A stretch of 64,000 bases of DNA from Coriobacteriia bacterium. Its GTDB lineage: Bacteria; Actinomycetota; Coriobacteriia; Anaerosomatales; Anaerosomataceae. The notes under the pieces are model-generated. The model was not told the origin of the DNA, did no database searches, and saw only the letters and a program-made list of their open reading frames with translations. This document shows positions 1-64,000 of this stretch, piece after piece (within the stretch, counting starts at the first letter, position 1; each line of letters starts with the position of its first letter). The stretch spans positions 1 through 64,000 of the forward strand of contig JAUSBY010000001.1 in assembly GCA_030651765.1 (NCBI GenBank), given 5' to 3'. Position numbers and translations under genes: made by a program.

Positions 1-3000
1 GACGATGAAGGTCGTCTTGGCACCAGCCACCGTGGCGCTCTTGAGGTTGCCGCGCTCGTCGAACTCGTAGGTGCGCTGCGTGGCGCCGGTGAGCGCACCG
101 GACAGGTTCCCAGCGTCAGTGTAGGTGTATGTCGATGCCGCAGAGGCGCCTGCCGCCGTGACGGTGTCACCCGTCTTGCGGCCGGTGTCCGGGTCGTAGG
201 TGTAGGTGGCCGAGATGCCCGGTGCGCTTTGCGTCGTGAGCTTGCCCGCCGCATCGTACGAAGCGCTGGCGCTTCTTGAGTCGACGGTCCAGGCGGTCCG
301 CCTGCCTTCCGCGTCACGCTCAGAGACCTGAGAAGGCAGGTTCACGCCTGAGGCCGTGACCGAGCGGGCGGTCTCCCGGCCATGCTCGTCGTACGTGATC
401 TCGGTGACGAGCCCGGCATACTCGATCGTCGCCTCTGAGACCTTGGTGGCGGCAGTCGCGTACTCATAGGTCGTGATGACGTTCGGGGGCGCTTGCTTCG
501 TGGGCGATTGCGCCACCTGCGTCGGGCGCGAGAGCGCGTCGTAGGAGGTGGTGGTGTGCTTGAGCTCGGCGCCGGCAGCGGTGAAGTGCGTCTCGGTCAC
601 GGCGCGCCCGAAGCCGTCGTAGCCGTACTCGACGCGCCTTCCGGCCGGATCGGTCGAACTCGCGACGCGGCCTGTACCGTCGTAGGAGGTCGCCGTCGTC
701 TTGCCGCCCACGGACTCTGAGAGCACGCGTCCGGCACGGTCGTAGGCGCGTGTGGTCACCACTCCGTCGAAGTCGGTCTCGGTAAGCAGCTGCGAGAGCG
801 TGTTGTAGGTCTTGGTGGAAGGCTGCCCGAGCTGCGCTGAAATCTGCCTGCCCAACAGGTCGTAGGCAAGCGTGGTTGCAGCCTGCTCTGGCGTGCCCGC
901 GGCTTTCACGCTTTCGGTGAGCCTGTCGGCGAGGTCGTAGACCGAGGCATCGGTGACCGTGGCGCTCCCGCCTTCGACCGGACGGGTCTCGGCCACACAG
1001 TTGCCCGCCGCGTCGTACAAGAAGCGCGCCCAAGTGCCGTCGGCCGCCTTAGTCTCAAGGACCCGGCCTCCCGGCGAGTACACGGTGGTATCGGCCTTCT
1101 CATCGGGATTGCCCGGCGCGACGAGTGCGCTCGCACGGCCGAGCTCGTCGTAGACAGTGCGTGTGGCGGCAAGCGGGTCAGTCCCCCGCTTGTCGGGGGC
1201 CACATCTGCCGCCCACTCGGCGATGACGTTGCCTGCCGCGTCGTAGTGGCGCGTGGTGGTGCCTGTCACAGAGTGGACGGACTCAGGCGCCCATCCGCGC
1301 GGGTCGACCGTGTGGATCACCGTGATCACCTCGGCGCCATCTGCGTGGTGTTCCTCGCACGTGAGGTGCCCGAAGGCGTCGTAGGTGCTCACGACCCGGT
1401 CGATCCGCTGCCCGTCGGCCTCACGATACGATTCGACCACACGCCCGAGTGCGTCGTAGACGCTCACCTGCGCGGTGCCTGAGGCGTCTGTTGAGGAAAG
1501 CTGCCGCCCTGAGGGCGAGAAGGTGTTCACTTCGACGGTCACGCCTGTGCCGTCGGTGCGCGAGAGCATGTTTCCGAACGCATCGTAGGACGCCAGCTCG
1601 GTGACCGTCACCGCCGGAGAGCCAGAGGAGAGCACCACGCCCATATGTGACGTCAGCTGCGGCTCGCCTGAAGGCGCGAAGTCCTCGTAGGTGGAGACGG
1701 CGGAGACGCCGGAGCTGATCGCGCGGGACTCGCTGGTGGTCCGGCCGAAGGCGTCGTAGTTCCATGTGCTGCGGGCGCGCTCGCCCGCAGCGTTCAAGAC
1801 CTGCTCCTCAACGAGAACGTTGCCAGCCGCATCGTATTCCCGGTAGGTCGTTGAGCCCGAAGGTGAAGTCTCCTCGATGACGCGGTCTCTCGAGCCGCCG
1901 GACGTCCCGTACACGTACGTTGTCTGCGCACCGTCCTCGCCGGTATCAGCCGCGAGGTTGCCGCGAGCGTCGTACGTCCAGGCGCGCACGCCGCCTTTCG
2001 CGTCGACCTGACGCACCATCGCCCCGCTCGGGGCGTATCCGTACGACGTCCACGCAGGCGTGCCGCCGACGTACCGCGGAGACGACCGCCGGGCTTGCGT
2101 GCCCGTGGGGTTCCATTCGGGCGTCTCGTACGTGTCTTGGCAGCCCTGCGTGCCGAAGCGCGTGACGGTCGCGCTCCTGCCCGCCGCCCAGTCGATCGCT
2201 CCAAGATCTAGGACTCCGGCCGCCCAGCCCTCGGGCCGCGGCGAGGCGTCGAAGGTCCACGACGCCTCGGGGACCTCAGCGACCGCAAGACCGCCGAGGT
2301 AGAAGACGCCAGGCTCCGTCGGCGTGCTGGCGTACGCGTACTGAACGGTCAGCTCGTCACTGGTGCCAGGGTGGTAGACGCAAGCATTCTGGGCCGTCGA
2401 CGAGGTGTCCTCAGATAGCGGCGTGTACGTGACCGATCTCGTGCCTTCGCTTGTGGCGTACACAGCACCGGTGACGTGGCCGTCCTCGAGGCCGACCACG
2501 ATGCTCTGCCCGTTGGCGGCCCGGATGGCAAGCTCACCGGCAACCGTCCGGTCATAGGCGACCGAGATGCCGTTGTTGTCGCGCTCCTCGACGAGCGCTC
2601 CGGCTTCATCGAACAGGGCCGAGGCGCCGTCTTTGTAGGCAATCTGCCAGCCCAGCCCGGCACCGACCGTCTCCCGCGTGAGCTCGGCGTACAGGCCCTC
2701 GGACGGCACGTAGCTTCCGCCGCGCAGGTAGAACCGGAAGGACTCACCGGTCTCGTCGACGTAGTCGGCCACACTCGCGCTCGCCTCGATGCTCTGCTCG
2801 AAGTTGAAGCGCCAGCCCGGACCGAACGCGCCGGTTCCCGCCGACCCAGAGTCGTAGTGCCTGCTCAATCGCGCCGCCGGGCCGTGAGAGGCGATGGCGA
2901 GATCGGTCACCGAGAGGGCGAGCGTGCCCTCATCAAGAACCGCGCGTGCGTCGTGTCCTGCAAGCTCACCGATCTCGTAGTCCGTGTCTGCCGGCAGCTG

Positions 3001-5223
3001 GTTGACGGAGACGGTGCGGGTATCGAGCGAGACGCGAACCTCCGGGATGCTGGTAAGCGAGACAGACGACGGCGTGCCATACGGCAGCACCTTGAACGAG
3101 TAGGCCGCAACTCCGTTCATCGCCGTTCCGGACATCTTTGCGTAGAACGGCCGCGGGTCGTCACGGAGATCAAGCCCCCCGGCCAGCCCGAACTGATTGG
3201 CCGTGGTGTTGGCCGGAAGACCCGCGATCGCGGTGTCAGACGGGAAGAGCCCTTTGCCTTGCGTGCTCCAGCTCGTGGCTGGCGCCGCCACAGACGCAAC
3301 CTGGCGGTACGCATAACCGTCATAGAGGTAGATCCGGTAGCTCGTGGCCGCCGTGCATGCGGGCCAGGAGAGATCCACCCATCCCCTGCCGCGATCGGCG
3401 CTGTCGTTGCGGACATCGGACAGCCCGTCACCGTCGGTGTCGGACTCGACGAACCACTCGGCGGTGGCGCCGGTGGTCGCGGCGGGCAACACCGGAGTGA
3501 ATTGCTGCCAGCCCGTCCATTCCGACCAGACCTTGATCGAGTTGATGCTCGCGCGCCAAGCCGCGCGCGCTCTGACGAAGTACGGGGTCGCCTGCTTCCA
3601 GCCGCCTGACGGCGCAGTCAGGTTGCGGGCGGACGCCGTACCGGTGCCCGACATGACCGAGACGGGTGGCGCCTGCGGGGACTCGGCGACTTCGATCTCC
3701 CAGTCCGTCTGGGCATCCGGGCTCACGTAGGTCCACTTGACCTGCGGCAGGATGGTCTCGGTCGCAGCCGGTACCGCCAGGGTGATCTGGGGAGGCTTGG
3801 CGTAGTAGACCGAGACGAGCGGCTTCTCCTGGTTGCGCTCGACCGACTTGAACGCGAAGTGCGCGCCCGGGCTCGCCTCGAGCTGCACCGTGCACTGGCT
3901 CGTGCCCTCCTGCTGCCAGTATTGCAGCGCCGAGGTGATGTCCTGGCCGGTCCACCAGCCCTCCTCAAGCCCGACCGCGCTGTTGCTTTCGATCGGCTCG
4001 GTGTCGGGGCGGTTGTCCCAGGTGGCGCCGGCGATGTGGACGTCGCTTGAGCATCGCTTCGCACTGACGCTACCCCACACCGCCGTGCTCGCGTGGAACA
4101 GCCAGACCCGGCCGAGGAGCGGCTCGTGGCCTGTGGCCTTCTTGGCCGCAAGGTCGCTCACGAGCGAGACCGGCAGCTTGATCAGCCCGTACTCCGTCCA
4201 ATTGGCGGCGGGGTTGTTGGAGTTGAGCCAGATGAAGTTGGAGCCGGAGTAGTTCGTGCCTGTGTAGCCGGGCCGGCTCGAGATGTAGGTATCAAGCGGC
4301 GTGCCCTCGGCGTACAGGGTGGGGTCGATGTAGACCGGGTACACCCGCTCGGAGTCGTCGAGCCAGGCGCGGTCTGCGACAACATCGAGCCTCCAGGCGT
4401 CGCCGTCTTCAATCAACTTGTAGTGGACGCGGTCGGTGAACGCCGGACCAATCTCTCCGGCGCTCGAGTCCCACATACACGAGGCGGGGATCACGATGTG
4501 CGGCTCGTCGCTGCCCTTCATGAAGAGGGAGATCGAGCCGTCGTCCTCCAAGCGAGGCTCAAGACCGTCGGTCTGAAGCCTGAAGCTGTAGGTGTTCTCT
4601 GGCGCGTGCGTGGCCAGCACGATCGTCTCCTTGAGACCGCCTGGGAGCGACTCGTACTGAAGCGTCGCGCCTGCAAACGCGTCCTCGTAGACGAGCTCGG
4701 TCTCGGAGATGACCTCGGCTACCGCGTCGGCGGGATCGAGCTGGGCGCCGTCGCGCGTCCCGTTCCACACCGGGCGGAGCGAGACGCTCAGCTCACCTTT
4801 GCGCAGACTGACCGCGCCATCGGCAAGGTCCGCGGGCAGCTCGACCTCAAAGGAGTTCGCACCGTTGACCAGTACGTCTGTGCCCTCGCGCTCCTCTTCC
4901 ACGAGCGAGGTGTCGATCTGCTCGAACTCCCCGGTCGTATCATCCTCGTAGTGGATGGGCTCCGAGTAGTACTCGGCGAGCACGCCCCCGTCTTCCAGCA
5001 GCAGGTACCGGGAGTCCTCGGTGCGCTCGTCAACGAGCTCCTCGACAACGGCCGGCATGTCATCAGCGGACAGCAGCTGTTCGAGCTCCGAGGCTCCTGA
5101 AGGGTCGGCTAGCGGTTGTGCGGCGGCGGCCGGCGCCCTCACCGCGACCGGTCCCAACACGAGTGCGACAGACAGGCTGCACGAGAGCGCGCGGCTAAAC
5201 AGCCGCCTCCGGACACGGTTCAC
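1..5223 (-). CDS. Secreted RHS/YD-repeat protein with DNRLRE domain (C-terminus cut by window edge)
   Basis: One uninterrupted minus-strand frame runs from a GTG at 5223, behind a G-rich ribosome site, to base 1: 1741 codons with no stop. The N-terminus is a signal peptide (RRRLFSRALS, a hydrophobic stretch, then APAAAAQPLA). Residues about 320-440 look like a DNRLRE domain (NYSGSNFIWLNS, LIKLPVS, later TWDNRPDTEP). A fibronectin-like or linker region follows, then an RHS entry region near residue 800 (LSRHYDSGSAGTGAFGPGW). More than a dozen YD repeats come next, with motifs such as YDAAGN, YDAFGR and YDELGR. RHS/YD proteins form hollow beta-cocoon shells that enclose a C-terminal effector. 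Here the RHS core end and any toxin tip lie outside the window, so whether it is a toxin or a wall/adhesion protein cannot be told. Confidence 0.93.
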   Translation of the reverse strand, partial: MNRVRRRLFSRALSCSLSVALVLGPVAVRAPAAAAQPLADPSGASELEQLLSADDMPAVVEELVDERTEDSRYLLLEDGGVLAEYYSEPIHYEDDTTGEFEQIDTSLVEEEREGTDVLVNGANSFEVELPADLADGAVSLRKGELSVSLRPVWNGTRDGAQLDPADAVAEVISETELVYEDAFAGATLQYESLPGGLKETIVLATHAPENTYSFRLQTDGLEPRLEDDGSISLFMKGSDEPHIVIPASCMWDSSAGEIGPAFTDRVHYKLIEDGDAWRLDVVADRAWLDDSERVYPVYIDPTLYAEGTPLDTYISSRPGYTGTNYSGSNFIWLNSNNPAANWTEYGLIKLPVSLVSDLAAKKATGHEPLLGRVWLFHASTAVWGSVSAKRCSSDVHIAGATWDNRPDTEPIESNSAVGLEEGWWTGQDITSALQYWQQEGTSQCTVQLEASPGAHFAFKSVERNQEKPLVSVYYAKPPQITLAVPAATETILPQVKWTYVSPDAQTDWEIEVAESPQAPPVSVMSGTGTASARNLTAPSGGWKQATPYFVRARAAWRASINSIKVWSEWTGWQQFTPVLPAATTGATAEWFVESDTDGDGLSDVRNDSADRGRGWVDLSWPACTAATSYRIYLYDGYAYRQVASVAAPATSWSTQGKGLFPSDTAIAGLPANTTANQFGLAGGLDLRDDPRPFYAKMSGTAMNGVAAYSFKVLPYGTPSSVSLTSIPEVRVSLDTRTVSVNQLPADTDYEIGELAGHDARAVLDEGTLALSVTDLAIASHGPAARLSRHYDSGSAGTGAFGPGWRFNFEQSIEASASVADYVDETGESFRFYLRGGSYVPSEGLYAELTRETVGAGLGWQIAYKDGASALFDEAGALVEERDNNGISVAYDRTVAGELAIRAANGQSIVVGLEDGHVTGAVYATSEGTRSVTYTPLSEDTSSTAQNACVYHPGTSDELTVQYAYASTPTEPGVFYLGGLAVAEVPEASWTFDASPRPEGWAAGVLDLGAIDWAAGRSATVTRFGTQGCQDTYETPEWNPTGTQARRSSPRYVGGTPAWTSYGYAPSGAMVRQVDAKGGVRAWTYDARGNLAADTGEDGAQTTYVYGTSGGSRDRVIEETSPSGSTTYREYDAAGNVLVEEQVLNAAGERARSTWNYDAFGRTTSESRAISSGVSAVSTYEDFAPSGEPQLTSHMGVVLSSGSPAVTVTELASYDAFGNMLSRTDGTGVTVEVNTFSPSGRQLSSTDASGTAQVSVYDALGRVVESYREADGQRIDRVVSTYDAFGHLTCEEHHADGAEVITVIHTVDPRGWAPESVHSVTGTTTRHYDAAGNVIAEWAADVAPDKRGTDPLAATRTVYDELGRASALVAPGNPDEKADTTVYSPGGRVLETKAADGTWARFLYDAAGNCVAETRPVEGGSATVTDASVYDLADRLTESVKAAGTPEQAATTLAYDLLGRQISAQLGQPSTKTYNTLSQLLTETDFDGVVTTRAYDRAGRVLSESVGGKTTATSYDGTGRVASSTDPAGRRVEYGYDGFGRAVTETHFTAAGAELKHTTTSYDALSRPTQVAQSPTKQAPPNVITTYEYATAATKVSEATIEYAGLVTEITYDEHGRETARSVTASGVNLPSQVSERDAEGRRTAWTVDSRSASASYDAAGKLTTQSAPGISATYTYDPDTGRKTGDTVTAAGASAASTYTYTDAGNLSGALTGATQRTYEFDERGNLKSATVAGAKTTFIV

Positions 5224-5358
5224 GAAAGCCCCCCCCCGACCCTCTTCGGTCGAGTCCGTGCCCAGCGGCCCCCGGCCCATGGGCGCACTTGAAGATGTGG
5301 AGAAGGTATCGCACCTGCATGCACAGCGCAAGAATGAGGCATACGCCGCACTGCATGA

Positions 5359-5378
5359 GGGTACGCTGCGGCGTACCC
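5359..5378. repeat. Perfect 8-bp inverted repeat upstream of the phosphodiesterase gene
   Basis: GGGTACGC, loop TGCG, GCGTACCC. It lies in the 254-nt divergent gap between the RHS gene (minus) and the phosphodiesterase gene (plus). No T-tract follows on either strand, so an operator or 5'-leader hairpin is more likely than a terminator. A possible -10 TATGCT sits at 5411-5416. Confidence 0.4.
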
Positions 5379-5477
5379 AGCCCCCCTCGTGGTGCGGGCA
5401 TCGCTGGCGGTATGCTTGGTCCGCAGCGCACGATACTCGTAGACTTGCCTTACGCTCCCAAGGCTATGGAGGACCTG

Positions 5478-7238
5478 ATGACCAACACCCCCGGTGCACC
5501 CGAGACCCCGAGCACTCCTCGCCCGCGGCGCCGCGCGGTCTTGCGCTGGCTCGTCCCGGCACTGGCGCTTGCGACCTCGCTCACCCTCTCCTACGGCGCG
5601 TACTTGCTCGCCTCCTACTCGTGGGACCAGGTCGTCTCGTACGAGAGTCCGTACACGTCGATGACCGGCGCCGACTTCTCGGGCGTCCGTCCGTCGCTCG
5701 CCGAGCCCGTGCCCGGCGCGACGCCCCGGCGCACCGTGCTCGTGCTCATCGACGGCCTCCGCGACGACGCCTCGCGAACGATGGCGTCCATCTCCGGCCT
5801 GCGGGCGCGCGGCGCCGACGTCCGGCTCACCGCACCCCAGCCGAGCCTGTCCTATCCCACCTGGACGACCATCATGAGCGGCGCTCCGCCTCAGATCAGC
5901 GGCGTCACCACCAACTGGTTCGAGGGGCCGGTGGCGGTGGAGACTCTCCTCGACGTGGCGGCGGGCTCCGGCCGCACGGTGGCGGTCTCGGGACCGGCGG
6001 ACCTCGACGACATGTTCCGCGCATCCGAGGTCGCCACCGCCTCGGCTCTCATCGAGTGGGACTACGAGGGCTACCGCTCGGCCGAGGTCGTGGATAACGC
6101 GCTCGCGCTCGATGAGGGACTTGGCGGAGCGGACTTCCTGTTCGTGCTGCTTCCGGATGTGGACAACACCGGTCACAGCTTCGGCGGCGCGTCGGCCGAG
6201 TACGCCGAGGTGGTGGCGAAGGTGGACGCCGACCTCACGCGCTTGATCGAGGGACTCGACGACGGCGAGACCGTCTTCATCGTGCTCCCTGACCACGGCC
6301 ACATCGACACCGGTGGCCACGGCGGCTGGGAGGAGCCCGTCATCCGCACGTTCGCCGCCATCGCCGGCCCCGGCGTGAGGCCGGGCGTCTCCGAGGCGCA
6401 GTTGGCCGACATCGCGCCGACCGTCGCCGTGCTCGCCGGCATGCAGGCCCCCTTGCAGGCCACCGGGACCGCGATCGATGACGTGCTCGCCGACACCAAC
6501 GGCAGCGCCAGGGATGCCGAGTTCGTCCGCGGCGCCGGCATCTCGCTCTCCTACGTGAGGAAGGTCCTCGGCGACGAGGGGCTCAACGGCATCGAGTCCA
6601 TAGCGGCACCTGCGGATCTCGCACCGCTCCGCGCCGATGCGGATGCGACACGCCTCGCCGAGGAGCGCGCCACACGCCGGCCACTCGCCATCGGCATCTA
6701 CGCCGCGATCGCCGTGCTGCTCGCGGTCATCGGGATCGCATCGTGGCGCGCGCTCGTAGCGGCGCTCGCCGGGACCGCCGCCTATGCCGCCGCCTACAAC
6801 GCGCTCTTCTTCGGGATGCACGAGCTGCGGTGGTCGCTCTCGGCGTTCAACGACGAGGCGATGCTCGAAGCGTTCTTCAACCAGCGCATGCTCGAGGCGG
6901 CGCTCTCCGGCCTGCTCGCGTGCGTCGTCGCAGGACTCGTCTACGTCGCGCTCCGTCGCGAACCCAGGGGTCCGGGCAGCGGGTACGCTGCCGAGTGGCT
7001 CGCCCTCGGGGGCGCCACGGTCCTTGTCGCCCAGGCGGTACTCCTCGCGCAGGTTGGGACCTACCTGTGGCGCTGGGGCGCCGAAGTCGCATGGATCCTG
7101 CCGAACATGCGGGAGGCGTTCAAGTACGACCTCGACCTCATCCAGATGACCGCGCTCGGCGCCGCGGCGGTCGCCGGGCCATTCATCACGCTGGCAATCG
7201 GTCGGCTCCATCCAAAGACCCGGAAGCGCACGCCGTGA
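5478..7238 (+). CDS. Membrane-anchored alkaline-phosphatase-superfamily protein (type I phosphodiesterase/nucleotide pyrophosphatase-like)
   Basis: 586 residues. The ATG at 5478 is chosen because GGAGG at 5468-5472 sits 5 nt upstream. A signal-anchor helix (residues about 20-45) precedes an extracytoplasmic domain of the alkaline phosphatase superfamily. Visible signatures are the first metal motif LVLIDGLRDD (D92), the nucleophile region SYPTWTTIMSG (Ser125 at the usual Thr/Ser position), the second metal aspartate and histidine in DVDNTGHSFGG, and DHGHIDTGGHGGW for the remaining metal ligands. The C-terminal third has about four membrane helices. Substrate is unknown; relatives hydrolyse phosphodiesters or transfer phosphoethanolamine-type groups. 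The stop overlaps the next start (GTGA), so the two genes are translationally coupled. Confidence 0.85.
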   Translation: MTNTPGAPETPSTPRPRRRAVLRWLVPALALATSLTLSYGAYLLASYSWDQVVSYESPYTSMTGADFSGVRPSLAEPVPGATPRRTVLVLIDGLRDDASRTMASISGLRARGADVRLTAPQPSLSYPTWTTIMSGAPPQISGVTTNWFEGPVAVETLLDVAAGSGRTVAVSGPADLDDMFRASEVATASALIEWDYEGYRSAEVVDNALALDEGLGGADFLFVLLPDVDNTGHSFGGASAEYAEVVAKVDADLTRLIEGLDDGETVFIVLPDHGHIDTGGHGGWEEPVIRTFAAIAGPGVRPGVSEAQLADIAPTVAVLAGMQAPLQATGTAIDDVLADTNGSARDAEFVRGAGISLSYVRKVLGDEGLNGIESIAAPADLAPLRADADATRLAEERATRRPLAIGIYAAIAVLLAVIGIASWRALVAALAGTAAYAAAYNALFFGMHELRWSLSAFNDEAMLEAFFNQRMLEAALSGLLACVVAGLVYVALRREPRGPGSGYAAEWLALGGATVLVAQAVLLAQVGTYLWRWGAEVAWILPNMREAFKYDLDLIQMTALGAAAVAGPFITLAIGRLHPKTRKRTP

Positions 7239-7888
7239 TACCCGGCGTGGTACTGGTCGTCGTGGGAGTGTCCGGCACGCTGTTCGCCGAGTGGCGCGGG
7301 TACGCCGGGCTCGACCGGGTATTCAAGCCGCTGGCATCGGCCGGCTTCCTGCTTGCCGCGCTTGGCGCGCCCGCGTGGGCCCTGCCGACTGGCACGGCCT
7401 GGTTCCTGTTCGCCGGGCTCGCGCTTTCGGCGATAGGCGACGTGCTGTTGCTCGGCGGGCGCGAAGGCGCCCCGATGGCCGGCATCGCCGCGTTCGCGCT
7501 CGCTCACGTCGCCTACGGGAGCTGGTTCGTCAGCACGGGAGTCTCGTGGTGGTGGGTCGCGCCGGTCGTCGTCTTCCTCGCGATCGGACATCTCGCGTGG
7601 ACCGTCCTGGACCCTCACGTACGCGGCCGCCTTCGGCTCCCGGTTCGCGGGTACGTGGCGCTCGTCTCCCTGATGGCCGCGTGCGCGATCGCAACCGGCC
7701 TGCAGGCGCTCATGACGGGTGCGGCCGCGGTAGAGTTCCTGCTGCCTGCCGTGGGCGGGGCGCTATTCTACCTCTCGGACCTGGCCGTGGCCCGCCGCCG
7801 ATTCATCACGGGGTCGCTTCTCGACCGAGTCTGGGGGCTCCCCCTCTACTACGTGGCGCAGCTGCTGATCGCGAGCGCCGTGACCTGA
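7235..7888 (+). CDS. YhhN/TMEM86-family membrane protein (lysoplasmalogenase-like)
   Basis: 217 residues, almost all in about eight hydrophobic helices. It starts at a GTG whose last two bases form part of the preceding TGA. Family-like features are the conserved acidic residue in LALSAIGDVLLL, the motif ALAHVAYGSWF, and LFYLSDLAVARRRF near the C-terminus with a second conserved Asp. Human TMEM86B hydrolyses the vinyl-ether bond of lysoplasmalogen; many anaerobic bacteria make plasmalogens, so an ether-lipid role is plausible but inferred. Coupling to the upstream phosphodiesterase supports a shared lipid- or envelope-related function. Confidence 0.82.
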   Translation: MIPGVVLVVVGVSGTLFAEWRGYAGLDRVFKPLASAGFLLAALGAPAWALPTGTAWFLFAGLALSAIGDVLLLGGREGAPMAGIAAFALAHVAYGSWFVSTGVSWWWVAPVVVFLAIGHLAWTVLDPHVRGRLRLPVRGYVALVSLMAACAIATGLQALMTGAAAVEFLLPAVGGALFYLSDLAVARRRFITGSLLDRVWGLPLYYVAQLLIASAVT

Positions 7889-7895
7889 GACAGAT

Positions 7896-7927
7896 GAGGG
7901 CCGCCACCTGTGCGGGTGACGGCCCTC
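7896..7927. terminator. Bidirectional hairpin between convergent genes
   Basis: GAGGGCCG (7896-7903) pairs with CGGCCCTC (7920-7927), and CACC/GGTG extends the stem inward. It lies between two genes that converge at 7888 and 7945. There is no strong T-tract. Confidence 0.65.
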
Positions 7928-7944
7928 GGTAGATTCGCTCTCGG

Positions 7945-8532
7945 TTACGATCCGGTGTCCGGATCGACGGTCGTGGTCGGTTCGACGGTACTTGTCGGCT
8001 CCACGGTGCCCGTCGGCTCGACCGAACCGTCACCGGGGTCGCCATCGTCGACGACGCCGTCATCGGGCGCGATGCCGAGCCACGACATGAACTTGGCGAT
8101 TGCGCGCTGCAGACCCGGCGGCAGCTGGGAGCGGGTGCCGGCGTCTAGCTCGGCCTGCATCCGTTCGAGGTTCGTCTCGAGACGCGAGAGCGCGTTGGCG
8201 ATGCCGGTGCGCTTCGGCTCGGGGGCGCCAGATGCCTCCTGGCTCCGGACACGATCCCTATCCCGATCGCGCTCCTTGACCGCGTCACCGGGGTTCTCCG
8301 GCTTGTTGCCGCGCTTGGCAGTGGCATCCTTGCTGGCGCCACGCCCGCGTTCCGGCTCGACGTCGGCCGAGATATCCTCGTCTGCCTCCGTCACCGGCTC
8401 CGAGACTGCGGCAGGCTTGCCTTTGCCGCTAGGGCTCGCAGGCACGCCGCCCTTCTTCGCCAACGCGAGCGATGGCAGCGACAGGGCCAGCACGAGCACG
8501 AGAATGAGCGTGATGATGACCGTACGTTTCAT
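7945..8532 (-). CDS. Secreted low-complexity protein, unknown function
   Basis: 195 residues with GGAGG ahead of the ATG. A clear signal peptide (MKRTVIITLILVLVLALSLP, cleavage probably after ALA) is followed by a disordered, highly charged stretch rich in Lys, Arg, Asp and Glu (residues about 25-110). A short predicted helical segment comes next (SRLETNLERMQAELDAG). The tail is acidic with near-repeats of EPTGTV, EPTSTV and EPTTTV before DPDTGS. I recognise no family. The Thr/Pro tail resembles spacer regions of surface proteins, but no sorting signal or membrane helix is visible at the C-terminus. Confidence 0.75.
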   Translation of the reverse strand: MKRTVIITLILVLVLALSLPSLALAKKGGVPASPSGKGKPAAVSEPVTEADEDISADVEPERGRGASKDATAKRGNKPENPGDAVKERDRDRDRVRSQEASGAPEPKRTGIANALSRLETNLERMQAELDAGTRSQLPPGLQRAIAKFMSWLGIAPDDGVVDDGDPGDGSVEPTGTVEPTSTVEPTTTVDPDTGS

Positions 8533-8683
8533 TCAGCACCTCCGGTTGACAGGACTCACGTCCTACACGTCACTATCGGGTGCTCTCACCCCTGCTTGAG
8601 CACGAACCGACAGACGGCCACACGCCGAGCGTGCGCGGTGCGCGCGGGTGACACGGGCCACGGACGCCCGACGGGCGGGCCTG

Positions 8684-9265
8684 CTAGCGCGCGTGCGCGG
8701 TCAGTCGCAGCAGCCACGCCATGTTGCGGCCGAGCGTCTCCATCGTCGCCATGCCCTCGTCATCATCGGCCACGGCGCCCGACGCCCCGCCGATGCCGAC
8801 GTTCCAGTAGCTCGACCCGACGGTCACCATCTCCGTGATACCGAAGAAGTGATTGATCGAGTCGAGCGCGTGCATCGCGCCCGCCCTGCGCACCGCCACG
8901 ACCGCCGCTCCCGCCTTGCGCGCCATCATGCCGGTGTTCGCCCTCGAGACGTAGCCGGCGCGGTCGATGAGCGCCTTCGTCTCGGGCGTCACGTCGGCGA
9001 AGTAGACGGGCGAGCCGATGATGATCCCGTCGGCGGCGTCCATCTTCTCGATGCAGCTGTTGATGATGTCGCGACGCCCGTGGCACCGCCGGTCGCGGAC
9101 TTCCCGGCACTTCAGGCACACGGTGCAGCCCTCCGCACGCTGTCTCGCGAGCTCCACGAGCTCGGTCTCAATCCCTTCGGCTTCGAGCACGTCGAGTACC
9201 CGCCGTAGCATGAGCGACGTGTTGCCACCCTTGCGTGCGCTGCCGGAAAACGCCACGACCTTCAT
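8684..9265 (-). CDS. Iron-sulfur flavoprotein / NAD(P)H-dependent FMN reductase family
   Basis: 193 residues, start chosen at the ATG 7 nt downstream of GAGGAGG (an ATG one base after the site is too close). The N-terminus KVVAFSGSARKGGNTSLML is the FMN-phosphate-binding loop of the flavodoxin-like fold. A compact cysteine cluster, CTVCLKC followed by a fourth Cys in DRRCHGR, matches the [4Fe-4S] site of archaeal-type iron-sulfur flavoproteins. GSPVYFADVTPETKALIDR is the second flavin-contact motif. Such proteins transfer electrons between ferredoxin or NADH and small oxidants in anaerobes. It follows pncA by 19 nt in the NAD-salvage operon. Confidence 0.86.
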   Translation of the reverse strand: MKVVAFSGSARKGGNTSLMLRRVLDVLEAEGIETELVELARQRAEGCTVCLKCREVRDRRCHGRRDIINSCIEKMDAADGIIIGSPVYFADVTPETKALIDRAGYVSRANTGMMARKAGAAVVAVRRAGAMHALDSINHFFGITEMVTVGSSYWNVGIGGASGAVADDDEGMATMETLGRNMAWLLRLTAHAR

Positions 9266-9284
9266 CGGCATACCTCCTCGCCGG

Positions 9285-9899
9285 TCACACGAACTCGCCG
9301 GATGCGACCACATGCGCACCGGCCGCCCGCATCTCACCTAGTGCTCGCTCGCCATCGCCTTCGGCCAGGTCCACCGCACGGCACCCGTCCTCGATCACGG
9401 TCACGCCGAATCCGAGCCCGATCGCGTCAAGCACGGTGGCCTTGACGCAGTAGTCGGTGGCCAGGCCACAGACTACGAGCTCATCGACGCCATGGGTCCG
9501 GCAGTACTCGGCCAGGCCGGTGTCCTTCTTGTGACCGTTGTCGAAAAACGCGCTGTACGAGTCGATCGCGGGGTCGGTGCCCTTGCGCACCACGTGGTCG
9601 ACACTCCCGACATCAAGTCCGGAGTGCAGCGACGCGCCGGGCGTGTTCTGCACGCAGTGGTCGGGCCAGAGCACCTGGTCGATACCGCCGAGTTCGATCA
9701 CCTCGCCGGGTGCCCGTCCCGGATGTGCCGACGCGAAGCTGCCGTGATCGGCCGGATGCCAGTCCTGCGTGGCCACCACGAGCGCGAATCTCGGTGCGAG
9801 GGCGTTGGCGACGGCCACGACGGCATCGCCCTCGGGCACCGGCAACGCGCCGAACGGCATGAAGTCGTTCTGCATGTCCACCATGATCAGCGCACGCAT
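9285..9899 (-). CDS. pncA: Nicotinamidase
   Basis: 204 residues, the usual length. It hydrolyses nicotinamide to nicotinate in the cytoplasm for NAD salvage. The catalytic triad is visible: Asp8 in VDMQNDF, Lys106 in VVRKGTDP and Cys151 in GLATDYCVKATV. The metal site Asp46, His48, His52 lies in QDWHPADHGSF. The upstream gene is pncB, whose product uses the nicotinate made here, and both are transcribed together toward the iron-sulfur flavoprotein. The ribosome site is the purine run GAGGAGGGCGAGGGG. Confidence 0.95.
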   Translation of the reverse strand: MRALIMVDMQNDFMPFGALPVPEGDAVVAVANALAPRFALVVATQDWHPADHGSFASAHPGRAPGEVIELGGIDQVLWPDHCVQNTPGASLHSGLDVGSVDHVVRKGTDPAIDSYSAFFDNGHKKDTGLAEYCRTHGVDELVVCGLATDYCVKATVLDAIGLGFGVTVIEDGCRAVDLAEGDGERALGEMRAAGAHVVASGEFV

Positions 9900-9923
9900 G
9901 GCCCCTCGCCCTCCTCGATCGCT

Positions 9924-11393
9924 TCAGCCGAGCCGGCGGGCAGCCAGTATGAGCGCCGTCTTGCGCTCGTGAAGTCCCAGCTCGACGCCGACCTTGTACA
10001 CGTGCGGGTTCAGGAAGCGCCGGTGGCTCGGGTCGAGCCGCTCCAGCTGCGAGATCGCGCGAGCCCGACTGTCCTCGAGTGGCGGCGTATCGTAGACGAC
10101 CTCGCCAGCAGTCATCACCGGCACGAGCAGCTCCTCGGCCCTGTTAGAGCCACAGTACGACGTTCGGCGCGTCGCATCGGCAGGATCGACCATGACGCAC
10201 TGCTCCATCGGCTCGGCGAGCTCGTCGTAGATCATATCGCCCGAGAAGCGCCCGTCGGCATCGGAGAAGCGCCGCACGCGCAGCAGTCCGGGAGTCGTCA
10301 CCTTGGCGGCCTGCTCGGAGACCTTGACCCGGGGTTCCCACTGTCGGCCGGGCCGCCTGATGGCCGAGAGCTTGTAGACGCCGCCGAGTGCGGGCTGGTC
10401 GTACGCTGTCACGAGCCTGGTTCCCACGCCCCACACGTCGATCGCAGCGCCCTGCTCCTTCAGGCTGCCGATCGTGTACTCGTCCAACTCGTTGGATGCG
10501 TAGATCCGGGCCTCCGTGAAGCCGGCGGCGTCGAGCATCTCCCGCGCGCGCACCGACAGCCATGCGAGGTCCCCCGAGTCGATCCTGATGCCGATGAGGT
10601 CCTGGCCCGCCTCACGGAGCCGGTTGCCCGCGACGATCGCGTTGCGCACGCCCTCAAGGGTGTCGTACGTGTCGACGAGAAGCACCGCGTTGTTGGGCAT
10701 CGCGTCGGCGTACGCGAGAAAGGACTCGAGTTCGCTCTCAAACGCCATCACCCAGCTGTGCGCATGGGTACCGCCGATGGGGATGCCATGCCTCGCGCCG
10801 GCCAGCACGTTGGAGGTGGCCACGCATCCGCCGACGAACGCCGCCCGGCTCGCCGAGATGGCACCGTCGGGCCCTTGCGCGCGCCGCAACCCGAACTCGA
10901 TCACCGGGTCACCCTCGGCAGCGAGCCGCACGCGCGCGGCTTTCGTGGCCACGAGCGTCTGGAAGTTCACGATGTTGAGCAGCGCGGTCTCCACGAGCTG
11001 GCACTCATCGATGGGGCCGGTCACCCGTAGGAGCGGCTCGTTCGGGAACACGACCGTTCCCTCGGGCACCGCGAGCACGTCTCCGGTGAAGCGAAGATCC
11101 ACCAGCCGCGCCAGAAAGTCCGGGGCGAACAGTGGCGCGCCGTCGCGGCCGGAAAGCGTCGCGAGATAAGCCGCGTCCTCGGCCGAGAAGCTCAGGTTCC
11201 GAAGGTAGTGAAGCGCATCGGCCAGTCCAGCCGCCACGGTGAACCCGCCCTTGAACGGCTGGTCCCGGAAGTAGAGGTGGAAGCACGCGTCGGTCCCGAC
11301 CAGCCCGGCGCGCCAGTAGGCCGACGCCATGGTGATCTGGTAGAGATCCGTCAGCATCCCGGAGACCCGGCCGGGGCTCGCCTCGTGTGCCAC
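9924..11393 (-). CDS. pncB: Nicotinate phosphoribosyltransferase
   Basis: 489 residues. It makes nicotinate mononucleotide from nicotinate and PRPP with ATP hydrolysis. Family motifs include MLTDLYQITMASAYW and FRDQPFKGGFTVAAGL at the N-terminus, EFGLRRAQGPDGAISASRAAFVGG (split here by text only), GGTHAHSWVM and RIDSGDLAWLS for the phosphate-binding barrel. I prefer the GTG at 11393, with GGGAG 4 nt upstream, over the GTG at 11414, which has a purine box only 1 nt away. A putative -10 TATCCT lies at 11427-11422. First gene of the pncB-pncA-flavoprotein operon. Confidence 0.93.
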   Translation of the reverse strand: MAHEASPGRVSGMLTDLYQITMASAYWRAGLVGTDACFHLYFRDQPFKGGFTVAAGLADALHYLRNLSFSAEDAAYLATLSGRDGAPLFAPDFLARLVDLRFTGDVLAVPEGTVVFPNEPLLRVTGPIDECQLVETALLNIVNFQTLVATKAARVRLAAEGDPVIEFGLRRAQGPDGAISASRAAFVGGCVATSNVLAGARHGIPIGGTHAHSWVMAFESELESFLAYADAMPNNAVLLVDTYDTLEGVRNAIVAGNRLREAGQDLIGIRIDSGDLAWLSVRAREMLDAAGFTEARIYASNELDEYTIGSLKEQGAAIDVWGVGTRLVTAYDQPALGGVYKLSAIRRPGRQWEPRVKVSEQAAKVTTPGLLRVRRFSDADGRFSGDMIYDELAEPMEQCVMVDPADATRRTSYCGSNRAEELLVPVMTAGEVVYDTPPLEDSRARAISQLERLDPSHRRFLNPHVYKVGVELGLHERKTALILAARRLG

Positions 11394-11421
11394 GGTGCTC
11401 CCTTCGGCAGACACGCCTCTC

Positions 11422-11427
11422 AGGATA
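11422..11427 (-). promoter_or_regulatory. Putative -10 box of the pncB operon
   Basis: TATCCT on the minus strand, about 30 nt before the chosen pncB start and just downstream of the hairpin at 11445-11480. No good -35 is visible at 17 nt. Confidence 0.35.
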
Positions 11428-11444
11428 GCAGGAGCCCCGAAACT

Positions 11445-11480
11445 GGCCGGGGACCACCGTCGATCCGGCGGTCCCCGGCC
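11445..11480 (-). terminator. Terminator of the sigma/anti-sigma operon
   Basis: GGCCGGGGACC (11445-11455) pairs perfectly with GGTCCCCGGCC (11470-11480), with further CCG/CGG pairing inside. It follows the stop of the anti-sigma gene on the minus strand, and AGTTTC provides a short T-containing tail. Confidence 0.7.
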
Positions 11481-11499
11481 GTGGCGAACGACGCCCCGC

Positions 11500-12288
11500 T
11501 CAGGCGTCCATACCCATGACGTCGACGAGGTACGTGTCGCCGACCCGCTTGATCTCGAAGTTCTCCTGATACTGGCTCTCGCTCCAGTCGGCTCCGTCCG
11601 TCAGCCGCACGAAGATGAGATACGTACCGTCTTCAGCGAGCGCCGCCTCGGTCATCTGCGCGAAGGCGAGGCCCTCGCCGCCCTCGCGAAGATAGTCTTG
11701 CGGCCGCGCGGCCAAGTCGGCCCTGAGCCGCTCGGTGCCCATCGCCGCGAGCGCGTCGGCGTCGCCAGCGTACTGCGCGCGGATGAAGTCCATCGCGAGG
11801 CGCTGCACGGCGGCGTTCTCCTCCGGCGGCAAGTCGCCTTCGCTGGAGTCGACGATCGCCACCTCCTCGCCGTCGATCGTCTCGAGGCGCACCGTGAGCT
11901 CATCGACTTGCTCGCGCAGAGTCGCGTTCTGGTCCTCGAGCGCGTCGATCTCGCGCGCGAGCGGGAGCGGGAGCTGCCGCGCGATCGCAGGAACGCTCAT
12001 CGCGCCCACGGCGAGGATCGCGATCACCGAGGCGGCGACAGCCGCGATGCGCCAGCCCCACCCGCCAGCGGGTCGGGGCACATACGCAGGCCGGGGAACG
12101 TAGCGCTCCCTCGGCACGAAGGCGTCGGCGAGGCCCGCGAGCCTGGAGACGACCTCCCGCGTGTGCTCATACTCCGCGGCGCACCCATCGCATTCGGCAA
12201 GATGGGCGGCGAGCCGCGCCGACTCGGCGTCGGTGAGGTCGTCGGCTATGTACGACTCCAGTGCATCACGCACGTCGCTGCAGTTCAT
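11500..12288 (-). CDS. Zinc-finger anti-sigma factor with extracytoplasmic domain
   Basis: 262 residues. The N-terminus has the ZAS motif HxxxCxxC (HLAECDGC, residues about 27-34) that binds an ECF sigma factor. One membrane helix follows (IAAVAASVIAILAVGAMSVP, about 80-100). A coiled-coil-like segment comes next (REIDALEDQNATLREQVDEL), then an outer domain that ends in a conserved-looking beta region (NFEIKRVGDTYLVDVMGMDA). It probably holds the co-encoded sigma factor inactive at the membrane until an envelope signal releases it. Its ATG overlaps the sigma stop (ATGA), and GGAGG precedes it. Confidence 0.9.
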   Translation of the reverse strand: MNCSDVRDALESYIADDLTDAESARLAAHLAECDGCAAEYEHTREVVSRLAGLADAFVPRERYVPRPAYVPRPAGGWGWRIAAVAASVIAILAVGAMSVPAIARQLPLPLAREIDALEDQNATLREQVDELTVRLETIDGEEVAIVDSSEGDLPPEENAAVQRLAMDFIRAQYAGDADALAAMGTERLRADLAARPQDYLREGGEGLAFAQMTEAALAEDGTYLIFVRLTDGADWSESQYQENFEIKRVGDTYLVDVMGMDA

Positions 12289-12812
12289 CGTGACACCTCC
12301 TGTCCGGTACGTCCGAGAGCGGCCTGAAGGGCGGCGAGCGCCCGGTTGATGCGGGACTTGACGGTTCCGGCCGGGGTGCCGAGCACCTCGGCGATGTCGG
12401 CCACCTTGAGATCGCGGAAGTACCTGAGCGCGATAACTTCGCGGTGGTCGGGCGAGAGCGTCTGTATCGCGCGCATGAGGTCGATCCCGTCCTCGGGCCC
12501 GTCCCACACGAACGCTTGCGGCTCGGGCGGCTCCTCCATGGGCAACACACGCCCCCGGCGTCTGAGCGCGGTGTTGCACGTGTTGATGACGATCCTGGAC
12601 ACCCACGCACCGAAGCGCGCCGGATCCCTGAGGGACTTCAGGTTCACGTACGCCTCGGCAAGCGCGTCCTGCACGGCATCGGCGGCGTCCCACTGCGAGC
12701 GTGTGATGGCGTACGCCGTCGCGTACAGCGAGCGCTCATGGCGCCGGACGAGCGTGGTGAACGATCTCGTATCGCCGGCCAGCGCGCGGGCAACGAGCTC
12801 CTGGTCTTCCAT
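12285..12812 (-). CDS. ECF-family RNA polymerase sigma factor (RpoE-like)
   Basis: 175 residues. Region 2 (residues about 10-80) contains the -10-recognition helix area DAADAVQDALAEAYVNLKSL and FGAWVSRIVINTCNTALRRR. Region 4 (about 115-170) has LSPDHREVIALRYFRDLKVADIAEVLGTPAGTVKSR, the helix-turn-helix (read in pieces of the protein). The start ATG follows AGGAGG. The cognate anti-sigma gene overlaps its stop codon. Upstream lies a GGAACC-N16-CGTC element, so the gene probably transcribes itself. Confidence 0.94.
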   Translation of the reverse strand: MEDQELVARALAGDTRSFTTLVRRHERSLYATAYAITRSQWDAADAVQDALAEAYVNLKSLRDPARFGAWVSRIVINTCNTALRRRGRVLPMEEPPEPQAFVWDGPEDGIDLMRAIQTLSPDHREVIALRYFRDLKVADIAEVLGTPAGTVKSRINRALAALQAALGRTGQEVSR

Positions 12813-12839
12813 ACGCTCCTCCTTCCTGTCACCGTACCT

Positions 12840-12865
12840 GACGCGCCGGTGACACAAAAGGTTCC
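12840..12865 (-). promoter_or_regulatory. ECF-type promoter ahead of the sigma gene
   Basis: On the minus strand GGAACC (12865-12860) is followed after 16 nt by CGTC (12843-12840). This is the classic spacing of -35 GGAAC and -10 CGTC elements used by ECF sigma factors. The -10 lies 27 nt before the ATG. It suggests positive autoregulation. Confidence 0.6.
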
Positions 12866-12884
12866 ATCCGCGCCCCACGCCGAC

Positions 12885-12913
12885 TTGACGCCGCCTCGCG
12901 AGCGGCGTAGCGT
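12885..12913 (+). promoter_or_regulatory. Promoter of the Rrf2-iscSU-mnmA operon
   Basis: TTGACG (12885-12890), 17-nt spacer, TAGCGT (12908-12913). Transcription would begin near 12920, immediately before the inverted repeat at 12924-12940. Confidence 0.6.
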
Positions 12914-12923
12914 GTCGTGATAC

Positions 12924-12940
12924 CTGACAACATGGGTCAG
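12924..12940. promoter_or_regulatory. Candidate Rrf2 operator
   Basis: CTGAC, 7-nt spacer, GTCAG. It sits just downstream of the -10 box and 18 nt before the start codon of the Rrf2 regulator, a position suited to autorepression. Binding is inferred. Confidence 0.4.
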
Positions 12941-12958
12941 AATGGTAGGGATAGATCG

Positions 12959-13405
12959 ATGCGCCTCTCGGCACGCAGTGAATACGGACTGCTCGCTTTG
13001 GTCGACCTGACGACCGCACCCGGCGGATCGCCGGTAGCGGCACGCGAGATCGCCGAGCGCCGCGGAATCCCGTCGGCGTTCCTGGAACAGCTCCTTGCCG
13101 ATCTGCGACGCGCCGGGATCGTGCGTTCCACGCGTGGCGCGCACGGCGGCTTCGCGCTTGCCCGTGACGCATCGGCGATCACGGCCCTCGAGATCGTCGA
13201 GGCGCTCGAGGGGCCGATCGTGCCATCGGTCTGCATGCCCAGCGACTGCGACCGGGAGGGCGGGTGTGCTGCCGCGACGGTGTGGACCGATGTCGCAGGC
13301 GCGGTACGCGATGCCCTGGGCGGGTTCACGCTCGCACGGCTAGCCGAAGACCAGTCGCGCCTCGACCGCAGCCCACTGACCTGCACACCACGGAGGAACA
13401 GCTGA
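12959..13405 (+). CDS. iscR: Rrf2/IscR-family iron-sulfur-sensing transcription regulator
   Basis: 148 residues, starting at the ATG of MRLSARSEYGLLALVDL, the standard Rrf2 N-terminus. The winged helix covers residues about 1-65 (AREIAERRGIPSAFLEQLL is the recognition region). Three cysteines in VCMPSDCDREGGC (Cx4Cx5C) match the IscR cluster-binding cysteines, so it probably carries a [2Fe-2S] or [4Fe-4S] cluster and senses cluster supply. Its stop overlaps the iscS start by one base, and an inverted repeat lies in its own leader. Such regulators usually repress isc genes when clusters are sufficient. Confidence 0.88.
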   Translation: MRLSARSEYGLLALVDLTTAPGGSPVAAREIAERRGIPSAFLEQLLADLRRAGIVRSTRGAHGGFALARDASAITALEIVEALEGPIVPSVCMPSDCDREGGCAAATVWTDVAGAVRDALGGFTLARLAEDQSRLDRSPLTCTPRRNS

Positions 13406-14604
13406 TGGAACGAACCTCGTATCTTGACTACGCAGCCACCACCCCGGTCGATCCGCGGGTGGTCGAGGCGATGCTCCCCTACTTCACCGAGCGGTTCGGT
13501 AACGCCAACAGCCTGTACGCACTCGGGCGCGAGGCGGCGCGCGCGCTCGAGGATGCACGGGAGCGCGTTGCCCGCTCGATCGACGCCGCGCGACCGGACG
13601 AGATCATCTTCACCTCGGGCGGCACCGAGTCCGACAACACCGCACTCATCGGCCTGGCCACCGCCGGCGGAAGGAGCAGCGGTCACATCATCGTCTCGGC
13701 CTTCGAGCACCACGCCGTACTCGAGCCCGCGTGGTGGCTCGGCAAGCACGGCTTCGAGGTGACCGAGCTCACCCCGCACCCCGATGGCACCGTGCACCCC
13801 GACGATCTGGCTGCCGCGCTCCGCGACGACACCGTGCTCGTCTCGGTCATGCACGGCAACAACGAGATCGGCACGATCCAGCCCATCGCCGAGCTTGCGG
13901 CGGTCACTCACGCCGGGGGCGCGCTCTTCCACACCGACGCGGCGCAGACGCTCGGCAAGATCGAATTCGACGTCGCCGCACTCGGCGTGGATGCCGCGTC
14001 CTTCTCCGGCCACAAGATCTACGGGCCGAAGGGGACCGGCGTGCTGTACCTCAAGGGCGGCACGCGACTGTCGACATACCTGATGGGCGGCGGCCAGGAG
14101 TCCAAGAAGCGCAGCGGCACGCAGAACGTGGCGGGCAACATCGGGTTCGCGACGGCGCTCGAGCTCATGGACGCCGAACGACCGGCCGAGGCCCCTCGCC
14201 TGACCGCGCTGCGCGACCGGCTCGTGAGCGAACTCCTCGGCGAGATCGAGTACGCGCAGCTGAACGCCGCCGAGGCCCCCGAGCGCCTGCCGCACATCGC
14301 GAACTTCGTGATCCCCGGCGTGGAGGGTGAGGCCATGCTGCTCCACTTGGATGCCGCCGGCATCGCGGTGTCCACCGGCTCGGCGTGCAGCTCGGGCTCG
14401 CTCAAGCCGAGTCACGTGCTGCTGTCCATCGGCTGCCCGGTGGAGTTCGCGCACGGCTCGCTCCGCGTGAGCCTCGGCCGCTTCACCACCGACGAGGACA
14501 TCGACCACCTCATCGGATCGCTCGCTCCTGTCGTGGAGCGGTTGCGCTCGATGAACCCTCTGTACGAGAAGACCGTCGCCGAGCTGGCCGGCACACACGA
14601 GTAG
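13405..14604 (+). CDS. iscS: Cysteine desulfurase
   Basis: 399 residues, normal length. It is a PLP enzyme that removes sulfur from cysteine and hands persulfide to IscU and MnmA. Motifs: YLDYAATTPVDPRVVEAM at the start, FTSGGTESDN, HTDAAQTLGKI, the PLP lysine in SGHKIYGPKG (K204) and the persulfide loop STGSACSSGS with Cys328. The ATG overlaps the regulator stop (TGATG), with GGAGG 8 nt upstream. The next two genes encode its two classic acceptors, the scaffold IscU and the tRNA thiolase MnmA. Confidence 0.96.
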   Translation: MERTSYLDYAATTPVDPRVVEAMLPYFTERFGNANSLYALGREAARALEDARERVARSIDAARPDEIIFTSGGTESDNTALIGLATAGGRSSGHIIVSAFEHHAVLEPAWWLGKHGFEVTELTPHPDGTVHPDDLAAALRDDTVLVSVMHGNNEIGTIQPIAELAAVTHAGGALFHTDAAQTLGKIEFDVAALGVDAASFSGHKIYGPKGTGVLYLKGGTRLSTYLMGGGQESKKRSGTQNVAGNIGFATALELMDAERPAEAPRLTALRDRLVSELLGEIEYAQLNAAEAPERLPHIANFVIPGVEGEAMLLHLDAAGIAVSTGSACSSGSLKPSHVLLSIGCPVEFAHGSLRVSLGRFTTDEDIDHLIGSLAPVVERLRSMNPLYEKTVAELAGTHE

Positions 14605-14614
14605 GAGACACCCC

Positions 14615-15073
14615 ATGATTTACAGCGACAAGGTGATGGACCACTTCGGCAACCCGCGCAACGTGGGCGTGCTCGAAGACGCGGATGGCACGGGCGAGGT
14701 GGGCAACCCGGTCTGCGGCGACGTCATGAAGATCACCATCAAGGTGGACGACGACAGAATCGGCGACATCCGGTTCCAGACCCTCGGCTGCGGCGCGGCG
14801 ATCGCCACCTCCTCGATCGTGACGGAGATGGCCAAAGGCATGACGCTTGCCGAGGCGGTCGCTATCACCAAGAGCCAGGTGGCCGAGGAACTCGGCGGCC
14901 TGCCGCCCGCCAAGATGCACTGCTCGGTGCTCGCCACCGACGGACTCAAGAAGGCTGTGGACGACTACCTCGTGAGCCAGGGCCGCGAGCCGATCGCCGT
15001 CGGCACGATCGCACATGACGATCCCGACTTCGACCCGCACGCCGAGGAGCACGACGAAGCCTGCGAAGTGTAA
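14615..15073 (+). CDS. iscU: Iron-sulfur cluster scaffold IscU/NifU-like
   Basis: 152 residues. The three ligand cysteines are visible: NPVCGDVM (with the following Asp), TLGCGAAIATSS and MHCSVLATDG. It assembles [2Fe-2S]/[4Fe-4S] clusters from IscS-derived sulfur. The C-terminal extension is acidic and His-rich (DDPDFDPHAEEHDEACEV) and ends with an extra Cys, which is longer than in E. coli IscU. It starts 10 nt after iscS. Confidence 0.95.
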   Translation: MIYSDKVMDHFGNPRNVGVLEDADGTGEVGNPVCGDVMKITIKVDDDRIGDIRFQTLGCGAAIATSSIVTEMAKGMTLAEAVAITKSQVAEELGGLPPAKMHCSVLATDGLKKAVDDYLVSQGREPIAVGTIAHDDPDFDPHAEEHDEACEV

Positions 15074-15098
15074 GGGTCCCGCCCGAAAGGTGCGCACA

Positions 15099-16148
15099 AT
15101 GACACGGACGGCCGTGGCCATGAGCGGCGGCGTGGACTCGTCGGTCGCCGCCGCGCTCCTGCTCGAGGCCGGCCGGGACGTCTTCGGCGTCACGATGCGG
15201 CTCGGCCTCGCCGAGATCGCCGGCCGCCAGTGTTGCGGTGAGGAGGAGGTTCTCCACGCCCGTCGCGTCTGCGACATGCTCGGCATTGAGCACGTGGTCG
15301 TGGACATGGCCGAGGAGTTCCGGGCCGAGGTCGTTGAGCCGTTTGTCGACGCGTACGCCGCCGGGCTCACCCCCAACCCGTGCGTGCGCTGCAACGAGCG
15401 CGTGAAGCTCGGCGCCTTCGCCGAGCGCACGCGCCGACTCGGCGCGGACGAGCTCGCCACGGGTCACTACGCCCGCACGGTCAGTGAGGACGGTACGGTG
15501 TGGCTCGAGCGGGCCGCGGACGCCGCCAAGGACCAGTCGTACTTCCTGTACCGGGTCGTTCCCGACGTGCTCGAGCGCCTCGTCTTCCCCCTCGGCACGC
15601 TCACTAAATCCGAGGTGCGCGCCCGCGCACATGCGCTCGGCCTGCCCACCGCCGCACGACGCGAGAGCCAGGAGGTCTGCTTCACCGACGACCACGCGGC
15701 ACTCGTGGCGCACACGCATCCGGAGGCGCTGACGCCGGGACCCATGCTCGACGCGGCCGGCCGTACGCTCGGCACGCATCGCGGGCTCGCGCGGTACACG
15801 GTCGGGCAACGTAAGGGTCTCGGCCTCGGCGGACCGGAAGGCCCGTTCGTCGTGATCGCGCTCGACCCCGGGAGGAACGCACTCGTGCTCGGTCCGCCCG
15901 CCGCACTCGACCGGACCGCTGTCACGCTCTCCGACGCCATCTGGCGGCTCGATGGACCGGCGACTGTCGGCGCGCAGATCCGCTACCGGGCCACGCCGCT
16001 CGAAGCGACCGTGACCCCGGACGGACCGGCGAGGCTCGACGTACGGTTCTCCGCTCCCGCCCGCGGACTCGCGCCGGGCCAGTCAGTCGTGCTCTACCAG
16101 GGGGACCGCATCGTCGGCGGGGGCATTCTGACCGCCTCGCAGCCGTAA
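15099..16148 (+). CDS. mnmA: tRNA-specific 2-thiouridylase
   Basis: 349 residues. It thiolates U34 of Lys, Glu and Gln tRNAs with ATP and IscS-derived sulfur. The PP-loop AMSGGVDSSVAAALL is at residues 7-21. The catalytic Cys is in TPNPCVRCNERVK, and the second, persulfide-accepting Cys is in ESQEVCFTDD. AKDQSYFLYRV is the tRNA-contact loop. Its position behind iscS and iscU fits sulfur supply. The ATG at 15099 follows the purine stretch CGAAAGG. Confidence 0.95.
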   Translation: MTRTAVAMSGGVDSSVAAALLLEAGRDVFGVTMRLGLAEIAGRQCCGEEEVLHARRVCDMLGIEHVVVDMAEEFRAEVVEPFVDAYAAGLTPNPCVRCNERVKLGAFAERTRRLGADELATGHYARTVSEDGTVWLERAADAAKDQSYFLYRVVPDVLERLVFPLGTLTKSEVRARAHALGLPTAARRESQEVCFTDDHAALVAHTHPEALTPGPMLDAAGRTLGTHRGLARYTVGQRKGLGLGGPEGPFVVIALDPGRNALVLGPPAALDRTAVTLSDAIWRLDGPATVGAQIRYRATPLEATVTPDGPARLDVRFSAPARGLAPGQSVVLYQGDRIVGGGILTASQP

Positions 16149-16176
16149 GCGCATAATCCGCATGGTATTAGTGCGC
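16149..16176. promoter_or_regulatory. Imperfect inverted repeat between mnmA and cysK
   Basis: GCGCATAAT (16149-16157) pairs with ATTA and TGCGC (16167-16176) with one bulged base. It begins directly after the mnmA stop and is AT-richer than its surroundings. It could end mnmA transcripts or bind one of the two Rrf2 regulators ahead of cysK; the sequence alone does not decide. Confidence 0.4.
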
Positions 16177-16185
16177 TTCAAAGCC

Positions 16186-16214
16186 TTGCCGTCGCCTCCT
16201 GCGGTGCGTATCGT
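16186..16214 (+). promoter_or_regulatory. Promoter of cysK
   Basis: TTGCCG (16186-16191), 17-nt spacer, TATCGT (16209-16214), 37 nt ahead of the cysK ATG. Confidence 0.5.
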
Positions 16215-16251
16215 GCAAGCAAGGACACCGCGCCACCTGTGAGGAGACGTC

Positions 16252-17211
16252 ATGCCGAGCATCGAACCCACCGTCGCCGAGACGATCGGCGCTACCCCAC
16301 TCGTCCGCCTGAACCGGCTCGCCGCCGGCCTTTCTGCCGCCATCGCGGTCAAGCTCGAGTCGCGCAACCCCGGCGGCTCGGTCAAGGACCGGATCGCGCG
16401 CGGGATGCTCGACGACGCCGAGTCGCGCGGCCTCATCGAGCCCGGCCGCTCGGTCATCGTAGAACCCACCTCCGGCAACACGGGCATCGCGCTTGCCATG
16501 ATCGGAGCGGCGCGCGGCTACCGCGTCATCCTGACGATGCCCGAGTCCATGTCCGTCGAACGCCGCAAGCTACTTGCCGCGTACGGCGCCGAGCTCGTAC
16601 TGACACCACGAGGCGACGGGATGCGTGGCGCCCTGGACGCGGCCGACCGTATCGCGGCCGAGACCGACGAGGCGTTCATCCCCCGCCAGTTCGACAACCC
16701 GGCCAACCCCGCCGCCCACTATGCCACCACGGGCCCGGAGATCGACGCGGCACTCGGCGCCGAGGTGCTCGGCGCGTTCGTCGCCGGCGTCGGGACGGGC
16801 GGGACCATCACCGGTGTCGGTCGCTACCTGGGCGAACACCGGCCGGACGCGAGGCGCGTCGCGGTCGAGCCCGCGGAGTCACCGATCATCTCCCAGAAGC
16901 TCGCCGGCGAGGAGCTCACGCCGGCACCGCATGCGATCCAGGGCATCGGCGCCAACTTCGTCCCCTCGGTTCTCGACCTCGACGTGCTCGATGAGGTGCT
17001 GAGCGTCAGCGGAGCCGATGCGATAGCGATGGCCCGCCGCCTCGCAGCCGAGGAGGGACTCTTCGTCGGCATCTCGTCCGGCGCCAATGTGGTGGCGGCG
17101 CTACGCCTTGCCGCACGGCCGGAGCTTGCTGGCACGCTCGTGGTGACCGTCGCACCGTCCACGGGCGAGCGGTACCTCTCCACGCCGCTTTGGGAAGGCT
17201 ACGGGGCGTAG
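16252..17211 (+). CDS. cysK: Cysteine synthase A (O-acetylserine sulfhydrylase)
   Basis: 319 residues. It converts O-acetylserine and sulfide to cysteine with PLP. Signatures: IGATPLVRLNRL near the N-terminus, the PLP lysine in NPGGSVKDRIA, the substrate loop EPTSGNTGIALAMIGAARGY, QFDNPANPAAHYATTGPEI and the phosphate loop GVGTGGTITGVGRYL. The ATG follows GAGGAG. It supplies the cysteine that IscS consumes and is followed after 3 nt by a second Rrf2 gene, which probably regulates it. Confidence 0.95.
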   Translation: MPSIEPTVAETIGATPLVRLNRLAAGLSAAIAVKLESRNPGGSVKDRIARGMLDDAESRGLIEPGRSVIVEPTSGNTGIALAMIGAARGYRVILTMPESMSVERRKLLAAYGAELVLTPRGDGMRGALDAADRIAAETDEAFIPRQFDNPANPAAHYATTGPEIDAALGAEVLGAFVAGVGTGGTITGVGRYLGEHRPDARRVAVEPAESPIISQKLAGEELTPAPHAIQGIGANFVPSVLDLDVLDEVLSVSGADAIAMARRLAAEEGLFVGISSGANVVAALRLAARPELAGTLVVTVAPSTGERYLSTPLWEGYGA

Positions 17212-17214
17212 GCG

Positions 17215-17631
17215 ATGCGTGTCTCCCAGCGACTCGACTACACGCTCAGGATGCTTGTGGCACTCGCACGACTGCCCGAGGGCACGTGGGCGGCCTCCGG
17301 GGAGCTCGCTCGCGCCCTCGGCATGCCCCGCCGGTTCGGCGAGCAGCAGATGACGGCGCTCGCCAAGACCGGCCTCGTCACGTGCAAGCGCGGTGCCGCA
17401 GGCGGCTGTGCGCTCATGAGGCCAGCCGGGGAGGTCACCGTGCTCGATGTCGTCAGGGCGGTTCAGGGCGATGCGCTCGACGTCCCCCACGCGTCCACGT
17501 CGGCCACGAGCGCGATGTGGACGGACGTGGCCCGTACGCTGGGCGAACGGCTTGCGTCGACCACGCTGGCGGACCTCGCGCGAGAGCAGGCCGACATCGA
17601 CGCGACCGCTGAGACGATGTACTTCATCTGA
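17215..17631 (+). CDS. Rrf2-family regulator without cluster cysteines
   Basis: 138 residues. The N-terminus MRVSQRLDYTLRMLVALARL and the helix region GELARALGMPRRFGEQQMTAL match the Rrf2 winged helix. The three-cysteine cluster site of the upstream Rrf2 gene is absent, so it is more like CymR-type members that sense cysteine supply through a protein partner; CymR in Bacillus pairs with CysK. Its place 3 nt downstream of cysK makes that comparison attractive but unproven. Confidence 0.85.
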   Translation: MRVSQRLDYTLRMLVALARLPEGTWAASGELARALGMPRRFGEQQMTALAKTGLVTCKRGAAGGCALMRPAGEVTVLDVVRAVQGDALDVPHASTSATSAMWTDVARTLGERLASTTLADLAREQADIDATAETMYFI

Positions 17632-17702
17632 GGCGTCGGCACCCCTGTACGTGGCACGGGCATTGCTCCACACACCACACGAATCGTCTGACGAGGGGCC
17701 CG

Positions 17703-18056
17703 ATGGACCGCAGGTCACACGCAACGAACGTGCTCGCACTAGCGCTTATCGCCGTAGCGCTCGTGGGGATCGTCACGCCCGTGTGCGAGATGCCCGAGTG
17801 CGATGCCACGGCCAGCCTCTCCGCGTGTTCGGACGTCGTCCCTGCCTGCGGCGACTGTGACGACGAGACCGTCATCATGAAACACACGCCGGACGAGGCC
17901 ACAGCCTCGGCGCCGATAGCGGTCGCCGACCTCGTCGCGGCGCCGGCCGAGATACCCGGATCCCCCCTCGCCCTCGTGGCGTTCACCGTGCCCGAACCGG
18001 ATGCGACGGGCGCCCCGCCCCCGCTCGACCCGCTCGGGGTACGCCTCAGCATCTAG
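17703..18056 (+). CDS. Small secreted or membrane-anchored Cys-rich protein of unknown function
   Basis: 117 residues with GAGGGG ahead of the ATG. One hydrophobic N-terminal segment (VLALALIAVALVGIV) is followed by a Cys cluster: CEMPEC, then CSDVVPACGDC, five cysteines within about 25 residues, with Met, Asp and His nearby. The rest is Ala/Pro-rich and ends in PPPLDPLGVRLSI. I do not recognise the family. As first gene of a cupredoxin/CopA cassette it may be an extracytoplasmic copper ligand; this is inference from context and composition. Confidence 0.7.
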   Translation: MDRRSHATNVLALALIAVALVGIVTPVCEMPECDATASLSACSDVVPACGDCDDETVIMKHTPDEATASAPIAVADLVAAPAEIPGSPLALVAFTVPEPDATGAPPPLDPLGVRLSI

Positions 18057-18135
18057 AAGACACTCCTCGCACCTGCCGTGACCGGCCCTGTCCGCACGGC
18101 TCGCTGTGCTCGTTTCCGACACGAGGAGTGTCACT

Positions 18136-19377
18136 GTGGATCTGTTCTTGCCTATGCTCACGCTGGGACTCGTAACGAGTCTCCACTGCGTGTCGATGTG
18201 CGGCCCGATGGTCGTCACCTATGCCCTCAAGGGCACCGAGGACGGCACCGTCGCGCAGCGCGTCGTACCAAATCTCGCCTACCAGTCGGCAAAGATCGCG
18301 AGCTACATGCTCGTCGGTCTGCTGCTCGGGGCGATCGGTTCGGCGTTCAACCTTGCTGCCATCCGACCCTACGTGATGGTGGCTGCCGGCGCGTTCATGA
18401 TCGTGCTCGCGCTCGGCATGACCGGCCGTTTCCCGTGGGCCGCCAGGCTGACGCCGCGACCGCCGCGCTTCCTCATGCGTGCGCTCACCGCGACACGCCG
18501 CAAAGCGGTCTCCGATGCCGACAACGACCGATCGTCGCTGGCCACGCCGATCACATTCGGCCTGCTCACCGGTCTGATGCCATGCGCTCCGCTCGTGGCC
18601 GCACAGCTCAACGCCGCGGCAAGCGGCAGTGCGGTGAACGGTCTGGTGGCGATGTTCGCCTTCGGCCTCGGCACCGCCCCGTTGATGCTCGCTTTTGGCA
18701 CCGCGTCCAGCATGATCCCGCGTCGCATCAAGGAGCGCGTGATGGTGGTGCTCGCCGTGGTCGTACTCGTCTTCGGCGTGACGTACCTGAACCGGGGCGC
18801 GATGCTCCTCGGCTCACCGGTCACGCTCCAGACGGCGCGGACCGCGGTGTTCGGCGGCCAGACGACGGCCGGAGGCCCCGCGATCGTCGGTACCGACGGC
18901 GTTGCCGAGGTGCCCCTCACGATCGCCAACGTGCGCTTCGTGCCGTCGGTCATCGACATCCCCGCCGATGTGCCCGTGCGGCTCATCGTCGACCGGCAGG
19001 AAGCCAACGCATGCTCCGATCAGCTGGCGATACCGCACCTCGGCGTGCTCGTCGATCTCGCACCGAACGCGACGACCGTGGTCGAACTTCCGCCCGCGAC
19101 GGCGGGCTCGTACACCCTCACGTGCGGCATGGGCATGATGTCCGGTCAGCTCCGCGTAGGTGCGGTGGCCGACGGAAGCCCGAACGACACCGACGGCATC
19201 GTCTTGGTACTCGCGCTCGCGGGGACCGTGGCCGCGGGTGCCGCCCTGGCTCGCACGGCGCCGAAAGGCAGCACGGCCGAGCGCGTTCTCGGTCTCGATA
19301 GTCGGGAGCTCATGCTGGCGGTGATCGGCATCGTGATCGCCGTGCTGGCGGGTCTCGTGTTCAGCGGCGTCATCTAG
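18136..19377 (+). CDS. TauE/SafE- or DsbD-like membrane protein with fused cupredoxin domain
   Basis: 413 residues. The GTG at 18136 is chosen for AGGAG 7 nt upstream. Six helices form the N-terminal membrane half, which opens with SLHCVSMCGPM, the paired-Cys motif of the DsbD_2/sulfite-exporter-like family, and has GLMPCAPLVAAQL as the second-half Cys motif. After helix six comes an extracytoplasmic cupredoxin-like beta domain (residues about 240-350) with Cys in EANACSDQL, His in PHLGVL and TCGMGMMSGQL near its end. A C-terminal pair of helices follows. Such fusions occur in copper-handling clusters; it may move copper or electrons across the membrane. Confidence 0.82.
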   Translation: MDLFLPMLTLGLVTSLHCVSMCGPMVVTYALKGTEDGTVAQRVVPNLAYQSAKIASYMLVGLLLGAIGSAFNLAAIRPYVMVAAGAFMIVLALGMTGRFPWAARLTPRPPRFLMRALTATRRKAVSDADNDRSSLATPITFGLLTGLMPCAPLVAAQLNAAASGSAVNGLVAMFAFGLGTAPLMLAFGTASSMIPRRIKERVMVVLAVVVLVFGVTYLNRGAMLLGSPVTLQTARTAVFGGQTTAGGPAIVGTDGVAEVPLTIANVRFVPSVIDIPADVPVRLIVDRQEANACSDQLAIPHLGVLVDLAPNATTVVELPPATAGSYTLTCGMGMMSGQLRVGAVADGSPNDTDGIVLVLALAGTVAAGAALARTAPKGSTAERVLGLDSRELMLAVIGIVIAVLAGLVFSGVI

Positions 19378-19388
19378 ACCAGTCGCCC

Positions 19389-19404
19389 GGCGGCCGATGC
19401 CGCC
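19389..19404. repeat. Intercistronic hairpin in the metal cassette
   Basis: GGCGGC, loop CGAT, GCCGCC in the 51-nt gap between the two cupredoxin genes. No T-tract follows, so it may protect or process the transcript rather than end it. Confidence 0.35.
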
Positions 19405-19428
19405 AGGCTCATCGAAGGGATCAGCAAC

Positions 19429-19968
19429 ATGAGTGACACAACCACCACACAGGCCGCAACCACCAGCGGCACCCGGTACCTCCGAACGGGACTCATCCTG
19501 GTGATCGTGGTACTGGCCTTTGTGGCTACCTACCAGATCGCCGGCGCACTCGGTTCGGACGCCACGACGACGAGCGGGCCGCCCGCTGCGAGCGGCTTCG
19601 TCCCTGCCGTGGCCGGAAGCCCGACCCAGGGCGGAGCCGGCTCGGCGGACTGCGCGTGCTGCACCAACTCGGGCACTGGAGAGCCGATCGAAGGCTCGGC
19701 GACCGTGGATGGCGACGTGCAGCGCATCACCGTCGATACCACCAACGGTTACGACCCCAACACCATCAGACTCGCCGCCGGCATCCCCGCCGAGATCACG
19801 TTCTCGCAGGGCAGCGGCTGCATGGCGCAGGTCATGAGCGCCGACCTCGGGTTCTTCGAGGACCTCACCGCCGGGCCAAAGACCGTCTCTCTTCCCGCGC
19901 TGGAACCAGGTACGTACGGGTTCTCGTGTGGTATGGAGATGGTATTCGGCGAGATCATCGTCGAGTAA
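19429..19968 (+). CDS. Membrane-anchored cupredoxin-domain protein
   Basis: 179 residues. A Thr-rich cytoplasmic tip and one membrane helix ([20 protein letters not shown]) are followed by a flexible linker containing DCACCTNSG. The cupredoxin-like beta domain runs from about residue 85 to the end and has Cys in [10 protein letters not shown] and [13 protein letters not shown]. The pattern parallels the soluble half of the preceding protein, so the pair may have arisen by duplication. Probably an outer-face copper carrier. CopA starts 12 nt downstream. Confidence 0.8.
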
Positions 19969-19979
19969 GGACACCTGAC

Positions 19980-22646
19980 ATGGAGACCACACTGAGCACG
20001 TCCTACCTCATAGCGATAGACGGCATGCACTGCCACGCCTGCGAGCGCCTCATCACGGGCACGCTCTCCCGCGTGCCCGGCGTCACCGGCGTGCTCGCCG
20101 ACGCACAGGCCGGCACGGCGATCATCACGGTCGATGCCGAACCCGACCCGGCCGCGCTGGCCGAGGCTATCGCCGCGGCAGGATTCGCACCCACCGGCGG
20201 AACCGTGACGCTCGTACCCGTCGACGACATCGAGACACCCGCGCCCGCAGCTGCCGCCGACGACACGTGCCCCACCGGCGCCTGCCCGACCGTGCCGCGC
20301 GCGCCCGATCCGGCGCTGATGGCGGCGAGTGCGGCTGCAGCCGTCGCCACGGCCACCCTCGGCATCATCGGCATGACGTGCTCGTCGTGCCAGGCGGTCA
20401 TCGAGCGCACGCTCGCCCGGACGCCGGGCATCGGCAGTGCGACGGTGAATCTGGCTGCCGAGACGGCCACGGTCACGTTCGACCCGCACACCATCGGCAT
20501 CGACGGTATCGTCACCGCGGTGCGCGATGCCGGCTACGACGCCGTACCGCGCGCTGCCGACGCGGCGATGGGTACGGGAGATGACGCCCAGCGCGAGGCG
20601 CAGCAGGCACACATCACCCACGAGAAGCGGCTCTTCGTCTTCTCGCTTGCGCTCTCGTTCCCGCTCCTCATCCTCATGATTCCTGCGCTCATGGAGTCCG
20701 TTCCGCTTGCGGTGGCCGAGTGGCTGGCGGCTACCTTTGGCGGCGCATGGGACCCGATGATGGTGTTCAAGTACATCGGCTTCGCGCTTGCCACGCCCGT
20801 GCAGTTCATCGCCGGCTGGCAGTTCTACAAGGGCTTCTACCACGCGCTGAAGCGCCGCACGGGCAACATGGACACGCTGATCGCAATCGGCACCTCGGCT
20901 GCGTACTTCTACAGCCTCGCCGCCACGTTCATACCGAGCCTGTACATGGAGCCGGTCTTCTACGAGACTGCCGCGCTGCTCATCACGTTCGTCATCTTAG
21001 GCAAGCTCCTCGAGGCGCACGCCAAGGGCAAGACGGGCGACGCGATCAAGAAGCTCATGGGGCTCGCGCCCAAGACCGCGCGCGTCGTCCGTGACGGCGT
21101 CGAGGTCGACGTCCCCGTGGAGACCGTGGTCGCAGGTGACACGGTCGTGGTCCGCCCCGGCGAGAAGGTGCCGGTCGACGGCATCGTCATCGACGGCTCG
21201 TCTGCCGTAGACGAGTCGATGCTCACCGGCGAGTCCATACCGGTGGAGAAGCGCGAGGGCGACACCGTCATCGGCGCGACGATCAACAAGCTCGGCAGCT
21301 TCCGCTTCCGCGCCACGAAGGTGGGCGCCGAGACCGCGCTCGCCCAGATCGTGAAGCTCGTGGAAGAAGCGCAGGGTTCCAAGGCTCCCGTACAGCGTTT
21401 CGCCGACCGCATCAGCTCGGTGTTCGTGCCCGTTGTGGTCGGTCTCGCGGTTCTCACGTTCCTGGTATGGCTTTTCGTGGTTCCGCGCTTCGTGGACCCG
21501 AGCTTCTACATGGACGCGACCCCGTTCATCAAAGCGCTGCTCGCCGGCACCGCCGTCGTCGTCATCGCATGCCCCTGCGCACTTGGCCTGGCCACGCCGA
21601 CCGCAATCATGGTCGGCACCGGGAAGGGCGCCGAGAACGGTGTACTCATCAAGAGCGGAGAGGCGCTCGAGACCACGTACAAGATCTCGACCATCGTCTT
21701 CGACAAGACCGGTACGCTCACGCACGGCACGCCGGTCGTGACCGACATCGAGCTTGCCGAAGGGCATGACACCGGACGCGTGTTCATGCTCGCGGCGGCG
21801 CTCGAGCGTGGCAGCGAACACCCGCTGGCCGAGGCGATCATGGCCCGCGCGAAGGCCGACGGCATCGAGCTCCCGTCAGTCGACGGCTTTGCCGCCGTAC
21901 CGGGCCACGGCGTGGAGGGCACGGTCGACGGCATGCGTGTCGCCTTCGGCAACCGCCGCCTCATGGCCCGCGAGGGCATCGACATCGCCCGATTCGAGGA
22001 GCGCATCGCCGCGCTCGAGAACCAGGGCAAGACCGTCATGCTTGTCGGCGTGAACGGAGCGAAGCTCGCCGGCCTGATCGCCGTGGCCGACACGCTCAAG
22101 GCCCACTCGGCAGAAGCCGTCACGCGTCTGGCCGAGATCGGCGTCGAGGTGTACATGATCACCGGCGACAACCGGCGGACCGCCGAGGCGATCGCGGCGC
22201 AGGCCGGCATACCGGCCGACCACGTGCTGGCCGAGGTGCTCCCCGAGCACAAGGCCGAGGAGGTCACCAGGCTCCAGGCCGCGGGTCGCAAGGTCGCGAT
22301 GGTCGGCGACGGCATCAACGACACGCCCGCGCTGGCGGCGGCCGATGTCGGCATCGCCATGGGCGCCGGCACCGACATCGCCATGGAGACCGGCGGCATC
22401 GTCCTTATCACCAACGACCTCCGCGACGTGGTCACCGCGATCGAACTCTCGCGCGCCACGATTCGCAAGATCCGCCAGAACTTCGTCTGGGCGCTCGGCT
22501 ACAACACACTCGGCATACCGGTGGCTGCTCTCGGCCTCCTGAAGCCGGAGCTCGCCGGAGCGGCGATGGCGCTCTCGAGCGTGAGCGTCGTGACGAGTTC
22601 GCTGCTGCTCAGGCGCTTCCGTCCGAGCATGGCGAAGAGCGCGTAG
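19980..22646 (+). CDS. copA: Copper-exporting P1B-type ATPase
   Basis: 888 residues. Two N-terminal heavy-metal domains carry GMHCHAC (residues about 15-21) and GMTCSSC (about 135). Eight membrane helices include the CPC ion motif (C531-P-C533). Cytoplasmic motifs are LTGES, DKTGT with the phosphorylated Asp575, the SEHP loop and [12 protein letters not shown] in ALGYNTLG and MxxSS in ALSSVSV are Cu(I)-type signatures in the last helices. It exports Cu(I), and the two cupredoxin neighbours could receive it. The first metal domain has CHAC rather than the common CxSC. Confidence 0.96.
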
Positions 22647-22667
22647 CACTACCCCGCAGGCACTTCC

Positions 22668-22692
22668 GGGAGGGGCGCGCCTCGCCCCTCCC
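22668..22692 (+). terminator. Hairpin after copA
   Basis: GGGAGGGGCG, loop CGCCT, CGCCCCTCCC: a perfect 10-bp stem 21 nt after the copA stop. No T-tract, so it may attenuate rather than fully separate the downstream lipoprotein gene. Confidence 0.6.
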
Positions 22693-22715
22693 GCCACAAC
22701 GAGAGGACCGACTCG

Positions 22716-23183
22716 ATGAACAGAACCCTCATCCGCGCCGCCCTGACGATAGTCGCCATCGGCACGATCGCACTCGCCGGCTGCGCGCCTGCCGGCGAGG
22801 CGGAACATCCCACCGACGGCGTCTGGGGCTACGTGACCTCTGCTGACAGCGCGGCGCTCGAACTCGCGGCGGACCAGACCGGGGCGACCGGACTCGTCGT
22901 CGACCGGGTCCTCGCACCTGGTGACGCCTGGGTCGTCGTGCATCTGGACGACGACGGAGCGCCCGGCATGCGCGTGGGCCTGGCCAGCGTTGCGAAAGGT
23001 GAGACCACCGACCTCCGGATAGAACTCGAGGGCGACCTCACCGACTCCCTGATCGTGGCGCTGCACGCAGACCGGGGAACGCCGGGTGAGTTCGACTTCG
23101 ACATGGAGAGCCCGGCGACGAGTCCCGACCGCCCGTACTTCATCGACGGTGCCGAGTTGGCCACGGTCGTGAACGTCAGGTAG
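22716..23183 (+). CDS. Lipoprotein with DUF7282-like domain
   Basis: 155 residues. The lipobox is IALAGC with the modified Cys at about residue 22. The mature part resembles DUF7282 as I remember it: a beta strand with VVDRVLAPGDAWVVVHLDDDG, then GLASVAKGETTDLRIEL, a strand LIVALHADRGTPGEFDF and the end DRPYFIDGAEL. Function is unknown. It sits behind copA and shares its direction, so it may belong to the metal cassette, but the hairpin at 22668 could separate them. Confidence 0.75.
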   Translation: MNRTLIRAALTIVAIGTIALAGCAPAGEAEHPTDGVWGYVTSADSAALELAADQTGATGLVVDRVLAPGDAWVVVHLDDDGAPGMRVGLASVAKGETTDLRIELEGDLTDSLIVALHADRGTPGEFDFDMESPATSPDRPYFIDGAELATVVNVR

Positions 23184-23192
23184 GAAGCGCCG

Positions 23193-23483
23193 TCAGCCGG
23201 TCCGGGCGACCTTCAACCTGAAGACGACCGGGTTGTGCGGGTCGGGGCAGCACACGACTGCCTCGCCCGCCTCCTCCCACGGGAAGCTGCCGCCGAAGCG
23301 TAGCGGCTGTAGGAACGGCAGCATCGCCGCGTACGCCCAGCCGCAGATGCCGGTGGGCACAAGCGCCGAGTCGACCTCCCACGTGTCGCCCACGCGGTGC
23401 CCGATCGAGCAGGCGCCGCTGCCCTGGATCTCGACGATCTCGACTGTCACGCGGCTGCCTTCGGCCGGGGCCTCGATGGTCAC
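23193..23483 (-). CDS. TIGR04076-family small protein
   Basis: 96 residues starting at a GTG with GGAGG 6 nt upstream; the start overlaps the previous gene's TGA. Family-like pattern: VEIVEIQGSGACSIGHRVGD, GICGWAYAAMLPFLQPLRFGG, FPWEEAGEAVVCCPDPHNP, and a last strand VVFRLKV. Conserved Cys residues (ACSIGH, ICGW, VCCPDP) suggest a metal or redox role. The function of the family is not established. Confidence 0.82.
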   Translation of the reverse strand: MTIEAPAEGSRVTVEIVEIQGSGACSIGHRVGDTWEVDSALVPTGICGWAYAAMLPFLQPLRFGGSFPWEEAGEAVVCCPDPHNPVVFRLKVARTG

Positions 23484-24376
23484 GACACACCTCCGGCCTG
23501 CTCGCCGCGCTCGTAGAGCAGCCACAGCGCCTGCGTGCCGAGTTCGGCGCCGTCGGCCTCTTGCAGCCGCGCGTACAGCTCCTCGGCAAGCGTCAGGCCG
23601 GGAAGGTCGAGGCCGAGGGCCCGCGACTCGTCCAGCGCGATGCGAAGGTCCTTCACGAAGTGCTTCACGAAGAAGCCGGGTGCAAAGTCAGCACTCAAGA
23701 TGCGCGGGCCGTAGGCACCCCACGACCACGAGTTGGCGCCTCCTCCGGAAAGCGCCGCGTGCGTGCGCTCCAGATCGAGTCCCGCCGCCTTCGCGTACTG
23801 CAGCGCCTCGATCAAGCCGAGCATGGCGCCGGCGATCCCTATCTGATTGGCCATCTTGGTGTGCTGGCCGGCGCCCGGCCCGCCCGCATGCGTGAACGTA
23901 TTACCCATCGCTTCGAACAGTGGCATCGCGCGCTCGAACGCCGCCCCGGCACCGCCGGCCATGATCGTGAGCGTCGCGTTCCTCGCGCCGACGTCCCCGC
24001 CGGAGACCGGCGCATCAAGTGTGAGGAGGCCCCGTGCACTCGCCGCCTCGGCGATGCGCACCGCAAGCGTGGGCGTGGAGGTGGTCATGTCGATAAGCAG
24101 CGCGCCTTCGGGCGCCCGCTCGACGATACCGCCCACGCCGAGATAGACCTCCTCGACGTCGGCCGGGTAGCCCACCATCGTGATGGTCACCTCGGCTCGC
24201 GAGGCTGCCTCACCTGGCGACTCGGCCCACTGCGCCCCGTGCGCCAGCAACGCCTCGGCCTTCTCGCGTGTGCGGTTGAACACCACGAGCGGGTAACCGG
24301 CGGCGAGTAGATGTCCGGCCATCGCCGCCCCCATCACGCCGGTGCCGACGAACGCGACTCTCGGACGCTCAGCCAT
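23480..24376 (-). CDS. NAD(P)-dependent beta-hydroxyacid dehydrogenase (3-hydroxyisobutyrate dehydrogenase family)
   Basis: 298 residues. The Rossmann motif VAFVGTGVMGAAMAGHLLAAG begins at residue 7 (GxGxMG), and NRTREKAEAL suggests NADP preference. The family substrate motif is LDAPVSGGDVGARNATLTIM, and the catalytic lysine lies in GAGQHTKMANQIG. The C-terminal helical domain has FVKDLRIALDES. Members reduce or oxidise 3-hydroxyacids such as tartronate semialdehyde or succinic semialdehyde; the substrate here cannot be assigned. GGAGG precedes the ATG. Confidence 0.9.
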   Translation of the reverse strand: MAERPRVAFVGTGVMGAAMAGHLLAAGYPLVVFNRTREKAEALLAHGAQWAESPGEAASRAEVTITMVGYPADVEEVYLGVGGIVERAPEGALLIDMTTSTPTLAVRIAEAASARGLLTLDAPVSGGDVGARNATLTIMAGGAGAAFERAMPLFEAMGNTFTHAGGPGAGQHTKMANQIGIAGAMLGLIEALQYAKAAGLDLERTHAALSGGGANSWSWGAYGPRILSADFAPGFFVKHFVKDLRIALDESRALGLDLPGLTLAEELYARLQEADGAELGTQALWLLYERGEQAGGVS

Positions 24377-24437
24377 AGTCGATGACCTCCCGGGGCGTAG
24401 CTGCAGACGACTGGCAGTATAGCCGAGCCGGCTCTCC

Positions 24438-25262
24438 TCACCTCGCGAGCGGGCGCTCGAGCGTCACGCGCGTGTAGGCGACCCTGAAACCGGCACGCTC
24501 CTGGTTGCGCATCGAGACGCCGCCCGGTGTCGCCTCGATGATCGCGAGGACCGCACCAGCATCGCTTGCGTGACGCAGCCGGGCGCCGAGCAGGCTCCCT
24601 TGCACGCCCCGACCGCGCATGGCGATCAGCGTCGAGTCACCGTTGAACAGCGCAAGCCCGTCGTCGAGCACGAGCATACCGGTGCCGGCCGGCTCGCCGT
24701 CCAGATAGCCGAGGAACGGCAGCGCGTCGGGACGCAGTGCGATCGCACGCGCGAGTGTCATGTCGGCCTCGGAGACGGTCTCGTCGCGGAATCCGCGTGC
24801 CTCAAGCTGCGCCCAGAGCTCCCGCTCCTCGGCACCGCGCGCTATGCGGAACTCCACGCCAGGCGCGGGGTCTGCGACCGACGCCGCGGGTAGCGGCTGG
24901 AAGAGCACCATCTCGAAGTCGGTCGCGAGGAACCCGTACCCGGCAAGCCAGCGCCGGAGCGACACGTCGGCATGCGGACACACGTCGACGCGCGCGGGCG
25001 CGTCCCGCTCTTCGAAGAAGGCGACAAGCGCCGCTACCTCTTCCTCCTCCACCGGCCCGTTCATGCCGAGGCCGAACGATCCGTTCACGACGTTGCCCTC
25101 GGAGAACCACAGTGCCGCGCCACCACCCACCCGAAGCACGGCCGCTTCCGGGTAGATGCCGCTGGCCCGTGCCGACTCGGTGTACGTCACCAGGTCGGCG
25201 ACCGTCCCCGCCTCGATCCGGCGTGCGAGTCCTGTGTCTGCAAGCGGATAGGAAGCCCTCAC
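24438..25262 (-). CDS. GNAT-family N-acetyltransferase
   Basis: 274 residues with a GTG start that overlaps the transporter stop (GTGA) and GGAGG 7 nt upstream. The C-terminal half (about 140-270) has the GNAT core: FLGYLDGEPAGTGMLVLDDG for strand 4, then STLIAMRGRGVQGSLLGARL as the acetyl-CoA-binding R/QxxGxG/A region, and NQERAGFRVAYTRVTLERP as the final strand. The N-terminal half is a degenerate second GNAT-like unit. Substrate unknown. Confidence 0.82.
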   Translation of the reverse strand: MRASYPLADTGLARRIEAGTVADLVTYTESARASGIYPEAAVLRVGGGAALWFSEGNVVNGSFGLGMNGPVEEEEVAALVAFFEERDAPARVDVCPHADVSLRRWLAGYGFLATDFEMVLFQPLPAASVADPAPGVEFRIARGAEERELWAQLEARGFRDETVSEADMTLARAIALRPDALPFLGYLDGEPAGTGMLVLDDGLALFNGDSTLIAMRGRGVQGSLLGARLRHASDAGAVLAIIEATPGGVSMRNQERAGFRVAYTRVTLERPLAR

Positions 25263-26509
25263 CCGGAGACCTCCTCATAACGCACGGAATCGTCCACACG
25301 CTGGAGTACCATACGTGCGGCCACGATGAACAGCCCCAGCAGACCGAGCGCGGCCGTCCTGCCCCAGCCGAGGCCGTCGGCCACAAGTGCCCAGACGAGC
25401 GGACCGAGCACCGTCGCGAACCGGCCGACCACCGCGTAGAGGCCGAAGAACTCGCCGAGCAGGTGTGCGGGTGTGAGGCGTGTCATGAACACGCGGTCCG
25501 AAGCCCACGCCGCGCCGATGCCCGCGCCACCGCCCACCGCCACGAGCCAGCCGACCGCCTGCACGCCGGTGAGCGCCGCGGTGACGGCCGCCGCCAGTCC
25601 GACAAGCTGGGCGTAGAGCGCCGCGTTGAGCACCCTGCCCGGACCGACCCGGTCGACCGCCCTCCCCGCGACGATCGCGCCGAGCGATGCACAGGCGACC
25701 CCGATGAGCGCGAGGCGGTCTGTCTGCGCGTTCGTGAAGCCAAGCTCGAGTCTGGCGAAGACCGCATTGAAGAGGAAGACCGTGTTGATCGCGTCGGTGT
25801 ACAGGAACCTGCCCACCAGAAAGCGCACGACTCCGGGATGCCGCGCCGCCTCGCGCCAGGCACGGACCATCGTCGCTGGCGAGGAGAGTAGTCCCGGCGC
25901 CCGGCCGGGCCGCCGCGGGCGTGGACGCTCGCGGATCCACACGAACGCAGGGACAGCGAACAGCAGGAACGCGACCGCCAAGCCTCGGAAGACCCCATCG
26001 TATCCGGCCCTGGGCAAGAGGTACGCGCCGATGCCGAGAGCGAGAGCCGAGCCCGCGTACCCCACCGCCACGCCGACGCCTGAGATCAGCCCGCGCGTGG
26101 CGGGAGTGCTTACATCGGGCAGTAGTGCGTCATAGACGACCGCGCCGCTGTGGAATCCGACGGTCCCCACGGCGTAGAAGACGAGGGACGGCACCACGCC
26201 CCAGGTCGCAAGCATCGCCGTAGCGCCCACGCAGATAAGCGTCGAGCCGACGAGATACGGTACGCGGCGTCCCAGGTGGTCGGTGAGCGCGCCGATCCAC
26301 GGTCCGAGGATGATGACCGCGATCATCGCGACGATGGTCGTGACACTCAGCTGCCAGTCACTGCCGCCACGGTCCTCGATAAGCCATAGGCCGAAGTAAC
26401 GACTGCCGACGCCGAGCGCAAAGGTGGTGTTCGCGAGATCGTAGAGGACCCACGCCACGACGCCCGCGCGGCGTGGCGACCAGGCTGCCTCAGAGTCACT
26501 CCCGTGCAC
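25259..26509 (-). CDS. MFS transporter, UMF1/Atg22-like
   Basis: 416 residues from a GTG at 26509 with GGGAGG 4 nt upstream. Twelve hydrophobic helices are visible. The opening VVAWVLYDLANTTFALGVGSRYFG matches the UMF1 family hallmark (YDxANT); the first cytoplasmic loop GALTDHLGRRVPYLVGS is the MFS signature. A long central loop is rich in Arg/Pro (ERPRPRRPGRAPG). Yeast Atg22 exports amino acids from the vacuole; the substrate of bacterial members is unknown. Confidence 0.88.
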   Translation of the reverse strand: MHGSDSEAAWSPRRAGVVAWVLYDLANTTFALGVGSRYFGLWLIEDRGGSDWQLSVTTIVAMIAVIILGPWIGALTDHLGRRVPYLVGSTLICVGATAMLATWGVVPSLVFYAVGTVGFHSGAVVYDALLPDVSTPATRGLISGVGVAVGYAGSALALGIGAYLLPRAGYDGVFRGLAVAFLLFAVPAFVWIRERPRPRRPGRAPGLLSSPATMVRAWREAARHPGVVRFLVGRFLYTDAINTVFLFNAVFARLELGFTNAQTDRLALIGVACASLGAIVAGRAVDRVGPGRVLNAALYAQLVGLAAAVTAALTGVQAVGWLVAVGGGAGIGAAWASDRVFMTRLTPAHLLGEFFGLYAVVGRFATVLGPLVWALVADGLGWGRTAALGLLGLFIVAARMVLQRVDDSVRYEEVSG

Positions 26510-26591
26510 GCTTCCTCCCTCGATCGCCAGCAGTGTACCGCAGGTGCGGGTACATACCCGATACAGCAGTGCCCGACGACAGGAGGACCCG

Positions 26592-26939
26592 ATGGACGTT
26601 CGTGAGACCGTCGACCGTTGGCGCGAGGAGATTCCCCGAAAGTCGCTCGCGGAAGCAGGTGTCGGCGTTGGCGTCATCGGACTCGGCATCGCCGCGCTCG
26701 TGCTCACGCTCGTGCGCCGCCGACGTGGCTTCTTCGCGTTCGCCGTCCCCGGCGCGCTACTCGCAGCCGGGCTCGTGATGCTGACTGACGTGACCTTCGA
26801 TGTTCGTGGGGAGCGCATCGCCTGGAGTCGCGCTTTCATCACAGCCGAACTCGAGGGACTCGATCCGCTCGCGCGGGCACAGGTGCTCCGGGATGTCGTC
26901 CGCGAGGAGTACGGCGGCCTCATGCCTGACGGCGACTGA
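26592..26939 (+). CDS. Small membrane protein of unknown function
   Basis: 115 residues; AGGAGG lies 6 nt before the ATG. The N-terminal 20 residues are amphipathic (DVRETVDRWREEIPRKSLAE). Two membrane helices follow with RRRRG between them (VGVGVIGLGIAALVLTLV and FFAFAVPGALLAAGLVML). The soluble C-terminus ends in REEYGGLMPDGD. A 14-nt palindrome, CGGGTA-CA-TACCCG, lies at 26547-26560 in the divergent gap with the MFS gene and may be regulatory. No family recognised. Confidence 0.75.
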   Translation: MDVRETVDRWREEIPRKSLAEAGVGVGVIGLGIAALVLTLVRRRRGFFAFAVPGALLAAGLVMLTDVTFDVRGERIAWSRAFITAELEGLDPLARAQVLRDVVREEYGGLMPDGD

Positions 26940-26944
26940 GCCCC

Positions 26945-27170
26945 AGGAAGCACAAGAACCCCCGACCGGTTGGGGGGGTTCTGAAGACAAAGAAGTGTCC
27001 CGAGAGACCTCGCCAGCGAAATCCGCTACCTGCAGCTTCCCGTTTCACACCCTTGGAGCCTGCGAGCTTCCGGCCAGCTTGCGCGTGCCTTCCGCTTACA
27101 CACCCCGCCGGCAGCTACTGGTACGCTACCCTTCGCGGTTCGCCCGTCCGACCTCTCGGGACAAGACCAA
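26945..27170 (-). ncRNA. Candidate structured non-coding RNA, unclassified
   Basis: The 462-nt stretch 26940-27401 has no convincing protein gene. TGTCCCGAGAG (26996-27006) is exactly complementary to CTCTCGGGACA (27153-27163), so the 146 nt between them can be closed by an 11-bp stem. Read on the minus strand, the closed region contains repeated GGAAGC/GGGAAGC tracts, a GGTA-GCG-TACC hairpin, an AGCG/CGCT hairpin and a GCAA tetraloop. The terminator at 26982-26955 follows 13 nt after the closing stem, and a weak -10 TAGTCT lies just upstream near 27180. Size and end-to-end pairing recall 6S-like RNAs or a riboswitch-sized fold, but I could match no known family. Strand is inferred. Confidence 0.45.
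26955..26982. terminator. Terminator shared by the small membrane gene and the facing RNA
   Basis: AGAACCCCC (26955-26963) pairs with GGGGGTTCT (26974-26982). On the minus strand it is followed by TTCTTGTGCTT, so it is better placed to end a minus-strand transcript; on the plus strand it follows the small membrane gene by 16 nt. Confidence 0.7.
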
Positions 27171-27401
27171 CTTTAGACTACCGTCTGGCGGTGCGCAAGA
27201 GGCAATTCTGGAAATGTCCATGTTGTCGACCAACGGTATCAATTGTAAGTCGAACGGTTACCACTGCCCGATGAACGGCATTTGCGAGGGACGACCGGGG
27301 GCATTGCACACGGCTCGGGGTGTTTGCGCACATCGACACGCCGCGACGGACCCTCCAGCGGGTATAGTCGCATCAGTCAGCCGTTGCGAGAGGACAGCCA
27401 T
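27171..27401. other. Intergenic, AT-richer stretch with no gene recognised
   Basis: Roughly 27165-27290 has clearly lower GC than its surroundings. Short frames here encode Cys-containing peptides but lack ribosome sites and have no family resemblance. It probably holds promoters for the RNA (minus) and for the gene at 27402 (plus). Confidence 0.5.
27363..27368 (+). promoter_or_regulatory. -10 box ahead of the 27402 gene
   Basis: TATAGT preceded by GGG (27360-27362), 33 nt before the ATG. No -35 at 16-18 nt. It shares the GGGTA start with the putative -10 boxes at 30008 and 33957. Confidence 0.5.
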
Positions 27402-28349
27402 ATGGCTCATTCGGACCCCCGATACGATCCTCCACCGGACTACTCCCCTTCACCTGCACCGAGCTCGTACGGACCCGAGTCGTTTGGTGCGGCGAGCATC
27501 ACCCCTCCCCGATCGGCCAGCGTCGCGTCCACGTCCGGCACCGGGCCGCGCAAGCCGCTTGCGACCGCCATCGGGGTCGTCATCGCCCTTGTCATGTGCG
27601 GTTGTGCCGTGTCGGTCGCTCTTGCGGTGATGGCCTTCAGTGTGGCCGAAGACGATACGGGGACCGTCACGCTCCTCCCGGACAGCGAGACAGCATGGGA
27701 AAGCGATCGAGACAGCGGCGTGGCCAGCGACACACGCACCGCCGAGTGGCTCGCCTGGGACCCACCCGTCGGCACCGCGCTCGGCGCTCCACCTGAAGAC
27801 AGGCTCCCGATGATCGACGAGGGCATGGCCGCTGCGGCGCCGGGCCTGAGTGCGACAGAGGTCGCCTGGCGGGACGGCTACTACGATGCCGAGGCCGACT
27901 GGTTCTACGCGGATCTCGTGCTGGTCCGCGGGGAGCGCGTGCCGGGTGACCGCGTGTTTGCGGCCGTGGAGCTCTACCTCCAGAGCGACCAGATGATCGG
28001 CGACGGAATCGCGTTCCAGCAGTCCGAGACCGACTTGGTGACGACGGTCGCCGACGGCGAGCGCGAACTGCTCTACCGACCACAGTGGATGGGCGAGACC
28101 CTCGCCTTCAGTGATCCGTCGGTGGCCAACCTCTGGACGGCGGTGGGCGCGGACTGGCCCGACAGCGTGGTCATGGAGATGGCGCCGTGGGCGGAGGGGT
28201 CCGATACCTGGTACGTGAAGATCACGACATGGCGCGCATACGCGATCGACGAGATCAGCCCGCATGTCTACGCGACGTACGAGGATAGCGGCGACGGCTG
28301 GTCTCTCCTGTACTGGGAGTACCGCTACCCCGGAGTGCCCGCCGAATGA
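27402..28349 (+). CDS. Membrane-anchored protein with Pro-rich cytoplasmic N-terminus, unknown function
   Basis: 315 residues, ATG behind GAGAGGA. Residues 1-50 are Pro/Ser/Tyr-rich and disordered (DPPPDYSPSPAPSSYGPE). One membrane helix with CGC follows (AIGVVIALVMCGCAVSVALA, about 55-80). The outer domain of about 230 residues has alternating strands and many Trp/Tyr residues (SATEVAWRDGYYDAEADWFYADLVL, shown in part by motif WRDGYYDAEADW). The last strand is SLLYWEYRYPG. I do not recognise the domain. It faces gatB convergently with a 20-nt gap. Confidence 0.78.
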   Translation: MAHSDPRYDPPPDYSPSPAPSSYGPESFGAASITPPRSASVASTSGTGPRKPLATAIGVVIALVMCGCAVSVALAVMAFSVAEDDTGTVTLLPDSETAWESDRDSGVASDTRTAEWLAWDPPVGTALGAPPEDRLPMIDEGMAAAAPGLSATEVAWRDGYYDAEADWFYADLVLVRGERVPGDRVFAAVELYLQSDQMIGDGIAFQQSETDLVTTVADGERELLYRPQWMGETLAFSDPSVANLWTAVGADWPDSVVMEMAPWAEGSDTWYVKITTWRAYAIDEISPHVYATYEDSGDGWSLLYWEYRYPGVPAE

Positions 28350-28369
28350 GATCGGACGAGTCGCGGCGG

Positions 28370-29935
28370 TTACTCCAGCAGCCGCCGAACGACCTCGTTG
28401 ACGACCGCGGGGTTGCCCTGGCCGCGCATCTCGCGCATGACCTGACCGACGAAGAAGCCGGCCAGCCCGACCTTGCCGCCGCGGTAGCTCGCGGCCTCGT
28501 CCGGATGCGCATCGATCACACTCCGCACGACCGCCTCGATGGCCGAGGTGTCCGAGACCTGCTTCATGCCCCGGGCCTCGACGATCGCGCCCGGCGCGTC
28601 GCCCGTGGAGGCGGCCTCGGCAAAGACCTCCTTGGCCTGCTTGCCCGAGATCGTGCCGTCCTCGATGAGGCCGACGAGTTCGGCTAGCATCGCCGCGGTC
28701 ACCCGGGAGGCCACGATCTCGATTCCCGCGGCGTTCAGGTGTGCCGCGAGATCGCCGAGCATCCAGTTGGCGACCGGCCTGGCTCGATCGGCACCGGTGA
28801 GCGCGACCGCCTCCTCGAAGTAGCACGCAAGGGCGTGCTCGGCAGCGAGCGCCGCCGCATCGTGCTTGGGCAGGCCGAACTCGGCGATGTACCGGTCGCG
28901 CCGCGCGTCGGGCAGCTCGGGCAGCTTCTCCGCGAGCGCGTCTATCCACGCCAGCTCGAAACTGAACGGCACCATGTCCGGCTCGGGGAAGTAGCGGTAG
29001 TCGTGCGCCTCTTCCTTGCTGCGCAGGCCGCTCGTGCGCTTGGCGCCGGCGTCCCAGTGGCGCGTCTCCTGCTCGACGCGGCCGCCCGCATCGAGCAGGT
29101 CGGCCTGGCGGACGATCTCGTAGGCGATGGCATCGTGGAGCGACTTGAACGAGTTCATGTTCTTGACCTCGCTCTTGGTGCCGAGTTCGGTGGCACCGCG
29201 CAGGCGCACCGACACGTTGGCATCCACCCGCATCGAGCCCTCTTCCATGCTGCAATCGCTCACGCCGAGCGCGAGCCAGATCGATCGCAGCTTCTGCGCG
29301 AATCGGCGTGCCTCCTCGGGCGTACGGATGTCGGGCTCGCTCACGAGTTCCATAAGCGGCGTCCCCGCGCGGTTGAAGTCCACGAGCGAGTGTGTGGCGC
29401 CCGCGATGCGACCCTCGGAGCCGCCAACGTGCACCATCTTGCCGGTATCCTCCTCGAGGTGGATACGCGTGATCCCGATCCTCGCGCGATAGCCGCCGTC
29501 TTCGGGCACCGCCTCGGGGCCCACGAACGGCAACGCGCCGCCGAGGTCGGCACGCTCGGCCACGCCGTCGCCATCGACCTCGATGTCCACGAATCCCCCG
29601 CTGCAGAAGGGCAGGTCGTACTGGGAGATCTGGTAGTCCTTGGGCATGTCGGGATAGAAGTACTGCTTGCGGTGGAACTGGCTCCACAGCGCGATATCGC
29701 ACTCGGTGGCCAGCCCGGCGATCACGGTCCACTCGATCGCGGCCTCGTTTGGAACCGGCAGTGCGCCCGGCATGCCGAGGCAGACAGGGCACACGCGCGT
29801 GTTGGGCTCTCCGCCGAAGGCGACCGGACAGCCGCAGAACATCTTCGTGTTCACCGCGGTTATCTCGGTATGGATCTCGAGGCCGATGACGGCCTCGTAG
29901 CGTATGAGGACTTCGGTGAGCCGGTCTTTCGCCAA
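28370..29935 (-). CDS. gatB: Asp-tRNA(Asn)/Glu-tRNA(Gln) amidotransferase subunit B
   Basis: 521 residues. GatB activates the misacylated tRNA with ATP and, with GatA ammonia, makes Gln-tRNA or Asn-tRNA. Motifs: YEAVIGLEIHTEI, the zinc site with CGCP and CPVCLGMPG, FHRKQYFYPDMPKDYQISQYD, GGSEGRIAG, and YRYFPEPDM. The C-terminal YqeY-like domain ends in GNPAVVNEVVRRLLE. The start is a TTG with GAGGGGAG 7 nt upstream, a rare start codon. It is separated from gatCA by a wall-protein gene and a terminator and has its own -10 TAGAAT. Confidence 0.95.
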   Translation of the reverse strand: MAKDRLTEVLIRYEAVIGLEIHTEITAVNTKMFCGCPVAFGGEPNTRVCPVCLGMPGALPVPNEAAIEWTVIAGLATECDIALWSQFHRKQYFYPDMPKDYQISQYDLPFCSGGFVDIEVDGDGVAERADLGGALPFVGPEAVPEDGGYRARIGITRIHLEEDTGKMVHVGGSEGRIAGATHSLVDFNRAGTPLMELVSEPDIRTPEEARRFAQKLRSIWLALGVSDCSMEEGSMRVDANVSVRLRGATELGTKSEVKNMNSFKSLHDAIAYEIVRQADLLDAGGRVEQETRHWDAGAKRTSGLRSKEEAHDYRYFPEPDMVPFSFELAWIDALAEKLPELPDARRDRYIAEFGLPKHDAAALAAEHALACYFEEAVALTGADRARPVANWMLGDLAAHLNAAGIEIVASRVTAAMLAELVGLIEDGTISGKQAKEVFAEAASTGDAPGAIVEARGMKQVSDTSAIEAVVRSVIDAHPDEAASYRGGKVGLAGFFVGQVMREMRGQGNPAVVNEVVRRLLE

Positions 29936-30002
29936 CGCGGGACTCCCCTCGTGGATGTGTGCGAGCGCGCCGTTCTGCGCTCCCGGTGCACGTGCCGCTC
30001 CG

Positions 30003-30008
30003 ATTCTA
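30003..30008 (-). promoter_or_regulatory. -10 box of gatB
   Basis: TAGAAT on the minus strand preceded by GGG, 67 nt before the TTG start and downstream of the terminator at 30042-30073. It indicates that gatB is transcribed on its own. No clear -35. Confidence 0.5.
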
Positions 30009-30041
30009 CCCGAGCGAGGCGAGGGTGACCGAGAAGAAGCC

Positions 30042-30073
30042 GGTGGGGCGGTCCTAAATCGGGCCGCCCCACC
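30042..30073 (-). terminator. Terminator of the NHL/wall-binding gene
   Basis: GGTGGGGCGG (30042-30051) pairs with CCGCCCCACC (30064-30073), followed on the minus strand by GGCTTCTTCTC. It lies between the wall-protein gene and gatB. Confidence 0.75.
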
Positions 30074-30099
30074 CCATCACCCCACGTGCGGGTGCCGGC

Positions 30100-32022
30100 C
30101 TACCAGAGAAGACCCTGTGCAGCCGTGCGGACCGCGGGTGTCACCACGTCCGAACCGCCCAGGAACCTGATCTCGTAGATGTGGTCCTTGTACTCAGTCA
30201 GCATCGCGGCCGCCTCGGGGCTGAGCGCGCCGCCCCTCGTGAGCAGCATCACGCTGTAGTCGCTGCCCTGCAGGACTCCCCCCGCGAGCGCATCGGGGAA
30301 GTTCTCACCGGTCGCGATGGCCGGGCGGCTGAAGAGCATGCCCAGCCCGACGAAGCCGATGTCCGCGACCTCGGCGGCAGTCTCGTAGCGAGTGGCTCCG
30401 TCGATGCGCATGAAGCCATCAGGGATGAAAGGCGCTTCGCTCAGCGTGTCCTCGACGCCGGCGGAGACAGCCGACACGCCCCCGATGATGTAGCCGTGGT
30501 TCGTCGGGTTGCCGCCCCAACTGTTGGTGATCATCGCGTCGGCGATATGGCCGGGAAGCGCGTCGGACGGTGTCAGGTAGATCGGCCAGCCGTTGGCGGC
30601 CGCTATCGGCGAGACCGCGAGCGCGTCGGGGAAGTTCTCGCCCGTGCAGACGAATGCGGTGCCGTCGTACTCGACTCCGCGCATCGCCTTGACTTCGGCA
30701 GCTATGGCGATCGCGGTCTCGTAGCGCGTCGGACCTTCGAGGCGCGTAGCGATGTCCATCGTCGTGAGTGCCTTGGCGGCGTTCATCACCGCGTCGCTCA
30801 CGACATCGCTGCCGCCAAGGACGTAGACGCGCTTCGGCTCGAGCCGCTCGATCTCGTCGGCTACGGCGGCAGGAAGCGCGTCTCTCGTTGTAAGCAGCAG
30901 CGGCCCGTTCACCGTGCCGGCAAGTGCGGCTCCGCCAAGCGCGTCGGGCCAGTTGGCGCCGGTGGCTAGCACCACGATGTCCACCGCGTCGGGGTCGGGA
31001 TATGCCTTCTGCGATGCGGCGACCGCCGTGGTGTAGCGCGTGTCACCTTCGATCTCGGCAACCTCGGTGGACGCGCCCACGTTCCACTTGGAGATTCGAT
31101 GGTTGAATGTGTCTGCGACATACACCGTACGGTTGGGGCCGACCGCGATCCCGTACGGCCACTGGAACTGCCCGTCTCCGGCTCCCGGAGCGCCGAACGT
31201 CGCGAGGTGCGTGCCGTCCGGCTCGAAGACCTGCGCGCGCACGCCCTCCGCTTCGATCACGTACGAGCGCTCAAGCGGGTCCACCTCGACGTCGTACGGT
31301 CTCCGGAATTCCCCCGGATCCGTTCCTTCGCCTCCCCAGTTCGTGATGTAGTCACCATGGCGGTCGTACTTGATGACGGAGTTGGTGATGCCGGCATGAG
31401 TATCGGTCGTCGTGTAGACATTGCCGTCGTGCGCCAACCCCATGCCGCGCGTGTGAACCCCGAGCGTGGTCCACGAGCCACCGAACGTGCCGAACCAGTC
31501 CCAGGTCTTGATCTCGTACCCTGAGTCGGCCAGATAGATCGTCCCATCAAGAGCCACGGCGATCCGGAGCGGTTCGGATACCCCGGATGTGCCCACGCCA
31601 TCGATCGTCCGCACGTCGCTATAGAGTCCCGGGTTGAAGATGTGGATGCGCTGGCCGTTGCCCTTCTCGCCGACGTAGACGTGGCCCCAGCGGTCGGTGG
31701 TCACGCACATGGGACTGTCTAGGAGGGCCGAGCCAGCACCGACAGTCCCTACGGCATCAAGAAACGTCCCATCGGATGAGAACATCTGGATCCGGTGGTC
31801 GCCGCTTTCACCACCGGCAACAAAGACGCGTCCCCACTTGTCGACCGCGACGTCAGGCGGGTAGCGGAACTGACCGCCCGTCAGCAGCGCCGCGTCTGCA
31901 TTCGTGCTGCCCCAGTTCCGCTCCCAGGTGACCGTCACAGGTCCGGCGGCAGCCGCAGGCATCGCGCTCGCAACAACTACCGAGACGATAGCGAGCAACA
32001 ACGGCGTGAGCGCTCTGCGCAT
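30100..32022 (-). CDS. Secreted NHL-repeat protein with three cell-wall-binding-2 repeats
   Basis: 640 residues; the ATG at 32022 has GGGAGG 6 nt upstream and opens the signal peptide (MRRALTPLLLAIVSVVVASA). Residues about 25-320 are NHL/beta-propeller repeats (FRYPPDVAVDKWGRVFVAG, FRRPYDVEVDPLERSYVIE, FQWPYGIAVGPNRTVYVAD). Residues about 330-640 hold three PF04122-type repeats, each with RYxTAVA or RYETA, a GxNxPDALG/A motif and xxxGGSDVVS. In Clostridioides such repeats attach S-layer proteins to wall polymer. The gene separates gatA from gatB, which are normally adjacent. Confidence 0.9.
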   Translation of the reverse strand: MRRALTPLLLAIVSVVVASAMPAAAAGPVTVTWERNWGSTNADAALLTGGQFRYPPDVAVDKWGRVFVAGGESGDHRIQMFSSDGTFLDAVGTVGAGSALLDSPMCVTTDRWGHVYVGEKGNGQRIHIFNPGLYSDVRTIDGVGTSGVSEPLRIAVALDGTIYLADSGYEIKTWDWFGTFGGSWTTLGVHTRGMGLAHDGNVYTTTDTHAGITNSVIKYDRHGDYITNWGGEGTDPGEFRRPYDVEVDPLERSYVIEAEGVRAQVFEPDGTHLATFGAPGAGDGQFQWPYGIAVGPNRTVYVADTFNHRISKWNVGASTEVAEIEGDTRYTTAVAASQKAYPDPDAVDIVVLATGANWPDALGGAALAGTVNGPLLLTTRDALPAAVADEIERLEPKRVYVLGGSDVVSDAVMNAAKALTTMDIATRLEGPTRYETAIAIAAEVKAMRGVEYDGTAFVCTGENFPDALAVSPIAAANGWPIYLTPSDALPGHIADAMITNSWGGNPTNHGYIIGGVSAVSAGVEDTLSEAPFIPDGFMRIDGATRYETAAEVADIGFVGLGMLFSRPAIATGENFPDALAGGVLQGSDYSVMLLTRGGALSPEAAAMLTEYKDHIYEIRFLGGSDVVTPAVRTAAQGLLW

Positions 32023-32106
32023 CACAAGCCTCCCGTCTCCGGCGCGCCCCCCAGCACGCGCGATGACTACGAGAATCATCTTCCCACAATCAAGGGAGCG
32101 GACGCG

Positions 32107-33594
32107 CTACGAGTTGAGCGACCCCACGAGCGGCGGGATCGGATCGAAGCCCGTCGCCTCCTCAAACGCCGCCGCCGCGCGCAACAGAATCGCCTCGGCG
32201 AAGTAGTCACCGATGATTTGCAGCCCAATCGGCATGCCGGAAGTCGAGCACAGTCCGCTCGGCACGCTTACCGCGCAGTTGCCGGCGAGGTTCACGGGAA
32301 TGGTGTACACGTCGTTCAGGTACATCGTGTAGGGGTCGGACTTCTCGCCGAATCGGAACGCGACTTCAGGCGTGGTGGGCGTGAGCAGCACGTCGAAGCG
32401 CTCGAACGCTGCGCGGAAGTCCTCGATGATGCGCGTCCGGGCCTTCTGGGCCTGACCGTAGTAGGCGTCGTAGTAGCCGGCCGAGAGCGCGTAGGTGCCG
32501 AGCATGATGCGACGGATCGTCTCGGGACCGAAGCCTTCGGCGCGCGAACGCATGTAGAGGTCGAGCACGTCGGCAGGGTCCGCGGCACGGTGACCGTAGC
32601 GGATGCCGTCGAAGCGCGCGAGATTCGAACTGGCCTCGGCCGGGCCGATGATGTAGTAGGCGGCCAGTCCGTGACGCGCGGCCGGAAGATCGACCTCGCC
32701 CACCTCGGCACCGAGCGCGGCGAACGTCTCGGCGGCCAGATCGACCGATGCGCGTATCTCGGCACCGCAGCCCTCGAGCTCCAGCATGTCGCGAACGATC
32801 CCCACCCGCAGCCCCCGCGCGCCCTGGTCGAGCCCGTCTGTGTAGCTGCCCACTGGCTCGGATGACGACGTGGCGTCCATCGTATCGGCGCCCGAGATCG
32901 CCTCGAGAGCCAGCGCCACGTCATCCACGCTCGTGCCGAACGGGCCGATCTGATCGAGCGAGGAGCCGAAGGCGACCACGCCGTAGCGGCTCACACGCCC
33001 GTACGTCGGCTTGAGCGCCACGGTGCCGGTGAGCGCACCGGGCTGGCGGATCGAGCCGCCCGTGTCGCTGCCGAGAGAGATGCTCGTCATGCCTGCGGCC
33101 ACGCAGGCCGCGCTGCCGCCGGACGAACCGCCCGGCACGCGCTCGAGGTCCCACGGGTTGTGCGTGGGACCGTACGCCGAGTTCTCCGTCGACGAGCCGA
33201 ACGCGAACTCGTCCATGTTGCACTTGCCGATCGGCAGCGCACCCACATCGAGCAGCCTGCGAACCGCCGTGCAATCGTAGACGCTCTCGTAGTTCTCGAG
33301 CATGCGGCTCCCGCAGGTGGTCCGCGTGCCGATGAGGTTCATGTTGTCCTTGATGCCCGCGGGAACACCGGCGAGCGGCGGGAGCTCATTGCCGGCAGCA
33401 CGCGCCATATCGACACGGTCGGCGGCGGCAAACGCGAGCTCGGGTGTGAGCTGCAGGAAGGCGTGAACGTCGCCATCGAGCGCCTCGATGCGCGCGTAGG
33501 CTGCCTCGGCGGCCTCGCGTGCGGTGAACTCTCCCAGAGCGATCGAATCGCGCACCTGACGCGCGGAGAGCGCGGAGAGATCGATCACACTCAC
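32107..33594 (-). CDS. gatA: Asp-tRNA(Asn)/Glu-tRNA(Gln) amidotransferase subunit A
   Basis: 495 residues. It is an amidase that releases ammonia from glutamine. The Ser-cisSer-Lys triad is visible: Lys in GVPAGIKDNMNL, the two Ser in GGSSGGSAACVAAGM and SLGSDTGGSIRQPGA. KPTYGRVSRYGVVAFGSSLDQIGP and TYALSAGYYDAYYGQAQKAR are strongly conserved in GatA (quoted as short motifs GRVSRYGVVAF and SAGYYDAYYG). The GTG start overlaps the gatC stop (GTGA), with GGGGAGG 4 nt upstream. Confidence 0.96.
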   Translation of the reverse strand: MSVIDLSALSARQVRDSIALGEFTAREAAEAAYARIEALDGDVHAFLQLTPELAFAAADRVDMARAAGNELPPLAGVPAGIKDNMNLIGTRTTCGSRMLENYESVYDCTAVRRLLDVGALPIGKCNMDEFAFGSSTENSAYGPTHNPWDLERVPGGSSGGSAACVAAGMTSISLGSDTGGSIRQPGALTGTVALKPTYGRVSRYGVVAFGSSLDQIGPFGTSVDDVALALEAISGADTMDATSSSEPVGSYTDGLDQGARGLRVGIVRDMLELEGCGAEIRASVDLAAETFAALGAEVGEVDLPAARHGLAAYYIIGPAEASSNLARFDGIRYGHRAADPADVLDLYMRSRAEGFGPETIRRIMLGTYALSAGYYDAYYGQAQKARTRIIEDFRAAFERFDVLLTPTTPEVAFRFGEKSDPYTMYLNDVYTIPVNLAGNCAVSVPSGLCSTSGMPIGLQIIGDYFAEAILLRAAAAFEEATGFDPIPPLVGSLNS

Positions 33595-33893
33595 GATTCC
33601 TCCCCGGGGCTGGTGATCGATGGCACCACGAACGCGGTGCCATCGGAGTCGGGAGCATTGCGCAGGGCCTCGGCACGCTCCAGGCCGGGCACGACGACAT
33701 CGGCGCGCATGGCGTTGGTCACCGCAAGCGGATGCGCGGTGGGCTGAACGCCCTCGAGGTCGAGGTGCTGAAGCTCGTCGATATGGCCGAGTACGCTGGA
33801 GAGTTCGGCGGTGAGCGTCTCGATCTGTGCGTCGGTGAGCGCGAGCCGCGCGAGCAAAGCGACGTGTCGGACGTCGGATGAGCTGATAGCCAT
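33591..33893 (-). CDS. gatC: Asp-tRNA(Asn)/Glu-tRNA(Gln) amidotransferase subunit C
   Basis: 100 residues. GatC wraps around GatA and GatB and stabilises the complex. Family features: VRHVALLARLALTDAQIE at the start, a helix ELSSVLGHIDELQHLDLEGV and the end motif LRNAPDSDGTAFVVPSI. The ATG follows GGAGG by 7 nt. First gene of the gatCA transcript, behind a TATGAT box. Confidence 0.95.
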   Translation of the reverse strand: MAISSSDVRHVALLARLALTDAQIETLTAELSSVLGHIDELQHLDLEGVQPTAHPLAVTNAMRADVVVPGLERAEALRNAPDSDGTAFVVPSITSPGEES

Positions 33894-33951
33894 GCGGGTG
33901 CCTCCGGGAGAACGGCAGCGTGGCTGCCGACTGTCGGGACTGACGCGCACC

Positions 33952-33957
33952 ATCATA
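33952..33957 (-). promoter_or_regulatory. -10 box of gatCA
   Basis: TATGAT on the minus strand preceded by GGG, 58 nt before gatC. No canonical -35 at 17 nt. A weak CCGGG/CCCGG hairpin (33987-34002) behind the upstream gene separates the units. Confidence 0.5.
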
Positions 33958-34004
33958 CCCGAGAGACCCGCGTCCGGAGTCACGCACCGGGCCCCTACCC
34001 GGGC

Positions 34005-37171
<3,167 letters not shown>

Positions 37172-37465
37172 CTACTCCTCGGCCTTGAGCATCTGAACGT
37201 GCACGTCGTTGACCGAGTAGATGATCGTCTCGGGTACGAAGCGGTTCAGGCGCTCGGCCTCGTAGATCCACACGTCGGTGAGCGTCACCTTGAAGTAGAT
37301 TCCGCCCGGACCGGTCACCGGCTCGACGTCGACACCGTTGGCCAGGTACGCCCGCAACTCGGTCTCGATGTAGTAGGTGAAGACGCGCGCCGCGTCGCGG
37401 TACTCGTTATAGAGCGCGAGCCGGCGCTCGGCTTCGAACATATCCAGTTCGTCGATGCTGTCCAT
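37172..37465 (-). CDS. DUF2469-family protein
   Basis: 97 residues. The pattern LDMFEAERRLALYNEYRDAARVFTYYIETELRAYLANGVDV resembles the actinobacterial DUF2469 family (key pieces: LYNEYRDAA, YYIETELR, YLANGVDV), and the end FVPETIIYSVNDVHVQ fits its last strands. The family is small, soluble and of unknown function, and is typical of actinobacteria. It lies 6 nt ahead of ligA and its ATG follows AAGGGG. Confidence 0.8.
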   Translation of the reverse strand: MDSIDELDMFEAERRLALYNEYRDAARVFTYYIETELRAYLANGVDVEPVTGPGGIYFKVTLTDVWIYEAERLNRFVPETIIYSVNDVHVQMLKAEE

Positions 37466-37510
37466 ACAGTGGCCCCTTCCGAGTCGGTCATTCGAGATCG
37501 GATAGCGCGT

Positions 37511-38242
37511 TCATCCCCCGACGGGCGCAAGCGTCACATCGCCGACCGCGCCCAGCCGGTCACCTGCGATCACCGCCGCGCCGCGCACGCCCGTGATGCT
37601 CCGCGCGAACGCGAGTGCGGCCTCAACGTCGGCCGGGCCGTGGACACGGTTGCCGGTCGCGGTCGCCACCGCATCGGCGAGCGCGCCGTCGGCAGCCACC
37701 ACGGTGGCAGCGTGCGCCACGCCCAAACTCACACTATGCCCCACCGTACCCGACGATGTGCAGATCGCGAGCGGGAATGCGCCGGCGGCGAGCTCGATCG
37801 CCACGGTGCCCGACAGCGGCGAGTCACCGGCCACGAGCAGCACGCGTCGCGGTGTACGGCCGAGGAGGTAGAGATCGCCCCCGTTCTCCACGATCACCTC
37901 GCGGGAGTGAGCGGCCAGACCCCGTGCGACGCGCTCGGCAACCGCGCCCGCCACGGCAGCCATCGGCCCCACGCCCGCTGCGGCGCCCGCTGCGGCCATC
38001 GCATGCACGATCTCGGGAGCATCTTCGGCGACCTCAACCGGCACGAAACTCTCGGCGAACAGCGGATACCGCGCGATGTACCGCTCGAGGTCGGCACGAA
38101 GTCCGGCGACGAGCGCCTCGGCCTTAACGGTCAGGTCGCAAGACGCGCTGATGTGCAGGTCGGTCTCGGCCTGAACGACCCCGAAACCAACGAGCCCTGC
38201 GGCCCCCGCGCGCTGACGGTATGTTCTCGGTTCCCATGCCAT
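37511..38242 (-). CDS. UPF0280/ApbE-like thiamine-biosynthesis-lipoprotein-fold protein
   Basis: 243 residues from the ATG at 38242. Family-like pattern: YRQRAGAAGLVGFGVVQAETDLHI at the start, GPMAAVAGAVAERVARGL, the motif SREVIVENGGDLYL (the ENGGD signature of the ApbE fold) and AICTSSGTVGHS. ApbE transfers FMN to proteins; UPF0280 members occur in methanogens and anaerobes, and their reaction is not established. Same strand as DUF2469-ligA, 45 nt upstream. Confidence 0.83.
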   Translation of the reverse strand: MAWEPRTYRQRAGAAGLVGFGVVQAETDLHISASCDLTVKAEALVAGLRADLERYIARYPLFAESFVPVEVAEDAPEIVHAMAAAGAAAGVGPMAAVAGAVAERVARGLAAHSREVIVENGGDLYLLGRTPRRVLLVAGDSPLSGTVAIELAAGAFPLAICTSSGTVGHSVSLGVAHAATVVAADGALADAVATATGNRVHGPADVEAALAFARSITGVRGAAVIAGDRLGAVGDVTLAPVGG

Positions 38243-38315
38243 GGGCCCATGGTAGCAGCCAGCGGGCGCCGTACTCCTGCGGAATCGTCCGCGATCGGGC
38301 CGGCGGAGGAGGCCG

Positions 38316-39188
38316 TCAGTCGGCCACGAGCTCGGCGGCGTGGTAGCTCGACCGCACGAGAGGGGCGCTCGCCACGCCCGAGAAGCCCATCTTCCGGCCC
38401 TCACGGGCCAGCAGGGTGAACTCGGCAGGCTCGATGAAGGCCGCCACGGGCAGGTGCGCCGAGCTTGGACGCAGATACTGTCCGAGCGTCAGCAGATCGC
38501 AGCCCGCATCGCGCAGATCGCGCATGACCTCGAGCACCTCGTCGCGGGTCTCGCCGAGGCCGAGCATGAGTCCCGACTTCGTCGGCATCCCGGGTGCGCG
38601 CTCCTTCGCATGCGCGAGTACCGCGAGGCTCCTCGCGTAGTCGGCGCCGGGCCGCACCTCGGCGTACAGGCGCGGGACGGTTTCCAGGTTGTGATTGAAG
38701 ACGTCGGGCCGCGCGTCAACGACCAGATCGACCGCCTCGGCCGAGCCGCCGAAATCGCTCACCAGCACCTCAACGGCGACGCCGGGAGCGGTCGAGCGGA
38801 TCGCGGCGATCGTCGCGACCACGTGACCTGCCGCCCCGTCGGCAAGATCGTCGCGAGTCACCATCGTGACAACGGCATGTCTCAGGCCCAGCCGCACGAC
38901 CGCCTCGGCCACGCGCGCCGGCTCATCAGGGTCGAGTGGAAGCGGCGCCCTGGTCTCCACCGCACAGAAGCGACATCCGCGCGTGCACGCGTCTCCGGCG
39001 ACGAGGAACGTGGCGGTGCCACTCGCGAAGCACTCGCCGCGATTGGGGCACTTCGCCTCCTGACACACGGTCGCCAGGTGCAGTTCGCCGAGCAGGCTCT
39101 CGACGGCGCGATACTCGCCGCCGTGCGCGAGCGGTCTGCGCAGCCAGGCCGGGAGTCGGCGGGCATCCGAGCCGTGCTCGTAGGTCAC
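38316..39188 (-). CDS. lipA: Lipoyl synthase
   Basis: 290 residues from the GTG at 39188, one base after the lpdA stop; an in-frame GTG at 39221 is the alternative. It inserts two sulfurs into octanoyl groups by radical SAM chemistry. The auxiliary cluster motif is CQEAKCPNRGEC, the radical-SAM motif is CTRGCRFCAV, and the C-terminal RSSYHA supplies the Ser ligand (RSSYH). NHNLETVPRLY is the substrate region. It follows lpdA, consistent with lipoate-dependent complexes, though their other subunits are outside the window. Confidence 0.95.
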   Translation of the reverse strand: MTYEHGSDARRLPAWLRRPLAHGGEYRAVESLLGELHLATVCQEAKCPNRGECFASGTATFLVAGDACTRGCRFCAVETRAPLPLDPDEPARVAEAVVRLGLRHAVVTMVTRDDLADGAAGHVVATIAAIRSTAPGVAVEVLVSDFGGSAEAVDLVVDARPDVFNHNLETVPRLYAEVRPGADYARSLAVLAHAKERAPGMPTKSGLMLGLGETRDEVLEVMRDLRDAGCDLLTLGQYLRPSSAHLPVAAFIEPAEFTLLAREGRKMGFSGVASAPLVRSSYHAAELVAD

Positions 39189-39189
39189 G

Positions 39190-40584
39190 TCAGCAGCCGC
39201 ACTTCCCCGCGGCGTCGGCACACGCCATGCGGATGACCTCGGAGACGGTGGGGTGTGCGTGCACCGTCTCGGCGAGATCGCGCACGGTCAGTCCGTGGCG
39301 GATAGCCAGGGCGACCTCGTGAATCGTCTCGACCGCATGTGGCCCAACGATCTGGCAGCCGACGATCGCGCCGGTTCCCTTCTCGGCGACGATCTGCACG
39401 AATCCGTCGGCGTCTCCCTCACCGAGCGCCTTGCCGTTCGCGGCGAACTTGGCGACCGCCTGCACCACGTCGACACCGCGCTCCTTGGCGCTGTCGCGCG
39501 TGCTCCCCACGACCGCGACCTCGGGGAAGGTGTACACGCACGCGGGGATGCAGTCGTAGCGCACGCTCTCCAGACTCGCTTCGGCGCCGACCGTCGAGAA
39601 CTCCGCCACCGCGTTTCTCGCGGCGACGACGCCCTCCTCGTCGGCCACGTGGGCGAGCATCATGCCGCCGATCACGTCGCCGATGGCATAGACACCCTCG
39701 ACGCTCGTGCGGAAGTACGGGTCGACCTTGACCGCTCGTCTTTCGAACTCGACCCCGGCCTCCTCGAAGCCAAGCCCCGCCGAGTTGGGGATGCGCCCCA
39801 CCGCGCTCATCACGATGTCGCTCGAGAGGACCGTACCGCTGCGCAACGTCGCACGCATCCGATCACCGATGCGCTCCACGCGCTCGACCGCGTCACCCAG
39901 ATGGAAGGTGACACCCATCTCCTCGAGCGCGGCTTGCGTCTGCTTCACTACGCGCCGGTCGTTACCCGGCAGGACCTGCTCCATGAGCTCGACTACAGTC
40001 ACCACGCTGCCGAACGCCGCGTACGCGCACGCGAACTCGAGACCGATGACGCCGCCGCCGATGATGACGATGTCCTTGGGGATGTCCGAGAGCGCGACCG
40101 CCTCGTCGCTCGTCCACACACCCTCGAGGTCGTGATCGATGCCCGGGAGCTTGAAGACGACCGACCCAGTCGCGAGGATCACCGCGTCACCTTCCACGGT
40201 CTCGGTCGTGCCGTCGGCGAGTGCGACCACGACCGCCTTCGGCCCCGCAAGCCTCCCGGTCCCGGCAAGGACACGCACCTTCAGGCGCCGTGCGGTCCCC
40301 TCGACCTGACCCACGAGCTCGTCGACGACCGCCTCCTTGCGCGCTCTCAGCGCGGGCACGTCCACACTGGCGACCGACGCGCTCAGGCCGAACGCCGCGG
40401 CCTCGCGTGTGTCGGCAACGATGTGTGCCGAGCGCAGGATCGTCTTCGTGGGGATACAGCCCCAGTTCAGACACGTACCGCCGAGGCGACTGGCCTCGAT
40501 CAACGTCACGTCAGCCCCGAGCCGGGCCGCTTCGAATGCCGCTGCGTGACCACCGGGCCCGCCACCGAGTATGACGATATGCAT
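39190..40584 (-). CDS. lpdA: Dihydrolipoamide dehydrogenase
   Basis: 464 residues. The FAD-binding GGGPGGHAAAFEAARLG is at residues 7-23, the redox disulfide is in GGTCLNWGCIPTK, the NAD motif is GGGVIGLEFACAYA and the C-terminal catalytic pair lies in AVETIHEVALAIRHG-VHAHPTVSE (His in HAHPT and Glu). It reoxidises dihydrolipoyl groups of glycine cleavage or 2-oxoacid complexes. The protein ends in an additional Cys pair (KCGC), which is not typical. GGGGAGG precedes the ATG. Confidence 0.95.
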   Translation of the reverse strand: MHIVILGGGPGGHAAAFEAARLGADVTLIEASRLGGTCLNWGCIPTKTILRSAHIVADTREAAAFGLSASVASVDVPALRARKEAVVDELVGQVEGTARRLKVRVLAGTGRLAGPKAVVVALADGTTETVEGDAVILATGSVVFKLPGIDHDLEGVWTSDEAVALSDIPKDIVIIGGGVIGLEFACAYAAFGSVVTVVELMEQVLPGNDRRVVKQTQAALEEMGVTFHLGDAVERVERIGDRMRATLRSGTVLSSDIVMSAVGRIPNSAGLGFEEAGVEFERRAVKVDPYFRTSVEGVYAIGDVIGGMMLAHVADEEGVVAARNAVAEFSTVGAEASLESVRYDCIPACVYTFPEVAVVGSTRDSAKERGVDVVQAVAKFAANGKALGEGDADGFVQIVAEKGTGAIVGCQIVGPHAVETIHEVALAIRHGLTVRDLAETVHAHPTVSEVIRMACADAAGKCGC

Positions 40585-40602
40585 GTTGACCTCCCCGTTT
40601 TT

Positions 40603-40634
40603 GAGACGACCGTCTCGCGTGTCCGACGATTGTA
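40603..40634 (-). promoter_or_regulatory. lpdA promoter -10 box and palindromic operator
   Basis: TACAAT on the minus strand (40634-40629) is followed by the palindrome GAGACG-GT-CGTCTC (40616-40603), which would span about +6 to +19, just before the lpdA ribosome site. No good -35, which suggests activator or repressor control. It separates lpdA-lipA from the selenoprotein gene upstream. Confidence 0.5.
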
Positions 40635-40645
40635 GCAGCAGGTGG

Positions 40646-40942
40646 CTACGCGCTCGGCTCGGCCGCGGGAACGGGCTCCTCGTCGGCGCGCTCGAGAGCG
40701 GCGCGGACCGTCTTCACGTTCACCGGATCGACGCCGAAACGACCGTCGACGATCACGGGCGCGCCTTCATGGGCCCGGTCTTCCGGTTCCCACTCGCGGA
40801 TGATGAGCCTGCCCCGCCATCGGGGCCAGCGCGACACGGCTTGGACCAGCCGCAGCTCGTAGTCTCAATCGGGACACAGGCGCATCACATCCACGACGAT
40901 ACGTCGCGGCTCGGGCGGATCCGGTGTCCCGGACGGCGTCAT
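40646..40942 (-). CDS. Probable selenoprotein: thioredoxin-fold protein with CxxU (Cys-Pro-Asp-Sec) motif
   Basis: A single frame of 99 codons from the ATG at 40942 to the TGA at 40646-40648, interrupted only by an in-frame TGA at 40867-40865 (codon 26). Reading it as Sec gives RRIVVDVMRLC-P-D-U-DYELRLVQ, with C23 and U26 forming CxxU after beta strand 1. RLIIREW is then strand 2, and APVIVDGRFGVDP has the cis-Pro strand typical of thioredoxin-fold proteins, followed by helix VKTVRAALERA. The fold is continuous only if the TGA is read through. A SECIS-like hairpin lies directly downstream. Last gene of the methionine/molybdenum operon, 28 nt after the MoaE-like gene. The alternative is a recent nonsense mutation. 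Confidence 0.8.
40831..40858 (-). promoter_or_regulatory. Candidate bacterial SECIS element
   Basis: CGGCT (40852-40848) pairs with AGCCG (40841-40837) around the loop GGTCCA; two G-U pairs extend the stem. The first loop G lies 17 nt after the TGA. A short stem with GG(U) at the loop start, 16-37 nt from the UGA, is what SelB needs in bacteria. Confidence 0.65.
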
Positions 40943-40970
40943 GTGCGGGCTCGTCTCGAACGGCGGAGCG

Positions 40971-41351
40971 CTACTGCTCCGGACGTTGTTCGGTCTCGGT
41001 GACAACCTCGGTCTTGATCATGCGCACGAGTGCCGAGAGCGCCTCGAAGACGTTGTCTCGTATATCCCCGCCGACCATGACGTACATGATGTCGTCGCCG
41101 ACTTCGAGGTGTCCCTCGTTGACCCAGACGCGCACGATCGAGACGCCGTCCATGAGCCGGGCGGTGGCGAGGATCTCGGCAAGCCGTCCGTGGTCGACGG
41201 CGAGATCCATCCCGCTCACCGGACGGCCGTCACGCGAGAACGAACGGACGACGCCGTTGTGGCACAGGTACATGCCCACGCCCGCGGCGTCGGCCTCGCG
41301 TTTTGCCTCGGCAAGCCATACGTCCAGGCTTGGGGCCGCCTGCTCGTTCAC
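40971..41351 (-). CDS. MoaE-like molybdenum cofactor biosynthesis protein
   Basis: 126 residues with a GTG start overlapping the preceding stop (GTGA). The fold pattern resembles MoaE, the large subunit of molybdopterin synthase: GVGMYLCHNGVVRSFSRDGRPVSGMDL, VRVWVNEGHLEVGDDIMYVMVGGDIRDNVFEAL (quoted pieces: NEGHLEVGDD, GGDIRDNVFEAL), and ALVRMIKTEVV at the end. The usual C-terminal PIWK lysine motif of MoaE is not evident, and no MoaD is in the window, so it may be a divergent member with a different partner. It follows a TorD-like chaperone, which supports a molybdoenzyme role. Confidence 0.75.
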   Translation of the reverse strand: MNEQAAPSLDVWLAEAKREADAAGVGMYLCHNGVVRSFSRDGRPVSGMDLAVDHGRLAEILATARLMDGVSIVRVWVNEGHLEVGDDIMYVMVGGDIRDNVFEALSALVRMIKTEVVTETEQRPEQ

Positions 41352-43009
41352 TGTGGACCGCCTCCCTGGTGATGCAAGCCGTCCGTGCGCGCCGATGATA
41401 GCACGCCCGATGCGGACCCTCTCTCGCGCATCTCGCAGTATTCGGGCACCGCCGCTCTGAACGTGCCCGCCTCGCAGATAAGGTACTTGTCGAGCGCGAG
41501 ACCCACGTAGCGCATGACCGGTTCGGTCGCCTGTTGTGCGGTGACAACGGCGAGGAGAACGGCCCAGTCGGCAAGGTGCCCCACGAAGAAGTCGTGTGCC
41601 AGACCGAGACTGTCCGAGTCAGCGGCCGGGCCGCGCCTGAGACAGTGAGCCATGAACGCCAGCTCGACCGAGATGTGCCCGATGTCACCGGAGCCGTCCC
41701 CGGCCGACGTGAAACCCGCGGCGGCATAGAGTGCCTCGAGTCCCGCCGCGTTTCCCGCCTCATCGCCCGCCAGGTAGGTAAGCTCGCTCGGCGAGAGCAC
41801 GTGGACAAACGGGTCGAATCGGCCCGGCTCACCGTGAAGGCGGACACGCTCGGCTGCAAACGCCTCCAAACCGGCCGGGCGCTCGAGCGCGTGAAGCGCT
41901 TCGTCCCGGGCGACCTCGATCGCACGGTCGTCGAGGTGAGGATTCTTCCGGCAGGAACGCATCGCCGTCGCCAGTCTGGCCGCCGCGCCCGGAGCCGACG
42001 CCGGTGGGTCCCGGTACAGCGCCGCAAAGCACTCGTAGGCCGCGATGCGGTCCCCGAGCGCGCACGTACACTGCCGGCCCTCGCCTACGGCCCCGCACCC
42101 GTGACTCGCACCTCCACTGATGGTGGAGAACGCCCGGCGAAGCACACCGTCCCGGTGGCCGTGTCGATGGTCGTGCGGCTCGGAGACGCTCGACGGAGAC
42201 AGGGTGTGACGCGTCTCCGACCCGGTGGACAGCGCCGAGGCGAGCGTTGCGGGAAGTCCGCGTGCGACGGTGTCCCGCACCACGGACTCGGTGTCGTACG
42301 CCACCCGATGCAGGTGTGCCGACAACCACAGGTCCGTCTCGCCGACACGTCGGCATGCAAGGTCCTCGACCGCGCGCGTGAGCACCTCCTGGTGCGTGCC
42401 GAGCGCGAGTTCCACCCACGCGGCACGTGGGTCGCCGTCGCGCGGACGACCGACCGACCCCGCGTTCACCCAGTGGCAGACACCGGCCTCGGTGGGAATG
42501 GAGCGGTGGAACGGGACGTGCACGTGACCGCAACACACGGCATCGACGCCTGCGCCACGCACGAGCGACACGAGCAACGAGCCGGCCGCGTCCGGCGCGA
42601 CGATCTCGTTCATCCTGCGCGGAGTCCCATGGCACAGCAGGATGCGTACGCCATCGATCTCGAGCACGATCTCGCGCGGTAGCGCCGAGAGATACCGCTC
42701 GTCTTCCCGGCTCATCGCCGCGATGGTGTACGCGTACGACTCGGCCGCATCGAGCGTCTCCTGTGGTGTCGGCAGGTTGCTGCCCGAGTCGCGAAGCCTG
42801 GCGCCGAGTGCGCGATCGAAGTTGCCCTGAACGACCGTGTCGCCGATAGCGCGCATGCGTGCGATCACCTCTACGGGGTGCGGTCCGTAGCCGACCAGGT
42901 CACCAAGGCAGTATCGCTCGGTGATCCCCTCGGCCTGCATGTGATCGAGCACGGCCTGAAGCGCAGGCAGATTCGCGTGCACGTCGCTATACAGTCCGAT
43001 GCGCCTCAT
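41348..43009 (-). CDS. Metallophosphoesterase fused to a TorD/DmsD-like molybdoenzyme chaperone
   Basis: 553 residues. The N-terminal half (1-255) is a calcineurin-like phosphoesterase of the YfcE type: YSDVHANLPAL, CLGDLVGYGPHP, QGNFD, LLCHGTPRR, CGHVHVPF and NAGSVGRPRDGDP. A His/Gly/Cys-rich linker (about 255-310, HDHRHGHRDG) leads to a helical domain with TorD/NarJ-family features: AAYECFAALYRDPP, the late motif HISVELAFMAHCL and FFVGHLADWAVLL, then LDKYLICEA. TorD-like proteins guard Tat-exported molybdoenzymes. No in-frame start with a ribosome site lies at the junction, so one polypeptide is likely. It follows metF by 9 nt. Confidence 0.85.
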   Translation of the reverse strand: MRRIGLYSDVHANLPALQAVLDHMQAEGITERYCLGDLVGYGPHPVEVIARMRAIGDTVVQGNFDRALGARLRDSGSNLPTPQETLDAAESYAYTIAAMSREDERYLSALPREIVLEIDGVRILLCHGTPRRMNEIVAPDAAGSLLVSLVRGAGVDAVCCGHVHVPFHRSIPTEAGVCHWVNAGSVGRPRDGDPRAAWVELALGTHQEVLTRAVEDLACRRVGETDLWLSAHLHRVAYDTESVVRDTVARGLPATLASALSTGSETRHTLSPSSVSEPHDHRHGHRDGVLRRAFSTISGGASHGCGAVGEGRQCTCALGDRIAAYECFAALYRDPPASAPGAAARLATAMRSCRKNPHLDDRAIEVARDEALHALERPAGLEAFAAERVRLHGEPGRFDPFVHVLSPSELTYLAGDEAGNAAGLEALYAAAGFTSAGDGSGDIGHISVELAFMAHCLRRGPAADSDSLGLAHDFFVGHLADWAVLLAVVTAQQATEPVMRYVGLALDKYLICEAGTFRAAVPEYCEMRERGSASGVLSSARTDGLHHQGGGPQ

Positions 43010-43018
43010 GCTCTCCGC

Positions 43019-43885
43019 CTAGCTGTTGTTTCCGAGGATGCGACCGACCGCCGCGTCAAGGCCGAGCGGCATGATATGCACGCCGTCGGCTATCGCCCGG
43101 ATCTCGCGCACCTGCTCGGTGGCAAGCACGATCGCCTCCTCGGCAGGGTCATCGGCCGATCGTATCCGATCGGCGATCGCGTCGGGCACCATGAGCCCGG
43201 CCAGTCGCTCGTTGATGAAGTCGATCACCCGCGGACTCTTGAGTACCAGGACGCCCGCGATGACCTTTGCACCATGCGGCCGCAACGCCTCGACCGCCCG
43301 CTCGAGTCTGGTCATGTCGAAGATGGCCTGCGTCTGGAAGAAGCGCACACCGGCCTCGATCTTCTGTTCGGCCCGGGCGAGCTGCACGTCCCACGGCTCG
43401 GCCTCCGGGAACATCGCCGCGCCGATGAAGAAGTCCGTTGCGCCCGCCAGAGGGCGATCCATCATGTCGTGGCCCTCGTTCATACCCCGGGTGATCTCGG
43501 CCAGCTGCGTCGAATCTAGGTCGAAGACCCCCTTCGCGTTCGGGTGGTCGCCCGCGCGCGGATCGTCACCGGTCACGACGAGAACGTTCTCGAGGCCGAG
43601 AGACCACGCGGCGAGCAGGTCGGACTGCAGCGCCAGACGGTTCCGGTCGCGGCACGTCTGCTGGAAGATGGGTTCGATGCCCATGTCGAGCACGAGCCGG
43701 GACGCTGCCAGGCTCGCCAGATGCAGGCTCGCACCCTGGTTGTCGGTCACGTTGAGCGCATGGCAGTGCGGCGCGAGCAGCTCGACTGCCGCGCGCATCG
43801 CCGTCACGTCGGCGCCCTTCGGTGGTGCGACCTCGCCGGTCACCACGAACTCACCCGCCGCGAGCATGTCCTTGAGGCGGCTCAC
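43019..43885 (-). CDS. metF: Methylenetetrahydrofolate reductase
   Basis: 288 residues from a GTG overlapping the metV stop (GTGA). The TIM-barrel enzyme reduces 5,10-methylene-THF to 5-methyl-THF with FAD. Motifs: FVVTGEVAPPKGAD at the N-terminus (catalytic Glu), ALNVTDNQGASLHLA, ENVLVVTGDDPRAGDHPNAKGVFDLDS (pieces: VTGDDPRAGDHP) and EAGVRFFQTQAIFD near the C-terminus. It lacks the regulatory domain of the eukaryotic enzyme. Paired with MetV as in acetogens, where the complex takes electrons from a low-potential donor. Confidence 0.95.
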   Translation of the reverse strand: MSRLKDMLAAGEFVVTGEVAPPKGADVTAMRAAVELLAPHCHALNVTDNQGASLHLASLAASRLVLDMGIEPIFQQTCRDRNRLALQSDLLAAWSLGLENVLVVTGDDPRAGDHPNAKGVFDLDSTQLAEITRGMNEGHDMMDRPLAGATDFFIGAAMFPEAEPWDVQLARAEQKIEAGVRFFQTQAIFDMTRLERAVEALRPHGAKVIAGVLVLKSPRVIDFINERLAGLMVPDAIADRIRSADDPAEEAIVLATEQVREIRAIADGVHIMPLGLDAAVGRILGNNS

Positions 43886-44544
43886 CGGCTGCCCCCCTGT
43901 CGGCGGATGTTCACGCCGCCCGGCTTCAGGGTCTTGCTGAAGTCCTTCGGCGCCAGCGTGCCCTTGCCGGCACGGTGCTGCTCGGTCAGGCGGCGGCGAA
44001 TCCGGACGTGCGTGCACTCGCGGTCGGTCAGCACCTCGCACATACCCTCCCACATCCCGCCACACGGGCCGTTGAGCAGGCCCTTCGGGCAGGTCGTGAC
44101 CGGACAGATCCCGGCGGTCTTGTCGAGGACACACTCGCCGCACATCAGGCAGCGCTCCTCGAAGATGCCGTTGCGGATGACGTTGCCCAGGAACAGCGAC
44201 TCGAGTCCCGGGAACACGGGCTTGGTCACCGAGTCGGCCACGGTCTGCACGCCGGCGCCACATGCGAGCACGAGCACGGCGTCGGCCGCCTCGATGTCAC
44301 CGCCGTGCTTGCGGCTCTCGCGCTTCGTCCCGCCGAGATGGCACGTGACCTCGCCGACGGTCCACCCGGTGACTTCCAGTCCGAGCGCCTCGAGCCTGGC
44401 GGCCACCTCGGCCACCTCGGTCTCGCCGCCCGTGTGGGCGACCGTAGCGCACTGGCCGCAGCCCATGATGAAGACGCTCCTCGCGCCGATGCTCGCAAGG
44501 TTGTCCTCGATGCGCTCCCAGTCGCGCGGCCGTGTGATGATCAT
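43882..44544 (-). CDS. metV: Methylenetetrahydrofolate reductase partner subunit MetV
   Basis: 220 residues. A zinc/iron-sulfur-binding protein of the MetV (MTHFR_C-like) family. The N-terminal domain has FIMGCGQCATVAHTGG and EVTCHLGGTKRES; later CLMCGECVLDKTAGICPVTTCPKGL and NGPCGGMWEGMCEV provide further Cys sites. MetV docks to MetF in Wood-Ljungdahl organisms. The ATG overlaps the stop of the methyltransferase gene, and its own stop overlaps metF. Confidence 0.93.
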   Translation of the reverse strand: MIITRPRDWERIEDNLASIGARSVFIMGCGQCATVAHTGGETEVAEVAARLEALGLEVTGWTVGEVTCHLGGTKRESRKHGGDIEAADAVLVLACGAGVQTVADSVTKPVFPGLESLFLGNVIRNGIFEERCLMCGECVLDKTAGICPVTTCPKGLLNGPCGGMWEGMCEVLTDRECTHVRIRRRLTEQHRAGKGTLAPKDFSKTLKPGGVNIRRQGGSR

Positions 44545-46943
44545 GCGCGTCCCCTGCTTGTCTCGATGGCCTCCCGCACGGCCGACACGCAGCCGGGAGC
44601 GTCTTCAGAGTACCCCGCGCCGAGTGAATCGGCGAAGTCCCGCGTGACGACGGCACCGCCGACGAGCACCGATGCCGGGCCGACGGCCCGCACGGCCCCG
44701 GCAGCGATCTCCATGTTGCGAAGTGTCGTGGTCATGAGCGCCGAGAGACACACGACGTCCGCGGCGACGGCTGCCTCGGCGAACCGCTCGGGCGACACGT
44801 CAACGCCGAGGTCCTCGACGAGGTAGCCCTGGCTTTCCAGCATGCTCACGCAGATGTCCTTGCCGATGGAGTGGATGTCGCCCTTGACCGTGCCGAACAC
44901 GACGCGGCCCTCGTGTGCGGCCGATCCCTCGGGCAGGTGCGACTTCGCGCGCCCGAACGCGGCCTTCATCGCATCGGCGGCCGCGATGAGCTGCGGCAAG
45001 AACACCTCGCCGCGCCCGTATGCGTCGCCGAGACGCTGGATCGCCGGCGTGAGCACCTCGGCGATGACCGCCTGCGGGGCGATGCCCTCACCGATCAGCT
45101 CGTCGACGAGATCCGGGGCCGAGTCGGTGTCGCCGCGCTCGATGGCCCGACCCAGGCGGGTGGGGACATCACCACCACTCGCGGGCGGAACTGGCTCATG
45201 TGCCTGCGACGTAGCGAGTGCGATCCACCGCTCGGCACGCGGATCGCGGCCAAGCAGCACGTCTGCCGCAGCGGATGCGGTCGCATCGTCGAGTTCGATG
45301 CGCTCGGATGGGTTAACGATGGCCGCGTTCAGACCGGCGGCCACGGCAAGCGTGAGGAACCGCGCGTTGAGTGCAGGCCGGCCCGGCAGGCCGTGGCTCA
45401 CGTTGCTCACGCCCGCAAGCGTCGCCAGCCCGAGATCGTGACTCACCGTGCGGATCGCATCGAGCGTGGCCGAAGCGCCCATCTCCTCGGTGGCCGCGGC
45501 AAGCACGAGCGTGTCGACGAGCAGGTCGTCGTCGGTAAGGCCGGCGGCGTGAGCCTCCTCGCGCACCCGCCGCACCACCGCCACGCGCGCGTCGGCCGCA
45601 TGAGGGATGCCGTCGTCGTCGAGCGCAAGCACGACGACGGCCGCACCGTAGCGGACAGCGAGCGGGAGTACGGCGGCAAGCGAGTCGGCCTCACCGCTGA
45701 CGCTGTTGATAAGCGCACGACCCGGATAGACCCTGAGAGCAGCCTCGAGCGCGGCGTGATCGGTGGTGTCGATCACAAGCGGGACGTCTACCAGTCCGGA
45801 CAGTGCGAGCACGGCCTTCGGCAGCACGTCTGACTGCACCACACCGGCGGCACCCACGTTCACGTCGAGCAGATCGGCACCGGCGTCGGTCTGCTCGATG
45901 GCATACTCGCGGACCACGTCGAGCGCGCCTGCGCGCAGTGAGTCGGCCAGGCGCTTCTTGCCGGTGGGGTTGATGCGCTCGCCGATCCTCGCCAACGGCT
46001 GTCCCGGGCCGATGCGGACGACGCCGCGGGGACCGGCGAGCGTGACGCCCGCCGTCGGCGCGGCGCGCCCGGCCAGACGGCGCTCCTTGGCGAAGTCGAC
46101 GATCGAGCCCGTGAACTCCGGCGTCGAGCCGCAGCACGAGCCGACGAGAGCGGCACCGGCATCCACGAAGCGCGCGGCGTACTCGCCCATCTCCAGGGCT
46201 GTGCCGGGAAACACGGTCGCGCCGCCTACCAGCTGCGGCAGGCCCGCGTTGGGCTGCACGATGACCGGCAGCGTCGTGGCGGCTGCCATGCGCTCGACGA
46301 GCGGCAGCATCTGCTCCGGGCCCAGACCGCAGTTCATGCCGACCGCCGATGCTCCGACGGCAGCAAGTATCACTGCTGCGGTCTCGGGTTCGGTGCCCGA
46401 GAGGTCCATCCGGCCGTTGAGACCGAACGTGCACGTCACGAACACCGGCAGATCGGTCACCGAGCGCGCGGCAAGCACGGCGCAACGAGCCTCGGCGATG
46501 TCGGTCATCGTCTCGATGAGCAGCGCGTCGACGCCCTCGGCCACAAGCGCAGCGGCCTGCTCACGAAACGCGTCGAACACCTCGTCGAACACCGCGGTGC
46601 CGAGCGGCTCGAGTACGAGGCCGGTCGGTCCGATGTCGCCTAGGATGTGCGGCGCCCCGCCGGCGCGCGCGAGCCGCACGGCTGCCCGGTTGAGCTCGGC
46701 CACCTGGTCGTCCAACCCGTGCGCGGCCAGCTTGATGCGCGTGCCGCCGAAGGAGTTGGTGGTGGCGCACTCGGCACCGGCGAGCGCGTAGAGGCGGTGC
46801 ACCTCCTCTATGACCTCAGGCGCGGTGATGTTGAGCTGCATCGGCGCGATCTCGGGCGGAACCGCCGCGCGCTGGAGCATCGTGCCCATGGCGCCGTCGA
46901 TGACGAGCACCTCACGGCCGAGTCGACGTCCGATATCAGGCAT
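44541..46943 (-). CDS. Cobalamin-dependent methionine synthase-like methyltransferase (MetH without reactivation domain)
   Basis: 800 residues in three modules. Homocysteine S-methyltransferase (1-290): IDGAMGTMLQ, the Zn Cys in GMNCG and the GSCCGSTPEFT pair. Pterin-binding barrel (about 315-560): RIGERINPTGKK, DLLDVNVGAAGV, PLVIDTTDHAALE. B12 cap and binding domains (about 590-800): the His motif DIHSIGKDI, then DLGVDVSPE and VGGAVVTRDFA. The AdoMet-dependent reactivation domain of E. coli MetH is absent, as in many anaerobes. It makes methionine from homocysteine and 5-methyl-THF, so DUF39 upstream and MetVF downstream complete a pathway. Confidence 0.94.
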   Translation of the reverse strand: MPDIGRRLGREVLVIDGAMGTMLQRAAVPPEIAPMQLNITAPEVIEEVHRLYALAGAECATTNSFGGTRIKLAAHGLDDQVAELNRAAVRLARAGGAPHILGDIGPTGLVLEPLGTAVFDEVFDAFREQAAALVAEGVDALLIETMTDIAEARCAVLAARSVTDLPVFVTCTFGLNGRMDLSGTEPETAAVILAAVGASAVGMNCGLGPEQMLPLVERMAAATTLPVIVQPNAGLPQLVGGATVFPGTALEMGEYAARFVDAGAALVGSCCGSTPEFTGSIVDFAKERRLAGRAAPTAGVTLAGPRGVVRIGPGQPLARIGERINPTGKKRLADSLRAGALDVVREYAIEQTDAGADLLDVNVGAAGVVQSDVLPKAVLALSGLVDVPLVIDTTDHAALEAALRVYPGRALINSVSGEADSLAAVLPLAVRYGAAVVVLALDDDGIPHAADARVAVVRRVREEAHAAGLTDDDLLVDTLVLAAATEEMGASATLDAIRTVSHDLGLATLAGVSNVSHGLPGRPALNARFLTLAVAAGLNAAIVNPSERIELDDATASAAADVLLGRDPRAERWIALATSQAHEPVPPASGGDVPTRLGRAIERGDTDSAPDLVDELIGEGIAPQAVIAEVLTPAIQRLGDAYGRGEVFLPQLIAAADAMKAAFGRAKSHLPEGSAAHEGRVVFGTVKGDIHSIGKDICVSMLESQGYLVEDLGVDVSPERFAEAAVAADVVCLSALMTTTLRNMEIAAGAVRAVGPASVLVGGAVVTRDFADSLGAGYSEDAPGCVSAVREAIETSRGRA

Positions 46944-47274
46944 CGGCCACCTCCGGGCTCTCGGCGCTAGCCAGGTCGTCGAGGAAGCGCCCGACGAACC
47001 GATAGCCGGTCGTAAGGATGATGCCGAAGAACGCCCCTATCTGCAGCCACGCGTCGAGGCCCATGCGGGCGTTGAACGTAGCGAGGTCGCCTGTCGCATG
47101 GCCCCACCACAGGCACGCTGCGATCGTGACGAGCAGCACGCCGAGACTCGCGCGCAGCACGCTACGGCCGGCACGTGCCCCGGCGCGCCTGCCAACGGGC
47201 ATGGCGACGACGACGCCGGCAAGCGTCAGACACGCGACCACAGCCATGACCTGCAGGAATGGGAGTTCGGGCAT
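46936..47274 (-). CDS. Small three-helix membrane protein of unknown function
   Basis: 112 residues. Helices: LQVMAVVACLTLAGVVVAMP, LRASLGVLLVTIAACLWWG and LQIGAFFGIILTTGYRFVG. The loop between the first two is very basic (GRRAGARAGRS). Its stop overlaps the methyltransferase start by 8 nt, so it is part of the operon. The best purine box (GGAGG) lies about 15 nt before the ATG, farther than usual, so the start is less certain. Family not recognised. Confidence 0.72.
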   Translation of the reverse strand: MPELPFLQVMAVVACLTLAGVVVAMPVGRRAGARAGRSVLRASLGVLLVTIAACLWWGHATGDLATFNARMGLDAWLQIGAFFGIILTTGYRFVGRFLDDLASAESPEVADA

Positions 47275-47300
47275 GGTGTCGGGAACTATCCTCCTCGGCT

Positions 47301-47708
47301 TTAGAAACTCAGCGTGATGGCTCTTCGTGGACAGGCTATCACGCACGCTTCGCAGTACACGCACTTGTCCTTGTCGAACACGAGCGTCTGGGTCTCGGGG
47401 TCGAGCGTGAGCGCGTCGGGCTTGCACACAGCGGTGCACAGACCACAGTTCACGCACAGCTCTTCGTCGAGCACGATGTCACTCGCGGCCTCACGCACGG
47501 TGAGACCCTGGCTTTCCAGGAAGGCCACACCAGCGGCGTAGCTCTCCTTGCTGCCGGTGACCTCGAGGACCATGCGCCCCTCCTGTGCGGGATGGATCTG
47601 CGCCCGCAGGATGTTCGGCACGAGGTCGTAGTCCTTCACGAGATGGTAGATGACCGGCTTCAGGGACTGCCGGGGCGGGAACGTCAGGTCGAGTCTCTTG
47701 CGCGGCAT
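47301..47708 (-). CDS. NIL-domain ferredoxin (homocysteine formation partner)
   Basis: 135 residues. The N-terminal NIL domain (1-78) has LKPVIYHLVKDYDLVPNILRAQI and GRMVLEVTGSKESYAAGVAFL (cited as motifs of the ACT-like fold). The C-terminus has two [4Fe-4S] motifs: CVNCGLCTAVC and CVYCEACVIAC. In Methanosarcina the equivalent gene pairs with the DUF39 gene for sulfur insertion into aspartate semialdehyde to form homocysteine. It sits 2 nt after the DUF39 stop. Confidence 0.92.
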   Translation of the reverse strand: MPRKRLDLTFPPRQSLKPVIYHLVKDYDLVPNILRAQIHPAQEGRMVLEVTGSKESYAAGVAFLESQGLTVREAASDIVLDEELCVNCGLCTAVCKPDALTLDPETQTLVFDKDKCVYCEACVIACPRRAITLSF

Positions 47709-47710
47709 GG

Positions 47711-48883
47711 CTAGATCGCCTCCCCTGTCCGGATCTCAAGCGGCTTGAACGCCTGGCTTCCGACCTGCGGCAGCGCCTGGAGCGGAGGCGCCAGCGTGAA
47801 CCGCTCCTCGGCCACCCAGCGCTTCAGCTCGGATGCGATACGCCGCGCCACCGGCAGCGACGAGATCGGGCCGGTGGGGATGGTCTTGCCGCCTACCTCT
47901 ATCGAACCCGAGCGGAGCTCGGCGTAGGTGACCGTGCCGAGCGAAGGCCTCGACCGGTGCTGCACGCCGTAGTCGTAGATGGTCGCCTTGAGGTCCGCGT
48001 CGGTGAGCGCGAGTGTGGCCGCAATGTCGTCGTCGAGCACGGGGATCGGCACGCCGATGCCGACGAAGCTCGAGACACCGTACCTGGTGAACGTCGCCGC
48101 GCTGAAGAACTCCGGACTCGCCGCCTTGAGGTCGGCTATCACCGCGAGCGTGCCCGACGGACGCACCGGCACGCCGTGCTCGTCGCGATCGGTGTGCGGG
48201 TTGTGCTGCGTGCCCTCCCAGGCGACGTAGCCGGGCGCACCGGCCACGAAGCACCGGGTTCCGACACCGATCGTGCGGTACGTTGGGTCGTTCAGCAGCG
48301 GCGAGAGCGCGCCACCGGAGCAGTACGTCGCGTTGCCGAGGCGCGGCAGGAGCGTGCCGAGGTACGTGTACAGCGCGGTGTCGGTCGAGTTCACCGCAAC
48401 GGCGTAGTTCTGGTAGGCGTTGCGCGGATTGAAGAAGTACGCCTGGTTCAGGTCCTCGAGTGTCACCCACGTGTCGATCTCGGTCCGCGGATAGCAGTCG
48501 GTCCCCGGCCCGGTCGCGCGGAGGCGCACGGCGCGGCCGCGCAGCAGGTCCTCGATGACGTGCGCGCCACCGTACTCGATGCCGCGCACGCGACTCGGTT
48601 CCGTCACGCCGAGGTACGTGTCCACGGCCGCGAGTCCGCCGGAAGCCGGCACATCGTTCAGTGTGATCTCGCCCATCTTGATCGGCGGGTCCGAGTGTCC
48701 GAAGTTCAGGAACACGCCCGACGAGCACATCGGCCCGAACGTCCCGGTCGTGACCACGTCGACGCGCTTCGCCGCCGCGGACACGCCCTTCTCGGCCGCA
48801 AGCGCTCCGAACTCCTCGGCCGTGAACACGACCGCGTCACCCGATGCGATGCGCGCGTTGATCTCTTCCCAACTCTTAGCCAT
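47711..48883 (-). CDS. DUF39 homocysteine biosynthesis protein (L-aspartate-semialdehyde sulfurtransferase-like)
   Basis: 390 residues; the ATG at 48883 has GGAGG 8 nt upstream. The family forms homocysteine from aspartate semialdehyde and sulfide together with the NIL-ferredoxin. Conserved pieces: VVTTGTFGPMCSSGVFLNFG with the catalytic Cys, EIDTWVTLEDLNQAYFFNPRNAYQNY, GNATYCSGGALSPLLNDP and GVGTRCFVAGAPGYVAWEGTQHNP (each quoted in part; key Cys in GPMCSSG and TYCSGG). A methionine-type T-box precedes it, so the whole operon should respond to methionyl-tRNA charging. Confidence 0.92.
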   Translation of the reverse strand: MAKSWEEINARIASGDAVVFTAEEFGALAAEKGVSAAAKRVDVVTTGTFGPMCSSGVFLNFGHSDPPIKMGEITLNDVPASGGLAAVDTYLGVTEPSRVRGIEYGGAHVIEDLLRGRAVRLRATGPGTDCYPRTEIDTWVTLEDLNQAYFFNPRNAYQNYAVAVNSTDTALYTYLGTLLPRLGNATYCSGGALSPLLNDPTYRTIGVGTRCFVAGAPGYVAWEGTQHNPHTDRDEHGVPVRPSGTLAVIADLKAASPEFFSAATFTRYGVSSFVGIGVPIPVLDDDIAATLALTDADLKATIYDYGVQHRSRPSLGTVTYAELRSGSIEVGGKTIPTGPISSLPVARRIASELKRWVAEERFTLAPPLQALPQVGSQAFKPLEIRTGEAI

Positions 48884-48902
48884 ACCGTCCACCTCCGCAT
48901 AC

Positions 48903-49248
48903 GAAAAAACGCCTCCCGCCTGACAACATCTCTGTTCGTCAGGGCGAGAAGCGTGTCGCTTCGCGCGGTACCACCCGACTTCGCCGACAGCGTGCTGTCG
49001 GCCTCTCAAGCTCCGGACCCACCTGCTCCACGACGGCGGGAGTGCCGCGGCCGGGTCTTCGAAGCTCTCTAGCCCGAGGTAACGGGGGCGTCCGTCCGGC
49101 TCTACTCCGCGTGCGCGTTTCTGCCGGATGCCTCCGGGGCCATGTTCCGCGGCTTTTCAGACGCCGGTTCTCAGCTGCCCCGGCTCTCTGGAAGTCCTAG
49201 TAGGACCGCGTACTCTTCCCCATCGACGGCGTGGTGCTATCGATTTGT
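48903..49248 (-). promoter_or_regulatory. T-box riboswitch leader, methionine-type
   Basis: Fills most of the 429-nt gap 48884-49312. The T-box core GGGTGGTACCGCG lies at 48976-48964. The terminator stem (48953-48937 with 48924-48910) has TTTTTT at 48909-48904. Stem I features are GGGGAAGAGTAC (near 49220), CAGAGAGC and, on the returning strand, GGAACATGG with an AUG specifier at 49143-49141. Uncharged tRNA-Met would pair there and with the antiterminator to allow transcription of the DUF39-metH-metVF operon. The exact specifier should be confirmed by folding. Confidence 0.9.
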
Positions 49249-49254
49249 CCCGCT

Positions 49255-49284
49255 AGGGTACGGGCGCGGACGTGTTCGTGTCAA
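49255..49284 (-). promoter_or_regulatory. Promoter of the T-box/methionine operon
   Basis: TTGACA (49284-49279), 18-nt spacer, TACCCT (49260-49255) on the minus strand; transcription would begin near 49248 at the foot of stem I. Confidence 0.6.
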
Positions 49285-49312
49285 CCGGCACCGCAGACAC
49301 GACGGCCGCCTG

Positions 49313-49744
49313 TCAGGCCTCGCCGAGCACGGCAAGCGCGTCGGCGACGATGACATGGTGATCGAAGGCGAGCGGCGGCAGGTCGCCTGTCGGGAACCAG
49401 CGCGCCTCGGCGGCGTCGTCGCCGCCAGCCACCTCGGCCTCACGATCGAGCACCGCCAGGTAGACCGCCGAGACCGTCCAGCCGCGAGGATCGCGCCCGC
49501 GTTCGCCGTACACGCCGACGATGCGAAGCGGGCCGCCGAAGGCGAGGCCCGTCTCCTCAGCAAGCTCGCGCCGTGCCGCGTCCTCCGGCCGCTCCCACTC
49601 GTCCACGAACCCGCCCGGGAGCGCCCACTGGCCCTCGAACGGCGGGTGTCCCCGGCGAATGAGCAGTACGCGCGGCTCACCGTCGGTGGCGATCGCCACA
49701 ACGTCGGCCGTGAGCGCCGGTCTGCAGAAGTCGTAGTGCGGCAT
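49313..49744 (-). CDS. NUDIX hydrolase
   Basis: 143 residues. The full Nudix box GGFVDEWERPEDAARRELAEETGL (Gx5Ex7REUxEExGU) is at residues about 43-66. RVLLIRRGHPPFEGQWALPGG precedes it, a pattern common in ADP-ribose/NAD-type pyrophosphatases and in NrtR-like regulators, though no DNA-binding domain is present. The C-terminus EARWFPTGDLPPLAFDHHVIV fits the ADP-ribose pyrophosphatase group. Substrate inferred only. Confidence 0.88.
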   Translation of the reverse strand: MPHYDFCRPALTADVVAIATDGEPRVLLIRRGHPPFEGQWALPGGFVDEWERPEDAARRELAEETGLAFGGPLRIVGVYGERGRDPRGWTVSAVYLAVLDREAEVAGGDDAAEARWFPTGDLPPLAFDHHVIVADALAVLGEA

Positions 49745-49843
49745 ACGCGCAGTGTAACGCCTCCGTGACGCCCGCGCCCGCCCATCGCGCGCGCGACCCC
49801 GCTCGTCTAGACTGACGCGTACATCGCCCTAGGAAGGACGCTC

Positions 49844-50839
49844 GTGTCACTCAACCCGTTCTCGTGGTCGCACCGCGTCAAGCTCATCGTCGCCTTCGCG
49901 ACGCTCTACGTGGTCTGGGGATCGACCTACCTCGGCATCCGCGTTGGGCTCGAGGCCGACCTGCCGCCCACGCTGTTCGCGGGCTGGCGCCTCGTCCCCG
50001 CCGGGCTGCTGCTGCTCGGCCTCGCACGACTGCGCGGTACCTCGTTGCGTATCCGGCTCGATCAGTACCGCATCGTCGCCATGATCGGCCTGTTCCTCCT
50101 CGTCGGCGGTATGTACTTCACATTCCTGGCCGAGCAGACCATCCCCTCGGGGCTGGCGGCCCTCATCGTGGCCCTCCTGCCGCTGTGGGTGGCGCTCGCC
50201 GAGTCGTTCATCCCCGGCATGGAGCGCCCAAGTGCCCGGGGGTACCTCGGACTCGTCATCGGCTTCGCGGGCCTCGGCGTACTCATCGCGCCGCGTCTCA
50301 CAGGCATCAGCGGAACGCCCGAGGAGTACGTCGGCATCGGACTGCAGATCCTGGGCACCTGGCTGTGGACGACCGGCTCGATCCTGTCCAAGCGCAACCC
50401 GGTCGATGTCGACTCTCTCGTGGCTACCGGCTACGAGATGCTCACCGCGGGCGGCGTGCTGCTCGTCATCGGCACGATCGCCGGAGAGTGGCCGCGCTTC
50501 GTGCTTACACCGGTCGGCCTCGGTGCGCTCGCCTACCTGAGCGTCATCGGGTCGTGCGTCGCATTCACCGCGTTCGTCTGGCTGCTCGCCAACGCGCCCG
50601 CCTCAAAGGTGATGACGTACGCGTACGTGAACCCGGTCATCGCCGTGTTCCTCGGCTGGGCGGCCGGCTCGCTCGGCCTTGTGCCCCCCGAGCCGGTCGA
50701 CGGCTGGGTGGTGGCCGGTATGGCGATCATCATCGCCGGTGTCGCACTCACCACGAGTGCCCCCACACGCACGACCCCCCTCGTCGCGCCGGAGCCCGAA
50801 GCCGAGTTGGCGGTCGCGGCCTCGGCCGACGCCGAGTAG
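49844..50839 (+). CDS. EamA/DMT-family transporter
   Basis: 331 residues from a GTG behind AGGAAGGA. Ten hydrophobic helices form two EamA repeats (about 18-145 and 160-300): VVWGSTYLGIRVGLEADLPP opens the first, and LGTWLWTTGSILSKRN with YLSVIGSCVAFTAFVWLLANAPAS mark the second (YEMLTAGG at its start). Similar to RhtA/YedA-type exporters of amino acids or metabolites. A -10-like TAGACT lies at 49808-49813. Confidence 0.9.
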   Translation: MSLNPFSWSHRVKLIVAFATLYVVWGSTYLGIRVGLEADLPPTLFAGWRLVPAGLLLLGLARLRGTSLRIRLDQYRIVAMIGLFLLVGGMYFTFLAEQTIPSGLAALIVALLPLWVALAESFIPGMERPSARGYLGLVIGFAGLGVLIAPRLTGISGTPEEYVGIGLQILGTWLWTTGSILSKRNPVDVDSLVATGYEMLTAGGVLLVIGTIAGEWPRFVLTPVGLGALAYLSVIGSCVAFTAFVWLLANAPASKVMTYAYVNPVIAVFLGWAAGSLGLVPPEPVDGWVVAGMAIIIAGVALTTSAPTRTTPLVAPEPEAELAVAASADAE

Positions 50840-50904
50840 ACCCGCGGCGTCTCCACGACATCTCCACGCCCGCCGCACGTGCGCCCCATACTGGCTGGTG
50901 ATAC

Positions 50905-50939
50905 TCATCTCGTGCCCCATGGAAGGAGACACGAGATGA
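50905..50939 (+). promoter_or_regulatory. RNA hairpin that encloses the SHOCT-gene ribosome site and start codon
   Basis: TCATCTCGTG (50905-50914) is perfectly complementary to CACGAGATGA (50930-50939). The 15-nt loop holds the ribosome-binding purines GGAAGGAG (50921-50928), and the ATG (50936-50938) is inside the 3' arm. Folding would hide the start codon. Confidence 0.55.
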
Positions 50940-51223
50940 ACCCCCACTTCGGTCCCGGGACGATGGCGTACGGTCAGCGGATGATGGATGGTCAAGGAGT
51001 GCCCGGTGGCTTCGGCATCGCCGCGTTGTTCCTCGCAGTCGCAGCCGCCGTGGTCGTCGTGGCGATCGTCGTCTGGGCCCTGTCGCGGACCCATAGATCC
51101 GAGACTGTCGCATCCACTCCGCCCGCGGGAGACACCGCGCTTGAGATAGCCCGCGAGCGCCTGGCCCGGGGCGAGATCGACCCGGGGCAGTACACCGCCA
51201 TCGTCGCGGCGCTCAAGACCTGA
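50936..51223 (+). CDS. Small SHOCT-domain membrane protein
   Basis: 95 residues. A Met/Gly-rich head (NPHFGPGTMAYGQRMMDGQG) precedes one membrane helix (IAALFLAVAAAVVVVAIVVW). The C-terminal 30 residues form a SHOCT-like motif: ALEIARERLARGEIDPGQYTAIVAAL. SHOCT domains are short oligomerisation motifs at the ends of bacterial membrane proteins. Function unknown. Start inside a 10-bp hairpin. Confidence 0.82.
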   Translation: MNPHFGPGTMAYGQRMMDGQGVPGGFGIAALFLAVAAAVVVVAIVVWALSRTHRSETVASTPPAGDTALEIARERLARGEIDPGQYTAIVAALKT

Positions 51224-51260
51224 CCCTTCCCTCTCCTCTCTTCCCTCCCCCCTCGCTCGC

Positions 51261-51290
51261 GGAGCGGGACCTGCACGCAGGTCCCGCTCC
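51261..51290 (+). terminator. Strong hairpin after the SHOCT gene
   Basis: GGAGCGGGACCTGC (51261-51274), AC, GCAGGTCCCGCTCC (51277-51290): a perfect 14-bp inverted repeat, followed by pyrimidine-rich GTCCCCTCTCC. A CT-rich run precedes it. Confidence 0.75.
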
Positions 51291-51365
51291 GTCCCCTCTC
51301 CGGTCGGCTGCACCGCCTGCGCCCGCGTGCGCTATCCTCGTGTGAGCCCTCTTCCGAGGAGACAC

Positions 51366-53150
51366 GTGAACCGCGCCCTCTTCCGCTCGCTGCGCTTCAT
51401 GCGCCACTATGCCGGCGCCGCCACGCTCGCCGTGATAGCGGTGCTCGCGGGCGCTGCCGCCGACCTGGTCGCGCCGCAGATCCTCAGGCGCATCATCGAC
51501 TCGGGGATCGCGGGAGGCCGCCAGGACCTGCTCGTCGGCAGTGCGCTCACGCTCGTTGCGGTGGCCATCGCGGGCGGCGTCGCGCAGTTCGTCCAGGGCT
51601 ACCTCTCGGCACGGGCGAGCCACGGCGCCGCATACCGGATGCGGGAGGCGATCTTCGCCAAGATCCAGGCGCTCTCGTTCAGCTGGCACGACAGCTCGCA
51701 GACGGGCCAACTCATCACACGTGTCACCTCGGACGTCGACCAGGTACGCGAGTTCGTCGGCGGCGGGCTCGTGCAGGCGCTGTCGGCGCTCATCCTGCTC
51801 GTCGGCGCGATGGTGTTCCTACTCGCGATGAACTGGCAGCTTGCGCTCGTCGCGTTCATCACGATACCTGCGACCGTGTTCGTGCTGCTGCGCTTCGTAC
51901 GCGGACTCGGCCCGACATTCCGGGCGTCGCAGCAGCGCCTCGCCGCGCTGAACGCGATACTCCAGGAGAACGCGGCCGGCGTACGCATCGTCAAGATCTT
52001 CGCGCGCGAGCCGTTCGAGGCCGAGCGCTACAGCCGGGCCAACGAAGCGCTCCTTGAGCAGGGGTTCATCGTGCGACGCACGGTGGCCAACGCATTCCCG
52101 CTGCTGTTCGCCGCCGGTACCCTCGGCATGGCGCTCGTCACCGGCGTCGGCGCGGTCCAGGTCGTGGGTGGGACGCTCACCATAGGCGAACTCGTTGCCT
52201 TCACCGGCTACCTGTCGCTACTGCTACAGCCGCTGTTCACGCTGGGCTTCGGAGCGCAGCAGGTCGCCCGGGCCGGCGCATCCGCCGAACGCCTCTTCGA
52301 GATCCTCGACACGGCCGAGGACATCGCCGAGTCGCCCGACCCGCTCAGGCCGACCGATCTGATCGGCCGCATCGAGTTCTCGGGTGTCGGCATGCGCTAC
52401 CCGGGAGCGGAGCGCGAGACACTCACCGACGTGAGCTTCGAAGTCGAGCCCGGCACCACGGTGGCCATCGTCGGCGGCACCGGCTCGGGCAAGAGCACGC
52501 TCGTGAACCTCATCCCGCGCTTCTACGACGTCACCACCGGCGCCGTCCTCGTGGACGGTCACGACGTCCGCGAGTACGGGCTCGACGCACTGCGCTCCCG
52601 CATCGGGGTCGTCATGCAAGACTCGGTACTGTTCACCGGCACGGTAGCCGACAACATCGCCTACGGTCGCCCCGATGCGTCACCGGCCGAGATCGAGCGC
52701 GCGGCACGTGCGGCCGCCGCGCACGACTTCGTCACCGCACTACCCGACGGGTACGCAACCAGGGTCGGCGAGCGGGGCGTCACGCTCTCGGGCGGTCAAC
52801 GTCAGCGCGTGGCGATCGCCCGCGCACTACTCATCGACCCGTGCATCCTCATCATGGACGACTCCACCTCGGCCGTTGACGCCGAGACCGAGACCGCGGT
52901 GCGCACGGAACTCGAATCCCTCATGGGCGGCCGAACGACACTGGTCATCGCCGCGCGCCTGTCCACCGTCCGGCACGCGGACATCGTGCTGCTGCTCGAC
53001 GAGGGCCGCCTCGTCGCGACCGGCACGCACGAGCAGTTGCTCGCTACGAGCTGCCTGTACGCCGAGATCGCGGCAAGTCAGCTCGCGGGTGCAGGCGCAC
53101 TGTCGGTGCCACAGATGTGCACGCTGCTGGCCGAGGACGGTGGCGCCTGA
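51366..53150 (+). CDS. ABC exporter subunit with degenerate catalytic site
   Basis: 594 residues from the GTG at 51366 behind GAGGAG. Six membrane helices (1-310) form an ABC-exporter domain, followed by an ATPase domain: Walker A GGTGSGKST, Q-loop VVMQDSVLF, signature LSGGQ. Walker B reads ILIMDDSTSAVD, so the catalytic Glu is Asp, and the switch loop reads IAARLSTV, so the switch His is Ala. It therefore hydrolyses ATP poorly alone and should pair with the next subunit, as in TmrA/B or BmrC/D. A possible -10 TATCCT lies at 51333-51338. Confidence 0.93.
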   Translation: MNRALFRSLRFMRHYAGAATLAVIAVLAGAAADLVAPQILRRIIDSGIAGGRQDLLVGSALTLVAVAIAGGVAQFVQGYLSARASHGAAYRMREAIFAKIQALSFSWHDSSQTGQLITRVTSDVDQVREFVGGGLVQALSALILLVGAMVFLLAMNWQLALVAFITIPATVFVLLRFVRGLGPTFRASQQRLAALNAILQENAAGVRIVKIFAREPFEAERYSRANEALLEQGFIVRRTVANAFPLLFAAGTLGMALVTGVGAVQVVGGTLTIGELVAFTGYLSLLLQPLFTLGFGAQQVARAGASAERLFEILDTAEDIAESPDPLRPTDLIGRIEFSGVGMRYPGAERETLTDVSFEVEPGTTVAIVGGTGSGKSTLVNLIPRFYDVTTGAVLVDGHDVREYGLDALRSRIGVVMQDSVLFTGTVADNIAYGRPDASPAEIERAARAAAAHDFVTALPDGYATRVGERGVTLSGGQRQRVAIARALLIDPCILIMDDSTSAVDAETETAVRTELESLMGGRTTLVIAARLSTVRHADIVLLLDEGRLVATGTHEQLLATSCLYAEIAASQLAGAGALSVPQMCTLLAEDGGA

Positions 53151-54946
53151 TGGCACGCGGCGGCACTTCGCTCGCATCGATCGCAGGGACCGAGCGCCCC
53201 TCGGCCTCGTGGCCGACGGCACGCCGGCTTCTCGGCTACCTCGCGCCGTACCGTCGCAGCGTCACCTGGGCGTTCGCATGGATCGTGGTCTCTGCCGTGA
53301 ACCTGGCGGTGGCGCCCGCCATCACCGGCATCATCGTCGATACCGCTGTAGAGGCGGCGGCGTCCGGACGAGACGCCAGCGCGCTCGCCGTGCCCGTACT
53401 CGCGTTGCTCGTCTCGGGCGTCGTGGGCTGGTACTCACAGCGTATGCAGATCCTCACGCTCGGCACCGTGGGACAGAAGGCCCTGTTCGAACTTCGCGAG
53501 CAGGTCTTCGGCGCCATTCAGCGCCTGTCGGTCGCCTACTTCGACCGTGCGGGCTCGGGCGACCTCATGAGCCGCCTCGTCAACGATGTCGACACCGTCA
53601 ACTCGTTCCTCGCGCAGGGGCTTCGCCGCGTGCTGGCATCCTCCCTCGGCGTGATCACCACACTCATAGGTATGTTGCTCCTCGACGCCCGGCTCGCGCT
53701 GGCTACCCTCACCGCCGTTCCCGTGATGCTCGGTGTGACACGACTGTTCGGCGCGGTGGCCAAGCGCGCGTTCCGCAAGCGGCAGGAAGCGATCAGCGAC
53801 GTCTCCGCCACACTTGCCGAGGAACTCGCCGGCATCAAGGTGGCTCAGGCCTACGCGCGCACGGGGGTCAATCGCACCGAGTTCGAGTCACGCAATGCCC
53901 TCAACCGCGACGCGAACATCGCCGCGGCAACCGTCTCGTCGGCGTTCTCGCCGGCGCTCGCGGTCATCACCTCGGCGGCCGTCGCGCTCGTCGCCGGCTA
54001 CGGCGGCTGGCTCGCGGCGACAGGCGCCGTGAGCGTGGGTGTTGTCGTCGCGTTCTTCGCCTACGCGCGCAGCTTCTTCAGCGGCATCACGCAACTCTCG
54101 AGCCTGTACGCCGACACGCAGTCCGCACTCGCAGGCGGAGAGCGCGTCTTTGCGCTCATGGACACCGAGCCGGCGGTGCGCCAGGCGCCGGACGCCATCG
54201 ACCCCGGCCGCAGTTCCGGCCGGATCACCTACGAGCACGTGGACTTCAGCTACGCCGACGGCCCGCTCGTACTCGACGATATCGATCTCGAGATCGAACC
54301 CGGCGAGACGGTCGCCATCGTCGGGCCCACCGGCGCGGGCAAGAGCACGCTCGTGAGTCTGCTGGCACGCTTCTACGACCCGACCGGCGGTCGCGTGCTC
54401 GCCGACGGGCACGACCTCAGGGCGCTCTCACTCGCCGGCTGGCGGCGCAACCTAGGCGCGGTCCTGCAAGACCCCTTCCTCTTCTCGGGCAGCGTGGCCG
54501 AGAACATCCGCTACGGAAGGCTCGAGGCGACCGACGAAGAAGTGCGCGAGGCGGCCGGACGCGCGCAGGCGCTCGACTTCATCGAGAAGCTCCCCCAGGG
54601 CATCGACACGAACGTCGGCGAGCGCGGCTCGGCGCTCTCCGGCGGACAGCGCCAACTGCTGGCGATCGCACGGGCGGTCCTGGCCGACCCGACGGTCCTC
54701 ATTCTCGACGAGGCGACGTCGGCCGTGGACACGCGCACCGAGCTTGCCATCCGCTCGGCGCTGTCCGAGATCATGCGCGACCGCACGGCACTCGTTATCG
54801 CGCATCGGCTGTCCACGGTCCGCGAGGCCGATCGCATCGTCGTCATCGAGGACGGGCGCGTCACAGGCCAGGGCACCTACGACGAACTCCTCGAGGCCGG
54901 CGGCCTGTTCGCCCGCCTCCACGAAGCGCAGTTCGGCGAGATCTGA
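53150..54946 (+). CDS. ABC exporter subunit with canonical catalytic site
   Basis: 598 residues; the ATG overlaps the previous stop by one base (TGATG). Six helices, then Walker A GPTGAGKST, Q-loop VLQDPFLF, signature LSGGQ, Walker B ILDEATSAVD with the catalytic Glu, and switch His in IAHRLSTV. Together with the preceding degenerate half it forms a heterodimeric exporter; substrate (drug, lipid or peptide) unknown. No accessory or resistance gene is adjacent. Confidence 0.94.
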   Translation: MARGGTSLASIAGTERPSASWPTARRLLGYLAPYRRSVTWAFAWIVVSAVNLAVAPAITGIIVDTAVEAAASGRDASALAVPVLALLVSGVVGWYSQRMQILTLGTVGQKALFELREQVFGAIQRLSVAYFDRAGSGDLMSRLVNDVDTVNSFLAQGLRRVLASSLGVITTLIGMLLLDARLALATLTAVPVMLGVTRLFGAVAKRAFRKRQEAISDVSATLAEELAGIKVAQAYARTGVNRTEFESRNALNRDANIAAATVSSAFSPALAVITSAAVALVAGYGGWLAATGAVSVGVVVAFFAYARSFFSGITQLSSLYADTQSALAGGERVFALMDTEPAVRQAPDAIDPGRSSGRITYEHVDFSYADGPLVLDDIDLEIEPGETVAIVGPTGAGKSTLVSLLARFYDPTGGRVLADGHDLRALSLAGWRRNLGAVLQDPFLFSGSVAENIRYGRLEATDEEVREAAGRAQALDFIEKLPQGIDTNVGERGSALSGGQRQLLAIARAVLADPTVLILDEATSAVDTRTELAIRSALSEIMRDRTALVIAHRLSTVREADRIVVIEDGRVTGQGTYDELLEAGGLFARLHEAQFGEI

Positions 54947-55016
54947 TCACGTTGCTGCACCCGAGGCCCGGTGTGTGCCACACTTACGTTATCTGCCTAA
55001 CGAACAGGAGTCTCCC

Positions 55017-55805
55017 GTGCGCCCCACCCGCCCCGCCGCGCTGATCGCACTCACACTCTTCATCGCCCTCCTTGCGCCGTCTACCGCGCTCGCCTCACCC
55101 TGGCGCGGCATCGGGGTGACGCTCTACGACCTCGGCTTCGACAAGACGCCGACCCTCGTCATCTTCGGCTCACTCGCCGACGACGTGGAGCTCCCGGCCA
55201 CAGTCGACCTGCCCATACCGGCCGGCTGCGAGGTCGGCTGGGTCGGCGAGGTCTTCGGTCAGGACGCCTCGCTCGACACCATCGCTGAGTTCGAACTGCG
55301 CTCCGAAGACGGGTACGACGTCCTGGAGATCACCGTGACACGCGCCCGCGCGGTGCAGGCCGAGCTCGTCCCGCCGGAAGGCTGGGTCGACCGTGCCGAA
55401 GCAAGTCTGGGCCTGACGATGTCGTGGACCGCGCACGAGGACACGCCCGGCGTGCTCCTCGGGTTTGAGATCCCTGATTCGGCACACGCCGAGCAGATCG
55501 TGCCCGAGCGCGCACTGCCGAGCCCGACGTCGGCCGGGGTCCTCTACAGCTTCGAGACGACATCTGTCGGTGCGGGTGATGTGCTGACCCTCGACGCGCT
55601 GGTCCTGCCAGGCGCCGACCCGGCGCTGTCCGGACCGACGGCGACCGACGACGCGACCGGCACGCCACCTGCCGCGGTGACGCCGCCGGCGACTGCGGAG
55701 TCGGCTCCCGCCTCGCTCCCGGTCGTGCCGATCCTCGCGGGCATAGTGGCGGTCCTTCTGGCCGTTCTCGCGTTCGTTCTCGTACGCTCGCGAAAGACCG
55801 GCTGA
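55017..55805 (+). CDS. Secreted protein with C-terminal membrane anchor, unknown function
   Basis: 262 residues; GTG start with AGGAG 6 nt upstream. Signal peptide (ALIALTLFIALLAPSTALA), an extracytoplasmic beta-rich domain (about 28-205) with DLPIPAGCEVGWVGEVFG and WTAHEDTPGVLLGFEIP, a Thr/Ala/Pro linker, and one C-terminal helix (VPILAGIVAVLLAVLAFVLV) before RSRKTG. The architecture is type I membrane-anchored. I recognise no domain. The short arm CGTTA-N6-TAACG at 54988-55003 could be an operator. Confidence 0.75.
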   Translation: MRPTRPAALIALTLFIALLAPSTALASPWRGIGVTLYDLGFDKTPTLVIFGSLADDVELPATVDLPIPAGCEVGWVGEVFGQDASLDTIAEFELRSEDGYDVLEITVTRARAVQAELVPPEGWVDRAEASLGLTMSWTAHEDTPGVLLGFEIPDSAHAEQIVPERALPSPTSAGVLYSFETTSVGAGDVLTLDALVLPGADPALSGPTATDDATGTPPAAVTPPATAESAPASLPVVPILAGIVAVLLAVLAFVLVRSRKTG

Positions 55806-55816
55806 CACCTCAGCCG
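55799..55816. terminator. Compact hairpin formed by two convergent stop codons
   Basis: CGGCTGA-CACC-TCAGCCG: the stem contains the TGA of the plus-strand gene and the TGA of the minus-strand gene, and the loop is the whole 4-nt intergenic gap. Only 7 bp and no T-tract, so its terminator activity is uncertain. Confidence 0.4.
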
Positions 55817-56991
55817 AGCAGCAGGTCCACCACGCCGCGCCCCGGGTCGACCACGAACCCCGTCGCCGCGGCCGCCGTCTCGTGGAACTCGGTCGCGGCG
55901 TTGAGGGCGACGCCCGGACCGGCCATCACGAACGGGACCGGCTCCCCCACGTGGGTCTTGAGCTCGATGGGCGTCGGGTGGTCCGGCATCGCCAGGATGC
56001 GCAGCTCGCCGAGACGGTCGCGGAGCACGCTCACCATCTCGCGATCGATCGCCTCGATCGCCTCGATCTTGCCCTCTGCGCTACCGGCGTGTCCCTCCTC
56101 ATCAGGCGACTCCACATGCACGACGACCAGGTCGTGGTCGTCGAGCGCCCCAAGCGCTCCGGCAATCTGCGCACTGTAGTCGTTGTCGGCACCGTCGGTC
56201 ACGCCAGGGATAGCAAGCCGCTCGATGCCGAAGAGCACCGCAAGTCCGTTGAGCAGGTCGACACCGGAGGTCAGTGCAGCCGAGATGCCACGCTTCTCGG
56301 CGAACGGAACGAGACCACCGGGCGCGGCCCCCGGCCAGAACGGCCAGATGTCGGTCGCCGGCACGTCACCGCGGGCGATACGTGCGGCGTTCGTGGCCGA
56401 CGATCCGAGCACGCCGCGCGCGCGCTCCATGAGGTCGAGCAACGTCCGGGCGCCGTCGCCTGACGGAGCGCGCCCCTCGGCAGACTGGTCACTGATGTCG
56501 TGTGGCGGCGTGTAGACGAGATCGAGCAGCTCGGGATGACCCTTCACGACGAGGATGTGCCGGTATGCCACGCCGGGGAAGAACCGGAACGTGGCGTCTT
56601 CGAGTTCGGCGGCGATCTCGGCGACGAGTGCCCGGGACTCCTCGGTCCTGATGTGCCCGCACGAGTACGACGCCATGGTGCCGTCCGCGATGTGCACCAG
56701 GTTCATCCGGAGCGCGATCTCGTCCGGCGCCAGCGAGATCCCGAGACTCGCGGCCTCGATCGCCCCGCGTCCGACGTAGTCGGCCACCGGATCGTAGCCG
56801 AGGATGGAGGTGCACGCCGCCGAAGACGACGGCTCGGCGCCCGGCGGGACCGTCTGCGCCAGGCCGACCATTCCGGCGGCGGCCAGCGCATCGAGATTGG
56901 GCGTACGCGCCGCGGCAAGCGTCGTGCGGGAGCCGAGTTCTGCAAGCGGCCATCCGGCCGCGCCGTCCAGGATCAGGATGACGTGCTTCAC
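55810..56991 (-). CDS. apgM: 2,3-bisphosphoglycerate-independent phosphoglycerate mutase, archaeal type
   Basis: 393 residues from a GTG with GGAGG 8 nt upstream. An alkaline-phosphatase-superfamily metalloenzyme that interconverts 3- and 2-phosphoglycerate in glycolysis and gluconeogenesis. Motifs: VILILDGAAGWP with the first metal Asp, TPNLDALAAAG, the nucleophile Ser in GAEPSSSAACTSILGYDP, YVGRGAIEAAS, and HVESPDEEGHAG with MPDHPTP for the second metal site. Length and motif order match the aPGAM family. Confidence 0.93.
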   Translation of the reverse strand: MKHVILILDGAAGWPLAELGSRTTLAAARTPNLDALAAAGMVGLAQTVPPGAEPSSSAACTSILGYDPVADYVGRGAIEAASLGISLAPDEIALRMNLVHIADGTMASYSCGHIRTEESRALVAEIAAELEDATFRFFPGVAYRHILVVKGHPELLDLVYTPPHDISDQSAEGRAPSGDGARTLLDLMERARGVLGSSATNAARIARGDVPATDIWPFWPGAAPGGLVPFAEKRGISAALTSGVDLLNGLAVLFGIERLAIPGVTDGADNDYSAQIAGALGALDDHDLVVVHVESPDEEGHAGSAEGKIEAIEAIDREMVSVLRDRLGELRILAMPDHPTPIELKTHVGEPVPFVMAGPGVALNAATEFHETAAAATGFVVDPGRGVVDLLLG

Positions 56992-57065
56992 GACCGCTCC
57001 CTCCAGACGCGTACGGAGATAGAATCGTAACCGGACGTCTCGCCCCGACACAAACGGAGGACCGT

Positions 57066-57602
57066 ATGGACTTCGATCAGGGCCTTCCGACACTGACCGG
57101 GCCTCGCGTCACGCTGCGGCCCCTCAAGCGAGGCGATACGCCGACTCTGCGCACGCTGCTGACCGACCCCGCGGTGATCCCCTGGTGGGGCATCTACGAC
57201 GACGCCAGGATCGAGCGCGAATTCTTCGATCTCGCCTGGACGTACACGTACCTCATCGAGACCGGCGACACCGTAGTCGGTATCATCCAGTTTGAAGAGG
57301 TCCCCGATCCCGATTACAAGCAGGCAAGCATCGACCTCGCGCTCGACGGAGCGCATCAGGGGCGCGGGCTGGGCACGCGCGCGCTTCGCGTCCTCATCCG
57401 TCACCTCATCGAGACGCGCGGGCACCACAGGATCTCGATCGACCCTGCGGCCGGGAACAGCCGGGCGATCCACGTGTACGAGAAGGTGGGCTTCAAACCC
57501 GTCGGCATCATGCGCGCGTACGAGCGCGGGCCGGACGGCACCTGGCACGACAACCTGCTCATGGACCTGCTCGCCGAAGAGTTCGCCGACGACGGGGAGT
57601 AG
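57066..57602 (+). CDS. GNAT N-acetyltransferase (aminoglycoside 6'-N-acetyltransferase-like)
   Basis: 178 residues, ATG behind GGAGG. GNAT core: VTLRPLKRGDTPTLRTLL at the start, VVGIIQFEEVPDP, the acetyl-CoA loop GAHQGRGLGTRALRVLIRHL (Q/RxxGxG) and HRISIDPAAGNSRAIHVYEKVGFKPVG. The long N-terminal part and the WWG motif (VIPWWGIYDD) are reminiscent of AAC(6')-type enzymes, but resistance cannot be inferred. Divergent from the phosphoglycerate mutase gene. Confidence 0.87.
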   Translation: MDFDQGLPTLTGPRVTLRPLKRGDTPTLRTLLTDPAVIPWWGIYDDARIEREFFDLAWTYTYLIETGDTVVGIIQFEEVPDPDYKQASIDLALDGAHQGRGLGTRALRVLIRHLIETRGHHRISIDPAAGNSRAIHVYEKVGFKPVGIMRAYERGPDGTWHDNLLMDLLAEEFADDGE

Positions 57603-57639
57603 TCGTACACTGGCGGGACCCCGACGACCCTGGAGCCCC

Positions 57640-57876
57640 GTGGAAGACGACCGCGAACAAATTTCCAGATGGCTCGACGCGCTGTTTCGTGATCGGCGCT
57701 CCGTGGACCAGATCGACGCGATCGTCCGAGCCGAGACGTTCGACCTGCCGGCCGCGATGATGGAGATCATCGACGGGATGCCGCCTGGGCGCTACACCCG
57801 TACCAGCCTGTGCGATCAGCTCAATAGTGCTATCGTCGGTCGAGGGCTATCCCGCTCGCTCGGCACGTACGAGTAG
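57640..57876 (+). CDS. Small hypothetical protein
   Basis: 78 residues from a GTG with GGAG 4 nt upstream, 38 nt after the GNAT gene. Mostly predicted helical and acidic at the start (EDDREQISRWLDALFRDRR), then SVDQIDAIVRAETFDLPAAMMEII, and RTSLCDQLNSAIVGRGL at the end. No family recognised. Codon bias agrees with the neighbours, which supports its reality. Confidence 0.6.
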   Translation: MEDDREQISRWLDALFRDRRSVDQIDAIVRAETFDLPAAMMEIIDGMPPGRYTRTSLCDQLNSAIVGRGLSRSLGTYE

Positions 57877-57933
57877 CGTCTCGGCGGGTACGCAACCCTC
57901 TGGAGAACCGCTGTCGGGGGGAGAGTGGTCAGC

Positions 57934-59892
57934 ATGCATCGCGCGCGTCGGATCATCTTCATGTCGATCGTGTTGGGCCTGGTGCTCGCCATGGGGGTGG
58001 CGGCTCCCGCGAGCGGGGCGCTCGTGTTCACCGGCTCGGTCCTCATGAACCAGCCAGGATACGCCTTCACGAACCCGCAGATCGGTGGCGTATACGTCGT
58101 TGCGGCGCGCGCGCCTTTCGGAGGGCCCGGAACATCGGACATCGTCGTCTACAACCGGCAGACGGGGGCGGACGCCTCCATCGGATACGGCGACGGCAAG
58201 GACCAGGACCAGCCCGCCATCTCCGGAAGCCGTGTCGCGTGGATCGACCACACCGAGGCCGATGGTGAGGTGTGGTACGACGATCTGGCCGACGCCAACC
58301 CCGCGCAGCGGATCACGATGGACACCAGGGACGATACGGGCGTCAGAATCGACGGCAATTTCATCGTCTGGGTCGACGGCCTGGGAGTCGGCCGCCAGAT
58401 CCGCTGGTACGACATCGAGCGCGATACCGACGGGGTCGTGCCGGGCACCAACCTGCCGAACGGCATCACCGTGGACCGCGGTAGGGTGTGCTGGTACGAC
58501 GTCGATAAGCGCGCAGGCTATGACGGCGTGTACGTCTACGACATCACCACCGGTGTCGAGACTGTCGTCCACGAAGTCGACCATACGATCACTGAGATCG
58601 CCGCCGATTCGCCCACGCTTCACGGCAACAACGTCGCCTGGGCGCAGCACCCGCACGATGACACGAGCAACCACAACGTCTGGGCCGCGAACCTGAGGAC
58701 CGGAGATGTTATAGCCGTGACCGCGGAGATCCACAACCAGTACTACCCGTCCCTGTTCGGCGACCTGCTGGCGTGGCAGGACGATCGGACGGGCAACGAG
58801 AACGTGCTCGCCTGGTGGGGTCCGGAGTGGGGTGTGCTTCAGCAGGTGGCAACAAGCGCCTACGAAGAGGAGTACCCCGATGTGTTCGGCCGCACCGTAG
58901 TCTACCAGCAAGATGTCGGCGAACCCCGGGTCGGCCTGTCTTCGGCACCGCTGCAGGCCACGCGCCTCGCGGGTGACAACCGGTACGAGACCTCGGCTCT
59001 CATCTCGGCGCACCGGTTCGCCGCATCGCCCAATGTCGTCATCGCCACGGGCGAGGACTTCCCTGACGCGCTCTCGGCAAGCGCGCTCGCCGGCGCCCTC
59101 GACTGCCCGCTCCTCCTGACGCTACCGAACGCGATCCCAGCCGATATCATGGCGGAGATCGACCGCCTCGACGCGACGGGCGCATGGCTCGTCGGCGGGA
59201 CCTCGGTCATCAGTGACGACGTCAAGGACCAGCTTGAGGACGAAGGTCTCACCGTCCAGCGCGTATCGGGCCCTGATCGCTATGCCACCGCCAAGCAGGT
59301 CGCGTACCTGGTGATGGATATCGTCTACTCGTCTGGTGGAACCTGGCGCAAGACCGCGTTCTTCGTCCGCGGCGACGCGTTCCCGGACGCCCTGTCGGTC
59401 GCCCCGCACGCGTACCGCATGAAGATCCCGATCCTGCTCGTGCAGCCGGGCAGCGTCCCTGCTCCCACGGAAGAGGCTGTGACCTTCAGCTCCATCACCG
59501 AGGGGATCATCGTCGGCGGCACGACCGCGGTGAGTGCCGCGACCGCCACCGAGATCGGCAACATGCTGGGTGATGCTGCCGAACGCTGGGATGGCGCCGA
59601 CCGGTACGCGACTGCAGTCGAATGCGCGACCAGGGGTGTCGCTCGCGGGTGGCTCGACTACGACGCGATCGGCGTGGCCACCGGACTGAACTTCCCCGAC
59701 GCGCTCAGCGGCGGCGCCGCATGCGGCTCCTACGGCAGCCCACTCGTGCTCACGGCACCCACGTACGTCCCGACCTCGGTGGACGCCTTCTTCACCCAGC
59801 GCCGGTACGACTTCGGCGGCATGACGGTCTTCGGCGGAACCGCGGCGATAGCGGGCGGGACGTTCACCGGCCTGAACAGCTACCTCAACTAG
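57934..59892 (+). CDS. Secreted protein with N-terminal beta-propeller-like domain and three cell-wall-binding-2 repeats
   Basis: 652 residues. The ATG at 57934 is preferred over the GTG at 57925, which sits too close to GGGGGGAG. Signal peptide (RIIFMSIVLGLVLAMGVAAP). Residues about 28-340 contain repeated VAWxDH or VWVDG blades (SRVAWIDHTEADGEVWYDD, GNFIVWVDGLGVGRQIRWY). The last 310 residues hold three PF04122 repeats: NRYETSALIS, PDRYATAKQ and ADRYATAVE, each followed by a FPDALS motif. Closest local relative is the protein at 60672. Probably fixed to wall polymers. Confidence 0.9.
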   Translation: MHRARRIIFMSIVLGLVLAMGVAAPASGALVFTGSVLMNQPGYAFTNPQIGGVYVVAARAPFGGPGTSDIVVYNRQTGADASIGYGDGKDQDQPAISGSRVAWIDHTEADGEVWYDDLADANPAQRITMDTRDDTGVRIDGNFIVWVDGLGVGRQIRWYDIERDTDGVVPGTNLPNGITVDRGRVCWYDVDKRAGYDGVYVYDITTGVETVVHEVDHTITEIAADSPTLHGNNVAWAQHPHDDTSNHNVWAANLRTGDVIAVTAEIHNQYYPSLFGDLLAWQDDRTGNENVLAWWGPEWGVLQQVATSAYEEEYPDVFGRTVVYQQDVGEPRVGLSSAPLQATRLAGDNRYETSALISAHRFAASPNVVIATGEDFPDALSASALAGALDCPLLLTLPNAIPADIMAEIDRLDATGAWLVGGTSVISDDVKDQLEDEGLTVQRVSGPDRYATAKQVAYLVMDIVYSSGGTWRKTAFFVRGDAFPDALSVAPHAYRMKIPILLVQPGSVPAPTEEAVTFSSITEGIIVGGTTAVSAATATEIGNMLGDAAERWDGADRYATAVECATRGVARGWLDYDAIGVATGLNFPDALSGGAACGSYGSPLVLTAPTYVPTSVDAFFTQRRYDFGGMTVFGGTAAIAGGTFTGLNSYLN

Positions 59893-59896
59893 GCGC

Positions 59897-60487
59897 TCAT
59901 ACCCCACGGGGCCGGACTGCTGTGGCCATCACGTGCCATGGCAGTCCGGTCTCATCTGTGGCAACGTCGGCAAAGCCCGCCCCCTCGAGGAAGGCCGTCA
60001 TCTCTCGCGCGGTCACGCGCACGTCGCGGGGCGGGCCCTTCGGCGTGTCACGGTCCGCCCAGTCCACCACGAGCAACATGCCGCCCGGCTCGAGCAAACG
60101 CAGCGCCTCGGCGTACGTCTCCGCGGGATGCGCGAGTTCGTGGTGGAGGTTGATCATGTAGAGCGCGTCGGCGATGCCGTCATCGAGCGGGACGCGCGTC
60201 TCCTCGGCCTCAACCGGGACGATCCGGCCGGCCGTCACCTCCGGACGATTCGCGCGCATCCAGTTGAGCATCTCCGGTGAGGTATCCGCGGCGTAGATGA
60301 CCGCCTCGGGAGCCAGGGCCGAGAACGCCGAGGCGAACAGGCCCGTCCCCGCTCCGATCTCCACGATGGCACAGGCGCCAGCAGGCCTGCCGAGCGCATT
60401 CCAGAAGACGTCCGGCGGCAGCGTCTCGAACCGCGCCGGGTCGTTGAGCTTCTCGAGCTTCGAGATGTCGAACTTGAGATGCGCCAT
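59897..60487 (-). CDS. Class I SAM-dependent methyltransferase
   Basis: 196 residues; the ATG at 60487 lies behind GGGGGG. The SAM motif is CAIVEIGAGTGLFASAFSAL, followed by the acidic ribose-binding end of strand 2 (YAADTSPEML), and DALYMINLHHELAHPAETYAE as motif II region. Methyltransf_11-like. The start MAHLKFDISKLEKLNDPARFETLPPDVFW is the family entry helix (in part: LEKLNDPARFE). Substrate unknown. Convergent with the wall protein, gap 4 nt. Confidence 0.88.
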   Translation of the reverse strand: MAHLKFDISKLEKLNDPARFETLPPDVFWNALGRPAGACAIVEIGAGTGLFASAFSALAPEAVIYAADTSPEMLNWMRANRPEVTAGRIVPVEAEETRVPLDDGIADALYMINLHHELAHPAETYAEALRLLEPGGMLLVVDWADRDTPKGPPRDVRVTAREMTAFLEGAGFADVATDETGLPWHVMATAVRPRGV

Positions 60488-60633
60488 GACCGCCCCCCTT
60501 CTCGCGATTCTCTCACAGTCTGACCGCACGCCGCCGGTCGCGGCCCGGTGACCCCGAGTCCGCGAATGGGTATCTGCGACGAAGAGGCCTCGGCGCGTGC
60601 TGGGGGGGCATGAACGGACCTCGTCATAGGGGT

Positions 60634-60652
60634 GCCGCGCTTAAGGCGCGGC
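60634..60652 (+). repeat. Leader hairpin before the second wall-binding gene
   Basis: GCCGCGC, loop TTAAG, GCGCGGC, 20 nt before the start codon. No T-tract; the ribosome site GGAGG lies 8 nt after the stem. Confidence 0.4.
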
Positions 60653-60671
60653 CGTGTTGGGGAGGCGCACA

Positions 60672-62669
60672 ATGTCAAGAACCTGGCACCGCCGTCTGGC
60701 CGTTCTCACCCTTGCGGCGGTGATGGCACTTGGCGGGGTAGCCGGAGGAGCACCCACGTTCACGGCGTCGAAGCTGGCTGGCGGAGGCGTCAGCCGCGCC
60801 TATGACCCTGAAACACACGGCTCTCTGGCCGTGTGGACGGCAGACACCCCGCTCATGATGAGCACTGACCGCCATGTCTACGTGTGGGACTTCGCGACAG
60901 CGAGCGGCACGCCCATCGGCACCACCAGTGACGGCATAGACCAGGAGCACGCCGACGTTTCTTCTGGCCGCATCGTGTACGAGTACGACGATGGCGGTGA
61001 CGTCGATATCCGCATGTGGGACAGCATGTGGAACCTCCACATGCCGATCGCCGAAACAGCGAACGACGAGGTCGATCCTCGCATCGACGGCAACCTGGTC
61101 GTCTGGTACGTCCCATCGGCAGACGAACTGCGCTACCGCGACCTCGGTAGGGGCATCACCAGCGCGGTCGTCCCGGGTGCACACGATGTCGAGTGTTGGG
61201 ATGTGGACAACGGGGCGATCATCTGGTCGTACGAGTACTCGGCGGCCAGCGATCGCATCCTGCGCTTCCGGCCGGGCATCGATTCTGGCGCCATGTACAT
61301 CATGAACGGCGTCGAAGACCTGGACATCTCCACGCTGCAGATGCACGGGACGCTCATCGCCTTCACGATGGAGCGCACCGACGGCGGGGACGATGACGCC
61401 TGGTATGCCGACATCTCGAGCGACTACGGCATCATCCGCGGCCGCGTGGAGGGAAACGAGAACCTGTTCAGCGAGCAGCGTCCGGTGATCTTCCACCGCG
61501 GAGTCGCCTGGGAGACCGACAAGATGGGGAGTACGGACATCCTCTTCCGGACGGTCCGCCCGACGGACGGAACGCTCAGCGCGGTGGCCGGCGGAGCATC
61601 AGACACGGACACGCAACTCGATCCATCGCTGTTCGGCCGTCGTGTCGTCTACACGAAGAACAACGGCGTCTCGGACACCGAGGTATGGGTGTCCAAGGCG
61701 GCTCCGGAAGTCGCCCGCACGTCAGGCGATGACCGCTACCTCACGGCGGTGGAAACAAGCAAGGCGTACTTCGGGCGGGCGAACAACGCCGTCCTGTGCA
61801 CGGGACTCAACTTCCCTGATGCCCTCGCAGCCGCGCCATTCGCCCGGCTGGTGAACGGCCCACTGCTGCTCACCCGCCCAGGTGAGGTCGACGCAGCCAC
61901 GATCGAAGAACTCGATCGGCTGGCCGTGGAGAAGGTCTACGTGATCGGCGGAGCCGACGTTGTCTCCAACGACGTCATGACGCAGATCACGAGCGAGACC
62001 GGAGCTGCGTGTTCACGCATCTACGGCGAGGATCGCTACCAGACCTCCGCCGCGATAGCCGAGAAGATGGGGACGCTGCTCGGCGGTCCCCACACCATCC
62101 GACGGGCCTTCTTCGCACGCGGGGACAACTTCCCCGACGCGCTCGCACTCGGGCCGGTGGCGGCGAGCTCCCTCTCGCCGATCCTGCTCGTTCGCACGAA
62201 TGACGTGCCCGAGTCGATCCAGATCACGGTCGACGACCTCGACATCACGAGCGGTATCATCGCCGGCGGAACCGACGTGGTGAGCAACGGGGTGCGTGAC
62301 TCCCTGCGCACACTCATGATCGCCAACGGTGGCGACGACCACGACCCGATGATCGTCGAGCGGTGGGGCGGAGCGACGCGCTACGAGACCGCGATCGCCA
62401 TCGTCAATGGAGGGCTGGAGGCCCGGTGGATCGATCTTGACACGCTCGGGTTCGCAACCGGATTCAACTTCCCTGATGCTCTCGGCGGAGGCGCGGCACT
62501 CGGCTGCTACGGAAGCCCGCTGCTGCTCACCGCACCCACGTCGCTGCCAGACAGTGTGGCGGCGTTCCTCGAGAGCCACGAGTACGAGATCGGTCGCGCC
62601 GACTTCTTCGGCGGGATCGACGTGGTCAGCGAGGCCGTGAAGACGACGGTGACCAACAAGCTGAAGTAG
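60672..62669 (+). CDS. Secreted beta-propeller-like protein with three cell-wall-binding-2 repeats (paralogue)
   Basis: 665 residues; GGAGG 6 nt before the ATG. Signal peptide (RLAVLTLAAVMALGGVAGGA). N-terminal 340 residues have propeller-like blades (ADVSSGRIVYEYDDGGDVDIRMWD as one; GNLVVWYVPSADELRYRD as another). C-terminal repeats: DDRYLTAVETSK, EDRYQTSAAIAEK and TRYETAIAIVNG, each with a FPDAL motif and a GGxDVVS motif. Same layout as the gene at 57934, so the two are probably duplicates. Confidence 0.9.
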   Translation: MSRTWHRRLAVLTLAAVMALGGVAGGAPTFTASKLAGGGVSRAYDPETHGSLAVWTADTPLMMSTDRHVYVWDFATASGTPIGTTSDGIDQEHADVSSGRIVYEYDDGGDVDIRMWDSMWNLHMPIAETANDEVDPRIDGNLVVWYVPSADELRYRDLGRGITSAVVPGAHDVECWDVDNGAIIWSYEYSAASDRILRFRPGIDSGAMYIMNGVEDLDISTLQMHGTLIAFTMERTDGGDDDAWYADISSDYGIIRGRVEGNENLFSEQRPVIFHRGVAWETDKMGSTDILFRTVRPTDGTLSAVAGGASDTDTQLDPSLFGRRVVYTKNNGVSDTEVWVSKAAPEVARTSGDDRYLTAVETSKAYFGRANNAVLCTGLNFPDALAAAPFARLVNGPLLLTRPGEVDAATIEELDRLAVEKVYVIGGADVVSNDVMTQITSETGAACSRIYGEDRYQTSAAIAEKMGTLLGGPHTIRRAFFARGDNFPDALALGPVAASSLSPILLVRTNDVPESIQITVDDLDITSGIIAGGTDVVSNGVRDSLRTLMIANGGDDHDPMIVERWGGATRYETAIAIVNGGLEARWIDLDTLGFATGFNFPDALGGGAALGCYGSPLLLTAPTSLPDSVAAFLESHEYEIGRADFFGGIDVVSEAVKTTVTNKLK

Positions 62670-62730
62670 AGACGAGACGCTGGATGACAGGGGCGCACAC
62701 GAGCGCTGCGAGATGAAGGAGCCGGTCTTC

Positions 62731-62808
62731 ATGAAGCGTGCGTTCGTGTGTGCCCTTGCCGTTGCACTGCTGGCGATCGGGCCGCGACGCAGATCCGAAG
62801 CGCGCTGA
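62731..62808 (+). pseudogene. Signal-peptide-like remnant
   Basis: 25 codons: MKRAFVCALAVALLAIGP then RRRSEAR and TGA. It looks like the start of a secreted protein that lost its body just after the hydrophobic core. It follows the wall-protein gene by 61 nt. An in-frame ATG at 62713 has no better ribosome site. Confidence 0.3.
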
Positions 62809-62847
62809 AGTAGCCCCGCGTGCCGCCACTTCGGGTACCATGCGCAC

Positions 62848-64000
62848 ATGAGTAGACAGACGCTTTACCTCGATACGCGGGGCCACGATGCTTCGCTACC
62901 CACGTTCAGCCGTGCCGTGGTCAAGGGCATCGCTGCCGGCGGAGGCCTCTACGTGCCCGAGCATCTTCCCGAGTTCACACTCGGGGAGATCATCGCCTTT
63001 GCCGATTGGCCGTACTGGCGCCGCGCGGCTGCGGTGTTCTCCCGATTCGGCGTGGACGTCTCGGCAGACCGCGTGGACATGCTCATGCGCACGGCATACG
63101 GCACGCAGTGGAGTGACGAACGCATCGCTCCGGTGATCGAGGTCGTCGCCGGGATGCACGTCCTGGAGCTCTGGCACGGCCCGACGAGCGCCTTCAAGGA
63201 CATGGCCCTCCAGTGCATGCCGCTGTTCTTCTCCGAAGCCGTGGACGTCGGCCACGCTCGTGGCGAGTTGACCGACGACTACCTCGTCTTGGTCGCGACA
63301 TCCGGTGACACCGGGAAAGCCGCGCTCGACGGCTTCGCCGACCGCGCCCACACCGGCATCGTCGTGTTCTACCCGGACGGCGGCGTCTCGGATGTCCAGC
63401 GTCTCCAGATGGTCACGCAGCGCGGTGCCAACGTCGGTGTCTTCGGCGTACGGGGCAACTTCGACGACTGCCAGAACGCGGTCAAGGCCGCCTTCAACGA
63501 TGAGGACTTCAACGCCGAGCTGCACGAACGCCACGGACTCAAGCTCTCGTCGGCCAACTCGATCAACTGGGGCCGCCTGCTCCCGCAGATCGCCTACTAC
63601 GTCAGCGCGTATGCCGACATGGTGGCCGAGGGCGGCGTCAAACCCGGCAGCCCGATGGATGTCTGTGTGCCCACCGGGAACTTCGGCAACATCCTCGGCG
63701 CGTACTATGCCCGTCTGATCGGTGTACCGATCGGCCGCCTGCTGTGTGCCAGCAACGAGAACAACGTGCTCGCGGACTTTGTAGCCACCGGCACCTACGA
63801 CATCTCCGCCCGGCCGTTCGTCACGACGCCGAGCCCGAGCATGGACATCCTCGTCTCGTCCAACCTCGAGCGGCTGCTCTACCATGAGGCTGGCCCGGAA
63901 GCGGTCCGCGGATGGATGGCTGAGCTGGCCGAGAAGCGCCGCTTCACCGTGGACCGCGAGACCTTCGCCTCCCTGCGCGAGATCTTCTCGGCCGACTGGG
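62848..64000 (+). CDS. thrC: Threonine synthase (C-terminus beyond window)
   Basis: First 384 codons. Typical start YLDTRGHDASLPTFSRAVVKGIAAGGGLYVPEHLP (in part: TRGHDASLPTF), then the PLP lysine in ELWHGPTSAFKDMALQ, VATSGDTGKAALDGF and VPTGNFGNILGAYYARLIG. It converts O-phosphohomoserine to threonine. No clear purine box precedes the ATG, but TACCAT lies 6 nt upstream preceded by GGG, so it may be leaderless. The homoserine branch connects to the methionine genes only by metabolism, not by position. Confidence 0.95.
   Translation, partial: MSRQTLYLDTRGHDASLPTFSRAVVKGIAAGGGLYVPEHLPEFTLGEIIAFADWPYWRRAAAVFSRFGVDVSADRVDMLMRTAYGTQWSDERIAPVIEVVAGMHVLELWHGPTSAFKDMALQCMPLFFSEAVDVGHARGELTDDYLVLVATSGDTGKAALDGFADRAHTGIVVFYPDGGVSDVQRLQMVTQRGANVGVFGVRGNFDDCQNAVKAAFNDEDFNAELHERHGLKLSSANSINWGRLLPQIAYYVSAYADMVAEGGVKPGSPMDVCVPTGNFGNILGAYYARLIGVPIGRLLCASNENNVLADFVATGTYDISARPFVTTPSPSMDILVSSNLERLLYHEAGPEAVRGWMAELAEKRRFTVDRETFASLREIFSADW

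Follow-up and report, generated by a model that had tools for sequence, protein, structure and literature searches.

An open reading frame that is interrupted once by TGA raises the question of whether this codon ends a short peptide or is read as selenocysteine, a rare amino acid, counted as the 21st, that is encoded by a stop codon. Such a frame lies on the minus strand at positions 40942-40646 of the window, the 64,000-nucleotide stretch of Coriobacteriia bacterium DNA analysed here (GenBank assembly GCA_030651765.1, contig JAUSBY010000001.1). It comprises 98 codons plus a stop (99 codons in all), and its lone TGA (40865-40867) is codon 26, giving the motif C23-P-D-U26 (CPDU) in the translated context ...VDVMRLCPD-U-DYELRLVQAV..., exactly as the initial annotation of this DNA had described. 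The 63-codon tail starting at a GTG, which that annotation had also pointed out, is present as an open reading frame at 40646-40837, and standard gene callers would miss the gene or, at most, cut it to this tail. We hold with high confidence that the frame is a real, previously uncatalogued 98-residue selenoprotein in which a TGA read by SelB places CPDU in a thioredoxin-like fold, and which is likely a thiol/selenol-disulfide oxidoreductase.

The gene lies inside a row of genes on the minus strand, in the order moaE-like, CPDU gene, lpd and lipA. The MoaE-like gene (40971-41351; Pfam MoaE, E 8e-12) is directly upstream and the dihydrolipoyl dehydrogenase gene lpd (39190-40584) directly downstream, followed by the lipoyl synthase gene lipA (38316-39221). 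The CPDU gene had been placed at the end of a methionine/molybdenum operon, which is a loose description, since lpd and lipA come next on the same strand. On the upstream side, also on the minus strand, a calcineurin-like phosphoesterase is joined to a TorD/NarJ-like (Nitrate_red_del) chaperone domain in an unusual fusion (41348-43009), and is accompanied by methylenetetrahydrofolate reductase (MTHFR; 43019-44263) and a methionine synthase, MetH (44541-46943), which covers model positions 3-830 of 1182 and lacks the C-terminal activation domain. Beside this MetH, and on the same strand (47301-49009), are a NIL-domain ferredoxin (47301-47708) and the homocysteine biosynthesis enzyme HcyBio (47711-49009), a set that probably provides a sulfide-based route to homocysteine and methionine.

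In order to find relatives, 69 genomes of the order were searched with the read-through protein. The initial annotation had stated that a TGA at the same codon in relatives, together with a hairpin downstream, would support selenocysteine, and three more copies were found, each with one TGA at this very codon, in G013 (public record Actinobacteria bacterium UBA2272), G012 and G005, at 97%, 73% and 71% protein identity, respectively. Together with the window genome, the carriers are four genomes from three genera of one family, the only four Sec-form sequences known; the TGA is identical in all four, and neither TAA nor TAG occurs in any of them. Between diverged pairs, NG86 dN/dS was 0.15-0.19 for the part after the TGA and 0.08-0.33 for the short part before it, while the two other sense frames gave 1.7-3.6 and one antisense frame was intermediate (0.37-0.47). 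Coding thus runs through the TGA in the frame 40942-40646, with mainly synonymous change on both sides, far beyond chance as a gene.

These comparisons bear on the possibility that the TGA is a true stop, with a 25-codon leader peptide being followed by a separate 63-codon protein from the GTG at 40837. The tail is indeed open, and the hairpin downstream of the TGA (see below) is not significant alone; however, the stretch just ahead of the TGA (codons 15-25) is conserved, its changes being mostly synonymous, and the nine codons between the TGA and the GTG are conserved too. Moreover, the GTG is replaced by GTC in G005 and by GTT in G012, and since it is not kept as a start, this speaks against two separate proteins. 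A remote relative with cysteine also has a single frame running through this position, where it reads CPDC. Taken together, we consider a true stop very improbable. For a TGA reassigned throughout (to Trp or another amino acid), or for a decayed Cys gene (pseudogene), nothing was found in favour, and we regard both as barely credible: TGA is not reassigned, because it is the normal stop in 4 of the 7 genes of the row and also ends the G005 orthologue, it is fixed at one active-site codon, and dN/dS is low in all compared lineages, which would not be kept in a decayed gene.

The distance between moaE-like and lpd is 389-448 nt in the four carriers as compared to 41-57 nt in eight relatives without the gene, and because these relatives join the two neighbours directly, the CPDU gene is a discrete unit. 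The four carriers are not cleanly grouped in a tree of the two neighbouring genes, which, along with the shared location, fits an inherited gene that was then lost several times, with modest support. Wider homologue searches of 398 genomes of the class and 396 of the phylum returned nothing beyond the four carriers, the two Cys copies and a single weak, incomplete match (G062), and no copies were found among the plasmids and viral contigs searched. A pattern scan of an 84,980-species collection found UBA2272 only, using patterns from one sequence, with the motif pattern in Cys codons, by which most TGA orthologues would be missed. Weak single-sequence matches in G033 and G035 were gone when searched with the four-sequence profile.

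The machinery for selenocysteine insertion, whose presence elsewhere in the genome had been named as support at the outset, was found in full, as the window genome has selA, selB, selD and a tRNA-Sec with a TCA anticodon (selC), and its SelD itself bears an in-frame TGA as Sec codon. Overall, selA occurs in 54 of the 69 genomes of the order; the machinery is general and the CPDU gene sporadic. G005 carries the gene, yet selA, selB and selC were not found in this assembly. It does have selD, again with a TGA, and the DNA downstream of this gene matches the window genome until the contig ends, ~5 kb before selA; given this syntenic order, an assembly gap likely lies behind the missing genes. All of this is consistent with the TGA of the CPDU gene being, most likely, read as selenocysteine.

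Two irregularities were observed among the sel genes. In the window genome (G000), contig C13:12178-12654 (L001, L020) carries a second tRNA-Sec, different at 3 nt, and a truncated selB C-terminus that matches the genome's own selB at 89% and that of G013 at 91%; this points either to an additional pair of selB and selC or to a contig from a sister strain. In G012 (C23:18538-19345; L091, L092), the selD match falls into two pieces with a gap, perhaps due to a frameshift or an assembly error.

Just downstream of the TGA, a candidate bacterial SECIS hairpin (UGCGGCU-GGUCCA-AGCCGUG; 40835-40854, minus strand) has the core pairing CGGCU-GGUCCA-AGCCG and an apical loop that begins 17 nt after the TGA. 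In the bSECIS model, the loop lies 16-37 nt after the UGA, with a G in the first two loop positions (PMC13188914). All four orthologues can form the hairpin, with the loop starting 17 nt past the TGA and a G in the first two loop bases, but about half of the neighbouring codons are comparable, as 50% of codons in the neighbouring genes are followed by a stem of at least 5 bp with a G in the loop, and synonymous shuffling gave P values of 0.08, 0.54 and 0.30. The hairpin is therefore compatible with a SECIS and not proof of one. The initial annotation had reported it with its loop and spacing; the structure is there and fits the bSECIS model, but taken alone it is no better than chance. Covariation within it gave no support among three distinct sequences, for which the pairing register is off by one base in G005 and synonymous shuffles were often equal, and Rfam returned nothing near a gathering score for this region. 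A strong hairpin in nearly this position was also seen in the SelD genes of nine genomes, with the loop 16-17 nt after the TGA in the relatives. This SelD hairpin, GGGGUC-CGGGN-GACCUC, stands right after the TGA and is strongly conserved (G000 C8:44581-45498, L033; relatives L084-L090 and L092), which makes it a good standard against which to judge SECIS elements in this lineage.

An AlphaFold model was built from five sequences (pLDDT 79, pTM 0.68). Its elements follow a beta-alpha-beta-beta-alpha-type order in which CPDU comes after strand 1 and before helix 1, and the model supports a thioredoxin-like fold for the protein, in agreement with the earlier description of a thioredoxin-fold selenoprotein with CxxU after a beta strand. 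In contrast, the cis-Pro strand of that description did not hold up, as the proposed proline is replaced by Leu in G012 and by Ala in the Cys relative. The nearest solved folds were thioredoxins, KaiB and SelW-related proteins at Z 7-8, values that are common without kinship; Foldseek with the model gave no match under 1e-3, and a profile search of PDB sequences nothing under E = 0.5. The window protein had no match in Pfam up to E = 10 and none in NCBIfam, selenoprotein models included. It also lacks two marks of classical thioredoxin (PF00085), a match to that Pfam model and a cis-Pro conserved ahead of the third strand. A thioredoxin-like fold and a Sec in the redox motif are shared with Sec.1/Sec.2 (PF13192) and further Trx-fold selenoproteins among the 119 prokaryotic families listed in 2026 (PMC13188914), but Sec.1/Sec.2 have a different spacing, CxU/UxC (PMC13188914), and the window protein does not match PF13192. 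No evident entry of the 119-family list (PMC13188914) fits by model or motif, and on these two counts the protein represents a new family within the well-known class of thioredoxin-fold selenoproteins.

Cysteine in place of U in homologues had also been proposed as a sign of selenocysteine, and a profile search recovered a remote Cys relative with CPDC in G003 and G066 (E ~2e-5 per genome). This relative is 27% identical, aligns over nearly its full length with an hhalign probability of 94%, and has one frame across the site. Against the NCBIfam SaoT model (NF040730; curated cut-off 65 bits), it scored 24.3 bits (E 2e-5), the G012 orthologue scored 11.4 bits and the window protein had no match. 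In G003 (C106:9000-26000, L099), the CPDC gene directly follows SaoD and shares a row with HgcA, HgcB, SaoP and SaoA, all above cut-off, and it sits where SaoT would be expected in an hgcAB/SAO cluster. These data suggest a wider SaoT-like thioredoxin group, of which the window gene, judged by its sequence, is probably a distant, stand-alone member. The window protein is not SaoT by the curated criterion. SaoT, of the selenocysteine-assisted organometallic (SAO) system, is likewise a small thioredoxin-like (seleno)protein, but is listed as UxxC in a 2026 review (PMC13188914), whereas the window protein has Sec at the second position, CxxU; and the Sao/Hgc neighbours of the SaoT system are found only with the Cys relative, the window gene having MoaE-like, Lpd, LipA, MetH and MTHFR genes instead. 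The mercury-methylation/SAO cluster with the CPDC gene is present in G003 (C106) and also in G066 (C41), and the 500 bases compared around this gene are identical in the two genomes, which are placed in different families, pointing to either transfer or shared contamination.

The selenoprotein might instead be a relative of SelW (Rdx family, PF10262), which also has CxxU after strand 1 and the same beta-alpha-beta-beta-alpha order. SelW-related structures superimposed on the model at Z 6.8-7.3 and a low rmsd of 2.3-2.9 Å (2.3 Å over 71 residues), and were tied with thioredoxins and KaiB. However, the window protein has no match to PF10262, since nothing in Pfam matches it up to E = 10, and the Cys relative matches SaoT instead (below the cut-off) and lies in an SAO/hgcAB cluster. 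We therefore consider an affiliation with SelW rather than SaoT unlikely.

By analogy with known CxxU proteins, the SaoT-like CPDU protein is likely a small thiol/selenol-disulfide reductase. SelB and Sec-tRNA(Sec) would read the TGA, probably aided by the hairpin just downstream, and so insert selenocysteine as the second redox residue of the CPDU motif, which lies between strand 1 and helix 1. The reduced Cys/Sec pair may then cycle with a Cys-Sec selenenylsulfide, as the motif predicts, and in this way the protein would maintain a thiol cofactor or a partner protein in the reduced state. Its reductase or electron donor could be the flavoprotein Lpd, encoded next to it, but the tie is weak because moaE-like and lpd adjoin without the CPDU gene too. 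A more specific scenario, which we put forward as a doubtful one, is that a stand-alone SaoT-like thioredoxin with Sec at the second position was recruited to the one-carbon/methionine cluster, where it would supply reducing power specifically to a step that depends on a corrinoid or a persulfide, e.g., that of HcyBio or of the MetH without activation domain.

Overall, the locus adds a selenoprotein family that has no evident entry in the 2026 catalogue and is overlooked by standard annotation, and it ties the SaoT group of thioredoxin-like proteins to a context other than the SAO system. Gene rows that are otherwise equal differ sharply at a single site in having or lacking this gene, and so offer a clean comparison, set up by nature, of what the protein contributes.
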